Position numbers and translations under genes: made by a program
From: Chryseobacterium gleum
GTDB taxonomy: Bacteria > Bacteroidota > Bacteroidia > Flavobacteriales_F > PHOS-HE28
Length of the DNA stretch: 47,466 nt
Assembly: GCA_945872795.1 (NCBI GenBank)
Contig: CAMCAZ010000023.1
Location: forward strand, 1-47,466
Direction of reading: 5' to 3'
Shown: positions 1 through 47,466 of the stretch, one piece after another
Layout of the letters: every line of letters begins with the position of its first letter
How positions within the stretch are numbered: the stretch's first letter is position 1
Notes under the pieces: model-generated
What the model saw: the letters and a program-made list of their open reading frames with translations, nothing else
Told to the model about the DNA's origin: nothing
Database searches by the model: none

Positions 1-25
1 ATCTGGCCGCCCCGACAAGTAGAAG

Positions 26-52
26 AAAAGGTCAGCGTGTGCTGGCCTTTTT
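26..52 (+). terminator. Terminator-like hairpin in repeat unit 1
   Basis: AAAAGGTCAGC pairs with GCTGGCCTTTT across a GTGT loop, with one G-U pair, and runs into five T residues. This is a strong intrinsic-terminator shape on the plus strand. It may end a gene lying to the left of the window. Confidence 0.65.
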
Positions 53-135
53 GCGTTCGGGATGGCTGGTAGCCGGTATCGCGTCCCGCCCAGGGTCGGG
101 AAGGTCGTCAGTGGATCTGGCCGCCCCGACAAGTG

Positions 136-162
136 AAAGGTCGACCACAGGGTCGGCCTTTT
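136..162 (+). terminator. Terminator-like hairpin in repeat unit 2
   Basis: AAAGGTCGACC pairs with GGTCGGCCTTT across an ACAG loop, followed by TTCC. It has the same position and similar stem as the hairpin in unit 1, although the sequences differ. The structure therefore appears conserved between the repeat units. Confidence 0.6.
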
Positions 163-248
163 CCATTCTTCATATAGCCGTTATTGCGTCCCGACCGGAG
201 GCAGGAAGGTCGTCAGTGGATCTGAACACCCGGATGCGATATTGACGG

Positions 249-272
249 TCCGCCTTGGGGGTGGCCATTTTT
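249..272 (+). terminator. Weaker terminator-like hairpin in repeat unit 3
   Basis: CCGCC pairs with GGTGG across a five-base loop, followed by GCCA and five T residues. It occupies the same place in the third, diverging unit, about 20 bases before the tRNA gene. The stem is short, so function is uncertain. Confidence 0.35.
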
Positions 273-292
273 CGTGTGACCTTCGTGGCCTT

Positions 293-366
293 GATCCCGT
301 AGCTCAGATGGATAGAGCATCTGCCTTCTAAGCAGACGGTCGTTGGTTCGAGTCCAACCGGGGTCA
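293..366 (+). tRNA. tRNA-Arg (anticodon TCT)
   Basis: A complete 74-base cloverleaf is visible. The acceptor stem pairs 293-299 with 359-365. The D-arm follows the usual AGCTCAG pattern. The anticodon stem is 320-324 with 332-336, around the loop CTTCTAA with anticodon TCT at 327-329. The T stem GTTGG/CCAAC encloses TTCGAGT, and the discriminator is A366. CCA is not encoded. It reads AGA codons. Confidence 0.95.
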
Positions 367-650
367 CTTCACTACATGCTCCTTCCCACGGAGCAGACAG
401 CTGTGCTGCTCGTAGGCGATGGCCGTCATGCGCATCGATGCACGACCACCTGAATGGTCTTCTGTTACGGCAGGTAAGGCCCCTGCTGAGGGTTGTCATC
501 ACCGGAAAGATGAAGCTCCTCGTTGATCCATCGGGACTTACCCCGGGCTGGTCGAAATGTTGATCTCTTAGAGGCGATTGGCTCGTTATCAAGCCTGTTC
601 GTTTGCCAACTTCACGGCCCACACGATCGGACCGATAGACCCCAAGAATC
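367..650. other. Noncoding spacer between tRNA-Arg and the beta-helix gene
   Basis: No credible gene is seen here. A short hairpin, TGCTCC at 377-382 with GGAGCA at 390-395, lies just after the tRNA but lacks a T run. No clear TAnnTTTG box precedes the gene at 651. Confidence 0.5.
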
Positions 651-3600
651 ATGTTCACCACCACGAGAAAGTTCACCTTCCTGATCGCGGCGGTTCTGCT
701 TTCGACCTCCCTGAAGGCGGTCACCTATTACGTGTCACCCAACGGCAGCGACACGAACGCAGGTACATCATCCACCACGGCCTGGCGCAGCATCGCCCGG
801 GTCCTGCAAAGCATCTATTCCATCCAGGCCGGTGACCGGATCCTGTTCGAGCGGGGCGGCACCTTCCGTGGCGAGTTGATCATGCCGGGCTCTGGAACGA
901 GCGCCTCACCGATCGAGATCGGGGCATACGGCAGCGGAGCCGAGCCGATCATCAGTGGAAGTGATGTGGTGACCGGATGGACACAATACTCGGGGAGCAT
1001 CTGGAGGGCACCCATCAGCGGTACAGTGAAACATGTCTACGTGGGCGGTGTGCGCCAGACACTGGCCCGCTACCCCAACACCGGTTGGTTGCGCAATGAT
1101 CAGGGCACCGGTACCACCTTGTATGACAATGCCCTCACCCAGGGCAGCGGCTACTGGAACAATGCCACGGTGGTGATCCGTGGTTCCAACTGGTCCTATG
1201 AGGCCGCCACGGTGACCAGCTTCAGCAACGGCACTTTGAATTTTCCCAACATCTACTACAACATCTCCAACTACGACTGGGGCTACTTCCTCTGCAACAA
1301 ACTGGAGCAACTGGATGCACCCGGTGAATGGTACCATGACGCGGCGAACGGCCAATTGTACCTCTGGGCACCCAATGGCGTGAACCCGAACACGGTCACG
1401 GTGGAGGCCTCTGTGAGGGAAAAGGGCATCAACGTGTATTGGAGCCGACAGCACGTCACCATCACCAACCTGGCCTTCCAGCATCAGCGCCTGGCGGGCA
1501 TCTGGCTCGATGGAGCCTCCAATGTCCAGGTCTCAGGCTGTGTGTTCCGGGAACTGTACTTCGGGTTGAGGACCGTTGGAACCAACTGCACCTACCAGAA
1601 CAACACCTTCACGAACACCTATGCCACAGGGGCCATGCTGCTGGACAACGGGTCGCAGTTCACGAACAATACCCTGACCAATATTGCCATGGTCCCCGGT
1701 CTGGGCGAGAGCAATTGGGGCTACTTCGGTGTCCGGACCATCGGGAACGACAACATCGTTCGTCTCAACCGGGTCACCAATACAGGCTACATCGGCATTG
1801 TGGTGGATAAGAACGCCCTCGTGGAAAGGAACGTGGTGCGCAACGCCACCGCTATCCTCAATGACGGTGGAGGCATTGCATTCGATAATTGCGATGGCGC
1901 GATCATTCAGGACAACATGGTGTTCGATCTGTTGGGCGACCTGGAAAGTGTTGCTCCGGATTTCGTTCCCTACCAAAAGATCTGCCATGGCATCTACTTC
2001 GGCAACACGGTGATCAAGAATACCATCGTGCGCCGCAACACCGTCTCCAATTGCCAGGGCAGCGGCCTGCACGTGGACCATACGATGGTGTCCACCGGTA
2101 ACCAGATCCGGGACAACGTGCTCTTCAACAACAAGATCCAGTTGAGCATCTCTGACTATTCCAATTACAACGGTCCGGGAGCAACGCCGCCTTACCATGT
2201 GGCATCCTACAATGGTGTCTACACAGGCAACGTCCTCTATTCGGTGAGCTCCGATCAGTTGTGCATGAAGCAGTACAACGTGTACTCGCCGAACAATGTG
2301 GATTTCGGGACCTACACCAACAACCGCTACTTCAGCCCCTATGAGGAGTTGAGCATCTTGGTGCACAACACGAACAGCGGCGTGCAGCGCCAGTTCACGC
2401 TGGAGCGCTGGCAGGCCGAGCGCTCCGAGGAAGCCGGCACCACACGCAGCCCGCTGCGCGCGAACATGTATTCCACGGTCAGCGAGCTGAGCGCCAACCT
2501 GGTACAGAACGGCACCTTCGACTCGAACGTGACCGGATGGGGCGGCTGGCCGACGAATGCTCAGGTGACCCGCGACCTGACCTACCTCGACAACGGTGCA
2601 CTGAAGGCATTGCTCCCGAACGCCACGGTGTATCCGGAGTTCAGTCTGCGCAGCCCCGACCTGTTCAGCGTGCAGAACGCACAGTGGTATCGCATGCGTT
2701 TCAGTGTGCAGTCCACCACCCATGGTATTGTGCGCGCCGGGGTGAAGGGAAGCACCCAGATGAGCAGCGCGAACACCATTTTCGAACGTCGCATTCCCTT
2801 TGACTCCCAGCGTCGCGATGTGGAGGTCTATTTCCAGAGCGGCTTGACGGATCAATCCGTCATGCAGTTCATCAACAGCCACACGGAGCCGCAGTACTGG
2901 TTGGATAACGTTCAGGTGCATCGTGTACAGGTGCAACCGGTGAATGTCCTGCAGGACCACGTGCTGCTGTACAACGAAACGGCATCATCGCAACAGGTGT
3001 CCGTACCCTCGGGTTGCTGGTCCGATGTGAATGGTGTGGTGCAGGGTGGCACGGTCACGCTTCCAGCCTTCAGTTCGAAGGTTATCTATCGCATTGAAGG
3101 CAGTGGCTGTTCGGTTACCCCGCTGAATTCAGTGGGTGTGAAGGTGATGCTTGGCGGAGCATTGAACTGGGGCATCGGACAGATGCGAAGTGACCTGCGT
3201 ACCCAGAACCTGCTCCCCTCAGTGGAGCCCTACTCTGCCATGGGCATCTCCTTGGAGAACGGGGGGGTGACCGCGAACACCGCGCTGTTCCAAGCCACGG
3301 GTGCCCAAGCCATCGTGGATTGGGTGGTCATCGAACTGCGGAATGCGGATGCGGGCTACACCGTGGCCGGCCGCCGGGCTGCACTGGTGAAGGCCAATGG
3401 TGATGTCGTCGCGGCCGATGGCACCAGCCAGGTGCTCTTCACCACGGCAACGATCGGCAGGCATGTGGTGGTGAGGCACCGGAACCACCTTGGGGCCATG
3501 ACGGCCGCTCCGTTGACGGCCAATGCACAATTGGTGGATATGACAGCGCTCACGACCACGATGTATGGAACGAACGCCATGCAGAGCGGCACATCGTTAA

Positions 3601-3851
3601 GGGCGCTCTGGCCGGGAGACGTCAATGCCAACGGAGAGGTCCGCTACACCGGTACGGCCAACGATCGGGACCCGATCCTGGTGGCCATCGGCGCCGTCGT
3701 TCCAAGCAATTCCATCCAAGGATATCGGACAGAGGATGTGAACATGGACGGCTGGACCCTCTACTCCGGAGCAGGCAATGACCGCGACTTCGTCCTCAGC
3801 ACGATCGGTGGTTCCGTACCGACCGTCGTACGTATCGCCCAGGTGCCCTAA
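651..3851 (+). CDS. Secreted right-handed beta-helix protein with dockerin-like C-terminus
   Basis: The 1066-residue protein has a signal peptide (about 1-23, basic start then a hydrophobic core). It begins with a YYVSPNGSDxNAGT motif typical of beta-helix polysaccharide lyase-like proteins. Asn-rich beta-helix coils fill about 230-500. A probable carbohydrate-binding beta-sandwich follows at about 600-760, starting NGTFDSNVTGW. The last 230 residues form a separate module ending in two Asp/Asn-rich repeats, GDVNANG...NDRDPILVAIG and EDVNMDG...NDRDFVLSTIG, which resemble paired dockerin or EF-hand calcium loops. The likely role is binding or cleavage of polysaccharide outside the cell. I cannot assign a lyase family or a catalytic residue. 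No usual type IX sorting domain is obvious. The gene stands alone. Confidence 0.85.
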   Translation: MFTTTRKFTFLIAAVLLSTSLKAVTYYVSPNGSDTNAGTSSTTAWRSIARVLQSIYSIQAGDRILFERGGTFRGELIMPGSGTSASPIEIGAYGSGAEPIISGSDVVTGWTQYSGSIWRAPISGTVKHVYVGGVRQTLARYPNTGWLRNDQGTGTTLYDNALTQGSGYWNNATVVIRGSNWSYEAATVTSFSNGTLNFPNIYYNISNYDWGYFLCNKLEQLDAPGEWYHDAANGQLYLWAPNGVNPNTVTVEASVREKGINVYWSRQHVTITNLAFQHQRLAGIWLDGASNVQVSGCVFRELYFGLRTVGTNCTYQNNTFTNTYATGAMLLDNGSQFTNNTLTNIAMVPGLGESNWGYFGVRTIGNDNIVRLNRVTNTGYIGIVVDKNALVERNVVRNATAILNDGGGIAFDNCDGAIIQDNMVFDLLGDLESVAPDFVPYQKICHGIYFGNTVIKNTIVRRNTVSNCQGSGLHVDHTMVSTGNQIRDNVLFNNKIQLSISDYSNYNGPGATPPYHVASYNGVYTGNVLYSVSSDQLCMKQYNVYSPNNVDFGTYTNNRYFSPYEELSILVHNTNSGVQRQFTLERWQAERSEEAGTTRSPLRANMYSTVSELSANLVQNGTFDSNVTGWGGWPTNAQVTRDLTYLDNGALKALLPNATVYPEFSLRSPDLFSVQNAQWYRMRFSVQSTTHGIVRAGVKGSTQMSSANTIFERRIPFDSQRRDVEVYFQSGLTDQSVMQFINSHTEPQYWLDNVQVHRVQVQPVNVLQDHVLLYNETASSQQVSVPSGCWSDVNGVVQGGTVTLPAFSSKVIYRIEGSGCSVTPLNSVGVKVMLGGALNWGIGQMRSDLRTQNLLPSVEPYSAMGISLENGGVTANTALFQATGAQAIVDWVVIELRNADAGYTVAGRRAALVKANGDVVAADGTSQVLFTTATIGRHVVVRHRNHLGAMTAAPLTANAQLVDMTALTTTMYGTNAMQSGTSLRALWPGDVNANGEVRYTGTANDRDPILVAIGAVVPSNSIQGYRTEDVNMDGWTLYSGAGNDRDFVLSTIGGSVPTVVRIAQVP

Positions 3852-4026
3852 GAGCCAGTTCAAGATCTCTTGCGCGATGGACCTCGAGACTACGTTGAGG
3901 TCAGGCGAGACCGAATCAACTCTGCGTAGCGGTGCCTACGGGGATCTGTTTCGGCGAAGCAAGGGCTCAAAGTAGGCCGAGGGACGCGTGTGGAGAGATC
4001 TGGAACAAGCACTAAGGCCAGGTCGT

Positions 4027-4782
4027 TCAGATCTTTTCGAGATCAGTGGACGACATCCACCCGATGCTGCCGTTGGCGAGCTTCACCTCGGACCAATCGT
4101 CCACGGATTGGAGTACGGTGACCTTGGTTCCCTTGTGAACCACGAAGAGCGCTGTGCCGGAGGCGCGTGGTTCGCTGCGTACGTCAACTTTCGGTGCCAT
4201 GATGATCGCCTCACTGTCATCGGTGACGGCCATGTGCCGACTGACGGCCATGGGCAGGGCGATGAGGAAGTAGACCGCAGCGATCGCGGCAAGAACGCGA
4301 AGGATCCGGACCGGCCACTGCTGCGATATGAACAAGCTCAACGCCAAGAGGACGAAAAGGGCGGTGAAGGACCACAACGATCTCCGGGCCCAGTGGTCGG
4401 GATCACGGCCACCGGCCATTCGTTCCCATTCGGAAAGCAAGGTGGATCCGGGGAGCTCGTTCACCCGGTCCTTCAGATGCGTGCGCGCCAAAGCCAGGTT
4501 TGCGCGGATATCCTCATCACCGGGAGCCAGTTTCAGCGCGCGCTCATAGAACAGGATGGCCTTCGAATGATCCCCAAGCTTGTAGTGGCAGTTGCCGATG
4601 TTGAAGAGCAGGCCGGCGGATGTCCCCCTCTGGGCGGTTGCGGTGTACAGGTCCAATGCAGCGGTATGGTCGCCGGCCAGATAGGCCGCTTCGGCACGCG
4701 CGATAAGGCTGTCCGGAGCGACATCCGAAGCAGCTAGCGCGGTAGCTGAGAGCAGTGTAAAGAGGAGGAGCAGGGCCTTCAT
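4027..4782 (-). CDS. batE: BatE: TPR and SH3-domain membrane protein of the aerotolerance operon
   Basis: The 251-residue protein has a signal sequence (about 1-18), then TPR units at about 25-105 including the pattern LLFNIGNCHYKLGDHSKAI. Two closely spaced membrane segments lie at about 135-180. A C-terminal bacterial SH3-like domain (about 190-251) contains VDVRSEPRASGTALFVVHKG. It is the last gene of the Bat operon. Its ATG overlaps the batD stop as ATGA, so translation is coupled. BatE proteins are thought to help scaffold the MoxR/VWA envelope complex, but the molecular role is not settled. I see no clear terminator after it. Confidence 0.88.
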   Translation of the reverse strand: MKALLLLFTLLSATALAASDVAPDSLIARAEAAYLAGDHTAALDLYTATAQRGTSAGLLFNIGNCHYKLGDHSKAILFYERALKLAPGDEDIRANLALARTHLKDRVNELPGSTLLSEWERMAGGRDPDHWARRSLWSFTALFVLLALSLFISQQWPVRILRVLAAIAAVYFLIALPMAVSRHMAVTDDSEAIIMAPKVDVRSEPRASGTALFVVHKGTKVTVLQSVDDWSEVKLANGSIGWMSSTDLEKI

Positions 4783-6530
4783 GCGCGGAGGGTTCGTTCG
4801 ATGCGCCCGATGATGGACACGGCGTCGTTGAACAGGTTCTCGTCGGGCTTGTCCGCCAGGGGGGCGAAACGTGCCATGTCGCAGGTGCCCAGGATCCGGT
4901 CCACCTCAAGAGCGATCTCGCTTGCATCGGTAGCTCCTGTCAGTTTGGCCCGGATGTGTTCAGTCGTGAGCTCGGCAGGTCCCAGCCCCAGTGAATCGCC
5001 GAGATAGCCTCGGAGGGCCTTGCTCACCGCATCGTGGAAGGGGCCGGAGGTATTGGCCTTCAGCGCCTCTTCGGCTTCCCGCAGTGTCCGTCGTGCCACC
5101 CGATCGGCCTGTTTGCGACGAAGGGCACTGACATCGGCCCTTTCCGCTGCGGTGCGTCTCCTCCAGACGGCGAGACCGAGGAACGCCATGACGGGGACCG
5201 CCATGCCTGCCCAATAGAGGGCACTTCCGAAGAGCAGGTCCCCATCCTGTCGCAACCCAAGGTCGCCGGTGCGGATGTATCGGATGTCCTCGCCAAGCAC
5301 CTGCACGTCCGTTTGGCTGGGCCGTTCCGGTCGCGTGGCGGACCCGGTCTCACCGGGCGTCACATCGATCGTGAAGGGTCCGGCCGTCAATTCCTGGTAC
5401 TGTGCCGTGCGGGTGTTGAAGTAGGTGACGGAGCTGGCCGGGATCTCGAAACGCCCTTCATGCCGCGGGATGATCAGGTACTGGAACTCGCGGCTGCCGC
5501 TCATCCCGGACCCGTTCACCACGATCTTGTCCACGGTCTTGGGGTCGTAGCGCTCCAGGTCGGGGGGGAGTTCCAGTACGGGCGCTTCCAACAGTTTCAG
5601 GTTGCTGCGGCCGGTGATCCGCAGGTCCACTTCGAACGCTTCATTGGTGCGCACTTCCGTACGGTCGATCGATGCCGCGATCTCCAGTTCACCAACGGCT
5701 CCGTTGAATCCGGGAGGCATCGGCTTGGGCAGCGCGTTCACCACCAGCTCGATGGTGTTGCTGCGAACGGGAACGTTGGTGCCACGGTTGAAGAACGATC
5801 GGTTCACCAGGCAGGTCAGCTCCAACGGCTCGATCCGAAGCGTTCCGCTCTTCTGGGGGAAAAGCACCTGCTTTTTCAGCACCGCCACATTGTAGGGTAT
5901 GCCATTGATCATCTGCGGCCGTTCCTCCCAACCTTTGTCCCCCAGGTCGATCTCTTCGGACCAGAAGCCTGTCATCTTGGGCAGTTCATACTTGGACAGC
6001 TCCAGGTTGGAGTAGCGCGAGTAGAGCGTGTAGGTGGCCACCACCTGCTCACCCACGTACACCTTGTTCCTGCTCACGGTGATGGTGGCGAAAAGGTTGG
6101 CATCGCCGCGCTGGCCTTGGGTGGCATAAGGGTCGCTCGCCTTGGCCGTGCCCTTGGTGACCTCGATGGTGATCGGGTCCGTCGATACGACGCCACCGCC
6201 CACCTTCACCTGTGCCGCTCCGATGGTGTAGCTGCCCGGCTGTGTGGCTGTCAGGGTCCACGTGCGGCTCAGGGAACTGGTCATCCGGCCGTTGACATAA
6301 CTGAAGCTGCTGTTCTCGAAAGGCCCTGCAACGATGACGAGCCCTCCCAGATCGGGTGCGGCGAAGCGCTCGCGGGTGTTGGAGAGCTGGATGGTCAGGC
6401 GCAGTTGTTCGCCTGCCGCGATACTGCTGCGGTCCACCGTCGCTGTGAACGCGATCTCCTGGGCTGCCGTGCTGTTCAGCAGGCCGAGAAGGAGGAGGAG
6501 AAGGAATGTTGTGCGCATGGTCCGGAGCAT
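4779..6530 (-). CDS. batD: BatD: oxygen-tolerance family membrane protein
   Basis: The product is 583 residues from ATG 6530. A second ATG at 6518 (MRTTFLLLL) gives the same signal peptide and is equally possible. Longer in-frame starts run into batC and are rejected. The mature part is a large periplasmic region of repeated beta-sandwich modules, seen in phrases such as SIAAGEQLRLTIQLSN and KVYVGEQVVATYTLYSR. One membrane helix lies near 440-460, and a helical cytoplasmic tail follows. This matches the BatD family. It starts one base after the batC stop and overlaps batE by four bases. The exact function is unknown; it is a presumed partner of the VWA proteins BatA and BatB. Confidence 0.88.
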   Translation of the reverse strand: MLRTMRTTFLLLLLLGLLNSTAAQEIAFTATVDRSSIAAGEQLRLTIQLSNTRERFAAPDLGGLVIVAGPFENSSFSYVNGRMTSSLSRTWTLTATQPGSYTIGAAQVKVGGGVVSTDPITIEVTKGTAKASDPYATQGQRGDANLFATITVSRNKVYVGEQVVATYTLYSRYSNLELSKYELPKMTGFWSEEIDLGDKGWEERPQMINGIPYNVAVLKKQVLFPQKSGTLRIEPLELTCLVNRSFFNRGTNVPVRSNTIELVVNALPKPMPPGFNGAVGELEIAASIDRTEVRTNEAFEVDLRITGRSNLKLLEAPVLELPPDLERYDPKTVDKIVVNGSGMSGSREFQYLIIPRHEGRFEIPASSVTYFNTRTAQYQELTAGPFTIDVTPGETGSATRPERPSQTDVQVLGEDIRYIRTGDLGLRQDGDLLFGSALYWAGMAVPVMAFLGLAVWRRRTAAERADVSALRRKQADRVARRTLREAEEALKANTSGPFHDAVSKALRGYLGDSLGLGPAELTTEHIRAKLTGATDASEIALEVDRILGTCDMARFAPLADKPDENLFNDAVSIIGRIERTLRA

Positions 6531-6531
6531 T

Positions 6532-7053
6532 TCACCAATCCTTGTCGACAGGAACCTTGGGCGCCGGCTGCTGGCGCTGTCGCATCCTGCTCTGCACCTG
6601 CTGTTCCTGCCTGTCCAGTGCATCGAGTATCCGCTTGGCATCCTGTGGCGCGATCTCTCCGGGGCGCGGTTGGCCGGGATCGCCGGGCTTTCTTTCCTTG
6701 GACTGTTCAGACTGCTGCTGTTCGGCCTGTTGTTCCTGTTTCTGTTGCTCCTGTCCGCCCTTGCTCTGTTCCTCCTTGGACCGGCCATCCTCCGGCTTGT
6801 CCTGCTCTTGTTGCTGCTGTTGTTGTTGCTGTTGTTCCTTCAGCAGCTCAGTGGCCAGTTTGCGCAAACGGGCATCCTGCGGGTGTTGCTGCAAGCCCTG
6901 GTCCAAGGTGCGCAAGGCCGACATCTTGTCCTCTTTCACATACTGTTTCGCAGCCAGGTTGAAGTAGTCCATGGGGCTCTTCACCGCAGTGGTATCCTGC
7001 GCCACCATGGTCATCGCGCAGAACATGACCAGGAGGAGGCTGAGCGTTCTCAT
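6532..7053 (-). CDS. batC: BatC: short glutamine-rich secreted protein of the Bat operon
   Basis: The 173-residue protein has a signal peptide (about 1-18) and a short helical segment resembling one or two TPR units (about 28-70). A low-complexity tract dominated by Gln, Glu and Lys follows (about 73-120), with ten consecutive Gln, and a Pro/Arg-rich tail. BatC in other Bacteroidota is a TPR protein. Here that role looks divided between this gene and the TPR lipoprotein upstream, so the name rests mainly on position. Its ATG overlaps the upstream stop by four bases and batD starts one base after its stop. The CAG/CAA tract could vary in length. Confidence 0.65.
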   Translation of the reverse strand: MRTLSLLLVMFCAMTMVAQDTTAVKSPMDYFNLAAKQYVKEDKMSALRTLDQGLQQHPQDARLRKLATELLKEQQQQQQQQQEQDKPEDGRSKEEQSKGGQEQQKQEQQAEQQQSEQSKERKPGDPGQPRPGEIAPQDAKRILDALDRQEQQVQSRMRQRQQPAPKVPVDKDW

Positions 7054-7844
7054 GAGGGTCGGGCGGCCTTGGTGATCATGTCCAACTTATCCATGTAGTC
7101 CTTCCGCTGCTGCAGGGTGGGGTCCTGCTGGACGCCTTGCCGCATCACATCCAACGCTTCCTGGAAAAGATACTTCTCCACCAGTTCATCGGCCCGTGCC
7201 ATGATGAGCTTGGCCTTCTCGCCCAGGTCGCGGTCCTTGTTCGGGTCCTTGCTTCCTTCGTTGGTGGCGGGTTTCGGGCGGGCCGCGATACGTTCCATCA
7301 CCAGCGCGAGGTTATGCCGTGCATCCTCCTCGGTGGGGGTCAGACGCAGCATGTTCCGATAGGCGTCCTCGCTCTGGAGCAGCGCGGAATCCGTGAGCTG
7401 GGAAAGTTCCCGTTCCAGGGTGAGCAATGAATCACGGAGCACCACCAGCCGCACCTGTTCGTTGATGTCGCCTTCGAGCGTGATGGACCGCGACTGTTCG
7501 CCGGCCTGTCGTGCTGTACTGTCCGCCAGCATGGCCCGGTCGCTCCACACATGGCCCAGGTTGTAAAGTGCTTTCGCGCGATCGGCCACACTATCTGCCA
7601 AGTTGGAGGCCAGCGTATAGCGCTCCACGGCTTCGGCCCATTGCCCGGTCTCCTGCAACACCACGCCGGCATTGAAGCTCGTGCGGAGGTCCTCCGGTGA
7701 CCCCATGTAGGCCTCGAGCGCCTTCTGCAGTTCACCGGCCTGGTGGTAGGCATTGCCGATCCGTAGCGCCTCGTCCACGGAGCGCTCGTGTGCATCGCCA
7801 CAGGCGGCAAGCATCAGGACGGCTATGTAGGCGATGCGGTTCAT
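7050..7844 (-). CDS. TPR lipoprotein of the Bat operon (BatC-like)
   Basis: The 264-residue protein has a lipoprotein signal ending MLAAC with the modified cysteine at 15. TPR-like helices follow (about 22-100 and 160-185), for example AYHQAGELQKALEAYMG and ALYNLGHVWSDRA. A helical region of about 100-150 looks coiled. The C-terminal segment (about 210-264) has a further helical pair. It overlaps batB and batC by four bases each, so it is co-translated with them. It probably supplies the TPR scaffold usually ascribed to BatC. It is expected to sit in the periplasm, anchored by lipid. Confidence 0.75.
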   Translation of the reverse strand: MNRIAYIAVLMLAACGDAHERSVDEALRIGNAYHQAGELQKALEAYMGSPEDLRTSFNAGVVLQETGQWAEAVERYTLASNLADSVADRAKALYNLGHVWSDRAMLADSTARQAGEQSRSITLEGDINEQVRLVVLRDSLLTLERELSQLTDSALLQSEDAYRNMLRLTPTEEDARHNLALVMERIAARPKPATNEGSKDPNKDRDLGEKAKLIMARADELVEKYLFQEALDVMRQGVQQDPTLQQRKDYMDKLDMITKAARPS

Positions 7845-8986
7845 GGTACGATGGTCCGCGGCATCACGGCACGGGAGCGGTCCTCCGCAATGGTCATTCC
7901 AAGGATGATCAGGAAGATCCCCACCGCCAGGGGTATCTGGAACCGGTCCTCATGGGCGGTGAAGCGGTAGCTGCCGGTCTCGGTGGTATCCATGGTGCGC
8001 AGCTCATCCACGAGTTCCACGATACCGCTCGAACTGTTGGATGATCGGAGATAAAGACCGTTGCCGGCCACAGCGATCCGCTGCAGCATGGCCTCGTTGA
8101 GCACGCTCACCACCGTGCGCCCTTCGCGGTCCTTCCGGAAGCCTTGCACCTGTCCGTTCTTGCGGATGGGGATGGGACCGCCCTGCACGGTTCCCATGCC
8201 GATGGTGTGCACCACGATCCCCGCTTCCGCCGCAGCCCGTGCCGCGCCTTCCGCATCGTCCTCGTGATTCTCACCATCGGTGATGACGATGATGGCCTTG
8301 CTGCCGGCGCTCTCCGCGGAGAAGCTCTCCATGGCCAGTTCGATCGCCGCACCGATGGCTGTGCCCTGAGTACCCACGGTGCGTGTATCCACCGATGCCG
8401 TGAACATGCGCGCTGCGGAACGGTCCGTGGTGATGGGCAGTTGCACGAAGGCATCACCCGCAAAGACCACGATGCCTAGTCGGTCGCCCTTCAGTCGGTC
8501 GATCAGCTGGGAGAGGGAGCGACGGGCCACCTCCATCCGGCTGGGGCGCAGGTCCTCGCAGTCCATGCTGTTGCTCACATCCACGGCCACCACCACGTCG
8601 ATCCCCTCGGCCTTGACCTCCTCCATGCGCGCACCGAACTGGGGACCTGCCAGCGCGATGATCACCGCGCCGATGCCGTGACGGAGCAACAGGAAACGCA
8701 GCGTGAGACGGCCACCGGAAATGCCGGGCACCATGCGCTCGCGGGTGCCCAGCGCGGCGAACCGGTTCAGTGCGCGGTTTCGCCAACCCACATGGAGCAG
8801 GTGGATCAGGCACATCACCGGCCCGGCGAGCAACGCCCACAGCACCCATTGCCGTTCAAAGCGGAACCCCGGAACATCGTTCAACAGGATCCAACCGAGG
8901 GGGATCATCAACGCCCAGGTGAGCAGTTCCAGCAGCAGGACCGTTGTGGTCATGACGCCGATGCGGTATGTGCCCTTGCGCTTCAT
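7841..8986 (-). CDS. batB: BatB: membrane-anchored von Willebrand A-domain protein
   Basis: The 381-residue protein has membrane helices at about 10-35, 47-65 and 97-113, then a VWA domain (about 128-325) and a last helix at about 350-368. The metal-ion site is intact: DVSNS at 136-140, with ITDGENHEDD further on. This layout of N-terminal helices, VWA domain and C-terminal helix is that of BatA/BatB. The start ATG forms an ATGA overlap with the batA stop; an internal ATG at codon 12 is an alternative. It probably acts with BatA as a metal-dependent protein-binding subunit at the inner membrane. Confidence 0.9.
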   Translation of the reverse strand: MKRKGTYRIGVMTTTVLLLELLTWALMIPLGWILLNDVPGFRFERQWVLWALLAGPVMCLIHLLHVGWRNRALNRFAALGTRERMVPGISGGRLTLRFLLLRHGIGAVIIALAGPQFGARMEEVKAEGIDVVVAVDVSNSMDCEDLRPSRMEVARRSLSQLIDRLKGDRLGIVVFAGDAFVQLPITTDRSAARMFTASVDTRTVGTQGTAIGAAIELAMESFSAESAGSKAIIVITDGENHEDDAEGAARAAAEAGIVVHTIGMGTVQGGPIPIRKNGQVQGFRKDREGRTVVSVLNEAMLQRIAVAGNGLYLRSSNSSSGIVELVDELRTMDTTETGSYRFTAHEDRFQIPLAVGIFLIILGMTIAEDRSRAVMPRTIVP

Positions 8987-10065
8987 GCCAAAGTCCGGAG
9001 CAGTGTACGGTCGAGCAGGAAGCCGGCCATCAACAGGCCGACGCCCAGGAGGAGGAAAGGTCCGTACTCATCGTTGCGCTGGCTGTGTTCGGTCACCTTG
9101 ATGCGCGTACGTTCCATGCGGTCGATCTCGGCATAGATGTCGCGCAGTTTGCCTTCATCCACGGCGCGGAAATACTGTCCGCCGGTCAGCTCGGCCACCT
9201 GCGTCAGCGTGGCTTCATCGATCTCCACATCCACCAGGTCGTAGCGGTACTGCCCGTTGGCGTACTGGCTTACGGGGGCGAGGGCCTTTCCCCGTGAACC
9301 CACGCCGATGGTATAGACCCGTACCCCCAGTTGTTCGGCGATCTGTGCGGCATCCAGGGGTTGCACCATGCCCGCATTGCTCACGCCGTCGGTGAGCAGG
9401 ATCACCACCTTGCTCTTGGCTTCACTGTCCCGCAGGCGGTTCAGGGCCGTGGCGAGCCCCATTCCCACCGCTGTACCACCTGTGATCAGTCCGCTGCGGG
9501 CGCCGGAGAACAACTCCTTGAGGACGCGATGGTCGGTGGTCAGGGGACACTGGGTGAACGCTTCCCCCTCATACACCACCAGCCCGATGCGGTCGTTCGG
9601 ACGACCATCGATGAACTCCTGCGCAACCTTCTTCGAAGCCGCCAGGCGGTCCGGGCGCAGGTCCTTGGCCAGCATGCTGGCAGACACGTCCAGCGCGATC
9701 ATGATGTCGATGCCTTCGCGCTGCACGTCCTGCCAGTTGTCGCGGCTTTGCGGGCGGGACAGGGCCATGATCAGCAAAGCAGATCCGCCCAGTGCCAGCG
9801 CCTGTGGAAGTGGACGCAGGTAGGAGAGCAGGTCGAAGGGGGCGTTGGCCAGTACGCTGTAGGTGGGCAGGGGGATCTGGGCATTGGTCCGTGGACCGCG
9901 CCACAGCATGAACAAGACCAGCAGAGGCGTGATCAACAGCAGCCAGAGCAGGGTAGGGTTGGCCGGCTCATAACGCCGGAACAGGGTGTACAGCGCAAAG
10001 CCGGCGCAACCCAGGGCCAACGCGGACCAGGCCAGGGTGATGAGCCGGTCGCGGTCACGCCACAT
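8983..10065 (-). CDS. batA: BatA: membrane-anchored von Willebrand A-domain protein
   Basis: The product is 360 residues from ATG 10065, which overlaps the end of the upstream gene by 11 bases. A longer ORF to 10116 would cut further into that gene and adds no recognisable sequence. Membrane helices lie at about 8-28, 39-56 and 88-103. The VWA domain has an intact metal site, DVSAS at 126-130 and LLTDGVSNAG later. A C-terminal helix is at about 335-355. It is paired with batB, and the two are diverged paralogues. The family is linked to aerotolerance in Bacteroides and to MoxR-type chaperoning in general. Confidence 0.9.
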   Translation of the reverse strand: MWRDRDRLITLAWSALALGCAGFALYTLFRRYEPANPTLLWLLLITPLLVLFMLWRGPRTNAQIPLPTYSVLANAPFDLLSYLRPLPQALALGGSALLIMALSRPQSRDNWQDVQREGIDIMIALDVSASMLAKDLRPDRLAASKKVAQEFIDGRPNDRIGLVVYEGEAFTQCPLTTDHRVLKELFSGARSGLITGGTAVGMGLATALNRLRDSEAKSKVVILLTDGVSNAGMVQPLDAAQIAEQLGVRVYTIGVGSRGKALAPVSQYANGQYRYDLVDVEIDEATLTQVAELTGGQYFRAVDEGKLRDIYAEIDRMERTRIKVTEHSQRNDEYGPFLLLGVGLLMAGFLLDRTLLRTLA

Positions 10066-10984
10066 GCTGCTGCGTGTTTGCGTTGGACAGGGTGGCCTCC
10101 ACGAACCGGATGGCACCGGCCATCATCTGTTCGTTCTCCGCCGGGGTGGGCTTGGCCTTGGCGAACTTCACCAGGTCGGCAAGCCGCAACATGTTCTCCA
10201 GATGCGTCCGCTGTTCATTGTTCATGGGGCTTACACCAAGCTCCTGGAGCAGTTCATCGGTGCTGCTCTCCATCGCCGGCACCTGATAGCGTTCCTCGAT
10301 GTAGCTGCGCAGCAGATCGGTGATGCGGCTGTGGTAGGCCTTGTGCTCGCCCTGTTGCCAAAGTCGGCTGGCGTCCAGTTCACGCAGGGAACGCAAGGTC
10401 CGCAGATGCACGGGCTCCATCGGCGCTTCCACGACGGGCGCGGGCACGGTCTTCCGTTTGCGGGTCAGATAGAAGAGTCCGGCGATGATCAGCACCAACG
10501 CGCCGAGGCCGGCCAGCAGTTCCACCAGGTGCGCCCTGATCCAGTAGCCGATGGAGAAGGGGACTTCATAGATCGTCTTCGCGGGTCGTTGGACCTTGGG
10601 GTCATCCAGGGCCACGTTGCGCACCTCGATCAGCAAGGGGCTGGTTTCCTGAGGGCTTCCGGAGACCACGAACGTGAAGGGAGGGATCGCCCAGTGTCCC
10701 GTGTCGAAACTGGTCAGGAAGATGCGCTGGGTCAGGTGCAGTCCGGCCGCATCCTGCACACTGTCCACCGGGCCTTTGCGGACGACCTCCAGTTGGTTGA
10801 TCAAGGTGTCGCCGAACACCGGCCAGTTGACCATGCCCGCCGGCGCATCCGTTGGCAGATCGATGGAAAGCAGCAGCTCGACCTGTTCACCGATGCGCAG
10901 TACAGCGGTGTCCAGCGACGCTGAGGGCACTTGGGCCTGAGCGAGGATGGGCCACAGGAGCAGGAGGATGCCGATCGATCTCAT
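10055..10984 (-). CDS. BatD-like membrane protein between DUF58 and BatA
   Basis: The product is 309 residues from ATG 10984, which overlaps the DUF58 stop as ATGA. A longer ORF upstream overlaps DUF58 and is rejected. It has a signal peptide (about 1-18), a periplasmic beta-sandwich (about 20-150), a membrane helix (about 168-190) and a helical cytoplasmic tail (about 205-305). This is a small version of the BatD architecture, including the positively charged stretch after the helix. Such a gene is usual at this place in Bacteroidota Bat operons (DUF4381-like). Its function is unknown. Confidence 0.75.
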   Translation of the reverse strand: MRSIGILLLLWPILAQAQVPSASLDTAVLRIGEQVELLLSIDLPTDAPAGMVNWPVFGDTLINQLEVVRKGPVDSVQDAAGLHLTQRIFLTSFDTGHWAIPPFTFVVSGSPQETSPLLIEVRNVALDDPKVQRPAKTIYEVPFSIGYWIRAHLVELLAGLGALVLIIAGLFYLTRKRKTVPAPVVEAPMEPVHLRTLRSLRELDASRLWQQGEHKAYHSRITDLLRSYIEERYQVPAMESSTDELLQELGVSPMNNEQRTHLENMLRLADLVKFAKAKPTPAENEQMMAGAIRFVEATLSNANTQQHVA

Positions 10985-11868
10985 CGTCCGCCTTCCCGCT
11001 GTTTGAAGAGGTTCATCAGGGGCTTCACATAGCCGCCGCTGGTGGAGATGGTGGCGTGGTCCACGCCGGAGCGACGGAGCACTTCTCGTGAGCGGTTGTG
11101 CCGTTTCAAGGCGGCGGCGCGGTACGCGTTCCGGATGGCGCGGCTGGCCGTGTTCACCCACCGTACGGAGCCCGTCTCGGGATCGGTGAACTGCACCAGC
11201 CCCATGTTCGGCAGTTCGCCTTCGCGGGGGTCCACGGTGCGCAGCACGATGAGATCATGCTTGCGTTTGGCGATCTTCAGGGCATCGTCATAGCCCTCAT
11301 CCATCAGGTCACTGATGAGGAAGGCGATACTGCGTTTCTTGATCACGTTGTTCAGGTAGCGCAGGGCCTCGGTGATGTCCGTGGCGCGATGGGCGGCCCT
11401 GAACTCGAGCAGTTCGCGGATGAGCCGGAGGATATGCGTGCGCCCCTTCTTGGGCGGGATGAACTTCTCCACGCGGTCGCTGAAGAGGATCAGGCCCACC
11501 TTATCGTTGTTCTTGATGGCGCTGAACGCGATGGTGGCGCAGGCCTCCGTGATCAGCTCGCGCTTCAACTGGGTGGCGGTGCCGAAATCCTCCGATGCGC
11601 TGACATCCGCCACCAGCATCACGGTAAGCTCCCGTTCCTCCTCGAACACCTTAACGAAGGGATGCCCGAAGCGTGCCGTCACGTTCCAGTCGATCGTGCG
11701 CACCTCGTCCCCGGGCATGTATTCGCGCACCTCGCTGAAGGTCATGCCGCGCCCCTTGAACGCGCTCTGGTACTCACCGGAGAAGATGTGCTCGCTCAAG
11801 CCGCGTGTCTTCAGCTCGATGAGGTGCACCTTCTTCAGGAGCTCCTTGGTATGTTGGGCCGTGTTCAT
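10981..11868 (-). CDS. DUF58 family VWA-like protein of the Bat operon
   Basis: The 295-residue soluble protein contains the DUF58 signature RTIDWNVTARFGHPFVKVFEE at about 58-78, followed by a VWA-like strand with DVSAS at about 90-94. The order MoxR-DUF58-VWA is widely conserved. DUF58 proteins are thought to be substrates or adaptors of the MoxR ATPase. It follows the moxR gene after 66 bases with no gene between, and overlaps the next gene by four bases. Confidence 0.9.
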   Translation of the reverse strand: MNTAQHTKELLKKVHLIELKTRGLSEHIFSGEYQSAFKGRGMTFSEVREYMPGDEVRTIDWNVTARFGHPFVKVFEEERELTVMLVADVSASEDFGTATQLKRELITEACATIAFSAIKNNDKVGLILFSDRVEKFIPPKKGRTHILRLIRELLEFRAAHRATDITEALRYLNNVIKKRSIAFLISDLMDEGYDDALKIAKRKHDLIVLRTVDPREGELPNMGLVQFTDPETGSVRWVNTASRAIRNAYRAAALKRHNRSREVLRRSGVDHATISTSGGYVKPLMNLFKQREGGR

Positions 11869-11934
11869 GGATGCGAAGCGCAGGAGCAGGAGCGGTGGCC
11901 AGAAAGAGTTACTGCACCTGCCCTTGCACCTGTT

Positions 11935-12963
11935 TCAAGGGACCTCCACCGTGTTCAGCACGCGTTCGATGATGTCGTTGACGGTGATGCCTTCCGCCTC
12001 GGCCTCGTAGGTGAGCCCGATCCGGTGCCGCAGAACATCCGGGCACACGGCACGCACATCCTCGGGGATCACATAACCGCGGTGTTTGATGAAGGCCAGT
12101 GCTTTCGCAGCGAGCGCCATGTTGATGCTGGCACGCGGGCTTCCACCGAACCCGATCAGCGAGGTGAGGTCCGATAACTTGTACTGGTCCGGCTTCCGTG
12201 TGGCGTACACGATGTCCACGATGTACTGCTCGATCTTCTCGTCCATGTATACCTCGCGCACCAGCGCCCGCGCGGCGATGATCTCTTCGGCCTGCACCAC
12301 CTTGGAAGGGGTGAGCATGCCACCGGGTCGCACGTTCTGGCGGATGATCAATTTCTCCTCCTCCTTCAAAGGATAGTCCAGCACCACTTTCAGCATGAAG
12401 CGGTCCGTCTGGGCCTCGGGCAGCGGGTAGGTGCCTTCCTGTTCGATGGGGTTCATCGTGGCCAGTACAAGGAAGGGCTGTGGCAGCGGATAGGTCTGCG
12501 CACCGAGGGTGACCTGCCGTTCCTGCATGGCTTCCAGCAGGGCGCTTTGCACCTTGGCCGGCGCCCGGTTGATCTCATCGGCCAGGACGAAGTTGCTGAA
12601 GATCGGTCCCTTCTTCACGCTGAACTCCTCGCTTCGGGGGCTGTAGATCATGGTGCCGATCAGGTCGGCGGGCAGCAGGTCCGGGGTGAACTGGATCCGG
12701 CTGAAGTCCACGTTCACGGCCTGGGCGAGCGCCTTGATCGCCATGGTCTTCGCCAGCCCGGGCACGCCCTCCAGCAGGATGTGGCCATCGGCGAGCAGGG
12801 CCACCAGCAGTTTCTGGACCATGTCCTTCTGCCCCACGATCACTTTGCCCATTTCGCGGTCGATCAGGTCGACGAAGCTGCTGGCCTGTTGGATGCGCTC
12901 GTTCAGCGCGCGGATGCTGTCCGATGTGACCGTGGTGGTCATTGGTTCCGAGGGAGTCTCCAT
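11935..12963 (-). CDS. MoxR family AAA+ ATPase
   Basis: The 342-residue protein has a Walker A motif GVPGLAKT (66-73), a Walker B motif FVLADE (126-131) followed by INRAPAKVQ, and a C-terminal AAA lid. This is the standard MoxR form. It is the first gene of the nine-gene Bat operon. It probably acts as an ATP-driven chaperone for the DUF58 and VWA proteins. ATG 12963 is used; a second ATG seven codons in is possible. A promoter-like pair of boxes lies at 13005-13037. Confidence 0.93.
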   Translation of the reverse strand: METPSEPMTTTVTSDSIRALNERIQQASSFVDLIDREMGKVIVGQKDMVQKLLVALLADGHILLEGVPGLAKTMAIKALAQAVNVDFSRIQFTPDLLPADLIGTMIYSPRSEEFSVKKGPIFSNFVLADEINRAPAKVQSALLEAMQERQVTLGAQTYPLPQPFLVLATMNPIEQEGTYPLPEAQTDRFMLKVVLDYPLKEEEKLIIRQNVRPGGMLTPSKVVQAEEIIAARALVREVYMDEKIEQYIVDIVYATRKPDQYKLSDLTSLIGFGGSPRASINMALAAKALAFIKHRGYVIPEDVRAVCPDVLRHRIGLTYEAEAEGITVNDIIERVLNTVEVP

Positions 12964-13004
12964 GGTTGATCGTCGCTGTTGCGGCCTAAGGCCGAAGGTG
13001 GGCG

Positions 13005-13037
13005 CAAAGGTGCTGGAAGCCGCAAGCGGCCTGCAAA
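13005..13037 (-). promoter_or_regulatory. Probable promoter of the Bat operon
   Basis: On the minus strand a -7 box CACCTTTG (13012-13005) matches TAnnTTTG at every fixed position but the first. TTTG at 13037-13034 fits the -33 element with a 21-base spacer. The predicted leader to ATG 12963 is about 37 bases. It is the only promoter in the window where I see both elements. Confidence 0.5.
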
Positions 13038-13094
13038 GATGGCCCGTTAAAGAGTGTTAACCGCTCAGCCCGTGATTGCCTGCCCGCGGGCTGC

Positions 13095-13102
13095 TACCTT
13101 CG
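13095..13102 (+). promoter_or_regulatory. -7 promoter box, four bases before the MazG-like start
   Basis: TACCTTCG differs from TAnnTTTG at one position. Four bases separate it from ATG 13107, so transcription would begin at or very near the start codon. A TTG at 13076-13078 could be a -33 element with a 16-base spacer. Confidence 0.5.
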
Positions 13103-13106
13103 GGCC

Positions 13107-13517
13107 ATGACCACCACCGAACCGCTGTCCCTGGCCGAGGCCATCGAGCATGTCCGTTCCTTCCACGACGCATTCGGCATCCCCAATGCTGCAGTTCCCA
13201 CCGGCGACCTGGGCGACCGCGATGCCCTGCTGCGCTACAAGCTGATCCGCGAGGAGAACGAGGAGTACCTCGAAGCCGCCCTGCGTGGCGACCTCGTGGA
13301 GGTGGCCGATGCCCTGGGCGACATCCTGTACATCCTCTGCGGCACGCTGCTCAAACACGGCCTGGAGCACAAGATCCACGAGGTGTTCCGGGAGATCCAG
13401 CGCAGCAATATGAGCAAGCTCGGTGAGGATGGAAGACCGATCTATCGGGAGGACGGCAAGGTGCTCAAAGGCCCCGCGTATTTCCGGCCGGATATCGCGA
13501 CGATCCTTGCTCGTTGA
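13107..13517 (+). CDS. MazG/PRA-PH-like nucleotide pyrophosphohydrolase
   Basis: The 136-residue protein is a single-domain all-alpha nucleotide pyrophosphohydrolase. The metal-binding pattern of the family is visible as REENEEYLEA near 50-59 and VEVADALGDILYIL near 72-85, giving the ExxE...ExxD arrangement. The family hydrolyses nucleoside triphosphates or phosphoribosyl-ATP to monophosphates. There is no his-operon context here, so a house-cleaning role on non-canonical nucleotides is more likely than HisE. A DUF4442 gene follows 48 bases later. Confidence 0.85.
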   Translation: MTTTEPLSLAEAIEHVRSFHDAFGIPNAAVPTGDLGDRDALLRYKLIREENEEYLEAALRGDLVEVADALGDILYILCGTLLKHGLEHKIHEVFREIQRSNMSKLGEDGRPIYREDGKVLKGPAYFRPDIATILAR

Positions 13518-13565
13518 TCGCCGATCAACAAGTAAGCGCTGGTCCCACAAGATCCCACCTTCCCC

Positions 13566-14072
13566 ATGCACCTGCCCACCCTCCTCACCAAGGCCCGTTC
13601 ATCCGGCTTCACGCGGTGGTGGCTCAACCACGCGCTGTCGTGGTTGATCCCCTTCAATCGTCCGCATGGTTTCAAGGTCAACCCTTTACCCGAAGGTGGC
13701 ATCCGGGTCTCCATCCCGAACTGGCGGGTGAACCGCAACCACATCAAGGGCATCCATGCCTGCGCCCTGGCCACAGCCGCCGAGATGTGCAGCGGGCTCT
13801 CACTGTTGGAACGGCTCGACCCGAAGAAGTACCGGCTCATCATGCGCACGCTGCACATGGCCTACCACTACCAGGCGAAGCAGCCCGCGCACGCCACCTG
13901 TGCGCCCACCGCGGCAGAGATCGAGGAGAAGGTCGTCGGCCCGTTGCGTTCCGCTGATTCCGTGGACCATACCAGCGTCGTTGAACTGCATGATCGCAGC
14001 GGCAACCACCTCGCCACGGGCACAGTGACCTGGCAGGTCAAGGAATGGTCGAAGGTGCGGACGAAGGTCTGA
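13566..14072 (+). CDS. DUF4442 hotdog-fold protein, thioesterase-like
   Basis: The 168-residue protein shows the DUF4442 pattern: FNRPHGFKVNPL near 35-46, a central VNRNHIKGIHACALATAAE segment (about 58-76), and a beta-rich C-terminal half. The family has the hotdog fold of acyl-CoA thioesterases, but substrates are mostly unknown. It may share a transcript with the MazG-like gene. The facing YjdF-like gene starts its stop codon 12 bases beyond. Confidence 0.75.
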   Translation: MHLPTLLTKARSSGFTRWWLNHALSWLIPFNRPHGFKVNPLPEGGIRVSIPNWRVNRNHIKGIHACALATAAEMCSGLSLLERLDPKKYRLIMRTLHMAYHYQAKQPAHATCAPTAAEIEEKVVGPLRSADSVDHTSVVELHDRSGNHLATGTVTWQVKEWSKVRTKV

Positions 14073-14083
14073 AATGAGGCGGC

Positions 14084-14728
14084 CTATTCCGATCGACGTG
14101 CAAGCCGCTTGATCGCGCTCGCCAGCAACATGGCCAGCACGGCCCCGCTGAACGCCAGCCCCATGTCCTTCTGGGCATCCCACACGTCTCCCTGCGAACC
14201 CAGGTAGGCGTGACCCTGGGCGGGGAAGAAGAGGTCGGCCACGGCCCATTCGATCAGCTCATAGGCCGCACTGAAGCTCATGGTGATCTCCACCGGCAGC
14301 ACCCAGCACACCCAGTTGGGCCATTGGAAATGGTTCTTGAAATGGTCGCGCATCGGGTAGGCCAGCATGAACCCGAAGCTGAAATGCACGATCCTGTCAT
14401 ACTGGTTGCGCTCTCCCTGGAACAGGTCCTTCAGCCAGTTCCCCAATGGGTTCTCGGCATAGGTGTACATGGCCCCGTAGATATGCAGCAGGATGTAGAC
14501 GAAGAACAGGGTATAGCTCAGGTCGCTGAACTGGAAACGACGGTGTGTGAGGACCAGCCCAGCGATGAACAGGATGGTGAGCACGTTCTCCGTGATCCAG
14601 TTCGCCCGGTCCGTGGTGCCGATGAAGGTCCAGGCCCAGGCCATGAGGAACAAGAACAGGTAGACCTTCAGAAGAACGTTCCGTTGGAATTTGACCCTGC
14701 CGATGGAGGAGGAGGTGGTGAATGTCAT
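14084..14728 (-). CDS. YjdF/DUF2238-like integral membrane protein
   Basis: The 214-residue protein has about six hydrophobic segments and an Arg-rich C-terminus. The conserved YjdF features are present: YDRIVHFSFGFMLAYP at about 110-125, AAYELIEW near 156-163, and GDVWDAQKDM near 181-190. The function of the family is unknown. It lies 27 bases after the outer-membrane barrel gene on the same strand. Confidence is good for the family and nil for the reaction. Confidence 0.85.
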   Translation of the reverse strand: MTFTTSSSIGRVKFQRNVLLKVYLFLFLMAWAWTFIGTTDRANWITENVLTILFIAGLVLTHRRFQFSDLSYTLFFVYILLHIYGAMYTYAENPLGNWLKDLFQGERNQYDRIVHFSFGFMLAYPMRDHFKNHFQWPNWVCWVLPVEITMSFSAAYELIEWAVADLFFPAQGHAYLGSQGDVWDAQKDMGLAFSGAVLAMLLASAIKRLARRSE

Positions 14729-14755
14729 GGGTGAACGGCGTTGCGCAATGAGCGC

Positions 14756-15367
14756 TTACTTTTCCTTTGGAGCCATGGGAAGCAGGTAGGTGTAGTGCAA
14801 CCCGGCGATGAGGTTCTGACCCTGTAACAGCGCGGCGAAGGGGGAGACGCTCGTCTGGAACCGGACCTCGAAGCGGCTCTTGGGCCTGTCCCAGCCAAGC
14901 CCGATCCCGGCACTGTATTCCGAACGCTCGGTGGACCCCGAAAGCGTGTATTTCTGGTCAAACAGGACGTTGCCATCCTGCTTGGTCACCTGCCTGCCGT
15001 TCAACCAATAGCCGACCATGAACCCGGCGGTGAGGAAAAACCCGTTTGTAACGGTGTCCGTGGAGACCTTGAACATCACGGGCAGCTCCAAATAGCCCAG
15101 ACGCACGGATGTCCAAGTATTTTGGGCGGCGTTCTGGGTCAGGCTTCCTTTGCTGATGTACATCGGCTCGAACAGAAAGGAAGCCTGCGGTGTCCAGGGC
15201 ACTTCAAAGCTCCAACCCAGGATGGGGCCCAGTTTCGGAAGCCCGTTCCAGTTGAAGAGTCCTCCGGTGGAGATCGTGGCCAGGGACAGGCCTGCCCTAG
15301 GTCCGGTCTTCAGCTGAGCGGATGCGGTGAGGGAGCACGACAGAAGAAGGATGATCAGTAGGCGCAT
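14756..15367 (-). CDS. Outer-membrane beta-barrel protein (PorT-like)
   Basis: The product is 203 residues from ATG 15367. A longer ORF to 15448 overlaps ribH and adds no plausible signal sequence. A signal peptide ends ASAQ at about 19. The rest is alternating beta strands, starting KTGPRAGLSLATI and closing with HYTYLLP. This is the usual shape of small Bacteroidota outer-membrane barrels of the PorT-like beta-barrel family. The function is unknown. A box-like GATCTTCG lies four bases before the ATG, so it may have its own promoter inside the ribH transcript. Confidence 0.75.
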   Translation of the reverse strand: MRLLIILLLSCSLTASAQLKTGPRAGLSLATISTGGLFNWNGLPKLGPILGWSFEVPWTPQASFLFEPMYISKGSLTQNAAQNTWTSVRLGYLELPVMFKVSTDTVTNGFFLTAGFMVGYWLNGRQVTKQDGNVLFDQKYTLSGSTERSEYSAGIGLGWDRPKSRFEVRFQTSVSPFAALLQGQNLIAGLHYTYLLPMAPKEK

Positions 15368-15390
15368 GGGGCGAAGATCGCCCATCGGAC

Positions 15391-15888
15391 CTATTGACCC
15401 GTTGCGGATGAACGGAGCGCAGCCATTTTCAGCGCTGCCACCGCGCAATCAATGCCTTTGTTCCCATGCTTTCCGCCGCTGCGGTCCTGGGCCTGCTGCA
15501 GGGTATCGTCAGTGAGCACCCCGAAGATCACGGGCTTGCTGAACTTCAGGCCCACGGCCATGATGCCCTGGGTGGTGCCCTGGCACACGAAATCAAAATG
15601 AGGGGTCTCTCCGCGGACAACGCTGCCCAGGCAGATCACGCCATCAAAGCTTCCGGACTCCAGCAGGAACTGGGCCCCTGCGGCGAGCTCGAAGCTTCCC
15701 GGCACCCAGCGTTCCACGATATCCGCCTCGTTCACGCCATGCCGCAGCAGGGTCTCACGGGCACCCTGGCGCAGGGCATCGGTGATGGCGTGGTTCCACT
15801 CGCTGACGACCAGGGCAAAACGAAGACCAGCGCCACTGGGGACGCTGGTCGGATCGTAGATGGAAAGATGGTGTTGGGCCGTGGCCAT
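15391..15888 (-). CDS. ribH: 6,7-dimethyl-8-ribityllumazine synthase (RibH)
   Basis: The 165-residue protein makes the penultimate riboflavin intermediate from 5-amino-6-ribitylaminouracil and dihydroxybutanone phosphate. Family motifs are present in order: VSEWNHAITDAL, VPGSFELA, CLGSVVRGETPHFDFVCQG and GVLTDDTLQQAQDRSGGKHGNKG. The length is typical. It starts three bases after the TPR gene, so the two are one transcript. The rest of the pathway is not beside it; ribD is at 27827-28915. I see no FMN riboswitch. Confidence 0.96.
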   Translation of the reverse strand: MATAQHHLSIYDPTSVPSGAGLRFALVVSEWNHAITDALRQGARETLLRHGVNEADIVERWVPGSFELAAGAQFLLESGSFDGVICLGSVVRGETPHFDFVCQGTTQGIMAVGLKFSKPVIFGVLTDDTLQQAQDRSGGKHGNKGIDCAVAALKMAALRSSATGQ

Positions 15889-15891
15889 GGC

Positions 15892-16587
15892 TCACTTCGC
15901 GGCTTCAGCCTCGGCACGCCCGGCATATTTGCGGGCCTGACTGGCCTCGCTGCTGGTGGGGAACTCCTTGGCGATGCGGTTGAAGGCCTTGGCGGCAGCG
16001 CTCCAATTGCCGGCCTGCTGGTGCAGGATACCGGCTTTCATCAGGTACATCGGCGTGGTGAAGTCGTTCGTCGTCATGCCGGCGGCCTTTTCGAACAGCT
16101 TCACGGCTTCGTCCGTGCGGCCCAGTTCCACCAAGGCGTCGCCCTGGTTGCCCACAGCCATCACGCGCAGCACGTCATCATCCACATCGGACTTCTTGTA
16201 ATGCTCGATGGCCAGGTCGAACTCGCCTTTCTGCATGTAGATGGCTCCGAGGTAGGCATTGGCCAGCTCGCCACTGGGCGTGCCGCTGTAGTCCGAAGCG
16301 ATGGTCAGGAAGCCGGGCCACTGGTCGTCGCCGTTCATGGCCTTGTCCAGCGAGTCCATCTCGAAGTAGTACTCGGCCTTCCACATCATCTCGCTGGCCT
16401 CCTTCGCCTTGGGTTCGGCGATGAACTTCTTGTAGCCAAGGACACCGCCCACGACCACGATCAAGCCCACGGCGGCGATGGTGATGGCCTGCTTGTTCTT
16501 GTCAAGGAACAGCTCCGTGCGGCTGTAAACTTCACCAAGGTCGACATCGTGTGTGCCGGCGTTCTCGGGGGTGGTCTTTTTGCTCAT
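15892..16587 (-). CDS. Single-span membrane protein with TPR repeats (YfgM-like)
   Basis: The 231-residue protein has a short cytoplasmic N-terminus and one membrane helix (about 35-52). A helical TPR region follows, with units near 104-135 (AYLGAIYMQKGEFDLAIEHY), 138-170 and 176-210. The layout matches the YfgM/TPR_21 type found at the inner membrane. In Bacteroidota this gene is often near ribH, recF and DUF721 genes, as here. A TATTTTTG box lies 53 bases upstream. No enzymatic role is expected. Confidence 0.8.
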   Translation of the reverse strand: MSKKTTPENAGTHDVDLGEVYSRTELFLDKNKQAITIAAVGLIVVVGGVLGYKKFIAEPKAKEASEMMWKAEYYFEMDSLDKAMNGDDQWPGFLTIASDYSGTPSGELANAYLGAIYMQKGEFDLAIEHYKKSDVDDDVLRVMAVGNQGDALVELGRTDEAVKLFEKAAGMTTNDFTTPMYLMKAGILHQQAGNWSAAAKAFNRIAKEFPTSSEASQARKYAGRAEAEAAK

Positions 16588-16640
16588 GCGTGTGGCGCGT
16601 TTCCGGTGCTTCCGAAGGGATAGGCCGGTTCAGCGAGGCG

Positions 16641-16648
16641 CAAAAATA
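16641..16648 (-). promoter_or_regulatory. -7 promoter box of the TPR-ribH transcript
   Basis: Minus-strand TATTTTTG is a full match to TAnnTTTG, 53 bases before ATG 16587. No convincing -33 TTG is seen. Confidence 0.5.
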
Positions 16649-16750
16649 GACCTTTTCAGGACTTGGCGACGGGCGAGGGGGGCTGCAGCCCGGAGTTTTG
16701 AGCAAAGCCCCGTGGAAGAAGGGATCCGGCGAGGGGCGTGGTGGGGCGGC

Positions 16751-16758
16751 TAACTTTG
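16751..16758 (+). promoter_or_regulatory. -7 promoter box of recF
   Basis: TAACTTTG is a full match to TAnnTTTG and ends 11 bases before the recF ATG. The predicted leader is only a few bases. No -33 TTG is seen at the right distance. Confidence 0.55.
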
Positions 16759-16769
16759 CCCCCCTGTCC

Positions 16770-17909
16770 ATGAGCCTGCACCTCGAACGTCTGCGCTTGC
16801 TGCAATTCCGGAACCACCGGGAGGTGGAGGTGGAACTGGGCCCCGAGGTGAACTGCTTCGTGGGGAACAACGGCGCCGGGAAGACCAATCTGCTGGACGC
16901 CGTGCACTACCTCTCCCTGTGCAAGAGCTATTTCGAGGCGGTGGACATCCACAACATCCAGCATGGCGAGGACTTCTTCATGGTGCAGGGGACCATGCAT
17001 ACCGAGGCCGGTGAGGACCAGGTGCTGTGCAGCGTGCGCCGTGGCCATCGCAAGGTGGTGAGCCGCAACCGCAAGGAATATGACCGGATGGCCGATCACG
17101 TGGGCCAGTACCCCGTGGTGATGATCACGCCCTATGATGGACAGCTGGTGCTCGACGGCTCGGAGGTTCGCCGGCGCTTCCTGGACGGACTCATCGCCCA
17201 GTTCGACAAGGCCTACCTCGATGCCCTCATCCGCTACAACCGCGCCTTGGTGCAGCGGAACGCCCTGCTGAAACGTTTCGCCATGACCGGCGGTGGATCA
17301 CTGCAGGACCTGGAGCCCTGGGACGAGCAATTGGTGCACCATGGCGAACAGGTGCATCGCGTCCGGTCGGCGTTCATGGAGGAGATGGTGCCGCTCCTTG
17401 AGAAGCACTACCAAGGCATCAGCTCCGGTCAGGAGCGCGTGGCCTTGATCTATCGCTCGGCTCTTTCAGAGGCCTCTTTCCTCGACCTGCTTACGGAAAG
17501 CTGGGCGCGTGATCGGGCGGCACAGTACACCACCGTGGGCATCCATAAGGATGACCTGGTCTTCACCCTGGATGACCAGCCCCTGAAGCGCCACGGTTCC
17601 CAGGGGCAGCAGAAGACCTACCTCATCGCGCTGAAATTGGCGCAGTTCGACCTGACGCTGGCCCGGGGCGGGAAGCGACCGATCCTGCTGCTCGATGACA
17701 TCTTCGACAAGATCGACCCCTTGCGTATGCGGCACCTGCTGGGCCTGATGAGCGGCCAGCGCTTCGGCCAGGTGCTCATCACGGACACCGATGCGCAGCG
17801 GTTGCATACGGCCCTGGACGGGTCCGACCTCGACGTGCGCTTCTTCCACATCGGCGCCAACAGCACCATCACCCGTGAAGAAACGATCCAACGAACAATC
17901 GCTCACTGA
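16770..17909 (+). CDS. recF: RecF recombination/repair ATPase
   Basis: The product is 379 residues from ATG 16770, the usual RecF length. A longer ORF to 16698 passes through the promoter and is rejected. Walker A GNNGAGKT is at 32-39, the ABC-type signature near SQGQQKTYLIALKLAQ, and Walker B at ILLLDDIFDKID. RecF loads RecA at gaps with RecO and RecR. The DUF721/DciA-like gene starts inside its last 35 bases, in another frame, so the two are coupled. Confidence 0.96.
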   Translation: MSLHLERLRLLQFRNHREVEVELGPEVNCFVGNNGAGKTNLLDAVHYLSLCKSYFEAVDIHNIQHGEDFFMVQGTMHTEAGEDQVLCSVRRGHRKVVSRNRKEYDRMADHVGQYPVVMITPYDGQLVLDGSEVRRRFLDGLIAQFDKAYLDALIRYNRALVQRNALLKRFAMTGGGSLQDLEPWDEQLVHHGEQVHRVRSAFMEEMVPLLEKHYQGISSGQERVALIYRSALSEASFLDLLTESWARDRAAQYTTVGIHKDDLVFTLDDQPLKRHGSQGQQKTYLIALKLAQFDLTLARGGKRPILLLDDIFDKIDPLRMRHLLGLMSGQRFGQVLITDTDAQRLHTALDGSDLDVRFFHIGANSTITREETIQRTIAH

Positions 17910-18168
17910 AGCACTTGACCGGTTGGTCGATGCTTTCGGCATGCGGGAACGCATGGACGAACTGGACATCACCACGGCGTGGGACAAGCTGGTGGGCCCC
18001 ATGGTGGCCCGGCACACGGTGACCGTGCGCTTGAGAGGGGGACGCCTGCGCGTGCGCGTGGATTCGGCCCCACTGCGGCATGAACTGAGCTACATGCGCG
18101 AGGCGCTCAAGGAGGTCCTCAACCACCGTGCTGGACGCACGGTGGTCGAAGAGATCATTCTGGAGTAA
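17875..18168 (+). CDS. DUF721 (DciA-like) protein, likely replicative helicase loader
   Basis: The product is 97 residues from GTG 17875. The longer ORF start lies deep in recF and gives a non-native Ser/Thr/Cys-rich N-terminus. The DUF721 core is visible: AWDKLVGPMVARHT near 37-50, then alternating strands RLRGGRLRVRVDSAPLRHEL. DciA-type DUF721 proteins load the DnaB helicase in bacteria lacking DnaC or DnaI. This short form is just the conserved domain. The coupling to recF supports a role in DNA replication. Confidence 0.75.
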   Translation: MKKRSNEQSLTEALDRLVDAFGMRERMDELDITTAWDKLVGPMVARHTVTVRLRGGRLRVRVDSAPLRHELSYMREALKEVLNHRAGRTVVEEIILE

Positions 18169-18226
18169 GACAGTGTGAACAACAGCACCGGTCGGCCCGA
18201 TGGAGCCGGCAGCGCGTGTTCAGGCG

Positions 18227-18646
18227 TCAGTAGCGCTCGCGCCCGCTGAAGAAGAAGTTACCTTCGATGAAGGCGTTCTCATCGCTGTCGCTGCCATGAG
18301 CGGCGTTCTTGGCCTTGCTCTCGGCGAAACGCTTGCGGATGGTGCCCTCCTCTGCGTTGGCAGGGTCGGTGGCGCCGATCAGTTTGCGGAAATCCTCCAC
18401 GGCGTTGTCCTTCTCCAGGATCGCGGCGAAGATGGGGCCGCTGGCCATGTAGTCCACCAATTCGCCATAGAAGGGACGCTCCTTGTGCACGGCGTAGAAA
18501 CTGCCGGCCTCCATGGTGGAAAGCTGGGTGTATTTCAGCGCAACGATGCGATAGCCGTTGGAGATGATCATGTCGATGATCTTGCCTGCGTGCCCGGCGG
18601 CGACCGCTTCGGGCTTGATCATCGTGAAGGTTCTGTTTGTTGCCAT
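18227..18646 (-). CDS. ndk: Nucleoside diphosphate kinase
   Basis: The 139-residue enzyme moves the gamma phosphate from ATP to nucleoside diphosphates. The catalytic histidine is H117 in [12 protein letters not shown]. The N-terminal [10 protein letters not shown] motif and the KERPFY segment are also present. Length and motifs are standard. It is monocistronic, convergent with the DUF721 gene and divergent from the lipoprotein gene at 18766. Confidence 0.97.
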
Positions 18647-18668
18647 GGGGGGTGTTGAAAACGCGGCG

Positions 18669-18676
18669 CAAAAGTA
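18669..18676 (-). promoter_or_regulatory. -7 promoter box of ndk
   Basis: Minus-strand TACTTTTG is a full match to TAnnTTTG and ends 22 bases before the ndk ATG. No clear -33 element. Confidence 0.55.
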
Positions 18677-18765
18677 ATGGACAATGATGTCAGCACCACA
18701 CCATATGCGCTATTCCTTCGTGTCCTGTTAGCGATCCATCGAGCGTTCCACCATTCCTGCACCCC

Positions 18766-19680
18766 ATGTCCCCATCACCGTTCAAGCGACGTTCACTGTT
18801 CCCAGCGGCTCTTGCGGTCCTGGCACTCACGGCCTGTGGAGGGTCCCCCACAGATACCCCGGCAGAGACGGAGGGCGCAGAGCTGGTCATCGGTAACGAG
18901 AACGCTGCCGATGCCTCCAGCATATACCAGATGCCCACCCCCAACGAGCTGTTCACGCTGGTGCGCGAAATGGCCGGCGAGGGGCACAAGCGGATGCTGA
19001 ACCCCGCCACCAATGTGGAGCGCTACGTTTCCCTGCGCAGTCGGGCCATCAATTTCGGCATCTACTCCACGGACCTTGTCTACGCCAGCTATTTCAAACT
19101 GAACGTGGAAGTGGCGCGGTACTACCTGACCACCAAGAAGCTGGGCGACGGGCTCGGGCTGGCGTCGGCGTTCAACGATGCCGATTTCGTCCGTTTGGAA
19201 TCGAACCTCACCCGTGGTGACTCCCTGGAGGTGATCAGCAATGAGGCTTACATGAAGGCCTACGAGAAGTTGCAGAGCGAGAAGATGGGACCGACGCTGG
19301 CCCTCGTGCTCGCCGGTGGATGGATCGAGAGCATGCATCTGGTCATCCGCCAGATCGAGGCCTTCGGGGAGAGCGAGCCGCTGATGGAACGCGTGGCGGA
19401 GCAGAAGGTCACCCTGGAGCACCTGCTGGAGCTGATGAAACCCCTGGAGACGGATGCCGAAGTGGCACCGATCTATCGCGAGCTGGTCAAGGTCCGCGAC
19501 ATTTATGACCGGGTTAACGTGAAGCGAATACCTCACCGCGAAGGTTCCGCCTCGGGCCGCATGGTGCTGGGTGATGAGCTGCAGATCGAGCTCACCGCGG
19601 AGAAGTATGCCGAACTGGTGAAGGCCGTGGATGGCCTGCGCGCTGAAGTGACACGTCCGGAGGACAAGACCAACGCCTGA
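18766..19680 (+). CDS. Conserved lipoprotein of unknown function
   Basis: The 304-residue protein has a lipoprotein signal with basic residues then LALTAC, and modified cysteine at 24. The mature part is mostly helical with regular charged spacing. Examples are YSTDLVYASYFKLNVEVARYY near 103-123 and LALVLAGGWIESMHLVIRQIE near 180-200. No catalytic motif is recognised. A secreted protein gene begins eight bases after its stop, so the two form a pair. It is expected in the periplasm or outer membrane. I do not recognise a named family. Confidence 0.8.
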   Translation: MSPSPFKRRSLFPAALAVLALTACGGSPTDTPAETEGAELVIGNENAADASSIYQMPTPNELFTLVREMAGEGHKRMLNPATNVERYVSLRSRAINFGIYSTDLVYASYFKLNVEVARYYLTTKKLGDGLGLASAFNDADFVRLESNLTRGDSLEVISNEAYMKAYEKLQSEKMGPTLALVLAGGWIESMHLVIRQIEAFGESEPLMERVAEQKVTLEHLLELMKPLETDAEVAPIYRELVKVRDIYDRVNVKRIPHREGSASGRMVLGDELQIELTAEKYAELVKAVDGLRAEVTRPEDKTNA

Positions 19681-19688
19681 ACACGACC

Positions 19689-20234
19689 ATGAAATCCATC
19701 ACGTCCATTCGTTCCGTCCTGGTCGCTGCAGCAGTGGTCACCATCCTGCCACTGATCACCATGGCCCAGGGGCCGTGCACCGACTATCACAAGTTCAACT
19801 GTAACCGCGCCAGCGACAAGCGCTTCTCGCTCAATGGTCAAAGCAAGAGCGCTGCCGTTCAGGTGGGGCAGGAGACCGAGCTGAACATCATCGTGTATCG
19901 CGGTCAGGATTACCGGATCTCCCTCTGTTTCGATGACAAGGTCCTGGGCGAGAGCCTTGCTATCCGCCTTGTGGAGAAGATACGCCAGGTCAAGCCCGGC
20001 GCAGCAGATAGTGCCAAGGTGGAATACGAGGAGCTGGAGAAGGTCCTTTGGGACAATACGGAGCATGAGATGGCCCAGACCGTGGAATTCTCCTGCACCT
20101 CCACCAAGCGCATCGCCGTGGAAGTAGTGGCGGCCGGTGGGGAAGCATCGGACAAGAAAAGTGAGAGAGTCGTCGACATCGGTTGCGTGGGTATCCTCAT
20201 CGAACACATGCCCACTCCGGGCCTGGGGTTCTGA
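19689..20234 (+). CDS. Secreted protein of unknown function
   Basis: The 181-residue protein has a signal peptide (about 1-27, ending TMAQ). It then has a compact domain with five cysteines (for example CTDYHKFNC near 30-38 and the pair near 79 and 130) and a beta-strand pattern such as TELNIIVYRGQDYRISLCF. Disulphide bonds in the periplasm are likely. It follows the lipoprotein gene by eight bases, so a joint function is probable. The function is unknown. Confidence 0.75.
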   Translation: MKSITSIRSVLVAAAVVTILPLITMAQGPCTDYHKFNCNRASDKRFSLNGQSKSAAVQVGQETELNIIVYRGQDYRISLCFDDKVLGESLAIRLVEKIRQVKPGAADSAKVEYEELEKVLWDNTEHEMAQTVEFSCTSTKRIAVEVVAAGGEASDKKSERVVDIGCVGILIEHMPTPGLGF

Positions 20235-20261
20235 TCACCGCCCGGGGCATGGGCGGCCGGT

Positions 20262-20269
20262 TACCTTTG
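20262..20269 (+). promoter_or_regulatory. -7 promoter box of nrnA
   Basis: TACCTTTG fully matches TAnnTTTG and ends nine bases before ATG 20279. The leader would be about five bases. Confidence 0.55.
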
Positions 20270-20278
20270 GCGCCGACC

Positions 20279-21307
20279 ATGAACTTTTCGACCGCACAGA
20301 CCGAGGCCTTGACGCGCCTCAAGGGCCTGCTTGATCAGCCACGCCGACTGGTGATCGTGACCCATTTCAATCCGGATGGGGATGCCATCGGTTCGAGTCT
20401 GGGCTTGATGCATATGTTGCGCAAGTGGGGCCACACGGTGCACGTGGTGCTGCCGAACGCGGCGCCCGCATTCCTGAACTGGTTGCCCGGAGCCTCGGAG
20501 ACCATCGCGTTCGACCGCGAACCCAAGGGTGCTGCTGATGTACTGGACCAGGCAGAGGTCCTGTTCTGCCTGGACTTCAACCGCATGGACCGGGTGAACG
20601 CATTGCAAGCTTCGTTGAGCGCGTTGAGCGTTCCGCGTGTCCTGATCGATCATCATCAGGACCCCGACCCGTCCTTCGAATACCTGTTCTCCGACACCAC
20701 CGCGTGCGCCACGTGCCAGATGGTCTATGACCTGCTGGTGGCCATGGGTCGTGCCGGAACCTTCGATACGGAAACTGCCACCTGCCTCTACACGGGCCTG
20801 GTCACCGATTCCGGTTCGTTCCGATTCCGCAGCACCACGCCGCATACTATGCGTGTCGCCGGTGATCTGATGGCGCATGGCGTGAACATCGAGCGTGTCC
20901 ACCAGGCGATCATGGACGATAACAGTGTGGACCGGCTCCGACTGCTCGGGTTCATGCTGCACCAGCGACTGGAGGTGCTGCCGGAGAGTTCCACTTCCAT
21001 CATCAGCCTGTCCCGCGCCGACCTGGAGCGTTATCACAATAAACCCGGCGATACCGAAGGCTTCGTCAACTATGGCCTTTCCATCCGTGGCATCCGGCTG
21101 TCCGCCTTCTTCGTGGAGCGCACTGACATGGTGAAGGTCAGTCTCCGATCGAAAGGCGACCTTGCGGTGGACCGCTTCCTCAAGGAGCATTTCAACGGTG
21201 GGGGCCATGCCAACGCCGCAGGTGGGCACACCTCGGGATCCTTGGAAGATGCCGTTGCCCGCTTCAAGTCCTTGTTGCCACAACTGATCACCCCGACCCT
21301 CTCATGA
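20279..21307 (+). CDS. nrnA: DHH/DHHA1 phosphoesterase, NrnA-like (oligoribonuclease / pAp phosphatase)
   Basis: The product is 342 residues from ATG 20279, just after a promoter box. The longer ORF to 20183 overlaps the previous gene and is rejected. DHH motifs are NPDGDAIGSS (31-40), DFNRMDR, LIDHHQDP, and GLVTDSGSF. The DHHA1 motif GGGHANAAGG is near the C-terminus. This set fits bifunctional NrnA enzymes that degrade nanoRNA and 3'-phosphoadenosine 5'-phosphate. Single-stranded nucleic acid or cyclic dinucleotide phosphodiesterases of the same family are alternatives. It overlaps the next gene by four bases. Confidence 0.87.
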   Translation: MNFSTAQTEALTRLKGLLDQPRRLVIVTHFNPDGDAIGSSLGLMHMLRKWGHTVHVVLPNAAPAFLNWLPGASETIAFDREPKGAADVLDQAEVLFCLDFNRMDRVNALQASLSALSVPRVLIDHHQDPDPSFEYLFSDTTACATCQMVYDLLVAMGRAGTFDTETATCLYTGLVTDSGSFRFRSTTPHTMRVAGDLMAHGVNIERVHQAIMDDNSVDRLRLLGFMLHQRLEVLPESSTSIISLSRADLERYHNKPGDTEGFVNYGLSIRGIRLSAFFVERTDMVKVSLRSKGDLAVDRFLKEHFNGGGHANAAGGHTSGSLEDAVARFKSLLPQLITPTLS

Positions 21308-21831
21308 GGACAGCCGTCATACTGGGGATCCTGGCTGCCATGGGGTGTGGCGATCGCGAAGGCCGCGTACCGGGCACCCAGCGTCAGCAGCCCACGCAGG
21401 AGTCGCTGATCGAAGGGAACAAGGAAGCGCTGCGGATGGAGGAGAAGGACATTGAGCGTTATGTGGAACGCAGCGGACTACCGTTCAAGACCACGGCGCG
21501 GGGTGTGCGTTATGTCATCCTGCGCGATGAGCCCGGTGCCACCGCAGGCCCCGATCAATGGGCCACCCTCAATTACCGATTGGAACTGTTGAACGGGGAT
21601 ACGGCCTATGCCACGGACCCGGGCAAGCCGGAAACGTTCAAGGTGGAGATGGATGACGTGGAGAGCGGCCTGCACGAAGGTGTTCAGTTGCTCTCCCCCG
21701 GCGACAGTGCCATCCTGGTCATACCATCCTACCGCGCACATGGACTGATCGGTGATCAGGACCGCATCCCGATGCGCAGCAGCTTGGTCTATCGTGTGGG
21801 ATTGGTGAAGCTCAGCAGGAAGGATCCATGA
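21304..21831 (+). CDS. FKBP-like lipoprotein, possibly GldI-like
   Basis: The 175-residue protein has a lipoprotein signal ending AAMGC (cysteine 15), a helical linker and one FKBP domain (about 60-172). The FKBP pattern is visible in WATLNYRLELLNGD and in VIPSYRAHGLIG. In FKBPs the last motif is normally AYG; here the tyrosine is replaced by histidine, so prolyl isomerase activity may be weak or absent. Gliding bacteria carry the FKBP lipoprotein GldI, and this could be its counterpart, but I cannot tell it from other FKBP lipoproteins. It overlaps nrnA and the next gene by four bases. Confidence 0.75.
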   Translation: MRTAVILGILAAMGCGDREGRVPGTQRQQPTQESLIEGNKEALRMEEKDIERYVERSGLPFKTTARGVRYVILRDEPGATAGPDQWATLNYRLELLNGDTAYATDPGKPETFKVEMDDVESGLHEGVQLLSPGDSAILVIPSYRAHGLIGDQDRIPMRSSLVYRVGLVKLSRKDP

Positions 21832-22688
21832 GGTCGTTCTGGTTCGGGATGATCGCCCTCTTGACGGCGTGCAGTGGATCACCCTATCCAGGATTCACGG
21901 AAACGGAGGATGGCGTGCATGTGCGCTTGCATACCCTGGGGGATGGTGTTGAACTGGCGAGCGACAGTGACAGTGTGCACGTGCGCCTTCGCATTGCGCA
22001 CTGGGGTGATGCGCCGGGTACTCTGTACAGCACGGAGCGCACCTATGCGACCCGCACGATACGCAAGGCGATGATGCGAGAAGCCTTGGGTCGCATGCAT
22101 GCGGGCGACAGCATGAGCTTGATCGTGCCGGCTGACCAGGTGCCCTGGTCGGACCTCGGGCTCGATGTCGCGGCCATTCCGGCCGATACCGGGACGGTAC
22201 AGGTCGAATTGGGCCTCCTCGCGATCATCACCCCACAGATGATGCGCGATGCCACTGCGGAAGCCAAGCGGAATGATCCGGAAGGATATGAACGCAGGCT
22301 CATTAAAGCCTACCTCGCATCGAGCGCGCAGCCCTGGACACAATGGGGGAGCAGTGAGATGCACTACTTCGTGGAGGTCGCGCCCAGTGACACGAACGCC
22401 GTGAAGCAGGGAGCGTTGGTGTCCGTTTCCTACGAAGGCCGTCGGCTGGAGGACGGGGTGATGGTGGACGATACCGAGCGGCAGGGAGGTGCGTTCAGTT
22501 GGCGCTACGGTGATCCCGACCAGGTGATGCAGGGTATGGAGATCGCGGTGCAGCTCTTGCGCGAAGGAGGAGTGGGGCAGTTCATCCTGCCATCCGCCTA
22601 TGCCTTCGGTGCGCGGGGTGTGCCTGGTGTGGTCGATCCGTACACACCCGTGCTGTATCGCGTGTCCGTGGTACGTGTGGGACGATAG
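21828..22688 (+). CDS. Lipoprotein with two FKBP-like domains
   Basis: The 286-residue protein has a lipoprotein signal ending LLTAC (cysteine 15). The first half (about 20-140) looks like a degenerate FKBP domain, with RMHAGDSMSLIVPADQVPW. The second (about 175-285) is clearer, with GALVSVSYEGRRLEDGVM and FILPSAYAFGARGVPG. The usual AYG motif reads AFG. The ATGA overlap with the preceding FKBP-like gene shows coupling. It probably acts as a periplasmic chaperone; catalysis is doubtful. Confidence 0.75.
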   Translation: MRSFWFGMIALLTACSGSPYPGFTETEDGVHVRLHTLGDGVELASDSDSVHVRLRIAHWGDAPGTLYSTERTYATRTIRKAMMREALGRMHAGDSMSLIVPADQVPWSDLGLDVAAIPADTGTVQVELGLLAIITPQMMRDATAEAKRNDPEGYERRLIKAYLASSAQPWTQWGSSEMHYFVEVAPSDTNAVKQGALVSVSYEGRRLEDGVMVDDTERQGGAFSWRYGDPDQVMQGMEIAVQLLREGGVGQFILPSAYAFGARGVPGVVDPYTPVLYRVSVVRVGR

Positions 22689-22825
22689 TGCCCTGCGGCC
22701 TGTTGGCCATGTGCAGTTTCCATGTGGGCTTGATCGATCCACGGCGTTATGCACGGTGAGGCCGACGTCCGCATTGGTCAAGACATCCACGACGTACACT
22801 GATCGAACGGAAGGTGCTCACAGGT

Positions 22826-22842
22826 GGAGGCACAGCGCCTCC
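22826..22842. terminator. Hairpin between convergent genes, weak terminator candidate
   Basis: GGAGGC and GCCTCC form a six-base stem with a five-base loop in the 177-base gap between the FKBP-like gene and the facing methylase gene. There is no T run on either strand, so it may not terminate. Confidence 0.25.
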
Positions 22843-22865
22843 GTTCATACCGCCTATCGGCTGTC

Positions 22866-23582
22866 TCAGGGTCGGCCCAGGATGAACACGGCCGGTCGTT
22901 TGCCCAGTATCGGCGTGGCCTTGGACCAATTGCTGATGGACCGGGTCTCCACACTTCCCCCAGGCTGCGTGACGTCCACGGCGATGGTGAGCAGGGTGGA
23001 TGATGCACAGGTCTGCAGCAGTTCACCGAGCAGCACATCATTGCGGTACGGCGTTTCCATGAACAGCTCGGCCCCACCGCTGCGCAGAGCGTCCGCTTCG
23101 ATCTTGCGGATGGCCTGCTTGCGTTCCTGTGGGGTGCGGGGCAGGTAACCATGAAAGGTGAAACGCTGTCCGTTCAGACCCGACGCCGCCAAGGCGAGCA
23201 TCATGGAGCTTGGGCCTGTCAACGGCACAACGCGGATGCCGATGCGGTGGGCTGCCCGCACCAACAGCGCACCGGGGTCGGCGATACCCGGCATGCCGGC
23301 TTCGCTGATCACGGCGGCATCCCGGCCTCCCTGCATGAGCCGCAGCAGGGCCTCCGCCTCCGCGGTGGTCCCATCCTTGTCGAAGCGGTGGATCTCCTGA
23401 CGCTGAAGGTCGATCTCCGGAAGCATCCGTCGGAGCATGAGCCGGGCGGTCTTCTCGTGTTCCGCGAACCACAGGTCCACACGTCCAGCTATGGCGATGT
23501 TCTCGGGAGGCAGCTGCTCGGTCCCGCCCAGCTCGCCCAGCCACACGGGCATCAGGTACAGCACTCCGTTACCGCGCAACAT
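22866..23582 (-). CDS. RsmI-like SAM-dependent methyltransferase
   Basis: The 238-residue protein is a tetrapyrrole/RsmI-type methylase. Visible motifs are VISEAGMPGIADPGALLVRAAH (the SAM-loop region, about 91-112), VPLTGPSSMMLALAASGL and FMETPYRND. RsmI 2'-O-methylates C1402 of 16S rRNA. Bacteroidota often have a second, shorter protein of this type, and this may be that one, so I do not give the symbol. Its N-terminus overlaps the phosphatase gene by 14 bases. Confidence 0.85.
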   Translation of the reverse strand: MLRGNGVLYLMPVWLGELGGTEQLPPENIAIAGRVDLWFAEHEKTARLMLRRMLPEIDLQRQEIHRFDKDGTTAEAEALLRLMQGGRDAAVISEAGMPGIADPGALLVRAAHRIGIRVVPLTGPSSMMLALAASGLNGQRFTFHGYLPRTPQERKQAIRKIEADALRSGGAELFMETPYRNDVLLGELLQTCASSTLLTIAVDVTQPGGSVETRSISNWSKATPILGKRPAVFILGRP

Positions 23583-24027
23583 CCTTCAACAGGGCTTGCA
23601 GGGCATCCGTCAGCATGGCGTGCACCTCATCGAATCCTTCGTCTCCGCCGAAATAGGGGTCCGGTACTTCCCGTTCGGGACGCCAGGGGGCATGGTCCAT
23701 CACCAGTCGGGCTTTGGAGGCGAGCTCGGCCGTGGGGGCCAGTGCGCGCATGTTGCTCAGGTTGGAAGCATCCATGGCCAGGATCATATCGAACTCCGTG
23801 AAGTCCGACGCGCGGAACTGCCGTGCACGCAGGTCGCCGATCTCCATGCCCTGTCGCACCATGGCGGCTTGTGCGCGTGGGTCAGGTGCTTCGCCCACAT
23901 GGTAGTCGCTCGTGCCGGCTGAATCCGTGATCACCGTGATGCCTTGTTCGTGAGCAAGGTGCCGCAGGATGCCTTCCGCCATGGGAGAGCGGCATATGTT
24001 ACCAAGACAGACGGTCAGGATCTTCAT
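23569..24027 (-). CDS. Low-molecular-weight protein-tyrosine phosphatase
   Basis: The product is 152 residues from ATG 24027 (MKILTVCLGNICRSP). A longer ORF to 24090 passes through the dnaA terminator and is rejected. The CX5R loop is C7-LGNIC-R13 followed by S. The general-acid motif is DPYFGG near the end. These are the catalytic parts of the family. The substrate is unknown, and there is no partner tyrosine kinase in view. It overlaps the RsmI-like gene by 14 bases. Confidence 0.93.
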   Translation of the reverse strand: MKILTVCLGNICRSPMAEGILRHLAHEQGITVITDSAGTSDYHVGEAPDPRAQAAMVRQGMEIGDLRARQFRASDFTEFDMILAMDASNLSNMRALAPTAELASKARLVMDHAPWRPEREVPDPYFGGDEGFDEVHAMLTDALQALLKDVAR

Positions 24028-24054
24028 GGGCGTGGGAGCGATGCGCGAAGGTCG

Positions 24055-24086
24055 GAAAAGCGAAGGCCCCCGCATGGCGGAGGCCT
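24055..24086 (-). terminator. Rho-independent terminator of dnaA
   Basis: On the minus strand AGGCCTCCGC pairs with GCGGGGGCCT (one G-U pair) across a three-base loop, followed by TCGCTTTTCC. It lies 24 bases past the dnaA stop. Confidence 0.7.
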
Positions 24087-24109
24087 CCAAGTTACCGACC
24101 GGCGTAGGG

Positions 24110-25540
24110 TCAGTGAATGCTCAACTTCTTCTCAAGGTCCTCCAGATAGCCACGGAACTGCTTGTCCGTTTCCTGCAGGTTGTTCACGGTACGGCAGGCG
24201 TGCAGCACGGTGGCGTGGTCCTTTCCACCGCAATGTGCACCGATGCTGGCCAGGGAGCTCTTCGTCATGCGCTTGGCGAAGTACATGGCGATCTGTCGGG
24301 CCTGCACCACTTCGCGCTTCCGCGTCTTGCTCTTCAACAGTTCGATCGGCAGATCGAAGTAATCGCACACCACCTTTTGGATGTAGTCGATGCTGACCTC
24401 GCGCGCCGTGTTCTTGACGAACTTGTCGATCATCTGCTTCGCCAGGTCCAGCGTCACCGCCTTCTTGTTCAGCGAGCTCTGGGCGATCAGGCTGATCATG
24501 GCGCCTTCGAGCTCACGGATGTTGGTGGTGATGCTGTAGGCCAGGTATTCCACCACTTCCTTGGGCAGGTCGATGCCTTCGGCGTACATCTTCTTCTCCA
24601 GGATCGCGATCCGCGTTTCCAGACCGGGCGTCTGAAGGTCGGCGCTCAGGCCCCACTTGAAGCGGGAGAGGAGGCGCTGCTCCATGCCGGCCATCTCCAC
24701 GGGTGCTTTGTCGCTGGAGATCACCAACTGCCTGCCCGACTGGTGCAGGTGGTTGAAGATGTGGAAGAACACATCCTGGGTCTTCTCCTTGCCTGCAAGG
24801 AACTGCACGTCATCGATGATCAGCACATCCATCATCTGATAGAACTGCTGAAAATCGCCGACGGTGTTGTTCTTCACCGCTTCGATGAACTGCTGGGTGA
24901 ACTTCTCTGCCGGAACGTACAGGATGGTCTTGTCCGGGTGGTTGCGCTTGATCTCGATGCCGATAGCATGTGCGAGGTGCGTTTTGCCGAGGCCGACACC
25001 CCCATAGATCAGCAACGGATTGAAGGCGGTGCCACCGGGTTTCTGCGCCACGGCGTATCCTGCACTGCGTGCCAATCGGTTGCAATCCCCCTCGATGAAG
25101 TTATCGAAGGAATAGTTGGGGTTCAGGTGGCTCTCGACCTTGATCTTGCGCAGCCCGGGAATGATGAACGGATTCTTGATCGGGCTGTTGGCCACATCGA
25201 TCGGAAGCGTCACAGCAGGGTTCTTCACCTCACGGGCGTTGCTCGTGGGCATCTTCACCGTGTAGGGGTTGGCGCTCTGGTAACCGTTCTCCATGATGAT
25301 GGAGTATTCCAGTCGGCCTTCGTTGCCCAGCTCCTTCTTGATGATCTTCTTCAGCAGAACGATGTAGTGTTCTTCCAGCCATTCGTAGAAGAACTGCGAT
25401 GGGACCTGGATGGTCAGGACGTGGTCATCCAGCTTCAAGGCCTTGATCGGTTCGAACCAGGTCTTGAAGCTCTGTTGGCTCACATTATCCTTGATCACTT
25501 CCAGGCACCGCCCCCAGATCTTCTCGTGGTCTTTCTTCAT
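24110..25540 (-). CDS. dnaA: Chromosomal replication initiator DnaA
   Basis: The 476-residue protein has all four DnaA domains. The N-terminal helical domain starts at IWGRCLEVIKDNV, followed by a linker at about 90-140. The AAA+ domain has Walker A GGVGLGKTH (180-188) and Walker B VLIIDDVQFL. The C-terminal DNA-binding domain contains the signature GGKDHATVLHACRTV. It binds DnaA boxes and opens the origin. It is monocistronic with its own terminator. No cluster of DnaA boxes lies beside it, so this need not be oriC, consistent with Bacteroidota where dnaA is often not at the origin. Confidence 0.97.
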   Translation of the reverse strand: MKKDHEKIWGRCLEVIKDNVSQQSFKTWFEPIKALKLDDHVLTIQVPSQFFYEWLEEHYIVLLKKIIKKELGNEGRLEYSIIMENGYQSANPYTVKMPTSNAREVKNPAVTLPIDVANSPIKNPFIIPGLRKIKVESHLNPNYSFDNFIEGDCNRLARSAGYAVAQKPGGTAFNPLLIYGGVGLGKTHLAHAIGIEIKRNHPDKTILYVPAEKFTQQFIEAVKNNTVGDFQQFYQMMDVLIIDDVQFLAGKEKTQDVFFHIFNHLHQSGRQLVISSDKAPVEMAGMEQRLLSRFKWGLSADLQTPGLETRIAILEKKMYAEGIDLPKEVVEYLAYSITTNIRELEGAMISLIAQSSLNKKAVTLDLAKQMIDKFVKNTAREVSIDYIQKVVCDYFDLPIELLKSKTRKREVVQARQIAMYFAKRMTKSSLASIGAHCGGKDHATVLHACRTVNNLQETDKQFRGYLEDLEKKLSIH

Positions 25541-25636
25541 GGATGGGTCGGCGGATTATTGGTTGGTCCTTGGTGGTGGCCCCTCAAGGCGTCTGGTTCA
25601 GCTCAGCGTGTTGAACAGGATTCTGTGGAGGGGTGG

Positions 25637-25644
25637 CAAATATG
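25637..25644 (-). promoter_or_regulatory. Candidate -7 box of dnaA
   Basis: Minus-strand CATATTTG matches TAnnTTTG at five of the six fixed positions, and lies beside an AT-rich stretch. No convincing -33 element is placed. Confidence 0.35.
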
Positions 25645-25795
25645 GACACAAAGAAGTGAAGAAAAAAAGTTGGGAACACTTGACGGATACATAAATTTTA
25701 CTTCCACTTCATTTCCGCCCACCGATCTTGAAACCCTTGCCGCGCTTGAGTTTTGATCATGGTTCCAGGTGGAGATCGATGGGTGTAAGTGTTCA

Positions 25796-25813
25796 CTGTC
25801 AGTGCATTGACAG
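25796..25813. repeat. Perfect inverted repeat, operator-like
   Basis: CTGTCA and TGACAG are separated by six bases (GTGCAT). The spacing is that of a site for a dimeric regulator. No regulator gene is adjacent and only one copy is seen. Confidence 0.3.
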
Positions 25814-25972
25814 GGAGCGGGCCACACGCGATACGCCGTGCGCTCACAGGGTGGGGAAGGGATGTTTTCGTGCGCGGCATTCCGGGCTGTCGAAGATACG
25901 CCACGGGCAAGCGTGGGGCAAGCCTTCAACGATCGCTTGTTGCTGGTGTTGTCGCAACTAACTTCAGCCGCC

Positions 25973-26377
25973 ATGTTCACGCACGATACCACCCTCCGCG
26001 TCCGCTACGGGGAGACCGACCAGATGGGCTACGTCTATTATGGCGATTATGCGGAGTATCTGGAGGTGGGACGCGTGGAAGCCCTGCGCATGCTGGGCTT
26101 TCCCTATCGGCGCCTGGAGGAGGAAGGGGTGATGCTGCCGGTCCACGAACTGTCGGTGCGCTACCATCAGCCTGCCCGGTATGATGATGAGCTCACCGTT
26201 CGTACCATCATCGATCACCTGCCGTCCGTCAGGATCGAGTTCCGCTACGAGATCCGCAACGCATCGGGCCAACTGCTCACCGATGCATCGACCACCTTGG
26301 TCTTTGTGGACAAGGCGACCATGCGTCCCACACGCGCACCGGAAGCGCTGTTGGCGGTGCTGCGGCCCTGGCTCTAA
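25973..26377 (+). CDS. YbgC/FadM-like acyl-CoA thioesterase (hotdog fold)
   Basis: The product is 134 residues from ATG 25973; the longer ORF to 25838 adds a non-conserved N-terminus. The family motif is RVRYGETDQMGYVYYGDYAEYLEVGR cut into its parts: RYGETDQMG (with the catalytic Asp) and YYGDYAEYLEVGR, in the first third. It hydrolyses acyl-CoA thioesters; chain preference is unknown. No Tol-Pal genes are near. Its TAA stop interlocks with the TAG stop of the facing IMPACT-family gene. Confidence 0.9.
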   Translation: MFTHDTTLRVRYGETDQMGYVYYGDYAEYLEVGRVEALRMLGFPYRRLEEEGVMLPVHELSVRYHQPARYDDELTVRTIIDHLPSVRIEFRYEIRNASGQLLTDASTTLVFVDKATMRPTRAPEALLAVLRPWL

Positions 26378-26985
26378 GCCATCGGCGCACAGTGCGCAAT
26401 GCCGCCTTCCCTCCAGCGGAGGAGCAGCGATCCCACTTGTGAACGGGGCAACAAGAGCGTTGCGCTGCACACCACGTCGAAGGTGGTGCTGTCGATGCGA
26501 CCGGACGCCCGTGCCACATCCGCACGCACCTGTTCAAACTGTGCATGGGTGCAGGTGAGGGCCACGCCGACCAGCATGTGCCGGAGTTCCGAAGGGGCTT
26601 GTATCAAAGCCTTTTGGGCCGCATCGCCATAAGCCTGCACGAGTCCGCCTTTCCCGAGCAAGGTGCCGCCGAAATAGCGGACCACCACCACAGCAGTGTT
26701 TGTCAGTCCCGCACCCTGGATGTGGCGCAATATTGGCCTACCAGCCGTCCCCGACGGTTCGCCATCATCGTTCGATCGGTGCACGTCGCCCAGTTCACCA
26801 AGAACGTAGGCGTGGCACCAATGCCGGGCACTGTGATGCTCCTTGCGGATCGCGGCGAGCTCCTGTTTGAAGTGATCCGCTGTGCTTGCCGGAAAGGCCA
26901 GGCCGATGAACTTGCTCGCTTTCTCCCGCAACAGCGACGAGCCGCGTCCGGTGAGCACCCGGTAGGTGTCCGACCCGTCAGTCAT
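26374..26985 (-). CDS. IMPACT/YigZ family protein (UPF0029)
   Basis: The product is 203 residues from ATG 26985, which forms an ATGA overlap with the stop of the transporter gene. The longer ORF to 27216 is inside that gene and is rejected. The YigZ signature is seen at KFIGLAFPA, HSARHWCHAYVLG, DDGEPSGTAGRPIL and VVVRYFGGTLLGKGGLVQAY. The family is linked to ribosome or translation regulation; no reaction is known. It is the last gene of the ribD transcript. Confidence 0.92.
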   Translation of the reverse strand: MTDGSDTYRVLTGRGSSLLREKASKFIGLAFPASTADHFKQELAAIRKEHHSARHWCHAYVLGELGDVHRSNDDGEPSGTAGRPILRHIQGAGLTNTAVVVVRYFGGTLLGKGGLVQAYGDAAQKALIQAPSELRHMLVGVALTCTHAQFEQVRADVARASGRIDSTTFDVVCSATLLLPRSQVGSLLLRWREGGIAHCAPMA

Positions 26986-27830
26986 GTCGAGAGGATGAGC
27001 GCCATGGCGATGATCGAACAGCTGATGCCCCAGAGCTGTACCCTGCTGAGGCGTTCGCCGAACAGGGCGATCGAAGCGAGCGTGCCGAACAGGATGACAC
27101 CGATGTTCATCAGGGGGAATACGCTGCTGGCCGGATACCCGCTTCGCGCCAATGCTCCCACGATGAAGTAGAGCGATCCATAATTCACCGCCCCCAGGAT
27201 CACCCCGGCGATCCATACCCGGGGCTCGCGCAGCTGTTGTATACCCGAACCTGTAAGCAGGCGTGCCATACCCAAGATGCCGGCAATGCCGAAGATGAGC
27301 GTGGGAAGCACGGGCTCCGTGGCCGGGGTCAGCAGGTTACGCTGGGTGGCGTTCAGGGTGATGTCGATCGCCGCATTGCCCAGGAAGAGCAGCGCAGGAA
27401 GAAGCCACATGCCACGCGCACCGGCCGGGCCGCTGGTCCAGGAGCTGAGCACCACGCCGACCAGCGCGAGTACGATACCTGCCCAGCCCCATGTGCCCGG
27501 CCGTTCATCATAGAGCACCACCGCTGCCAGCACGGTCAGCACCAGGCTCATTTTACTGGCCACCGAAGTGGCCGCCACACCAGCGCGTTGGGTGCTCACA
27601 CCGGTCATGTAGAAGAGGGTGATGAAGAGCACGCCCAATACCAACGCAGGGGTCCACAACGGGGAGAGGTCACCGGCCTGCCAGGGCGGAGCCACGACAG
27701 CACCGCAGCAGAAGGCCACGAAGTAGTTGATGACGATGGTCGCCAACAGCGGGATGTTCCGCTTGTCGTAGACCTTGAACAGCAGGAAGAGGCACGCCAT
27801 GCTCAACGCGGCGAACAGGATGAGCATCAT
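26982..27830 (-). CDS. EamA/DMT-type membrane transporter
   Basis: The product is 282 residues from ATG 27830, which overlaps the ribD stop as ATGA. It is almost wholly hydrophobic with about ten predicted helices in two similar halves, the mark of drug/metabolite transporters. The first half carries SVASKMSLVLTVLAAVVLYDERP and the second ASSVFPLMNIGVILFGTLASIALFGERLS in corresponding places. The gap between ribD and the IMPACT gene suggests a substrate related to flavins, but this is only inference. Confidence 0.85.
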   Translation of the reverse strand: MMLILFAALSMACLFLLFKVYDKRNIPLLATIVINYFVAFCCGAVVAPPWQAGDLSPLWTPALVLGVLFITLFYMTGVSTQRAGVAATSVASKMSLVLTVLAAVVLYDERPGTWGWAGIVLALVGVVLSSWTSGPAGARGMWLLPALLFLGNAAIDITLNATQRNLLTPATEPVLPTLIFGIAGILGMARLLTGSGIQQLREPRVWIAGVILGAVNYGSLYFIVGALARSGYPASSVFPLMNIGVILFGTLASIALFGERLSRVQLWGISCSIIAMALILST

Positions 27831-28915
27831 GCGTTCGAAAGTGTGGGTGGGTCGATGCGTCCGGTCGCGTAATTCACGTAATGGTCGATCACGTCCTCTC
27901 CGGAGTGCATTGTTCGCCAAGGCTTCCCGATCGGCAGCGGTGCCGGTGTTCCCTGCCCAAGCAGCACATTACCCGTGATCACCCGCGCTTCATCCCACAG
28001 TCCTCGCTCCAGGAAATGGCGCAGAAGCTGAGCTCCGCCTTCCACCAAGAGCGAGCGGATCTGTCGGCTGTGCAGGACGCGAAGTACCTCGTCGATGGGG
28101 TCGTCATCCGGGGAGAGCAGATGCTGTTCCACGGAGACATCATTTCTCCGATCGGTGGTGAACAGCAGTGTGGGTGCGGTCTGGTCGAACACCTTGGACC
28201 GTGACGGTACCAGTCCATGACGGTCCAGGATGATGCGCAGGGGAGAAGGGCCCTGCACCAGACGGACCGTGAGCTGGGGGTTGTCCTGCAGTGCGGTGTT
28301 GCTGCCCACCAAAATCGCCTGTTCCTCACTTCGCCAACGGTGCACGAGCACATCGGACGCCGGACCGCTGATGCGCTGGACACGGCGCTCCTCACGGGGG
28401 TGACGGTCCAGCAGGCCATCGCGCGAGCGGGCCCACTTGAGCACGATGAAGGGGCGCTGTTCCTCCACCGAGGTCAGGAAGCGTCGGTTGAGCCACCGGG
28501 CCTGCTGCTGCAATACTCCGGTGGTGACCGCGATGCCCGCTTGCCTCAGCCGATCGATCCCCCGACCGGCGACATCGGGAAAGGGGTCCGTGTGGGCGAT
28601 CACCAGGTGACGGACCTCCCGATGGATCAGCAGATCGGCACATGGCGGTGTGCGTCCGTGGTGGCTGCAGGGTTCCAGGTTCACATACAGGACGGCATCC
28701 GAAGGCACGGGGGCACCGTTCAGATCTGCAAGGCAGCGCACTTCGGCATGCCCTTCACCAGGTCGTTGATGCCATCCTTCGGCCAGGATACGTCCCTGGC
28801 TCACCAGCACCGCCCCGACCATGGGGTTGGGCGCGACCGTGGTTGCACCCAAGGCCGCCAGTTCAAGGCAGCGGGCCATCCAGGTCCCGTGGTCGCTCAG
28901 CGTGCTGTCCTCCAT
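27827..28915 (-). CDS. ribD: RibD: pyrimidine deaminase/reductase of riboflavin synthesis
   Basis: The 362-residue bifunctional enzyme has an N-terminal deaminase with the zinc ligands H56-A-E58 and C83/C92 in EPCSHHGRTPPC. The C-terminal reductase (about 150-355) begins RPFIVLKWARSRDG and contains LRIILDRHG and LLVEGGAQLL. It carries out two steps before RibH. It overlaps the transporter gene by four bases. A -7-like box is 10 bases upstream, and the divergent prmC starts 113 bases away. Confidence 0.95.
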   Translation of the reverse strand: MEDSTLSDHGTWMARCLELAALGATTVAPNPMVGAVLVSQGRILAEGWHQRPGEGHAEVRCLADLNGAPVPSDAVLYVNLEPCSHHGRTPPCADLLIHREVRHLVIAHTDPFPDVAGRGIDRLRQAGIAVTTGVLQQQARWLNRRFLTSVEEQRPFIVLKWARSRDGLLDRHPREERRVQRISGPASDVLVHRWRSEEQAILVGSNTALQDNPQLTVRLVQGPSPLRIILDRHGLVPSRSKVFDQTAPTLLFTTDRRNDVSVEQHLLSPDDDPIDEVLRVLHSRQIRSLLVEGGAQLLRHFLERGLWDEARVITGNVLLGQGTPAPLPIGKPWRTMHSGEDVIDHYVNYATGRIDPPTLSNA

Positions 28916-28925
28916 TTTCTGCCCG

Positions 28926-28933
28926 CAAAGTTG
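28926..28933 (-). promoter_or_regulatory. Candidate -7 box of ribD
   Basis: Minus-strand CAACTTTG matches all but the first fixed base of TAnnTTTG and ends 10 bases before ATG 28915. Confidence 0.4.
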
Positions 28934-29015
28934 GTCGATCCATGGCGCACCACATCATGGTGGCTACCGGTTGACCGCAAGTGTTCCACCCGGCGTCATC
29001 CGGCCACCCCTGGGC

Positions 29016-29023
29016 TACTTTTG
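29016..29023 (+). promoter_or_regulatory. -7 promoter box, four bases before the prmC GTG
   Basis: TACTTTTG fully matches TAnnTTTG. Exactly four bases separate it from GTG 29028, so the message is predicted to be leaderless. No -33 element is seen. Confidence 0.55.
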
Positions 29024-29027
29024 CCAC

Positions 29028-29881
29028 GTGCGGGCGTTCGACAACACGATCAAGGCGGTACTTCAGCAGTACCACCTGCAATTGGAGGGGCAGTATGAGC
29101 CTTCCGAGGTGCGGGCCATCGCGCGTGCCGTCTTCGCCGATCGCATGGGCATGGACACGGCCCGTTTGGAGCTGGACAAGGAGAAGGCCATCAGTGAATC
29201 CGAACTGTTGAGCGTGTACCTGCCGCTGAAACGTCTGCGTGCCGGTGAACCGCTGCAGTACGTGTTGGGCAAGGTGCTGTTCCATGGTCTGGAACTGGAA
29301 GTGGGGCCCGGCGTGCTGGTACCACGCCCGGAGACCGAGGAGCTGGTGGACCTCATCATCCGATCGGGGATCGCCCCCCGGTGCATCGTCGACGTGGGCA
29401 CCGGCAGTGGCGCGATCGCACTGGCACTGAAGAATGCCTTCCCGGCCGCTGTGGTGCATGGCATCGACGTCTCACCGGAGGCCTTGGCGCTTGCCCGGCG
29501 CAATGGGCAGCGGACCAGCTTGGAGGTGCACTGGCACCAGCAGGATATCCTGGCCCGCGATGCGCAGCTGCCCCAGGATGCCGACCTGGTCGTGAGCAAC
29601 CCGCCGTACATCCCGCGCTCCGAAGAAGAAGGATTATCGGCCCATGTCCGTGAGCATGAGCCGCACCTGGCGCTGTTCGTGGATACAGAGGACCCCACGA
29701 TCTTCTACCGTGTGATCGGGAGCCTGGCGGAGAAGCAGGTGAGCGGTTCGCCCCACCTTTGGTTCGAAGGGCATCACCAGTTCGTGACCGACGCCGCAGC
29801 GGTGCTTCGTGGACTTGGTTACGGTAAGGTCGATGTGATCGACGACCTCAGTGGCGCCACCCGTTTTATTCATGCCCTCCG

Positions 29882-29885
<4 letters not shown>
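29028..29885 (+). CDS. prmC: PrmC: release-factor glutamine methyltransferase
   Basis: The product is 285 residues from GTG 29028, the usual PrmC length. The longer ORF to 28821 runs back over the ribD promoter and into ribD. The helical N-terminal domain is followed by the SAM motif DVGTGSGAIALAL and the glutamine-binding motif VVSNPPYIPR. PrmC methylates the GGQ glutamine of RF1 and RF2. It is the first of six same-strand genes. It overlaps the next by four bases. Confidence 0.93.
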
Positions 29886-33142
<3,257 letters not shown>

Positions 33143-33166
33143 AACACCGCTGTTGCGGCACTGCAC

Positions 33167-34060
33167 ATGGATGATCGCTTCCGCGGCCTTGGGGTCGCCC
33201 TGATAACCCCCTTTCGTTCCAACGGCCAGATCGACTACGCCGGACTGGAGAAGTTGATCGACCACCAGATCGCCGGTGGCGTGGATTACGTAGTGTCGAT
33301 GGGCACCACGGGTGAAAGCGTCACCCTCACAAAGGCCGAGAAGCACGAGCTCCTGGCCCAGACCATCGGCTTCGTGCGCAACCGTGTGCCTGTGGTATTG
33401 GGAGTGGGCGGCAGCAACACTGCCGAGGTGGTCGAAACGCTCAACAGTTTCGAGATGGACGGCGTGGATGCCATCCTCAGCGTAAGCCCCTACTACAATA
33501 AGCCCACGCAGGAGGGCATCTACCAGCATTACAAGGCCATCGCCCAGGCCTCGTTGCGCCCCATCATCCTCTACAACGTGCCCGGCCGCACCGGCAGCAA
33601 CATGAGCTCAGAGACCACGGTCCGTCTGGCCCGGGACTTCAAGAACATCATCGCGATCAAGGAGGCCAGCGCAAACCTGGACCAGATGGGGCGCATCCTC
33701 AAGCACAGGCCCAAGGACTTCATGCTCATCAGTGGCGATGATGCGCTCACTCTGCCCATCGTCGCACTTGGCGGTGTGGGGGTGATCAGCGTCGTCGGCA
33801 ACGCGCTACCTGCGGAGACCAGCGCTCTGGTGAAGGCGGCATTGAAGGGTGATCTGGAGACCGCCCGACGAGAGCACCTGCGCATGATCGAGGTGATCGA
33901 CCTGCTCTTCGCCGAGGGCAACCCCGGCGGCATCAAGCATGTGTTGAAGGTGCTCGGCATCTGCGGCGATACCATGCGCCTGCCCCTGGTGAACATCAGC
34001 GAAGCCACGGCCGGCAAGCTCTACAAGGCCTTGGCGGATGCGGAGGTGGTGAAGTTATAG
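33167..34060 (+). CDS. dapA: 4-hydroxy-tetrahydrodipicolinate synthase (DapA)
   Basis: The 297-residue enzyme joins pyruvate and aspartate semialdehyde in the lysine/diaminopimelate pathway. The Schiff-base lysine is K165 in IIAIKEAS. The proton-relay residues T47-T48 (GTTGES) and Y136 (LYNVPGRTG) are present. Length is typical. It follows the DUF6913-like gene by 24 bases. No other dap gene is in the window. Confidence 0.96.
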   Translation: MDDRFRGLGVALITPFRSNGQIDYAGLEKLIDHQIAGGVDYVVSMGTTGESVTLTKAEKHELLAQTIGFVRNRVPVVLGVGGSNTAEVVETLNSFEMDGVDAILSVSPYYNKPTQEGIYQHYKAIAQASLRPIILYNVPGRTGSNMSSETTVRLARDFKNIIAIKEASANLDQMGRILKHRPKDFMLISGDDALTLPIVALGGVGVISVVGNALPAETSALVKAALKGDLETARREHLRMIEVIDLLFAEGNPGGIKHVLKVLGICGDTMRLPLVNISEATAGKLYKALADAEVVKL

Positions 34061-34082
34061 GCCTACAGGGGAGACTTCGGCC

Positions 34083-34733
34083 ATGGATTTCCTCGCCCTC
34101 GACTTTGAGACCGCCACGCCGCAGCCGGACAGCCCCTGCGAACTGGGTATCGCCGTGGTGCGTGGTGGAGTGGTGCGGGAGGTCCGCAACTGGCTGATCA
34201 AGCCGCCACAGTGGCCCTTCTTCAGTCCGTACAACATCGCGGTGCATGGGATCACTCCGCAGGACGTTGCGGAAGCGCCGCGTTGGAAGGAGATCTGGGG
34301 CGAGGTGGCTGCCCTGTTGCAGGATAATGTGGTGGTGGCCCACAATGCCGCCTTCGACATGACCGTCCTGCGCAGCACCCTGGCCGGTCACGGTCTTCCG
34401 CATCCCTCGTTCCAGTATTTCTGCAGCGTGAGCATGGCCCGCAAGATCTGGCCGGGCCGCAGCTCCTATGGTCTGCGTCCCATGTGTGACATGCACGGCA
34501 TCCACTTCAAGCACCACCGCGCCGGCAATGATGCGGAGGCCACGGCGGAACTGGTCCTTCGGGCCACCGACCAGCGCCCGTCCTTCGACATCACGCAATT
34601 CCTGCTCGACGCGAAAGTGAAGATCGGCGCCTTCTATCCCGAAGGCCACCGGACACCCGGTGGAAAGGTGGTGGCGGCGGCGGTCAGGCCAGCTTCACCG
34701 ACGTTCAGTCCAGCTTCACGTACATCTTCTTGA
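34083..34733 (+). CDS. DnaQ-like 3'-5' exonuclease
   Basis: The 216-residue protein has the three exonuclease motifs of the DEDDh group: FLALDFET (D7, E9), VVAHNAAFDMTVL near 85-97 and HRAGNDAEAT near 140-149. It resembles single-domain DNA polymerase III epsilon-like exonucleases. The C-terminal 70 residues are less conserved and end in a Ser/Thr-rich tail. It follows dapA by 22 bases. Its last 29 bases overlap the facing cytochrome gene. Confidence 0.88.
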   Translation: MDFLALDFETATPQPDSPCELGIAVVRGGVVREVRNWLIKPPQWPFFSPYNIAVHGITPQDVAEAPRWKEIWGEVAALLQDNVVVAHNAAFDMTVLRSTLAGHGLPHPSFQYFCSVSMARKIWPGRSSYGLRPMCDMHGIHFKHHRAGNDAEATAELVLRATDQRPSFDITQFLLDAKVKIGAFYPEGHRTPGGKVVAAAVRPASPTFSPASRTSS

Positions 34734-35172
34734 TCCGCATCAGCGGACCGGGGCAGTGGGTGCCGTGGCAGTTCGCACAGCTCTGCACCAAGGCGTTGTA
34801 GGCCTGCTTGCGGTCCTTCTTCGCAGCCTTGTACAGGGCATCCACCTTGTTCTGGTAGTCCTTGCCGAAGGTGGGGAAGGTGATGGGGTCGATGTGCATG
34901 CCGTCCGTGGGCATCGCCGTCAACAACGTGTTGATCTCCTTCGGGTACGGCGGCAATTTCTTGTCCCCCCGGTTCACCGCGGCCTTCACACTGTCGGCAT
35001 GCACGGCCATGGTCCGCATGAGCAGGGCCAGCTCACTGGCTGGCTTCAGGTCCTGGTCCACGAGTGCCGCAGGCCTGCCTGTGGAAATGGGGAGAGCGGC
35101 CTGTCTCGAAATGCAGCCCAGCAGGGCCAGGATCACCACGGGGAGCAGGATCACGACATGTGCACGCTTCAT
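34705..35172 (-). CDS. c-type cytochrome lipoprotein (cytochrome c'-like)
   Basis: The product is 155 residues from ATG 35172. A longer ORF to 35208 runs through the promoter box. A lipoprotein signal ends LALLGC (cysteine 20). One heme motif CANCH (C132, C135, H136) is near the C-terminus, after a helical region, the arrangement of four-helix cytochrome c'. An extra cysteine follows at 140. It probably carries electrons or binds small ligands in the periplasm. It is monocistronic. Confidence 0.87.
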   Translation of the reverse strand: MKRAHVVILLPVVILALLGCISRQAALPISTGRPAALVDQDLKPASELALLMRTMAVHADSVKAAVNRGDKKLPPYPKEINTLLTAMPTDGMHIDPITFPTFGKDYQNKVDALYKAAKKDRKQAYNALVQSCANCHGTHCPGPLMRIKKMYVKLD

Positions 35173-35176
35173 GCCC

Positions 35177-35184
35177 CGAAAGTA
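35177..35184 (-). promoter_or_regulatory. -7 promoter box, four bases before the cytochrome ATG
   Basis: Minus-strand TACTTTCG has one mismatch to TAnnTTTG and lies exactly four bases before ATG 35172, so a leaderless message is predicted. Confidence 0.5.
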
Positions 35185-35251
35185 ACAGAAGCCGGGGGGC
35201 TGACACATTGACCGGGATCATGGGCGGTCCGATAGTTGCCTCCGCCCATGC

Positions 35252-36025
35252 ATGTCCAGCGTTCCAGCACAGCGCCCTTCGCGCATGGTCTATGCGGCGG
35301 TGCTGCCCGGCCTTGCGGTGCTGTTGCTGTGGATCGTGCATGTGCTGGATGTGGGCCTGTCCCTCGAGCTGAACCGCTATGGTGTCCTTCCCCGTGTGGC
35401 GCACGGCCTGGTCGGCGTGTTGGCCGCTCCACTGCTGCATGGCGATCTTGAGCATCTCATCGGCAACTCGGTCCCGGTCTTCGTGCTGGGTTGGAGCCTC
35501 ATGTATTTCTTCCCGGACATCTCCGGCAGGGTGGTGGGCATCGCCTGGCTGTTCACGGGACTGGGCGTGTGGGTCAGTGCGCGCGCCAACATCCACATCG
35601 GGGCCAGCGGTGTGGTCTATGCGCTCGCCGCGTTCCTGTTCACCAGTGGATTGCTGCGCCGGCAACGCACCCAGATGGGGCTCGCCATGCTGGTGGTGTT
35701 CCTCTACGGAAGTATGTTCTGGGGCATCTTCCCCATCGTGCCGAAGGTGAGCTGGGAAAGCCACCTCTGGGGCGGCATCGCCGGCGTGGTGCTGGCGCTG
35801 GTCTTCCGCAACGCGCCCTCGGCGGTGAAGGATCCCGAACCGGTGCTGCTGGACGATGACGATAGCTTCGACCCGGAGGGCATCAGGCCATCCGGTCCCC
35901 CCGTGATCTATCGGTATGAGGTGGCTGCTCGTGGCGATGGTCAGGCCCCCCCATCCTCCCATGACCTCGACCCCGGCCGCACCAGCGGCACGTGGAGCGC
36001 GCCGACGGGCACCGCTCCGAAATGA
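35252..36025 (+). CDS. Rhomboid family intramembrane serine protease
   Basis: The 257-residue protein has about six membrane helices. The catalytic dyad is S119 in GASG (117-120) and H171 in SHLWGG. The helix-2 motif HGDLEHLIGN is also present. It cleaves membrane-spanning segments of unknown substrates. The last 70 residues (about 190-257) form a polar tail with an acidic patch and many Pro/Gly residues, probably disordered and cytoplasmic. It is monocistronic and ends at a strong shared terminator. Confidence 0.93.
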   Translation: MSSVPAQRPSRMVYAAVLPGLAVLLLWIVHVLDVGLSLELNRYGVLPRVAHGLVGVLAAPLLHGDLEHLIGNSVPVFVLGWSLMYFFPDISGRVVGIAWLFTGLGVWVSARANIHIGASGVVYALAAFLFTSGLLRRQRTQMGLAMLVVFLYGSMFWGIFPIVPKVSWESHLWGGIAGVVLALVFRNAPSAVKDPEPVLLDDDDSFDPEGIRPSGPPVIYRYEVAARGDGQAPPSSHDLDPGRTSGTWSAPTGTAPK

Positions 36026-36026
36026 G

Positions 36027-36053
36027 AAAAGCCCCCTGGGCCAGGAGGCTTTT
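36027..36053. terminator. Bidirectional terminator between convergent genes
   Basis: AAAAGCC pairs with GGCTTTT around an inner CCTGG/CCAGG stem. The A and T runs on both flanks let it serve both the rhomboid gene (plus) and the dnaN-META transcript (minus). Confidence 0.85.
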
Positions 36054-36071
36054 CAATGTTGCTGGAACTGT

Positions 36072-36485
36072 TCACTCCGCCTTCAACGCGGCCAATTCCT
36101 GACCTGCGCCCAGGAGCTTCAGCAATCCGTCATCCATCTTGAAACTGTCCACCTTGCCGAGCATGCCGGTGATGGCCGTCTCCACGGGTTGGATGCCTTC
36201 GCAGTATTTCTTGGTGGAACCCACGCTGGGGAACTTCAGTGCAGTGCCTTCCAAGGTGTACTGGCCCATCAGGGAGTTGCATCCACCGAAGCCCTGCAAC
36301 TGATCACCGGCAAGCTTCAACCAGGGAGCTTCAGTGCCCTCCGGCAGTCCCAGGCTCTTGCCCGCAAGGCTCTGGAACACCCACTTCTTGCCCATCATCA
36401 AGGAGCCCATGTCGGTCACACTGTTGTTGCACGTGTTGGCGCTCAGGGTAACGAGGAGCAGAAGGCCTGCGAGCAGCTGTTTCAT
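36072..36485 (-). CDS. META-domain (HslJ-like) secreted protein
   Basis: The 137-residue protein has a signal peptide (about 1-18) ending SANTC. This is not a clean lipobox, so lipidation is uncertain. A META/DUF306 domain follows: KKWVFQSLAGK, LQGFGGCNSLMGQYTLEG and KFPSVGSTKKYCEG. The role is unknown; relatives are linked to envelope stress. It starts four bases after the dnaN stop, so is probably on that transcript. Confidence 0.85.
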   Translation of the reverse strand: MKQLLAGLLLLVTLSANTCNNSVTDMGSLMMGKKWVFQSLAGKSLGLPEGTEAPWLKLAGDQLQGFGGCNSLMGQYTLEGTALKFPSVGSTKKYCEGIQPVETAITGMLGKVDSFKMDDGLLKLLGAGQELAALKAE

Positions 36486-36489
36486 GGGG

Positions 36490-37611
36490 TCAGTTGTTGA
36501 GCATCACCGGCATCACCAGCATCAGCACATCCTCGCCCACTTCACCGGCCTCGCCGGGCAGCAGGATGCCCGCACGGTTCGGTGCGCTCATCTCCAGGAT
36601 CACATGCTCGGTGGTCAGGTTGTTCAGCATGTCCATCAGGAATCGCGAGTTGAACCCGATGGTGATCTCCTCGCCATCATAGGAGCAGGTGAGCTTCTCG
36701 TTCGCCTCGTTGGCGAAATCGAGGTCCTCGGCACTGATGGTGAGCTGGCTGCCGTTGATGTGCAGGCGCACCTGGTGGGTGGTCTTGTTGGCGAAGATGG
36801 ACACCCGGCGGATCGAGCTCAGGAAGGTGGCCCTATCGATGGTCAGTTTGTTCGGGTTCGTCTTCGGGATGACGGCCTCGTAATTGGGGTATTTGCCATC
36901 GATCAGGCGGCACACCAGCACGGTGTTGTCGAACTTGAAGGCCGCATTGTTCTCATTGAACTCCACGGTGACATCGGCGTTGGTCGCGGCCAGGGTGTTC
37001 TTCAGCAGGTTCAGCGGCTTCTTGGGCACGATGAACGAGGCGGCCTTGGGAGCCTGCACATCCGTGCGGCGGTAGCGCACCAGCTTGTGGGCATCGGTGG
37101 CCACGAAGCACACGTCCTCGGGGCTCAGTTCGAAGAAGATGCCGCTCATCACCGGACGCAGGTCATCGTTGCCGGTGGCGAAGAGCGTCTTGTTGATGGC
37201 CGCGGCCAAGGTCCCAGCGGGCATGGACAGGGTGGTGGGGTCCTCCAGCACGGGGCTCTTGGGGAACTCAGTGCCGTTGAAGCCGGTCATCTTGTACTTG
37301 CCCTGTTCGCTGTTGATCTCCACTCCGTGGTGCTTGCCATCGATGGTGAAGGTCAACGGCTGTTCGGGGAAGGCCTTCAGGGTGTCGAGCAGCAGGCGCG
37401 CTGGGATAGCCACACTGCCCTTTTCCTTGGCCTCCACGGCCATGGTGGCGGTGATGGTGGTCTCCAGGTCACTGGCGGTCACGGTCATCTGCTTGCCGTC
37501 GATCTCGAACAGGAAGTTATCGAGGATGGGGAGCGTATTGCTGCTGGCGAGCACCCCTTGAAGAAGTTGGAGCTGTTTAAGGAGCGCGGTACTGGATACG
37601 ATGAATTTCAT
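36490..37611 (-). CDS. dnaN: DNA polymerase III beta subunit (sliding clamp)
   Basis: The 373-residue protein has the three-domain clamp fold. Markers are KQLQLLQGVLASSNTLPIL near the start, FVATDAHKLVRYRR in the middle, and the C-terminal VMPVMLNN, close to the clamp tail MPMR. It is the processivity factor of replication. A TAACTTTG box and a perfect DnaA box lie upstream. In gliding Flavobacteriales dnaN often follows gldG; here a DUF4340 gene lies between them. Confidence 0.97.
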   Translation of the reverse strand: MKFIVSSTALLKQLQLLQGVLASSNTLPILDNFLFEIDGKQMTVTASDLETTITATMAVEAKEKGSVAIPARLLLDTLKAFPEQPLTFTIDGKHHGVEINSEQGKYKMTGFNGTEFPKSPVLEDPTTLSMPAGTLAAAINKTLFATGNDDLRPVMSGIFFELSPEDVCFVATDAHKLVRYRRTDVQAPKAASFIVPKKPLNLLKNTLAATNADVTVEFNENNAAFKFDNTVLVCRLIDGKYPNYEAVIPKTNPNKLTIDRATFLSSIRRVSIFANKTTHQVRLHINGSQLTISAEDLDFANEANEKLTCSYDGEEITIGFNSRFLMDMLNNLTTEHVILEMSAPNRAGILLPGEAGEVGEDVLMLVMPVMLNN

Positions 37612-37637
37612 CGGGGATAGGGTCGTTTTAAGTCAGG

Positions 37638-37645
37638 CAAAGTTA
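37638..37645 (-). promoter_or_regulatory. -7 promoter box of dnaN
   Basis: Minus-strand TAACTTTG fully matches TAnnTTTG and ends 26 bases before ATG 37611. Confidence 0.55.
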
Positions 37646-37694
37646 GACGGGCACCCCGGCGCACCGGGCACCACTTTTCAACACAAACGGGGGG

Positions 37695-37703
37695 TTATCC
37701 ACA
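37695..37703 (+). promoter_or_regulatory. Perfect DnaA box upstream of dnaN
   Basis: TTATCCACA is the consensus DnaA box. It lies 83 bases before the dnaN ATG and 49 bases upstream of its -7 box. Only one copy is seen in the 115-base gap, which fits a regulatory site more than an origin. Confidence 0.55.
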
Positions 37704-37726
37704 AGATCTGCGGCAGCCGGAACCCC

Positions 37727-38740
37727 TTACGGGAGCAGGTTTTCTGCTGGTTGAAGGATCGGGTCGAACAAGGGCCGCTGGATCACCACCATCAGGCTGT
37801 CCTCCACCAGCGCATGCATGCGGTTCACTTCGTACTTAGGCTGGTAGGTCAACGTGGGGTCCACCTCGCCCGTATAGGGCATGTACCAGAAGCGTACGCT
37901 GCGTTGGCGCCCGTCCCGGTCGGTGGTGGACACCACATGGTCCGGCGGCGTGGCCAGCAATGAATCCCGCGTGGCCGATTTCATGTCGCGGTCAATGATC
38001 TCGTAGTTCAACTGCTTGAAGGTCTGCAGGGTCATCTTCACCAGGCCGGTGTCCGTGGGCAGCGGTCTGCCACCGGCGTCCAGCATGCGCACGCGCCCAT
38101 CCTCCAGGTGCTCGATGGTGAACGGGGTTCCCGGACCGCGCGGCAGGTCCACCTTTACCTGCGCCAGCTCGAACAGGTCCGGGTAGCTCCACACGGTGGT
38201 GCTCCGCCAACTGTCCAGTTCGGTGCGGAATCGGGTGTTCAGCACACCGGTAAATCCGCTCATGCCCACCACGAAGGGCGCACTGCTCCGGCCTTTGTCG
38301 GGCAGCTCCAGCACCGCATAGGTGCCGAAGTTGTCCTTGGTGCCGTGTCCCACGATCCACACCTTGGAGGGCTTGTCCCCGCCTTGGTAGATCTCCACCC
38401 GCTTGGCGGCGGCGCCCATGATGCGCAACGCGGTGGCCTGGGCCTTTTTCGGTACGGGGCTCTTCACTTCCACGCGGCGGAAGGTCTTCAGCAGCAGCTC
38501 GATGTCGGACTGCCGGGCGATGTAGCGTTCGTTGAGGGACCAATATCCGTTGGCCCGTCGAAGATCGATGGTGTTCCCCGTAGGGTCCGCGATGAAGATG
38601 CGGTCCACACTGGCGGTGTCCGGTACGGCGAAATCACTGAGCGGTTGGTCCAGTGTGCTGGCCGCGGAGCGCTGCTGCAACCACCAGGCGATGCCGCCCA
38701 GCAGGACGACCACGAGGACCAACAGGAGTTTTCGGTTCAT
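37727..38740 (-). CDS. DUF4340 protein coupled to GldG
   Basis: The 337-residue protein has one N-terminal membrane helix (about 4-22) and a periplasmic region of repeated DUF4340 beta units. Examples are VDRIFIADPTGNTIDLRRANGYW (about 45-67) and FTIEHLEDGRVRMLD. DUF4340 genes often accompany GldG-type ABC-transporter genes. It overlaps gldG by four bases, so is probably a third, periplasmic part of the GldFG system. The exact role is unknown. Confidence 0.85.
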   Translation of the reverse strand: MNRKLLLVLVVVLLGGIAWWLQQRSAASTLDQPLSDFAVPDTASVDRIFIADPTGNTIDLRRANGYWSLNERYIARQSDIELLLKTFRRVEVKSPVPKKAQATALRIMGAAAKRVEIYQGGDKPSKVWIVGHGTKDNFGTYAVLELPDKGRSSAPFVVGMSGFTGVLNTRFRTELDSWRSTTVWSYPDLFELAQVKVDLPRGPGTPFTIEHLEDGRVRMLDAGGRPLPTDTGLVKMTLQTFKQLNYEIIDRDMKSATRDSLLATPPDHVVSTTDRDGRQRSVRFWYMPYTGEVDPTLTYQPKYEVNRMHALVEDSLMVVIQRPLFDPILQPAENLLP

Positions 38741-40509
38741 GACGGGGAGCTCATTCGACGGCGGCGCAGGACGTGGAACGCCAGTCCGCCAAGGATGGAA
38801 AGCACGATGGGCAGCACCGTGTTGAAGATCTGGATGGGCAACCGCTCCTGCTCGATGCGTTCGGGGTCCAATTGGCGCAGGGTGATCTCACGTGACCGGA
38901 TGCTGATCAGGCTCTTGTCATCCAAGAGGTAGTTCATCGCATTGATGATCAACTCCCGGTTGCCGTAGATCTTGGCGTTGGCGTAGCGGTCGAACCCCAG
39001 CATATAGTACATGCCCTTGCTCGCATCCACCCGATTGGCGATCACATCCCCATCGCTGATCACCACCTGTGCGTTGGGCGGGCTATGCTGCCTGAAGGCC
39101 ACGTTCTCATCCTCCCGGAAGGCAGGCGGAAGGCGGTCGGTGTAGGCCGATGTGAACCGTCCCTCCAGCAATACCGCCAGGGGCAGGTAGGGCGTGCTCC
39201 GCTTGTCGAAGCCCATGTCCATTTCCACCATGTTCAGGCTCACCCGCACCGGATTGCGCTGCGCGAAGCTGGCCGGTGACGAGGTGAGGAGGATGGTCTT
39301 TTTCACACTGTCCACCCCGATGGTGTCGATGCTGCTCGCGAAACGCAGATGCACCGGGTCGATGTTGGCCACGATGGGGTGTGTGCTCTGTGGGATCGAG
39401 ACCGGCTCGAAGTACCAGGGAAAACGCTCCAGTTTCCGCTGGTTGCCGTAGGGCTGGGTGTAGATCTCGATCGGCGCGCAGCTGCGATCCAGCACCAGGT
39501 CGTGGTTCACGCGCACGCCATAGCTGAACAGCAGTTCGTGGATGCCCAGCTCATGGGGCACGGCGATGGAGAACTGGTTCCGGCGAAGGCTGTCCAGGTT
39601 CGCGTTCATGGCATCCACCAGCCACAGGACCTTGCCCCCGTTCATCACGAACTGGTCGATCACATAACGGTCACGGTCGCTGAACACGCTGTCCGGCTTC
39701 GCGATCACCAGGGCCTCCAGGTCGTTCACGCGGTGGCGCATCACTTCCACCTTCTGGCTCAGGGCATCGATGCGGTCATCGATGCGGATGCGTTTCACCT
39801 CGTATAGTTCCTCCAGCGCCTTGGTCACATCCATCACCTGCATCGCATCCAGTTCACCATGGCCTTCCAGGAATCCGATCCGTGGACGGCGTTGTGCGGT
39901 GACCTTCCGGAAGGCACTGGCCATCTCATACTCCAGGTTGTTGATGGAGCGGTTCACGATGTCGGCATCCGGCGACCTCAACTGGGTCTTCAGCAGCTGA
40001 ACGGGAATGGTCTTGTCGCGATAGGTGATCAGTGCACCCGGGAACACGATGCGTTCGGTGTAGGTTCCCTTTTCACGCAGTCGTATGCTGCTGTACGTCA
40101 GTCCCTGCTTCTGCAGGTCGTCATAAACTTCGTTCCTGGTCTTTGTGTCGGGACTTTCGTTGGGGTCCACGAAGCTGTAGTGGATGCGTTCCGGCTGGTG
40201 GATCCGCATCTCGTCCAGCAGGTCGCGCGTGGCCTGTGAAAGCCGCTCCAGGTCGGCGGGCAGCTCCCCGCTCAGGTACACCTTCACGTAGATCTCTCCA
40301 TCCAATCCTTCCACCAGCTCGCGGGTCGCTTCGGTCAGGGTGTAGCGCTTCTCCGAGGTGAGGTCGGCGCGCAGGCGGAAGAAGGAGCCGATGTACAGCA
40401 CCAGCAGCACGAGGGCCAAGCCCAGCGACAGCTCGAGCAGGTCTCCCGCGCGATGGCTGCGACGCCCCGAGGGCTTGGTGCTATCCGTGGGACCCTTGGC
40501 CATTACCAA
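38737..40509 (-). CDS. gldG: GldG: gliding-motility ABC transporter auxiliary protein
   Basis: The 590-residue protein has membrane helices near 28-46 and 560-578, with a large periplasmic part between. It has the ABC-transporter auxiliary form: KRYTLTEATRELVEGLDGEIYVKVYLSG (start of the periplasmic part), then GKVLWLVDAMN and a final helix. It works with GldF and the ATPase GldA (not in the window) in gliding or type IX secretion of Flavobacteriales. Its start overlaps gldF by seven bases. Confidence 0.92.
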   Translation of the reverse strand: MVMAKGPTDSTKPSGRRSHRAGDLLELSLGLALVLLVLYIGSFFRLRADLTSEKRYTLTEATRELVEGLDGEIYVKVYLSGELPADLERLSQATRDLLDEMRIHQPERIHYSFVDPNESPDTKTRNEVYDDLQKQGLTYSSIRLREKGTYTERIVFPGALITYRDKTIPVQLLKTQLRSPDADIVNRSINNLEYEMASAFRKVTAQRRPRIGFLEGHGELDAMQVMDVTKALEELYEVKRIRIDDRIDALSQKVEVMRHRVNDLEALVIAKPDSVFSDRDRYVIDQFVMNGGKVLWLVDAMNANLDSLRRNQFSIAVPHELGIHELLFSYGVRVNHDLVLDRSCAPIEIYTQPYGNQRKLERFPWYFEPVSIPQSTHPIVANIDPVHLRFASSIDTIGVDSVKKTILLTSSPASFAQRNPVRVSLNMVEMDMGFDKRSTPYLPLAVLLEGRFTSAYTDRLPPAFREDENVAFRQHSPPNAQVVISDGDVIANRVDASKGMYYMLGFDRYANAKIYGNRELIINAMNYLLDDKSLISIRSREITLRQLDPERIEQERLPIQIFNTVLPIVLSILGGLAFHVLRRRRMSSPS

Positions 40510-41228
40510 CGTCGGCTTTGGAGCGCAGCGCGCGTGAGCAGCAGGAAGATGACGATCACCCCACCGAAGTACAAGGCATCTCGCAGGTCAATCACGCCCC
40601 GGCTCATGCTCATGTAGTGCTCCTGGATGCCGATGCTGCGAATGATGCCCTCCGATCCGCCGAAGGCCTCGTAGCTCGCCACGAGGTCGAAGCCCAGGTA
40701 AAGAAAGAAACAGCTGAACACCGCGATCAGAAAGGAGATGATCTGGCTGTCGGTGAGCGACGATGCGAACACCCCGACCGCAGCGAAGGAGGATGCCAGG
40801 AAGAGCAGGCCTATGTACGAGCCCATGATGCCTCCCGTATCGAGGTTCCCTCGGGGAACAGCAAGGTCATGCAGGGAGTACCAATAGACCAGGGTGGGCA
40901 GCAGGGACAGCACGATCAGGACCACCGAGGCGATGTATTTCGCCAGCACGATCTGCAGTTCGGTCAAGGGCTTGGTGAGCAGGATCTCCAATGTGCCCGT
41001 GCGGCGCTCTTCGCTGAAGCTCCGCATCGTCACGGCCGGCACCAGAAAGAGGAAGATCCACGGCGCGGAGAAGAACAAGGGCCCCAGATCGGCGTAACCG
41101 AGGTCCAGGATGTTATCCGGGAACACCCAGAGCAGAAGGCCTGTGATCAGCAGGAACACCACGATCACAATGTGACCGATCAGCGACCCGATGAAGCCTT
41201 TGATCTCCTTGAAAATGAGTGCACGCAT
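40503..41228 (-). CDS. gldF: GldF: gliding-motility ABC transporter permease
   Basis: The product is 241 residues from ATG 41228. The ORF open to 41345 adds an unlikely N-terminus and runs across a promoter-like box. About six membrane helices are seen with the ABC-2 permease pattern TMRSFSEERRTGTLEILLTKPLTELQIVLAKY, in parts from about 67. It is the first gene of the gldF-gldG-DUF4340 operon. A TATCTTGG box lies 14 bases upstream. Confidence 0.92.
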   Translation of the reverse strand: MRALIFKEIKGFIGSLIGHIVIVVFLLITGLLLWVFPDNILDLGYADLGPLFFSAPWIFLFLVPAVTMRSFSEERRTGTLEILLTKPLTELQIVLAKYIASVVLIVLSLLPTLVYWYSLHDLAVPRGNLDTGGIMGSYIGLLFLASSFAAVGVFASSLTDSQIISFLIAVFSCFFLYLGFDLVASYEAFGGSEGIIRSIGIQEHYMSMSRGVIDLRDALYFGGVIVIFLLLTRAALQSRRW

Positions 41229-41242
41229 GTGGAAAACGGGTG

Positions 41243-41250
41243 CCAAGATA
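41243..41250 (-). promoter_or_regulatory. Candidate -7 box of gldF
   Basis: Minus-strand TATCTTGG matches TAnnTTTG except at one position and ends 14 bases before ATG 41228. Confidence 0.35.
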
Positions 41251-41362
41251 CTCCGGTGATCGCTCACCGCATTTGCCGTTCCTCGCTGCATCACGCAGCC
41301 CGCCGGGGAGTGCCATGGACCGCACCGCAAGGGGGCGGTGCGCATTGGGCGTTCTTCCGATA

Positions 41363-42250
41363 TCAGAACTCGATCACCGACTTGCGTGGCTTCCTCTGCG
41401 GTTTCCGGGGGATCTTCTCCTCATCCGTGTTGCAGTAGTTCCGCACGATGAACTGGGCATCCTTGTCGCCCAGTTCACCGCTGGCCCGCCAATCGGCACA
41501 GGCTGCTTCCTTGTCCTGCAGGTTGTAATGGCAGTCGGCCCGGTAGTAATGGGCTTCCTTCAGGTCCACATCACCCGCATCGATCACGGTGGTGAAGTGG
41601 GGAATGGCCTCCGCATACCGTTTCGCCTCGAAGAGCTGCACTGCCAGGCTCATGGTGACACTGGGGATCTTCGGGTCGATGGCCAGGGCAGCTTCCAGGT
41701 CCGCCAGTCCTTTCTCGTCCTGGTACAAAGCCCCATGCACCACACCGCGCAGCAGCAGTGCCAGTGCATCGTTCGGACGAAGGTCCAGGGAGCGGTCCAG
41801 GTCGCGCAGGGCGCCGTCCCAGTTCTGCCCGATGTAATTGGCGCAGGCACGGTTGTACCACGCGTCCGGGTCCTTGGGGTCCAGGTCGATGGCCCGGTCC
41901 GCATCCCGCATGGCCTCCTTCACCCGTCCCTCGGTGACATGGATGGCGGAACGGCTCACGTACAGCCGTGCATCCTGGTCGTTGAGCTTCTCGGCCCGGG
42001 TGTAATCCAGCAGGGCGCCGTGGAGGTTCTGCTGGCGCTGGCGGATGTCTCCGCGGAGCTTGTAGCCGCCGGGGATGGTCTCATCCATGCTGATGGCCGA
42101 ATCGGCATGGGTCAGGGCCACATCGTACTGGGCGGCACCATAGGCCACTCTCGCCTGCTGGAGATGTGCCGCGGCATCGAGGGGCGAAGCGGGCTGGGCC
42201 AGAAGCAGGCCGGGGATGATCACCAGTGCGGAAAAAAGCGTTCGGAGCAT
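41363..42250 (-). CDS. Secreted TPR protein
   Basis: The 295-residue protein has a signal peptide (about 1-18, ending LLAQ) and seven or eight consecutive TPR units (about 25-265), such as AWYNRACANYIGQNWDGALRDL and ALLLRGVVHGALYQDEKGL. The tail is strongly basic (RKPQRKPRKS). It is probably periplasmic and binds other proteins. It lies 134 bases upstream of gldF on the same strand, separated by a promoter-like box. A GATCTTCG motif lies four bases before its ATG. Confidence 0.85.
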   Translation of the reverse strand: MLRTLFSALVIIPGLLLAQPASPLDAAAHLQQARVAYGAAQYDVALTHADSAISMDETIPGGYKLRGDIRQRQQNLHGALLDYTRAEKLNDQDARLYVSRSAIHVTEGRVKEAMRDADRAIDLDPKDPDAWYNRACANYIGQNWDGALRDLDRSLDLRPNDALALLLRGVVHGALYQDEKGLADLEAALAIDPKIPSVTMSLAVQLFEAKRYAEAIPHFTTVIDAGDVDLKEAHYYRADCHYNLQDKEAACADWRASGELGDKDAQFIVRNYCNTDEEKIPRKPQRKPRKSVIEF

Positions 42251-42350
42251 GGGACGAAGATCGCAGAATGAGGACGTGAAAGCCAGCGACGGACGCCGAG
42301 CATGTGAAAGCGGGCGATGAAAGGACCGTGCCGATCGTTCGGAGAATGCT

Positions 42351-42644
42351 CTATTGCTGGTACTCCCGGTCGATGGTCCACGCTTCAGCCGGCGCCTCGA
42401 AAAGAGCCTTCACCACCGGCCAGACATCGGCGAACACTTCGGACCGACGATAGGCCTCCAGGTCGTCCGGACCATCCCAATGACTGTGGGTGAAGAAGAC
42501 CCGTGGGTCTTTCACATTGTGCCACAGTTCGAGGTAGCGACAACCAGGGAACCCGCGGATGCGTGGCGCCCAACCTTGGAAGAGCTCCTGGAAACGGGGA
42601 ACTTCCTCGGCCCTGAACGTCATCTTCACCAAACGGATGGTCAT
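42351..42644 (-). CDS. Antibiotic biosynthesis monooxygenase-domain protein
   Basis: The 97-residue protein is a single ABM-type ferredoxin-like domain. The usual pattern is seen: an N-terminal strand VKMTFR, then FPGCRYLELWHNVKDPRVFFTHSHWDGPDDLEAYRRS and helix VKALF, in the expected order. Small proteins of this type include heme-degrading and quinone-oxidising enzymes, but most have no known substrate. It starts 11 bases after the SAM hydrolase stop. Confidence 0.85.
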   Translation of the reverse strand: MTIRLVKMTFRAEEVPRFQELFQGWAPRIRGFPGCRYLELWHNVKDPRVFFTHSHWDGPDDLEAYRRSEVFADVWPVVKALFEAPAEAWTIDREYQQ

Positions 42645-42655
42645 GCCGGCAAAGG

Positions 42656-43462
42656 TCAGCCACGCGTGTCAATGTCCACGCGCACGGGAGCGTTCACTTC
42701 CACGCCGAACAGTCGCGCGGCACCACCTCCATGTCCTTCCACACCCTTGTTCACGGCGATCTCCAGCAGACCCATGGCATTGAAGAAGGCCACGCGCTCA
42801 CCCAGCAGTACATCGCTGTAGGTGGAGTGCAGGCGGGTGATATCATCTTCGGAGGAAGCAAAGCCGATGCGCAAGGAACGTCCCCGTGCCACTTCGTCCA
42901 GCACCGATCGTCGGATGTTGGTCACCAGGTTGCCATAGCTGTCGATGTAGATCACCTTCCCGCGGATGCTGTTCTGGTCCAGGGCCGGTTGGAAGCCGAT
43001 CTGCTCCTTGATGGTGACCACCTTGCGGCCGATGACATCCGCCGTGCCACCCCGCGCCAGGTGGCAGGCGGCGGCCACGAAGACGCTCTTGGTGGGAAAG
43101 GTCACGTGGTCGTCCTCGATCTTCATCGTCAGCTCGTAGGCCTCGTGGGGCTTGCCATCAAAGAGGAGCGAGAAGATCCCGTTGTCCGCCCCGATGAAGA
43201 AATGACCATCGTGTTTGACCACCAGGTGCGGGGTCTGTCCGTCAGCCTCGGGGTTCACACCGATGATGTGGATGGTGCCGCGCGGGAACTCGGGGTAGGT
43301 GTTGCGCAGGACGAAGGCGGCCTGCGCATTGTCGAATGGCTTGATGCAATGGCTCACATCCACAATGATCGCCGTGGGATGCTGCCTAAGGATGGCGCCC
43401 TTCACCACGGCCACGTAATGGTCCTTCAGGCCCATGTCGGTGGTGAGGGTGATGATGGCCAT
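42656..43462 (-). CDS. SAM hydrolase / adenosyl-chloride synthase family (DUF62)
   Basis: The 268-residue protein has the family N-terminal ITLTTDMGLKDHYVAVVKGAIL, with the conserved Asp and Lys-Asp-His region. GADNGIFS and IYIDSYGNLVTNI follow. The DH-S-N style active-site pieces match S-adenosyl-L-methionine hydroxide adenosyltransferases rather than halogenases, since no halide-site insert is visible. It cleaves SAM to adenosine and methionine. It is first of a pair with the ABM gene. Confidence 0.88.
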   Translation of the reverse strand: MAIITLTTDMGLKDHYVAVVKGAILRQHPTAIIVDVSHCIKPFDNAQAAFVLRNTYPEFPRGTIHIIGVNPEADGQTPHLVVKHDGHFFIGADNGIFSLLFDGKPHEAYELTMKIEDDHVTFPTKSVFVAAACHLARGGTADVIGRKVVTIKEQIGFQPALDQNSIRGKVIYIDSYGNLVTNIRRSVLDEVARGRSLRIGFASSEDDITRLHSTYSDVLLGERVAFFNAMGLLEIAVNKGVEGHGGGAARLFGVEVNAPVRVDIDTRG

Positions 43463-43492
43463 GGTCAGTATGCGGAAAGCAAAGGCAAGGGC

Positions 43493-43500
43493 TACCTTCG
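43493..43500 (+). promoter_or_regulatory. Candidate -7 box of phoH
   Basis: TACCTTCG, one mismatch to TAnnTTTG, ends 65 bases before the TTG start of phoH. It lies in the 103-base gap between divergent genes. Confidence 0.35.
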
Positions 43501-43565
43501 GCGCGTAAAACTACCGGAGCTTGAAACCGGCCCAAGGGCCAAGTTCCTAACGATCCAATGTTACT

Positions 43566-44534
43566 TTGATCGAGAAGCTCATCACCATCATCGGCGTCGA
43601 CCCTGTGGATGTCCTGGGGTCCAACGACGCCAACTTGCGGTTGATCAAGCCCCTGTTCCCCAAGCTGAACATCGTGGCCCGTGGCGATACGGTGAAGGTC
43701 ACCGGGGCAGAGACGGATATCGCCCGCTTTGAGGAACGGTTCAAGGAGCTCGTGGAGCATGTATCCCGTTTCAACGACCTGCCCCGCAAAGTACTCGATG
43801 ACATCATGGGCACCGGCGAACGCAGCGAGGGTGGCTCCGACGATGCCGATGTGCTGGTCTACGGCAATGCCGGCCTGAGGGTGAAGGCCCGCACCCTGAA
43901 CCAGCAGAAACTGGTGAAGGCCGTTGCTGAAAGCGACATGGTCTTCGCCATCGGCCCGGCCGGCACCGGCAAGACCTACACGGCGGTGGCCCTGGCCGTG
44001 AAAGCGTTGAAAGAGCGCAAGGTCAGGCGCATCATTCTCACGCGGCCAGCGGTGGAGGCGGGGGAGAACCTCGGCTTCCTGCCCGGTGACCTGCGCGAAA
44101 AGCTCGATCCCTACCTGCAACCGCTCTACGATGCGCTCAAGGACATGATCCCCGCCACGCGGTTGGCTGATCACCTCGACGAAGGGGTCATTCAGATCGC
44201 ACCGCTCGCCTTCATGCGCGGCCGTACCCTTGACCACGCTTTCGTGATCCTGGACGAGGCGCAGAATGCCACGTTGCCCCAGTTGAAGATGTTCCTCACC
44301 CGCATGGGCCGCAATGCCAAATTCGTCATCACGGGTGATGTGACCCAGGTGGACCTGCCCGACCGCCAGCCCAGTGGCCTGACGCCGGCTGTGGACATGC
44401 TGCGGAACGTGGAAGGCATTACGGTCATCGAGCTCACCGAACAGGACGTCATCCGGCACGAACTGGTGACCCGCGTGCTGGTCGCCTTCCGTGAACTGGA
44501 GAAGAAGAACGACAAGAAGGATCGCCCCCGATGA
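43566..44534 (+). CDS. PhoH family ATPase
   Basis: The product is 322 residues if started at TTG 43566. An in-frame stop at 43548-43550 leaves no upstream ATG or GTG in this frame. The N-terminus (IEKLITIIGVDPVDVLG) matches the family as far as I can tell. Walker A GPAGTGKT is at 130-137 and Walker B FVILDEAQNAT follows, with RPAVEAGENLGFLPGDL between. PhoH is an ATPase thought to act on RNA. A three-codon ORF overlaps the start. purC overlaps its end by four bases. Confidence 0.92.
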   Translation: MIEKLITIIGVDPVDVLGSNDANLRLIKPLFPKLNIVARGDTVKVTGAETDIARFEERFKELVEHVSRFNDLPRKVLDDIMGTGERSEGGSDDADVLVYGNAGLRVKARTLNQQKLVKAVAESDMVFAIGPAGTGKTYTAVALAVKALKERKVRRIILTRPAVEAGENLGFLPGDLREKLDPYLQPLYDALKDMIPATRLADHLDEGVIQIAPLAFMRGRTLDHAFVILDEAQNATLPQLKMFLTRMGRNAKFVITGDVTQVDLPDRQPSGLTPAVDMLRNVEGITVIELTEQDVIRHELVTRVLVAFRELEKKNDKKDRPR

Positions 44535-45487
44535 TCACGACCACGCCTGGGACGTTGATGCGTTCCAACCTCAAGCACCCATTGATCGACAAGGTCTACC
44601 ATGGTAAAGTGCGCGACGTGTACACCCTTTCCGATGGCCGGATCCTGCTGGTGGCCAGCGATCGCATCAGTGCCTTCGATGTGGTGCTCCCACGTGGAAT
44701 ACCCCACAAGGGACAGGTGCTCAGTCAGCTGAGCTGGCACATGCTGCAGGCCACTGCCGGGGTGGCCCCCAACTGGGCCCTCGCGTCCCCGGACCCCAAC
44801 GTGGTGATCGGCCATGCCTGTGACACCGTGAAGGTGGAGATGGTGGTGCGCGGCTACCTCGCCGGCCACGCATGGCGCACCTATCAGGCCGGTGGTCGCG
44901 TGCTCTGTGGGGCCGTCCTTCCGGAGGGTATGAAGGAGAATGACCGCTTCCCGGAACCGCTGCTCACACCGAGCACCAAGGCCGATGTGGGCCACGACGA
45001 GGACATCAGTCCGGACGAGATCCTGGAGCGTGGTCTGTGCGCGGAAGAGGAATGGACGACCATGAGCCGCCATGCCTTGGCGCTCTTCGCGGAGGGTTCA
45101 CGGCTCGCAGCGCAACGCGGGCTCCTGCTGGTGGATACCAAGTACGAGTTCGGACGCACCGCCGATGGCCGCATCCTGCTCATCGACGAGATCCACACGC
45201 CGGATAGTTCACGCTACTTCTACGCCGAGGGATATGCCGAACGCCAGGCTGCCGGCGAACGCCAGAAGCAGCTCAGCAAGGAGTTCGTGCGCGAGTGGCT
45301 GATCGCCGGCGGCTTCATGGGCAAGGAGGGCCAGCAGGTGCCCACCATGGACGATGCCTTTGTGCACAGTGTGACCGACCGTTACGTCGAGTTATTCGAG
45401 CGCATCACGGGCAGCATCTTCCACCCAGCACCCACGGAGGATATCAATTCACGGATCCAGAAGGCCGTGAGCGAGTACCTGGGATAA
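44531..45487 (+). CDS. purC: Phosphoribosylaminoimidazole-succinocarboxamide synthase
   Basis: The 318-residue enzyme joins CAIR with aspartate in purine synthesis. Motifs are KVYHGKVRDVYTL, VASDRISAFDVVLP, EMVVRGYLAGHAW and LLLVDTKYEFG. LIDEIHTPDSSRYF completes the family set. The length fits the long type. Overlap with phoH (ATGA) implies a shared transcript. Confidence 0.96.
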   Translation: MITTTPGTLMRSNLKHPLIDKVYHGKVRDVYTLSDGRILLVASDRISAFDVVLPRGIPHKGQVLSQLSWHMLQATAGVAPNWALASPDPNVVIGHACDTVKVEMVVRGYLAGHAWRTYQAGGRVLCGAVLPEGMKENDRFPEPLLTPSTKADVGHDEDISPDEILERGLCAEEEWTTMSRHALALFAEGSRLAAQRGLLLVDTKYEFGRTADGRILLIDEIHTPDSSRYFYAEGYAERQAAGERQKQLSKEFVREWLIAGGFMGKEGQQVPTMDDAFVHSVTDRYVELFERITGSIFHPAPTEDINSRIQKAVSEYLG

Positions 45488-45509
45488 GTCCCCCGCATCG
45501 AGCGTTCAT

Positions 45510-46559
45510 TCAGCGGCCCACGGCCTCGAAGCCCAGGTCCGACGCCGCTCCCTGGACGAGCACGGACCGGAACAGCTCGGCATCCTTCCGTCGCTTATGG
45601 AAGAAGAACGCGCTGGGTGTGCGGGGCTGCTCGGCGAACCCCATAGCGGCCAGTACATCGGCCTCGCTGCGCTCGAAGGTGAAGGCGAAGAAGACGTCCA
45701 CGCCGGACCCTTCCGCCATGCGCAAGGCTTCGGAGAGGAGGTCACGGAACTGTTGCGGATCAGTGCAGCCGTGGGCGATCACGCGGCAGGCGTTCAGCCC
45801 GCGAACAGGCCCGCAGGACATCAGGAGAGCCGCGCTCATGGTGCCATCCGGCGAGGAACGATGAAGGAGCAGATGACGCGGCCCCAACGCATGGAAGAAG
45901 CGCCAGCGCAACGTTTCCACGGTCCAGAAGGGCTTTACCTCCGCTGGTCCGTTGTTCAACAGCTCGGCCAGCTGGCGCAGCAGGGCAACATCGGGAGCGG
46001 CACTGACGCGTACGGAGGAGGTGGACCACTGTGCGAATGGCAGGGGCGATGTGGGCAAGCCACCACCGATCTTGTGCAAGGCGTAACGCAATCCGCCGCG
46101 AAGCGGTGACAGGACCTTCCGGAACCACTGGCCGCCCTCGAGTTCCTGATACTTCAGGCTGCGGAACACCGGAGCGCTGTTCGGGTTCGAGCCATTGATG
46201 AAGGCATGCCCAAGGTCACTGGTGCTTTTCAGGATCAGTCGCAGTCCCACACCACCTTGCCGATGCGCGTCATCCACCGCAAAGTCCACGAGGGCCGGTA
46301 TCGTGACCTGCTCGCCACGCACATCCCACGTGAGGTACACCCGGTTGATGAAGCCGACCACTTGTTGGGACCCGTCCAACGCCACGATCATGGATCCCAG
46401 GCCGTTCGGGCAATTCGGGTTCTCGGTATACTCCCATTGGTAGAACGAGGCCATGGCCTGATGGGCGTTGCGACCATAGACACGGCTCGCGAAGGCCAGG
46501 ATCCGTTCCATCGGAACATCCGTACCGCTCACGAGGGAGGTCTTCGCCGGCTGCGCCAC
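45510..46559 (-). CDS. GNAT-like acyltransferase, two-domain, unknown substrate
   Basis: The product is 349 residues from GTG 46559, which precedes a strand LVSGTDVPMERILAFA typical of GNAT N-termini. ATG 46511 would lose that strand. The longer ORF reads into the oxidoreductase gene and is rejected. The N-terminal GNAT domain (about 10-160) has VPALVDFAVDDAHRQGGVGLRL, the acetyl-CoA loop region in modified form. The C-terminal half (about 175-345) may be a second diverged domain. It starts 20 bases after the SDR stop, so is co-transcribed. Start uncertain. Confidence 0.7.
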   Translation of the reverse strand: MAQPAKTSLVSGTDVPMERILAFASRVYGRNAHQAMASFYQWEYTENPNCPNGLGSMIVALDGSQQVVGFINRVYLTWDVRGEQVTIPALVDFAVDDAHRQGGVGLRLILKSTSDLGHAFINGSNPNSAPVFRSLKYQELEGGQWFRKVLSPLRGGLRYALHKIGGGLPTSPLPFAQWSTSSVRVSAAPDVALLRQLAELLNNGPAEVKPFWTVETLRWRFFHALGPRHLLLHRSSPDGTMSAALLMSCGPVRGLNACRVIAHGCTDPQQFRDLLSEALRMAEGSGVDVFFAFTFERSEADVLAAMGFAEQPRTPSAFFFHKRRKDAELFRSVLVQGAASDLGFEAVGR

Positions 46560-46579
46560 GTTCCTGCCTGCTTCGGATG

Positions 46580-47466
46580 CTAGAGGAGGGGAGGAAGGCC
46601 ACCGGTCACCATCAGCTTCTGCCCGGTGGTGAAGCTGGAGCGGGAGGACGCGAGGAAGACGATGGCGTCCGCGACCTCCTGCGCTTGGGCCAGGCGCTTC
46701 AGGGGACTGGCCGCTTTCAGTTTGCCCAGGGCCACTTGGTTGAAGCCGCTGGTGAAGTCGGTCTCCACCAGGCTGGGCACCACCATGTTCACCAGGATGT
46801 TCTGTCCGGCATATTCGGCGGCCAGCGCCCGCGTCAATCCGTTCAGTGCCGACTTGGCCACCACGTATTTGGTCTGGAACGGCGGAGGTGTTTCCACCGC
46901 AATGGTGGAGATGTTGATGATCCGCCCTCCTCCCTTGCGCAGGAATTCCGGGATCACGGCCTGTGAGACCTGGAACGCTCCTTTCACGATCACGTCCAAG
47001 TCGTCCTGTATCCTGTCCCACGTGGTCTCCAGGAAGGGGATCGGGAAGAAGTTGCTCGCCGCACCGTTCACCAGCACGTCGATCGTTCCGAAATGCGTGA
47101 CCGCCTCCTTCACCATGCGCTGCACCTCCGCTGCGGATGATACATCGGCCTGCACCGCCAAAGCCTCGCCCCCGTATGCCTCGATCTCGGCCACAAGCTC
47201 TTCCGCTTCGGCACTGGAGGATCGATAGTTGATCACCACCCGGGCACCGTGCACGGCGAACAACTTCGCGGTGGTGGCACCCAGGCCGCGGCTCCCACCG
47301 GTGATCAGCACCACCTTGTTCCGTAGGCCCATGTCCTGATGACCTTCCGCCAATTCCTGGATGGTCGGTGGCACGAAGGGGGTCTTCGCGACCAGCACGG
47401 TGACCTTGCCGTGTGCATAGGTCTCCGAGCCGCTGCCGATCACAACCTCCTGAGAGAAGGTGTTGA
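46580..47466 (-). CDS. SDR oxidoreductase (FabG-like), 5'-partial, possible hotdog-domain fusion
   Basis: The SDR part begins at the internal Met at 47332 and is 250 residues, the full FabG length. The nucleotide loop is TGGSRGLG, with NGAASNFF and the catalytic Tyr-Lys as KYVVAKSALNG. It likely reduces 3-oxoacyl thioesters. The frame stays open upstream to the window edge. It encodes about 45 residues that look like the C-terminal strands of a hotdog (MaoC/FabZ-type) domain, so the product may be a fusion. Alternatively the gene starts at 47332 and the reading upstream is chance. Confidence 0.75.
   Translation of the reverse strand, partial: NTFSQEVVIGSGSETYAHGKVTVLVAKTPFVPPTIQELAEGHQDMGLRNKVVLITGGSRGLGATTAKLFAVHGARVVINYRSSSAEAEELVAEIEAYGGEALAVQADVSSAAEVQRMVKEAVTHFGTIDVLVNGAASNFFPIPFLETTWDRIQDDLDVIVKGAFQVSQAVIPEFLRKGGGRIINISTIAVETPPPFQTKYVVAKSALNGLTRALAAEYAGQNILVNMVVPSLVETDFTSGFNQVALGKLKAASPLKRLAQAQEVADAIVFLASSRSSFTTGQKLMVTGGLPPLL

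Follow-up and report, generated by a model that had tools for sequence, protein, structure and literature searches.

The window analyzed here is a 47,466-nucleotide stretch of Chryseobacterium gleum DNA (positions 1 to 47,466 of the forward strand of contig CAMCAZ010000023.1, assembly GCA_945872795.1). Near its start lies a gene for a secreted β-helix protein, in which an N-terminal signal peptide can be read from the sequence by eye. A tRNA-Arg gene (tct; window 293-367, + strand) is found immediately upstream. A Bat-type operon occupies window 4027-12963 on the − strand and encodes a TPR/SH3 protein, BatD, a TPR protein, two VWA proteins, a DUF58 protein, and a MoxR-type AAA ATPase. The last part of the β-helix protein, from approximately residue 825 (nucleotide 3123) to the stop codon, forms the module with which this report is concerned; we refer to the gene as the carrier. 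Its parts, in window coordinates, are as follows.

651..3851, + strand: carrier gene, 1066 aa, secreted β-helix protein with the module at its C terminus (ORF; Pfam PF13229, E = 4.2e-16)
1425..1916, + strand: right-handed β-helix part of the carrier, residues 259-422 (Pfam)
3123..3848, + strand: C-terminal module, 242 aa, consisting of a β-sandwich, two dockerin-like repeats, and a conserved end
3123..3602, + strand: N-terminal β-sandwich, module residues 1-160, containing the near-invariant motifs VDW and HRNH
3477..3488, + strand: HRNH motif, module residues 119-122
3618..3686, + strand: dockerin-like repeat 1, loop D166-D181 with a four-residue insert, helix to residue 188
3735..3803, + strand: dockerin-like repeat 2, loop D205-D220, helix to residue 227
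3828..3848, + strand: last strand and terminal QVP (QLP or QVP in most members)

The last 250 residues of the carrier gave nothing significant in Pfam, and searches of NCBIfam and of the PDB sequences were also empty for this end. An earlier, sequence-only reading of the window had described a separate C-terminal module with two copies of a loop-helix repeat, and both features were recovered. The two copies follow the pattern D-V-N-x-[ND]-G...NDRD..L..IG..VP and, when aligned to each other over 30 residues, give a score of 75, which was reached by 0 of 2000 shuffles (best score, 41). That the module is a separate unit follows from its distribution within a single genome, where 12 complete proteins, unrelated to one another in their N-terminal parts, all terminate in it. 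The genome in question (3.32 Mb in 102 contigs) gave 16 module matches, of which 12 are complete, one is cut, one has an in-frame stop, and two are very weak; each complete copy, that of the window gene included, ends an open frame of 457-1398 aa, and the carriers are different secreted proteins. Judged by eye, they include metalloproteases, a glucose-dehydrogenase-like protein with PKD domains, a trypsin-like protein, a carrier with MopE-like repeats, and a β-propeller with a cytochrome part. Two of the matches appear to be damaged or misassembled: that at C16:15013-15450 has its start cut and reads past the usual end, and that at C67:7946-8335 contains the in-frame stop. In one carrier from the same genome (L017, contig C45), six near-identical repeats containing GGNGRGD precede the module, and similar motifs are seen on module proteins at L243, L245, and L258.

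Far from being confined to one protein or one genome, the module was present in all 17 same-genus relatives searched, with 5-48 matches each, in agreement with the statement in the sequence-only reading that similar termini occur on several secreted proteins of related bacteria. Among more distant relatives it was found in 1 of 12 (15 matches) and was absent from the other 11; with the own genome counted, 19 of 30 genomes were positive. A phylum sample gave 27 module-positive genomes out of 198, own genome included, with a narrow and a broad profile alike. A scan of named genomes confirmed at least 572 module places, and 79 loci were kept; among the matches listed, these belong mostly to Bacteroidales, other Bacteroidota, and Ignavibacteria, and also to Chlorobiota, Kapabacteria, and Calditrichaceae. 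One genome labeled Thermoplasmatota (G268) has three module genes on a contig with an archaeal-looking pilin-like ORF (locus L121, judged by eye), and one of these genes has, after its module, a transmembrane-like C-terminal stretch where the usual end would be; the presence of these genes under an archaeal label may reflect transfer or mis-binning. Within the window genus, module genes cluster and alternate with genes for signal-peptide proteins (L242-L244 on G205:C52, L245-L246 on G202:C54, L253, and L258), and all three of the NNIQV-type FGE-sulfatase-domain proteins found adjoin a module gene. No clear receptor was seen among the neighbors of module genes in these genus clusters.

The position of the module was counted in 145 complete copies, after removal of own-locus duplicates. 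The profile match is followed by 12 residues or fewer in 116 copies, by 13-40 in 26, and by more than 40 in 3, so that 142 of the 145 have at most 40 residues beyond it. When the ends of 140 full modules were compared, 106 finished in [VILM]P plus 0-2 residues, including 68 in Q[VILM]P. In some copies, from Bacteroidales at L126, L129, L135, L136, and L139 and further at L227 and L228, there is a short C-terminal extension that again ends in (S/C)QVP; the terminal motif appears to stay last even in extended modules. Exceptions to the C-terminal rule are L094, L124, and L110, where at least 200 residues of another domain follow the module.

Conservation was read from a set of 128 rows (A4), comprising the window copy and 127 of 134 non-redundant relatives; those left out, because of C-terminal extensions or odd labels, were L082, two of L121, and one each of L126, L129, L132, and L136. 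Two further sets are A5, a subset of A4 with 59 of its 128 rows, and A2, which omits L036 and L056. VDW, HRNH, both occurrences of NDRD, and the final P are invariant across the 12 own-genome copies; all four residues of HRNH are kept in 18 of 18 genus rows, and H122 is present in 128 of 128 rows. The repeats are tandem loop-helix units of EF-hand type with a D-x-N-x-D-G loop, and in modules of the window type both calcium loops carry a four-residue insert (YTGx) ahead of NDRD. Loop 2 keeps D-N-D...D, and its metal positions are conserved in the genus (D205 in 18, N207 in 16, D209 in 17, and D220 in 18 of 18 rows). Loop 1 is degenerate in the same rows: its first position (D166) is D in nine and N in nine, and N168 is found in 7 of 18.

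The structure of the whole module, C terminus included, was predicted with AlphaFold2 from 128 sequences, with a pLDDT of 96.9 and a pTM of 0.93. In a VIA search with this model type II X-dockerins filled the eight best rows (Z = 8.4-9.8; 143-148 aligned residues; rmsd, 3.4-3.9), and the ninth row had a Z of 4.9. Foldseek against the PDB gave no match for the module model at an E of 0.001 or better; below this threshold, seven of the eight best rows were X-dockerin chains. Fold searches with a viral library also gave nothing at 0.001 or better. The family profile, searched against PDB sequences, found dockerins, the first entries having E values of 1.7e-4 to 1e-3 and the X-dockerin of CipA (2b59_B) one of 2.8e-4, and Pfam Dockerin_1 was matched by 14 of the 128 members at an E of 0.01. 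Together with the predicted structure, these results uphold the resemblance to dockerin or EF-hand loops that had been noticed by eye. Predicted alone, the sandwich had a pLDDT of 95.8; searched alone, it gave a best Z of 4.9, to transthyretin-like folds, with X-dockerin chains at 3.5-3.8. On the model, the isolated sandwich looks like a common transthyretin/Ig-like sandwich, no closer to X-modules than to such folds. From the VIA, profile, Dockerin_1, and sandwich-alone results we conclude that the dockerin half is clear and that the predicted arrangement as a whole is X-dockerin-like, the sandwich itself being non-specific. The window copy is not filed as a dockerin, since a match to Dockerin_1 and a cognate cohesin were both looked for and neither was found.

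The sequence-only reading had remarked that no cohesin was in view, and this extends to the genus: PF00963 was matched in 0 of 18 genomes of the window genus at an E of 0.01. A cohesin profile derived from the wider group found none in 20 stretches around module clusters from eight genus members, and none in approximately 0.95 Mb of the own genome; a classical cohesin was therefore not seen in the window genus with either PF00963 or the home-made profile. The wider module genomes are different. Searches for PF00963 and SprA covered 50 of the 53 first listed (L097, L098, and L120 were dropped), and PF00963 was found in 39 of the 50 at an E of 0.001, among them G229 and G268, both without SprA; G268 has two cohesins. 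In the phylum sample PF00963 occurs in 68 of 198 genomes, namely, 17 of the 27 with the module and 51 of the 171 without it (Fisher P = 0.0017, with genomes counted as independent despite their relatedness), and ten of the 27 module-positive genomes are without it.

Loci were searched with the cohesin profile built from the PF00963 hits in the wider module genomes. All fetched loci together contained 87 frames with cohesins, including 17 with both a cohesin and the module. Once duplicates and cut frames were removed, the set comprised 58 distinct cohesin proteins whose 3′ end is closed. A type-A-like tail (called by the PNP motif) terminates 35 of them and the module 12; 11 have neither end, and none has both. 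In 27 of the 35 with a type-A-like tail the cohesin lies 112-140 residues from the end, and the 12 module-ended proteins carry 1-4 cohesins, with the module after them. Genes of these two kinds adjoin at eleven neighbor loci (L032, L069, L070, L072, L079, L226, L227, L228, L233, L237, and L238), of which L032 and L072 are one place. At L226 and L228, a β-helix protein of ∼1800 aa in which Pfam finds one cohesin (PF00963) and PF18962 adjoins an ∼800-aa protein with cohesins and the module. The large neighbor at L072 has a β-helix and PF18962 by Pfam, and its cohesin is seen only by the home-made profile. Cohesin operons also occur with the insert-type loops nearest the window copy (L032/L072 and L079). 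From their gene content, the wider cohesin loci appear to combine an anchor protein with an adaptor and with cargo that bears the tag.

The two halves of the module were compared within and between genomes. The genus comparison used 76 modules from 15 genomes, with own-locus duplicates and G215 dropped, and was restricted to pairs from different contigs or clusters. The dockerin half was more alike within genomes than between them (0.657 versus 0.590), a difference reached in 0 of 500 label shuffles; for the sandwich half the values were 0.487 and 0.490 (348 of 500 shuffles). In the own genome the signal in the dockerin half is small (0.610 within, 0.591 between). The wider loci gave 0.576 within and 0.389 between genomes for the dockerin half and a weaker effect, 0.538 against 0.444, for the sandwich. 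Likeness of the dockerin half within genomes would be expected if it is matched to one shared partner per species, and we take it as a sign that each species has a single receptor to which this half is fitted; gene conversion with no such reason behind it may be an alternative cause.

It had also been suggested that the module replaces a type IX secretion signal. When the 128 members were searched against Pfam and NCBIfam, none matched a type IX secretion system (T9SS) sorting model of any kind at an E of 0.01, including those of type A (PF18962 and TIGR04183, 0 of 128) and type B (PF13585 and TIGR04131, 0 of 128). As far as the models of these two libraries reach, also with regard to type C (ChiA type), the module is not a known type IX sorting domain, and there is no support for identifying it as a type IX signal. 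Among 209 module-bearing frames, a home-made type A profile likewise gave no hits, and no module frame has a type A tail. M36-type proteases ending in the module comprise the own copy and ten genus relatives, called by the profile (L180, L181, and L183-L188), by the tail (L182), or by the first part of the module (L189, which is cut at a contig end). Nine M36 homologues, including one from the own genome, are without the module, and seven of these nine have PF18962; the other two, L193 and L198, were not matched by PF18962 but have tails that by eye are similar. These are two paralogous groups, and the comparison is not one of a swap within a single orthologue. A second carrier family, of reprolysin-like proteases, was examined for such a swap and showed none: every genus orthologue with a readable end keeps the module (the own copy; G206, G207, G208, G210, G213, and G214 by matching open frames; G199 and G201 as read), G211, which is cut, and G215, which is ambiguous, being outside the count. 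The suggestion that the module replaces a type IX signal is only partly supported, by the M36 proteases, which end in the module or in a type A domain, and by the lack of a type A tail on any module-bearing frame.

SprA was found in 154 of the 198 phylum genomes, including 27 of 27 module-positive ones, and the 44 SprA-negative genomes are all without the module (Fisher P = 0.0009). This association is weak, since the SprA-negative genomes come mostly from one family (19 of the 20 for which a family is shown) and 100 of 103 genera have SprA. Among the wider module genomes SprA is present in 47 of 50, the exceptions being G229, G267 (labeled Thiotrichaceae), and G268.

We consider it probable, at roughly 60%, that the module is an X-dockerin-like surface-docking tag that was previously uncatalogued. 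The β-sandwich and the paired EF-hand-type loop-helix repeats would form one compact C-terminal plug. Tagged proteins would reach the periplasm via their signal peptides, and the dockerin half, probably with calcium in loop 2, would bind a receptor common to all tagged proteins of the species, thereby holding them at the cell surface. In the wider relatives this receptor would most likely be a cohesin on a surface protein exported by the T9SS (type A), with docking either direct or through adaptor proteins bearing 1-4 cohesins and, at their own C terminus, the same module. In the window genus the plug would have spread to many enzymes and adhesin-like proteins, and the receptor would be no recognizable cohesin. 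Genomic context supports docking well in the wider family, because cohesin genes lie in the same operons and the partners have a type A T9SS domain. In the window genus no cohesin was found, so we infer the docking partner there, as a receptor that has diverged or been replaced. For the family as a whole, binding, the part of calcium, and surface location are likewise inferred. The docking module proposed in the sequence-only reading therefore stands for the wider family and lacks a recognized cohesin in the window genus; of its two guesses, docking and a type IX signal, docking is the better one.

Several results count against a docking tag: the missing cohesin of the window genus, the lack of a Dockerin_1 match in the window copy, the uneven co-occurrence with PF00963 in the phylum sample (absent from ten module-positive genomes and present in 51 module-negative ones), the non-specific sandwich, the Foldseek search that was empty at 0.001, and the small homogenization signal in the own genome. 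A further one is SprA, which is present in all 27 phylum and in 47 of 50 wider module genomes; a direct role in the T9SS would give the same. The module might be a new kind of type IX sorting domain, recognized directly by the T9SS or one of its shuttle proteins, which would take the tagged protein across the outer membrane as for types A, B, and C. Besides SprA, several observations agree with this proposal: the C-terminal or nearly C-terminal position in 142 of 145 complete copies, the conserved last residues ([VILM]P plus 0-2 in 106 of 140), the division of M36 proteases between module (own plus 10) and type A ends (7 of 9 others), and the lack of any module frame with a type A tail. We nevertheless regard it as unlikely. 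G268, labeled Thermoplasmatota, has three module genes and two cohesins and no SprA; archaea are not known to have such an outer membrane. In the cohesin loci the type A domain sits on the partner and not on the module protein, and the SprA link is weak by genus, with 100 of 103 genera positive. No T9SS model matched, and the fold is dockerin-like, whereas type A domains are described as Ig-like sandwiches (PMC11285876). Alternatively, the module could serve adhesion or protection as an end piece, with affinity for itself or for an external ligand (polysaccharide, mineral, or matrix), its dockerin resemblance being a matter of ancestry only. The absence of cohesins from the window genus (0 of 18), the fact that roughly half the genus rows have lost metal positions of loop 1, and the many different carriers would suit this account; it is made quite improbable by the cohesins in the same operons of relatives, including those with insert-type loops (L032/L072 and L079), and by the homogenization within genomes of the dockerin half, not the sandwich.

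The nearest fold to that of the proposed docking tag, by a clear margin, is that of the type II X-dockerin dyads of cellulosomes (CipA/ScaA; PDB 2b59, 4u3s, 4wi0, and 5g5d). Both consist of a β-sandwich followed by two EF-hand-type loop-helix repeats in one C-terminal unit, and in the wider relatives the module also sits on adaptor proteins with cohesins. It differs from the dyads in its sandwich of ∼160 residues with VDW and HRNH, which, searched alone, showed no special likeness to X-modules, in the four-residue insert of both loops (window type) and the QLP/QVP end, and in its Gram-negative carriers and the lack of a recognized cohesin in the window genus. The T9SS C-terminal domains, described as types A, B, and C (PMC10202324), are likewise C-terminal on the same kinds of secreted proteins, and type A and the module are mutually exclusive here; the module has no sequence match to these domains, has roughly threefold the length of the type A model (75 positions), and contains dockerin-like repeats. 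A T9SS-anchored cohesin scaffoldin with dockerin enzymes has been proposed for "Candidatus Stygibacter" (Cloacimonadota) (PMC8542988), and such a system in the superphylum is therefore not a new idea. As described there, that system is similar in that its scaffoldin-like protein combines cohesins with a T9SS C-terminal domain and its enzymes have C-terminal dockerins; it differs in that ordinary dockerin domains are named for the enzymes. We found no published description of the module in the open-licence literature.

Genome papers have stated that cohesins and dockerins are absent from Bacteroidetes (for example, PMC5831590), and a similar statement appears in PMC3534657 for the cellulases of Melioribacter. 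Against this stated absence, a large uncatalogued dockerin-like family ends many secreted proteins of Bacteroidetes, and outside the window genus it occurs in operons with T9SS-anchored cohesin proteins. On the docking reading, the question is which receptor serves a genus with tens of tags and no recognizable cohesin. It is conceivable, though we hold it only tentatively and think it rather doubtful as a whole, that surface loading in Bacteroidota and their relatives has, beside T9SS signals, a second route in wide use. Proteins without a T9SS domain would bear an X-dockerin plug, and partners with such a domain would capture them and might even take them through the translocon as passengers. 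In the window genus the plug would have become a means of general surface display that serves as many as 48 proteins in one genome, and its receptor would have ceased to be a cohesin or would never have been one. RemZ was dropped as a precedent for passenger export, being itself a type A substrate. If the docking reading is true, it could account for the retention at the cell surface of many secreted proteins that bear no known T9SS signal, and it predicts partners for them.
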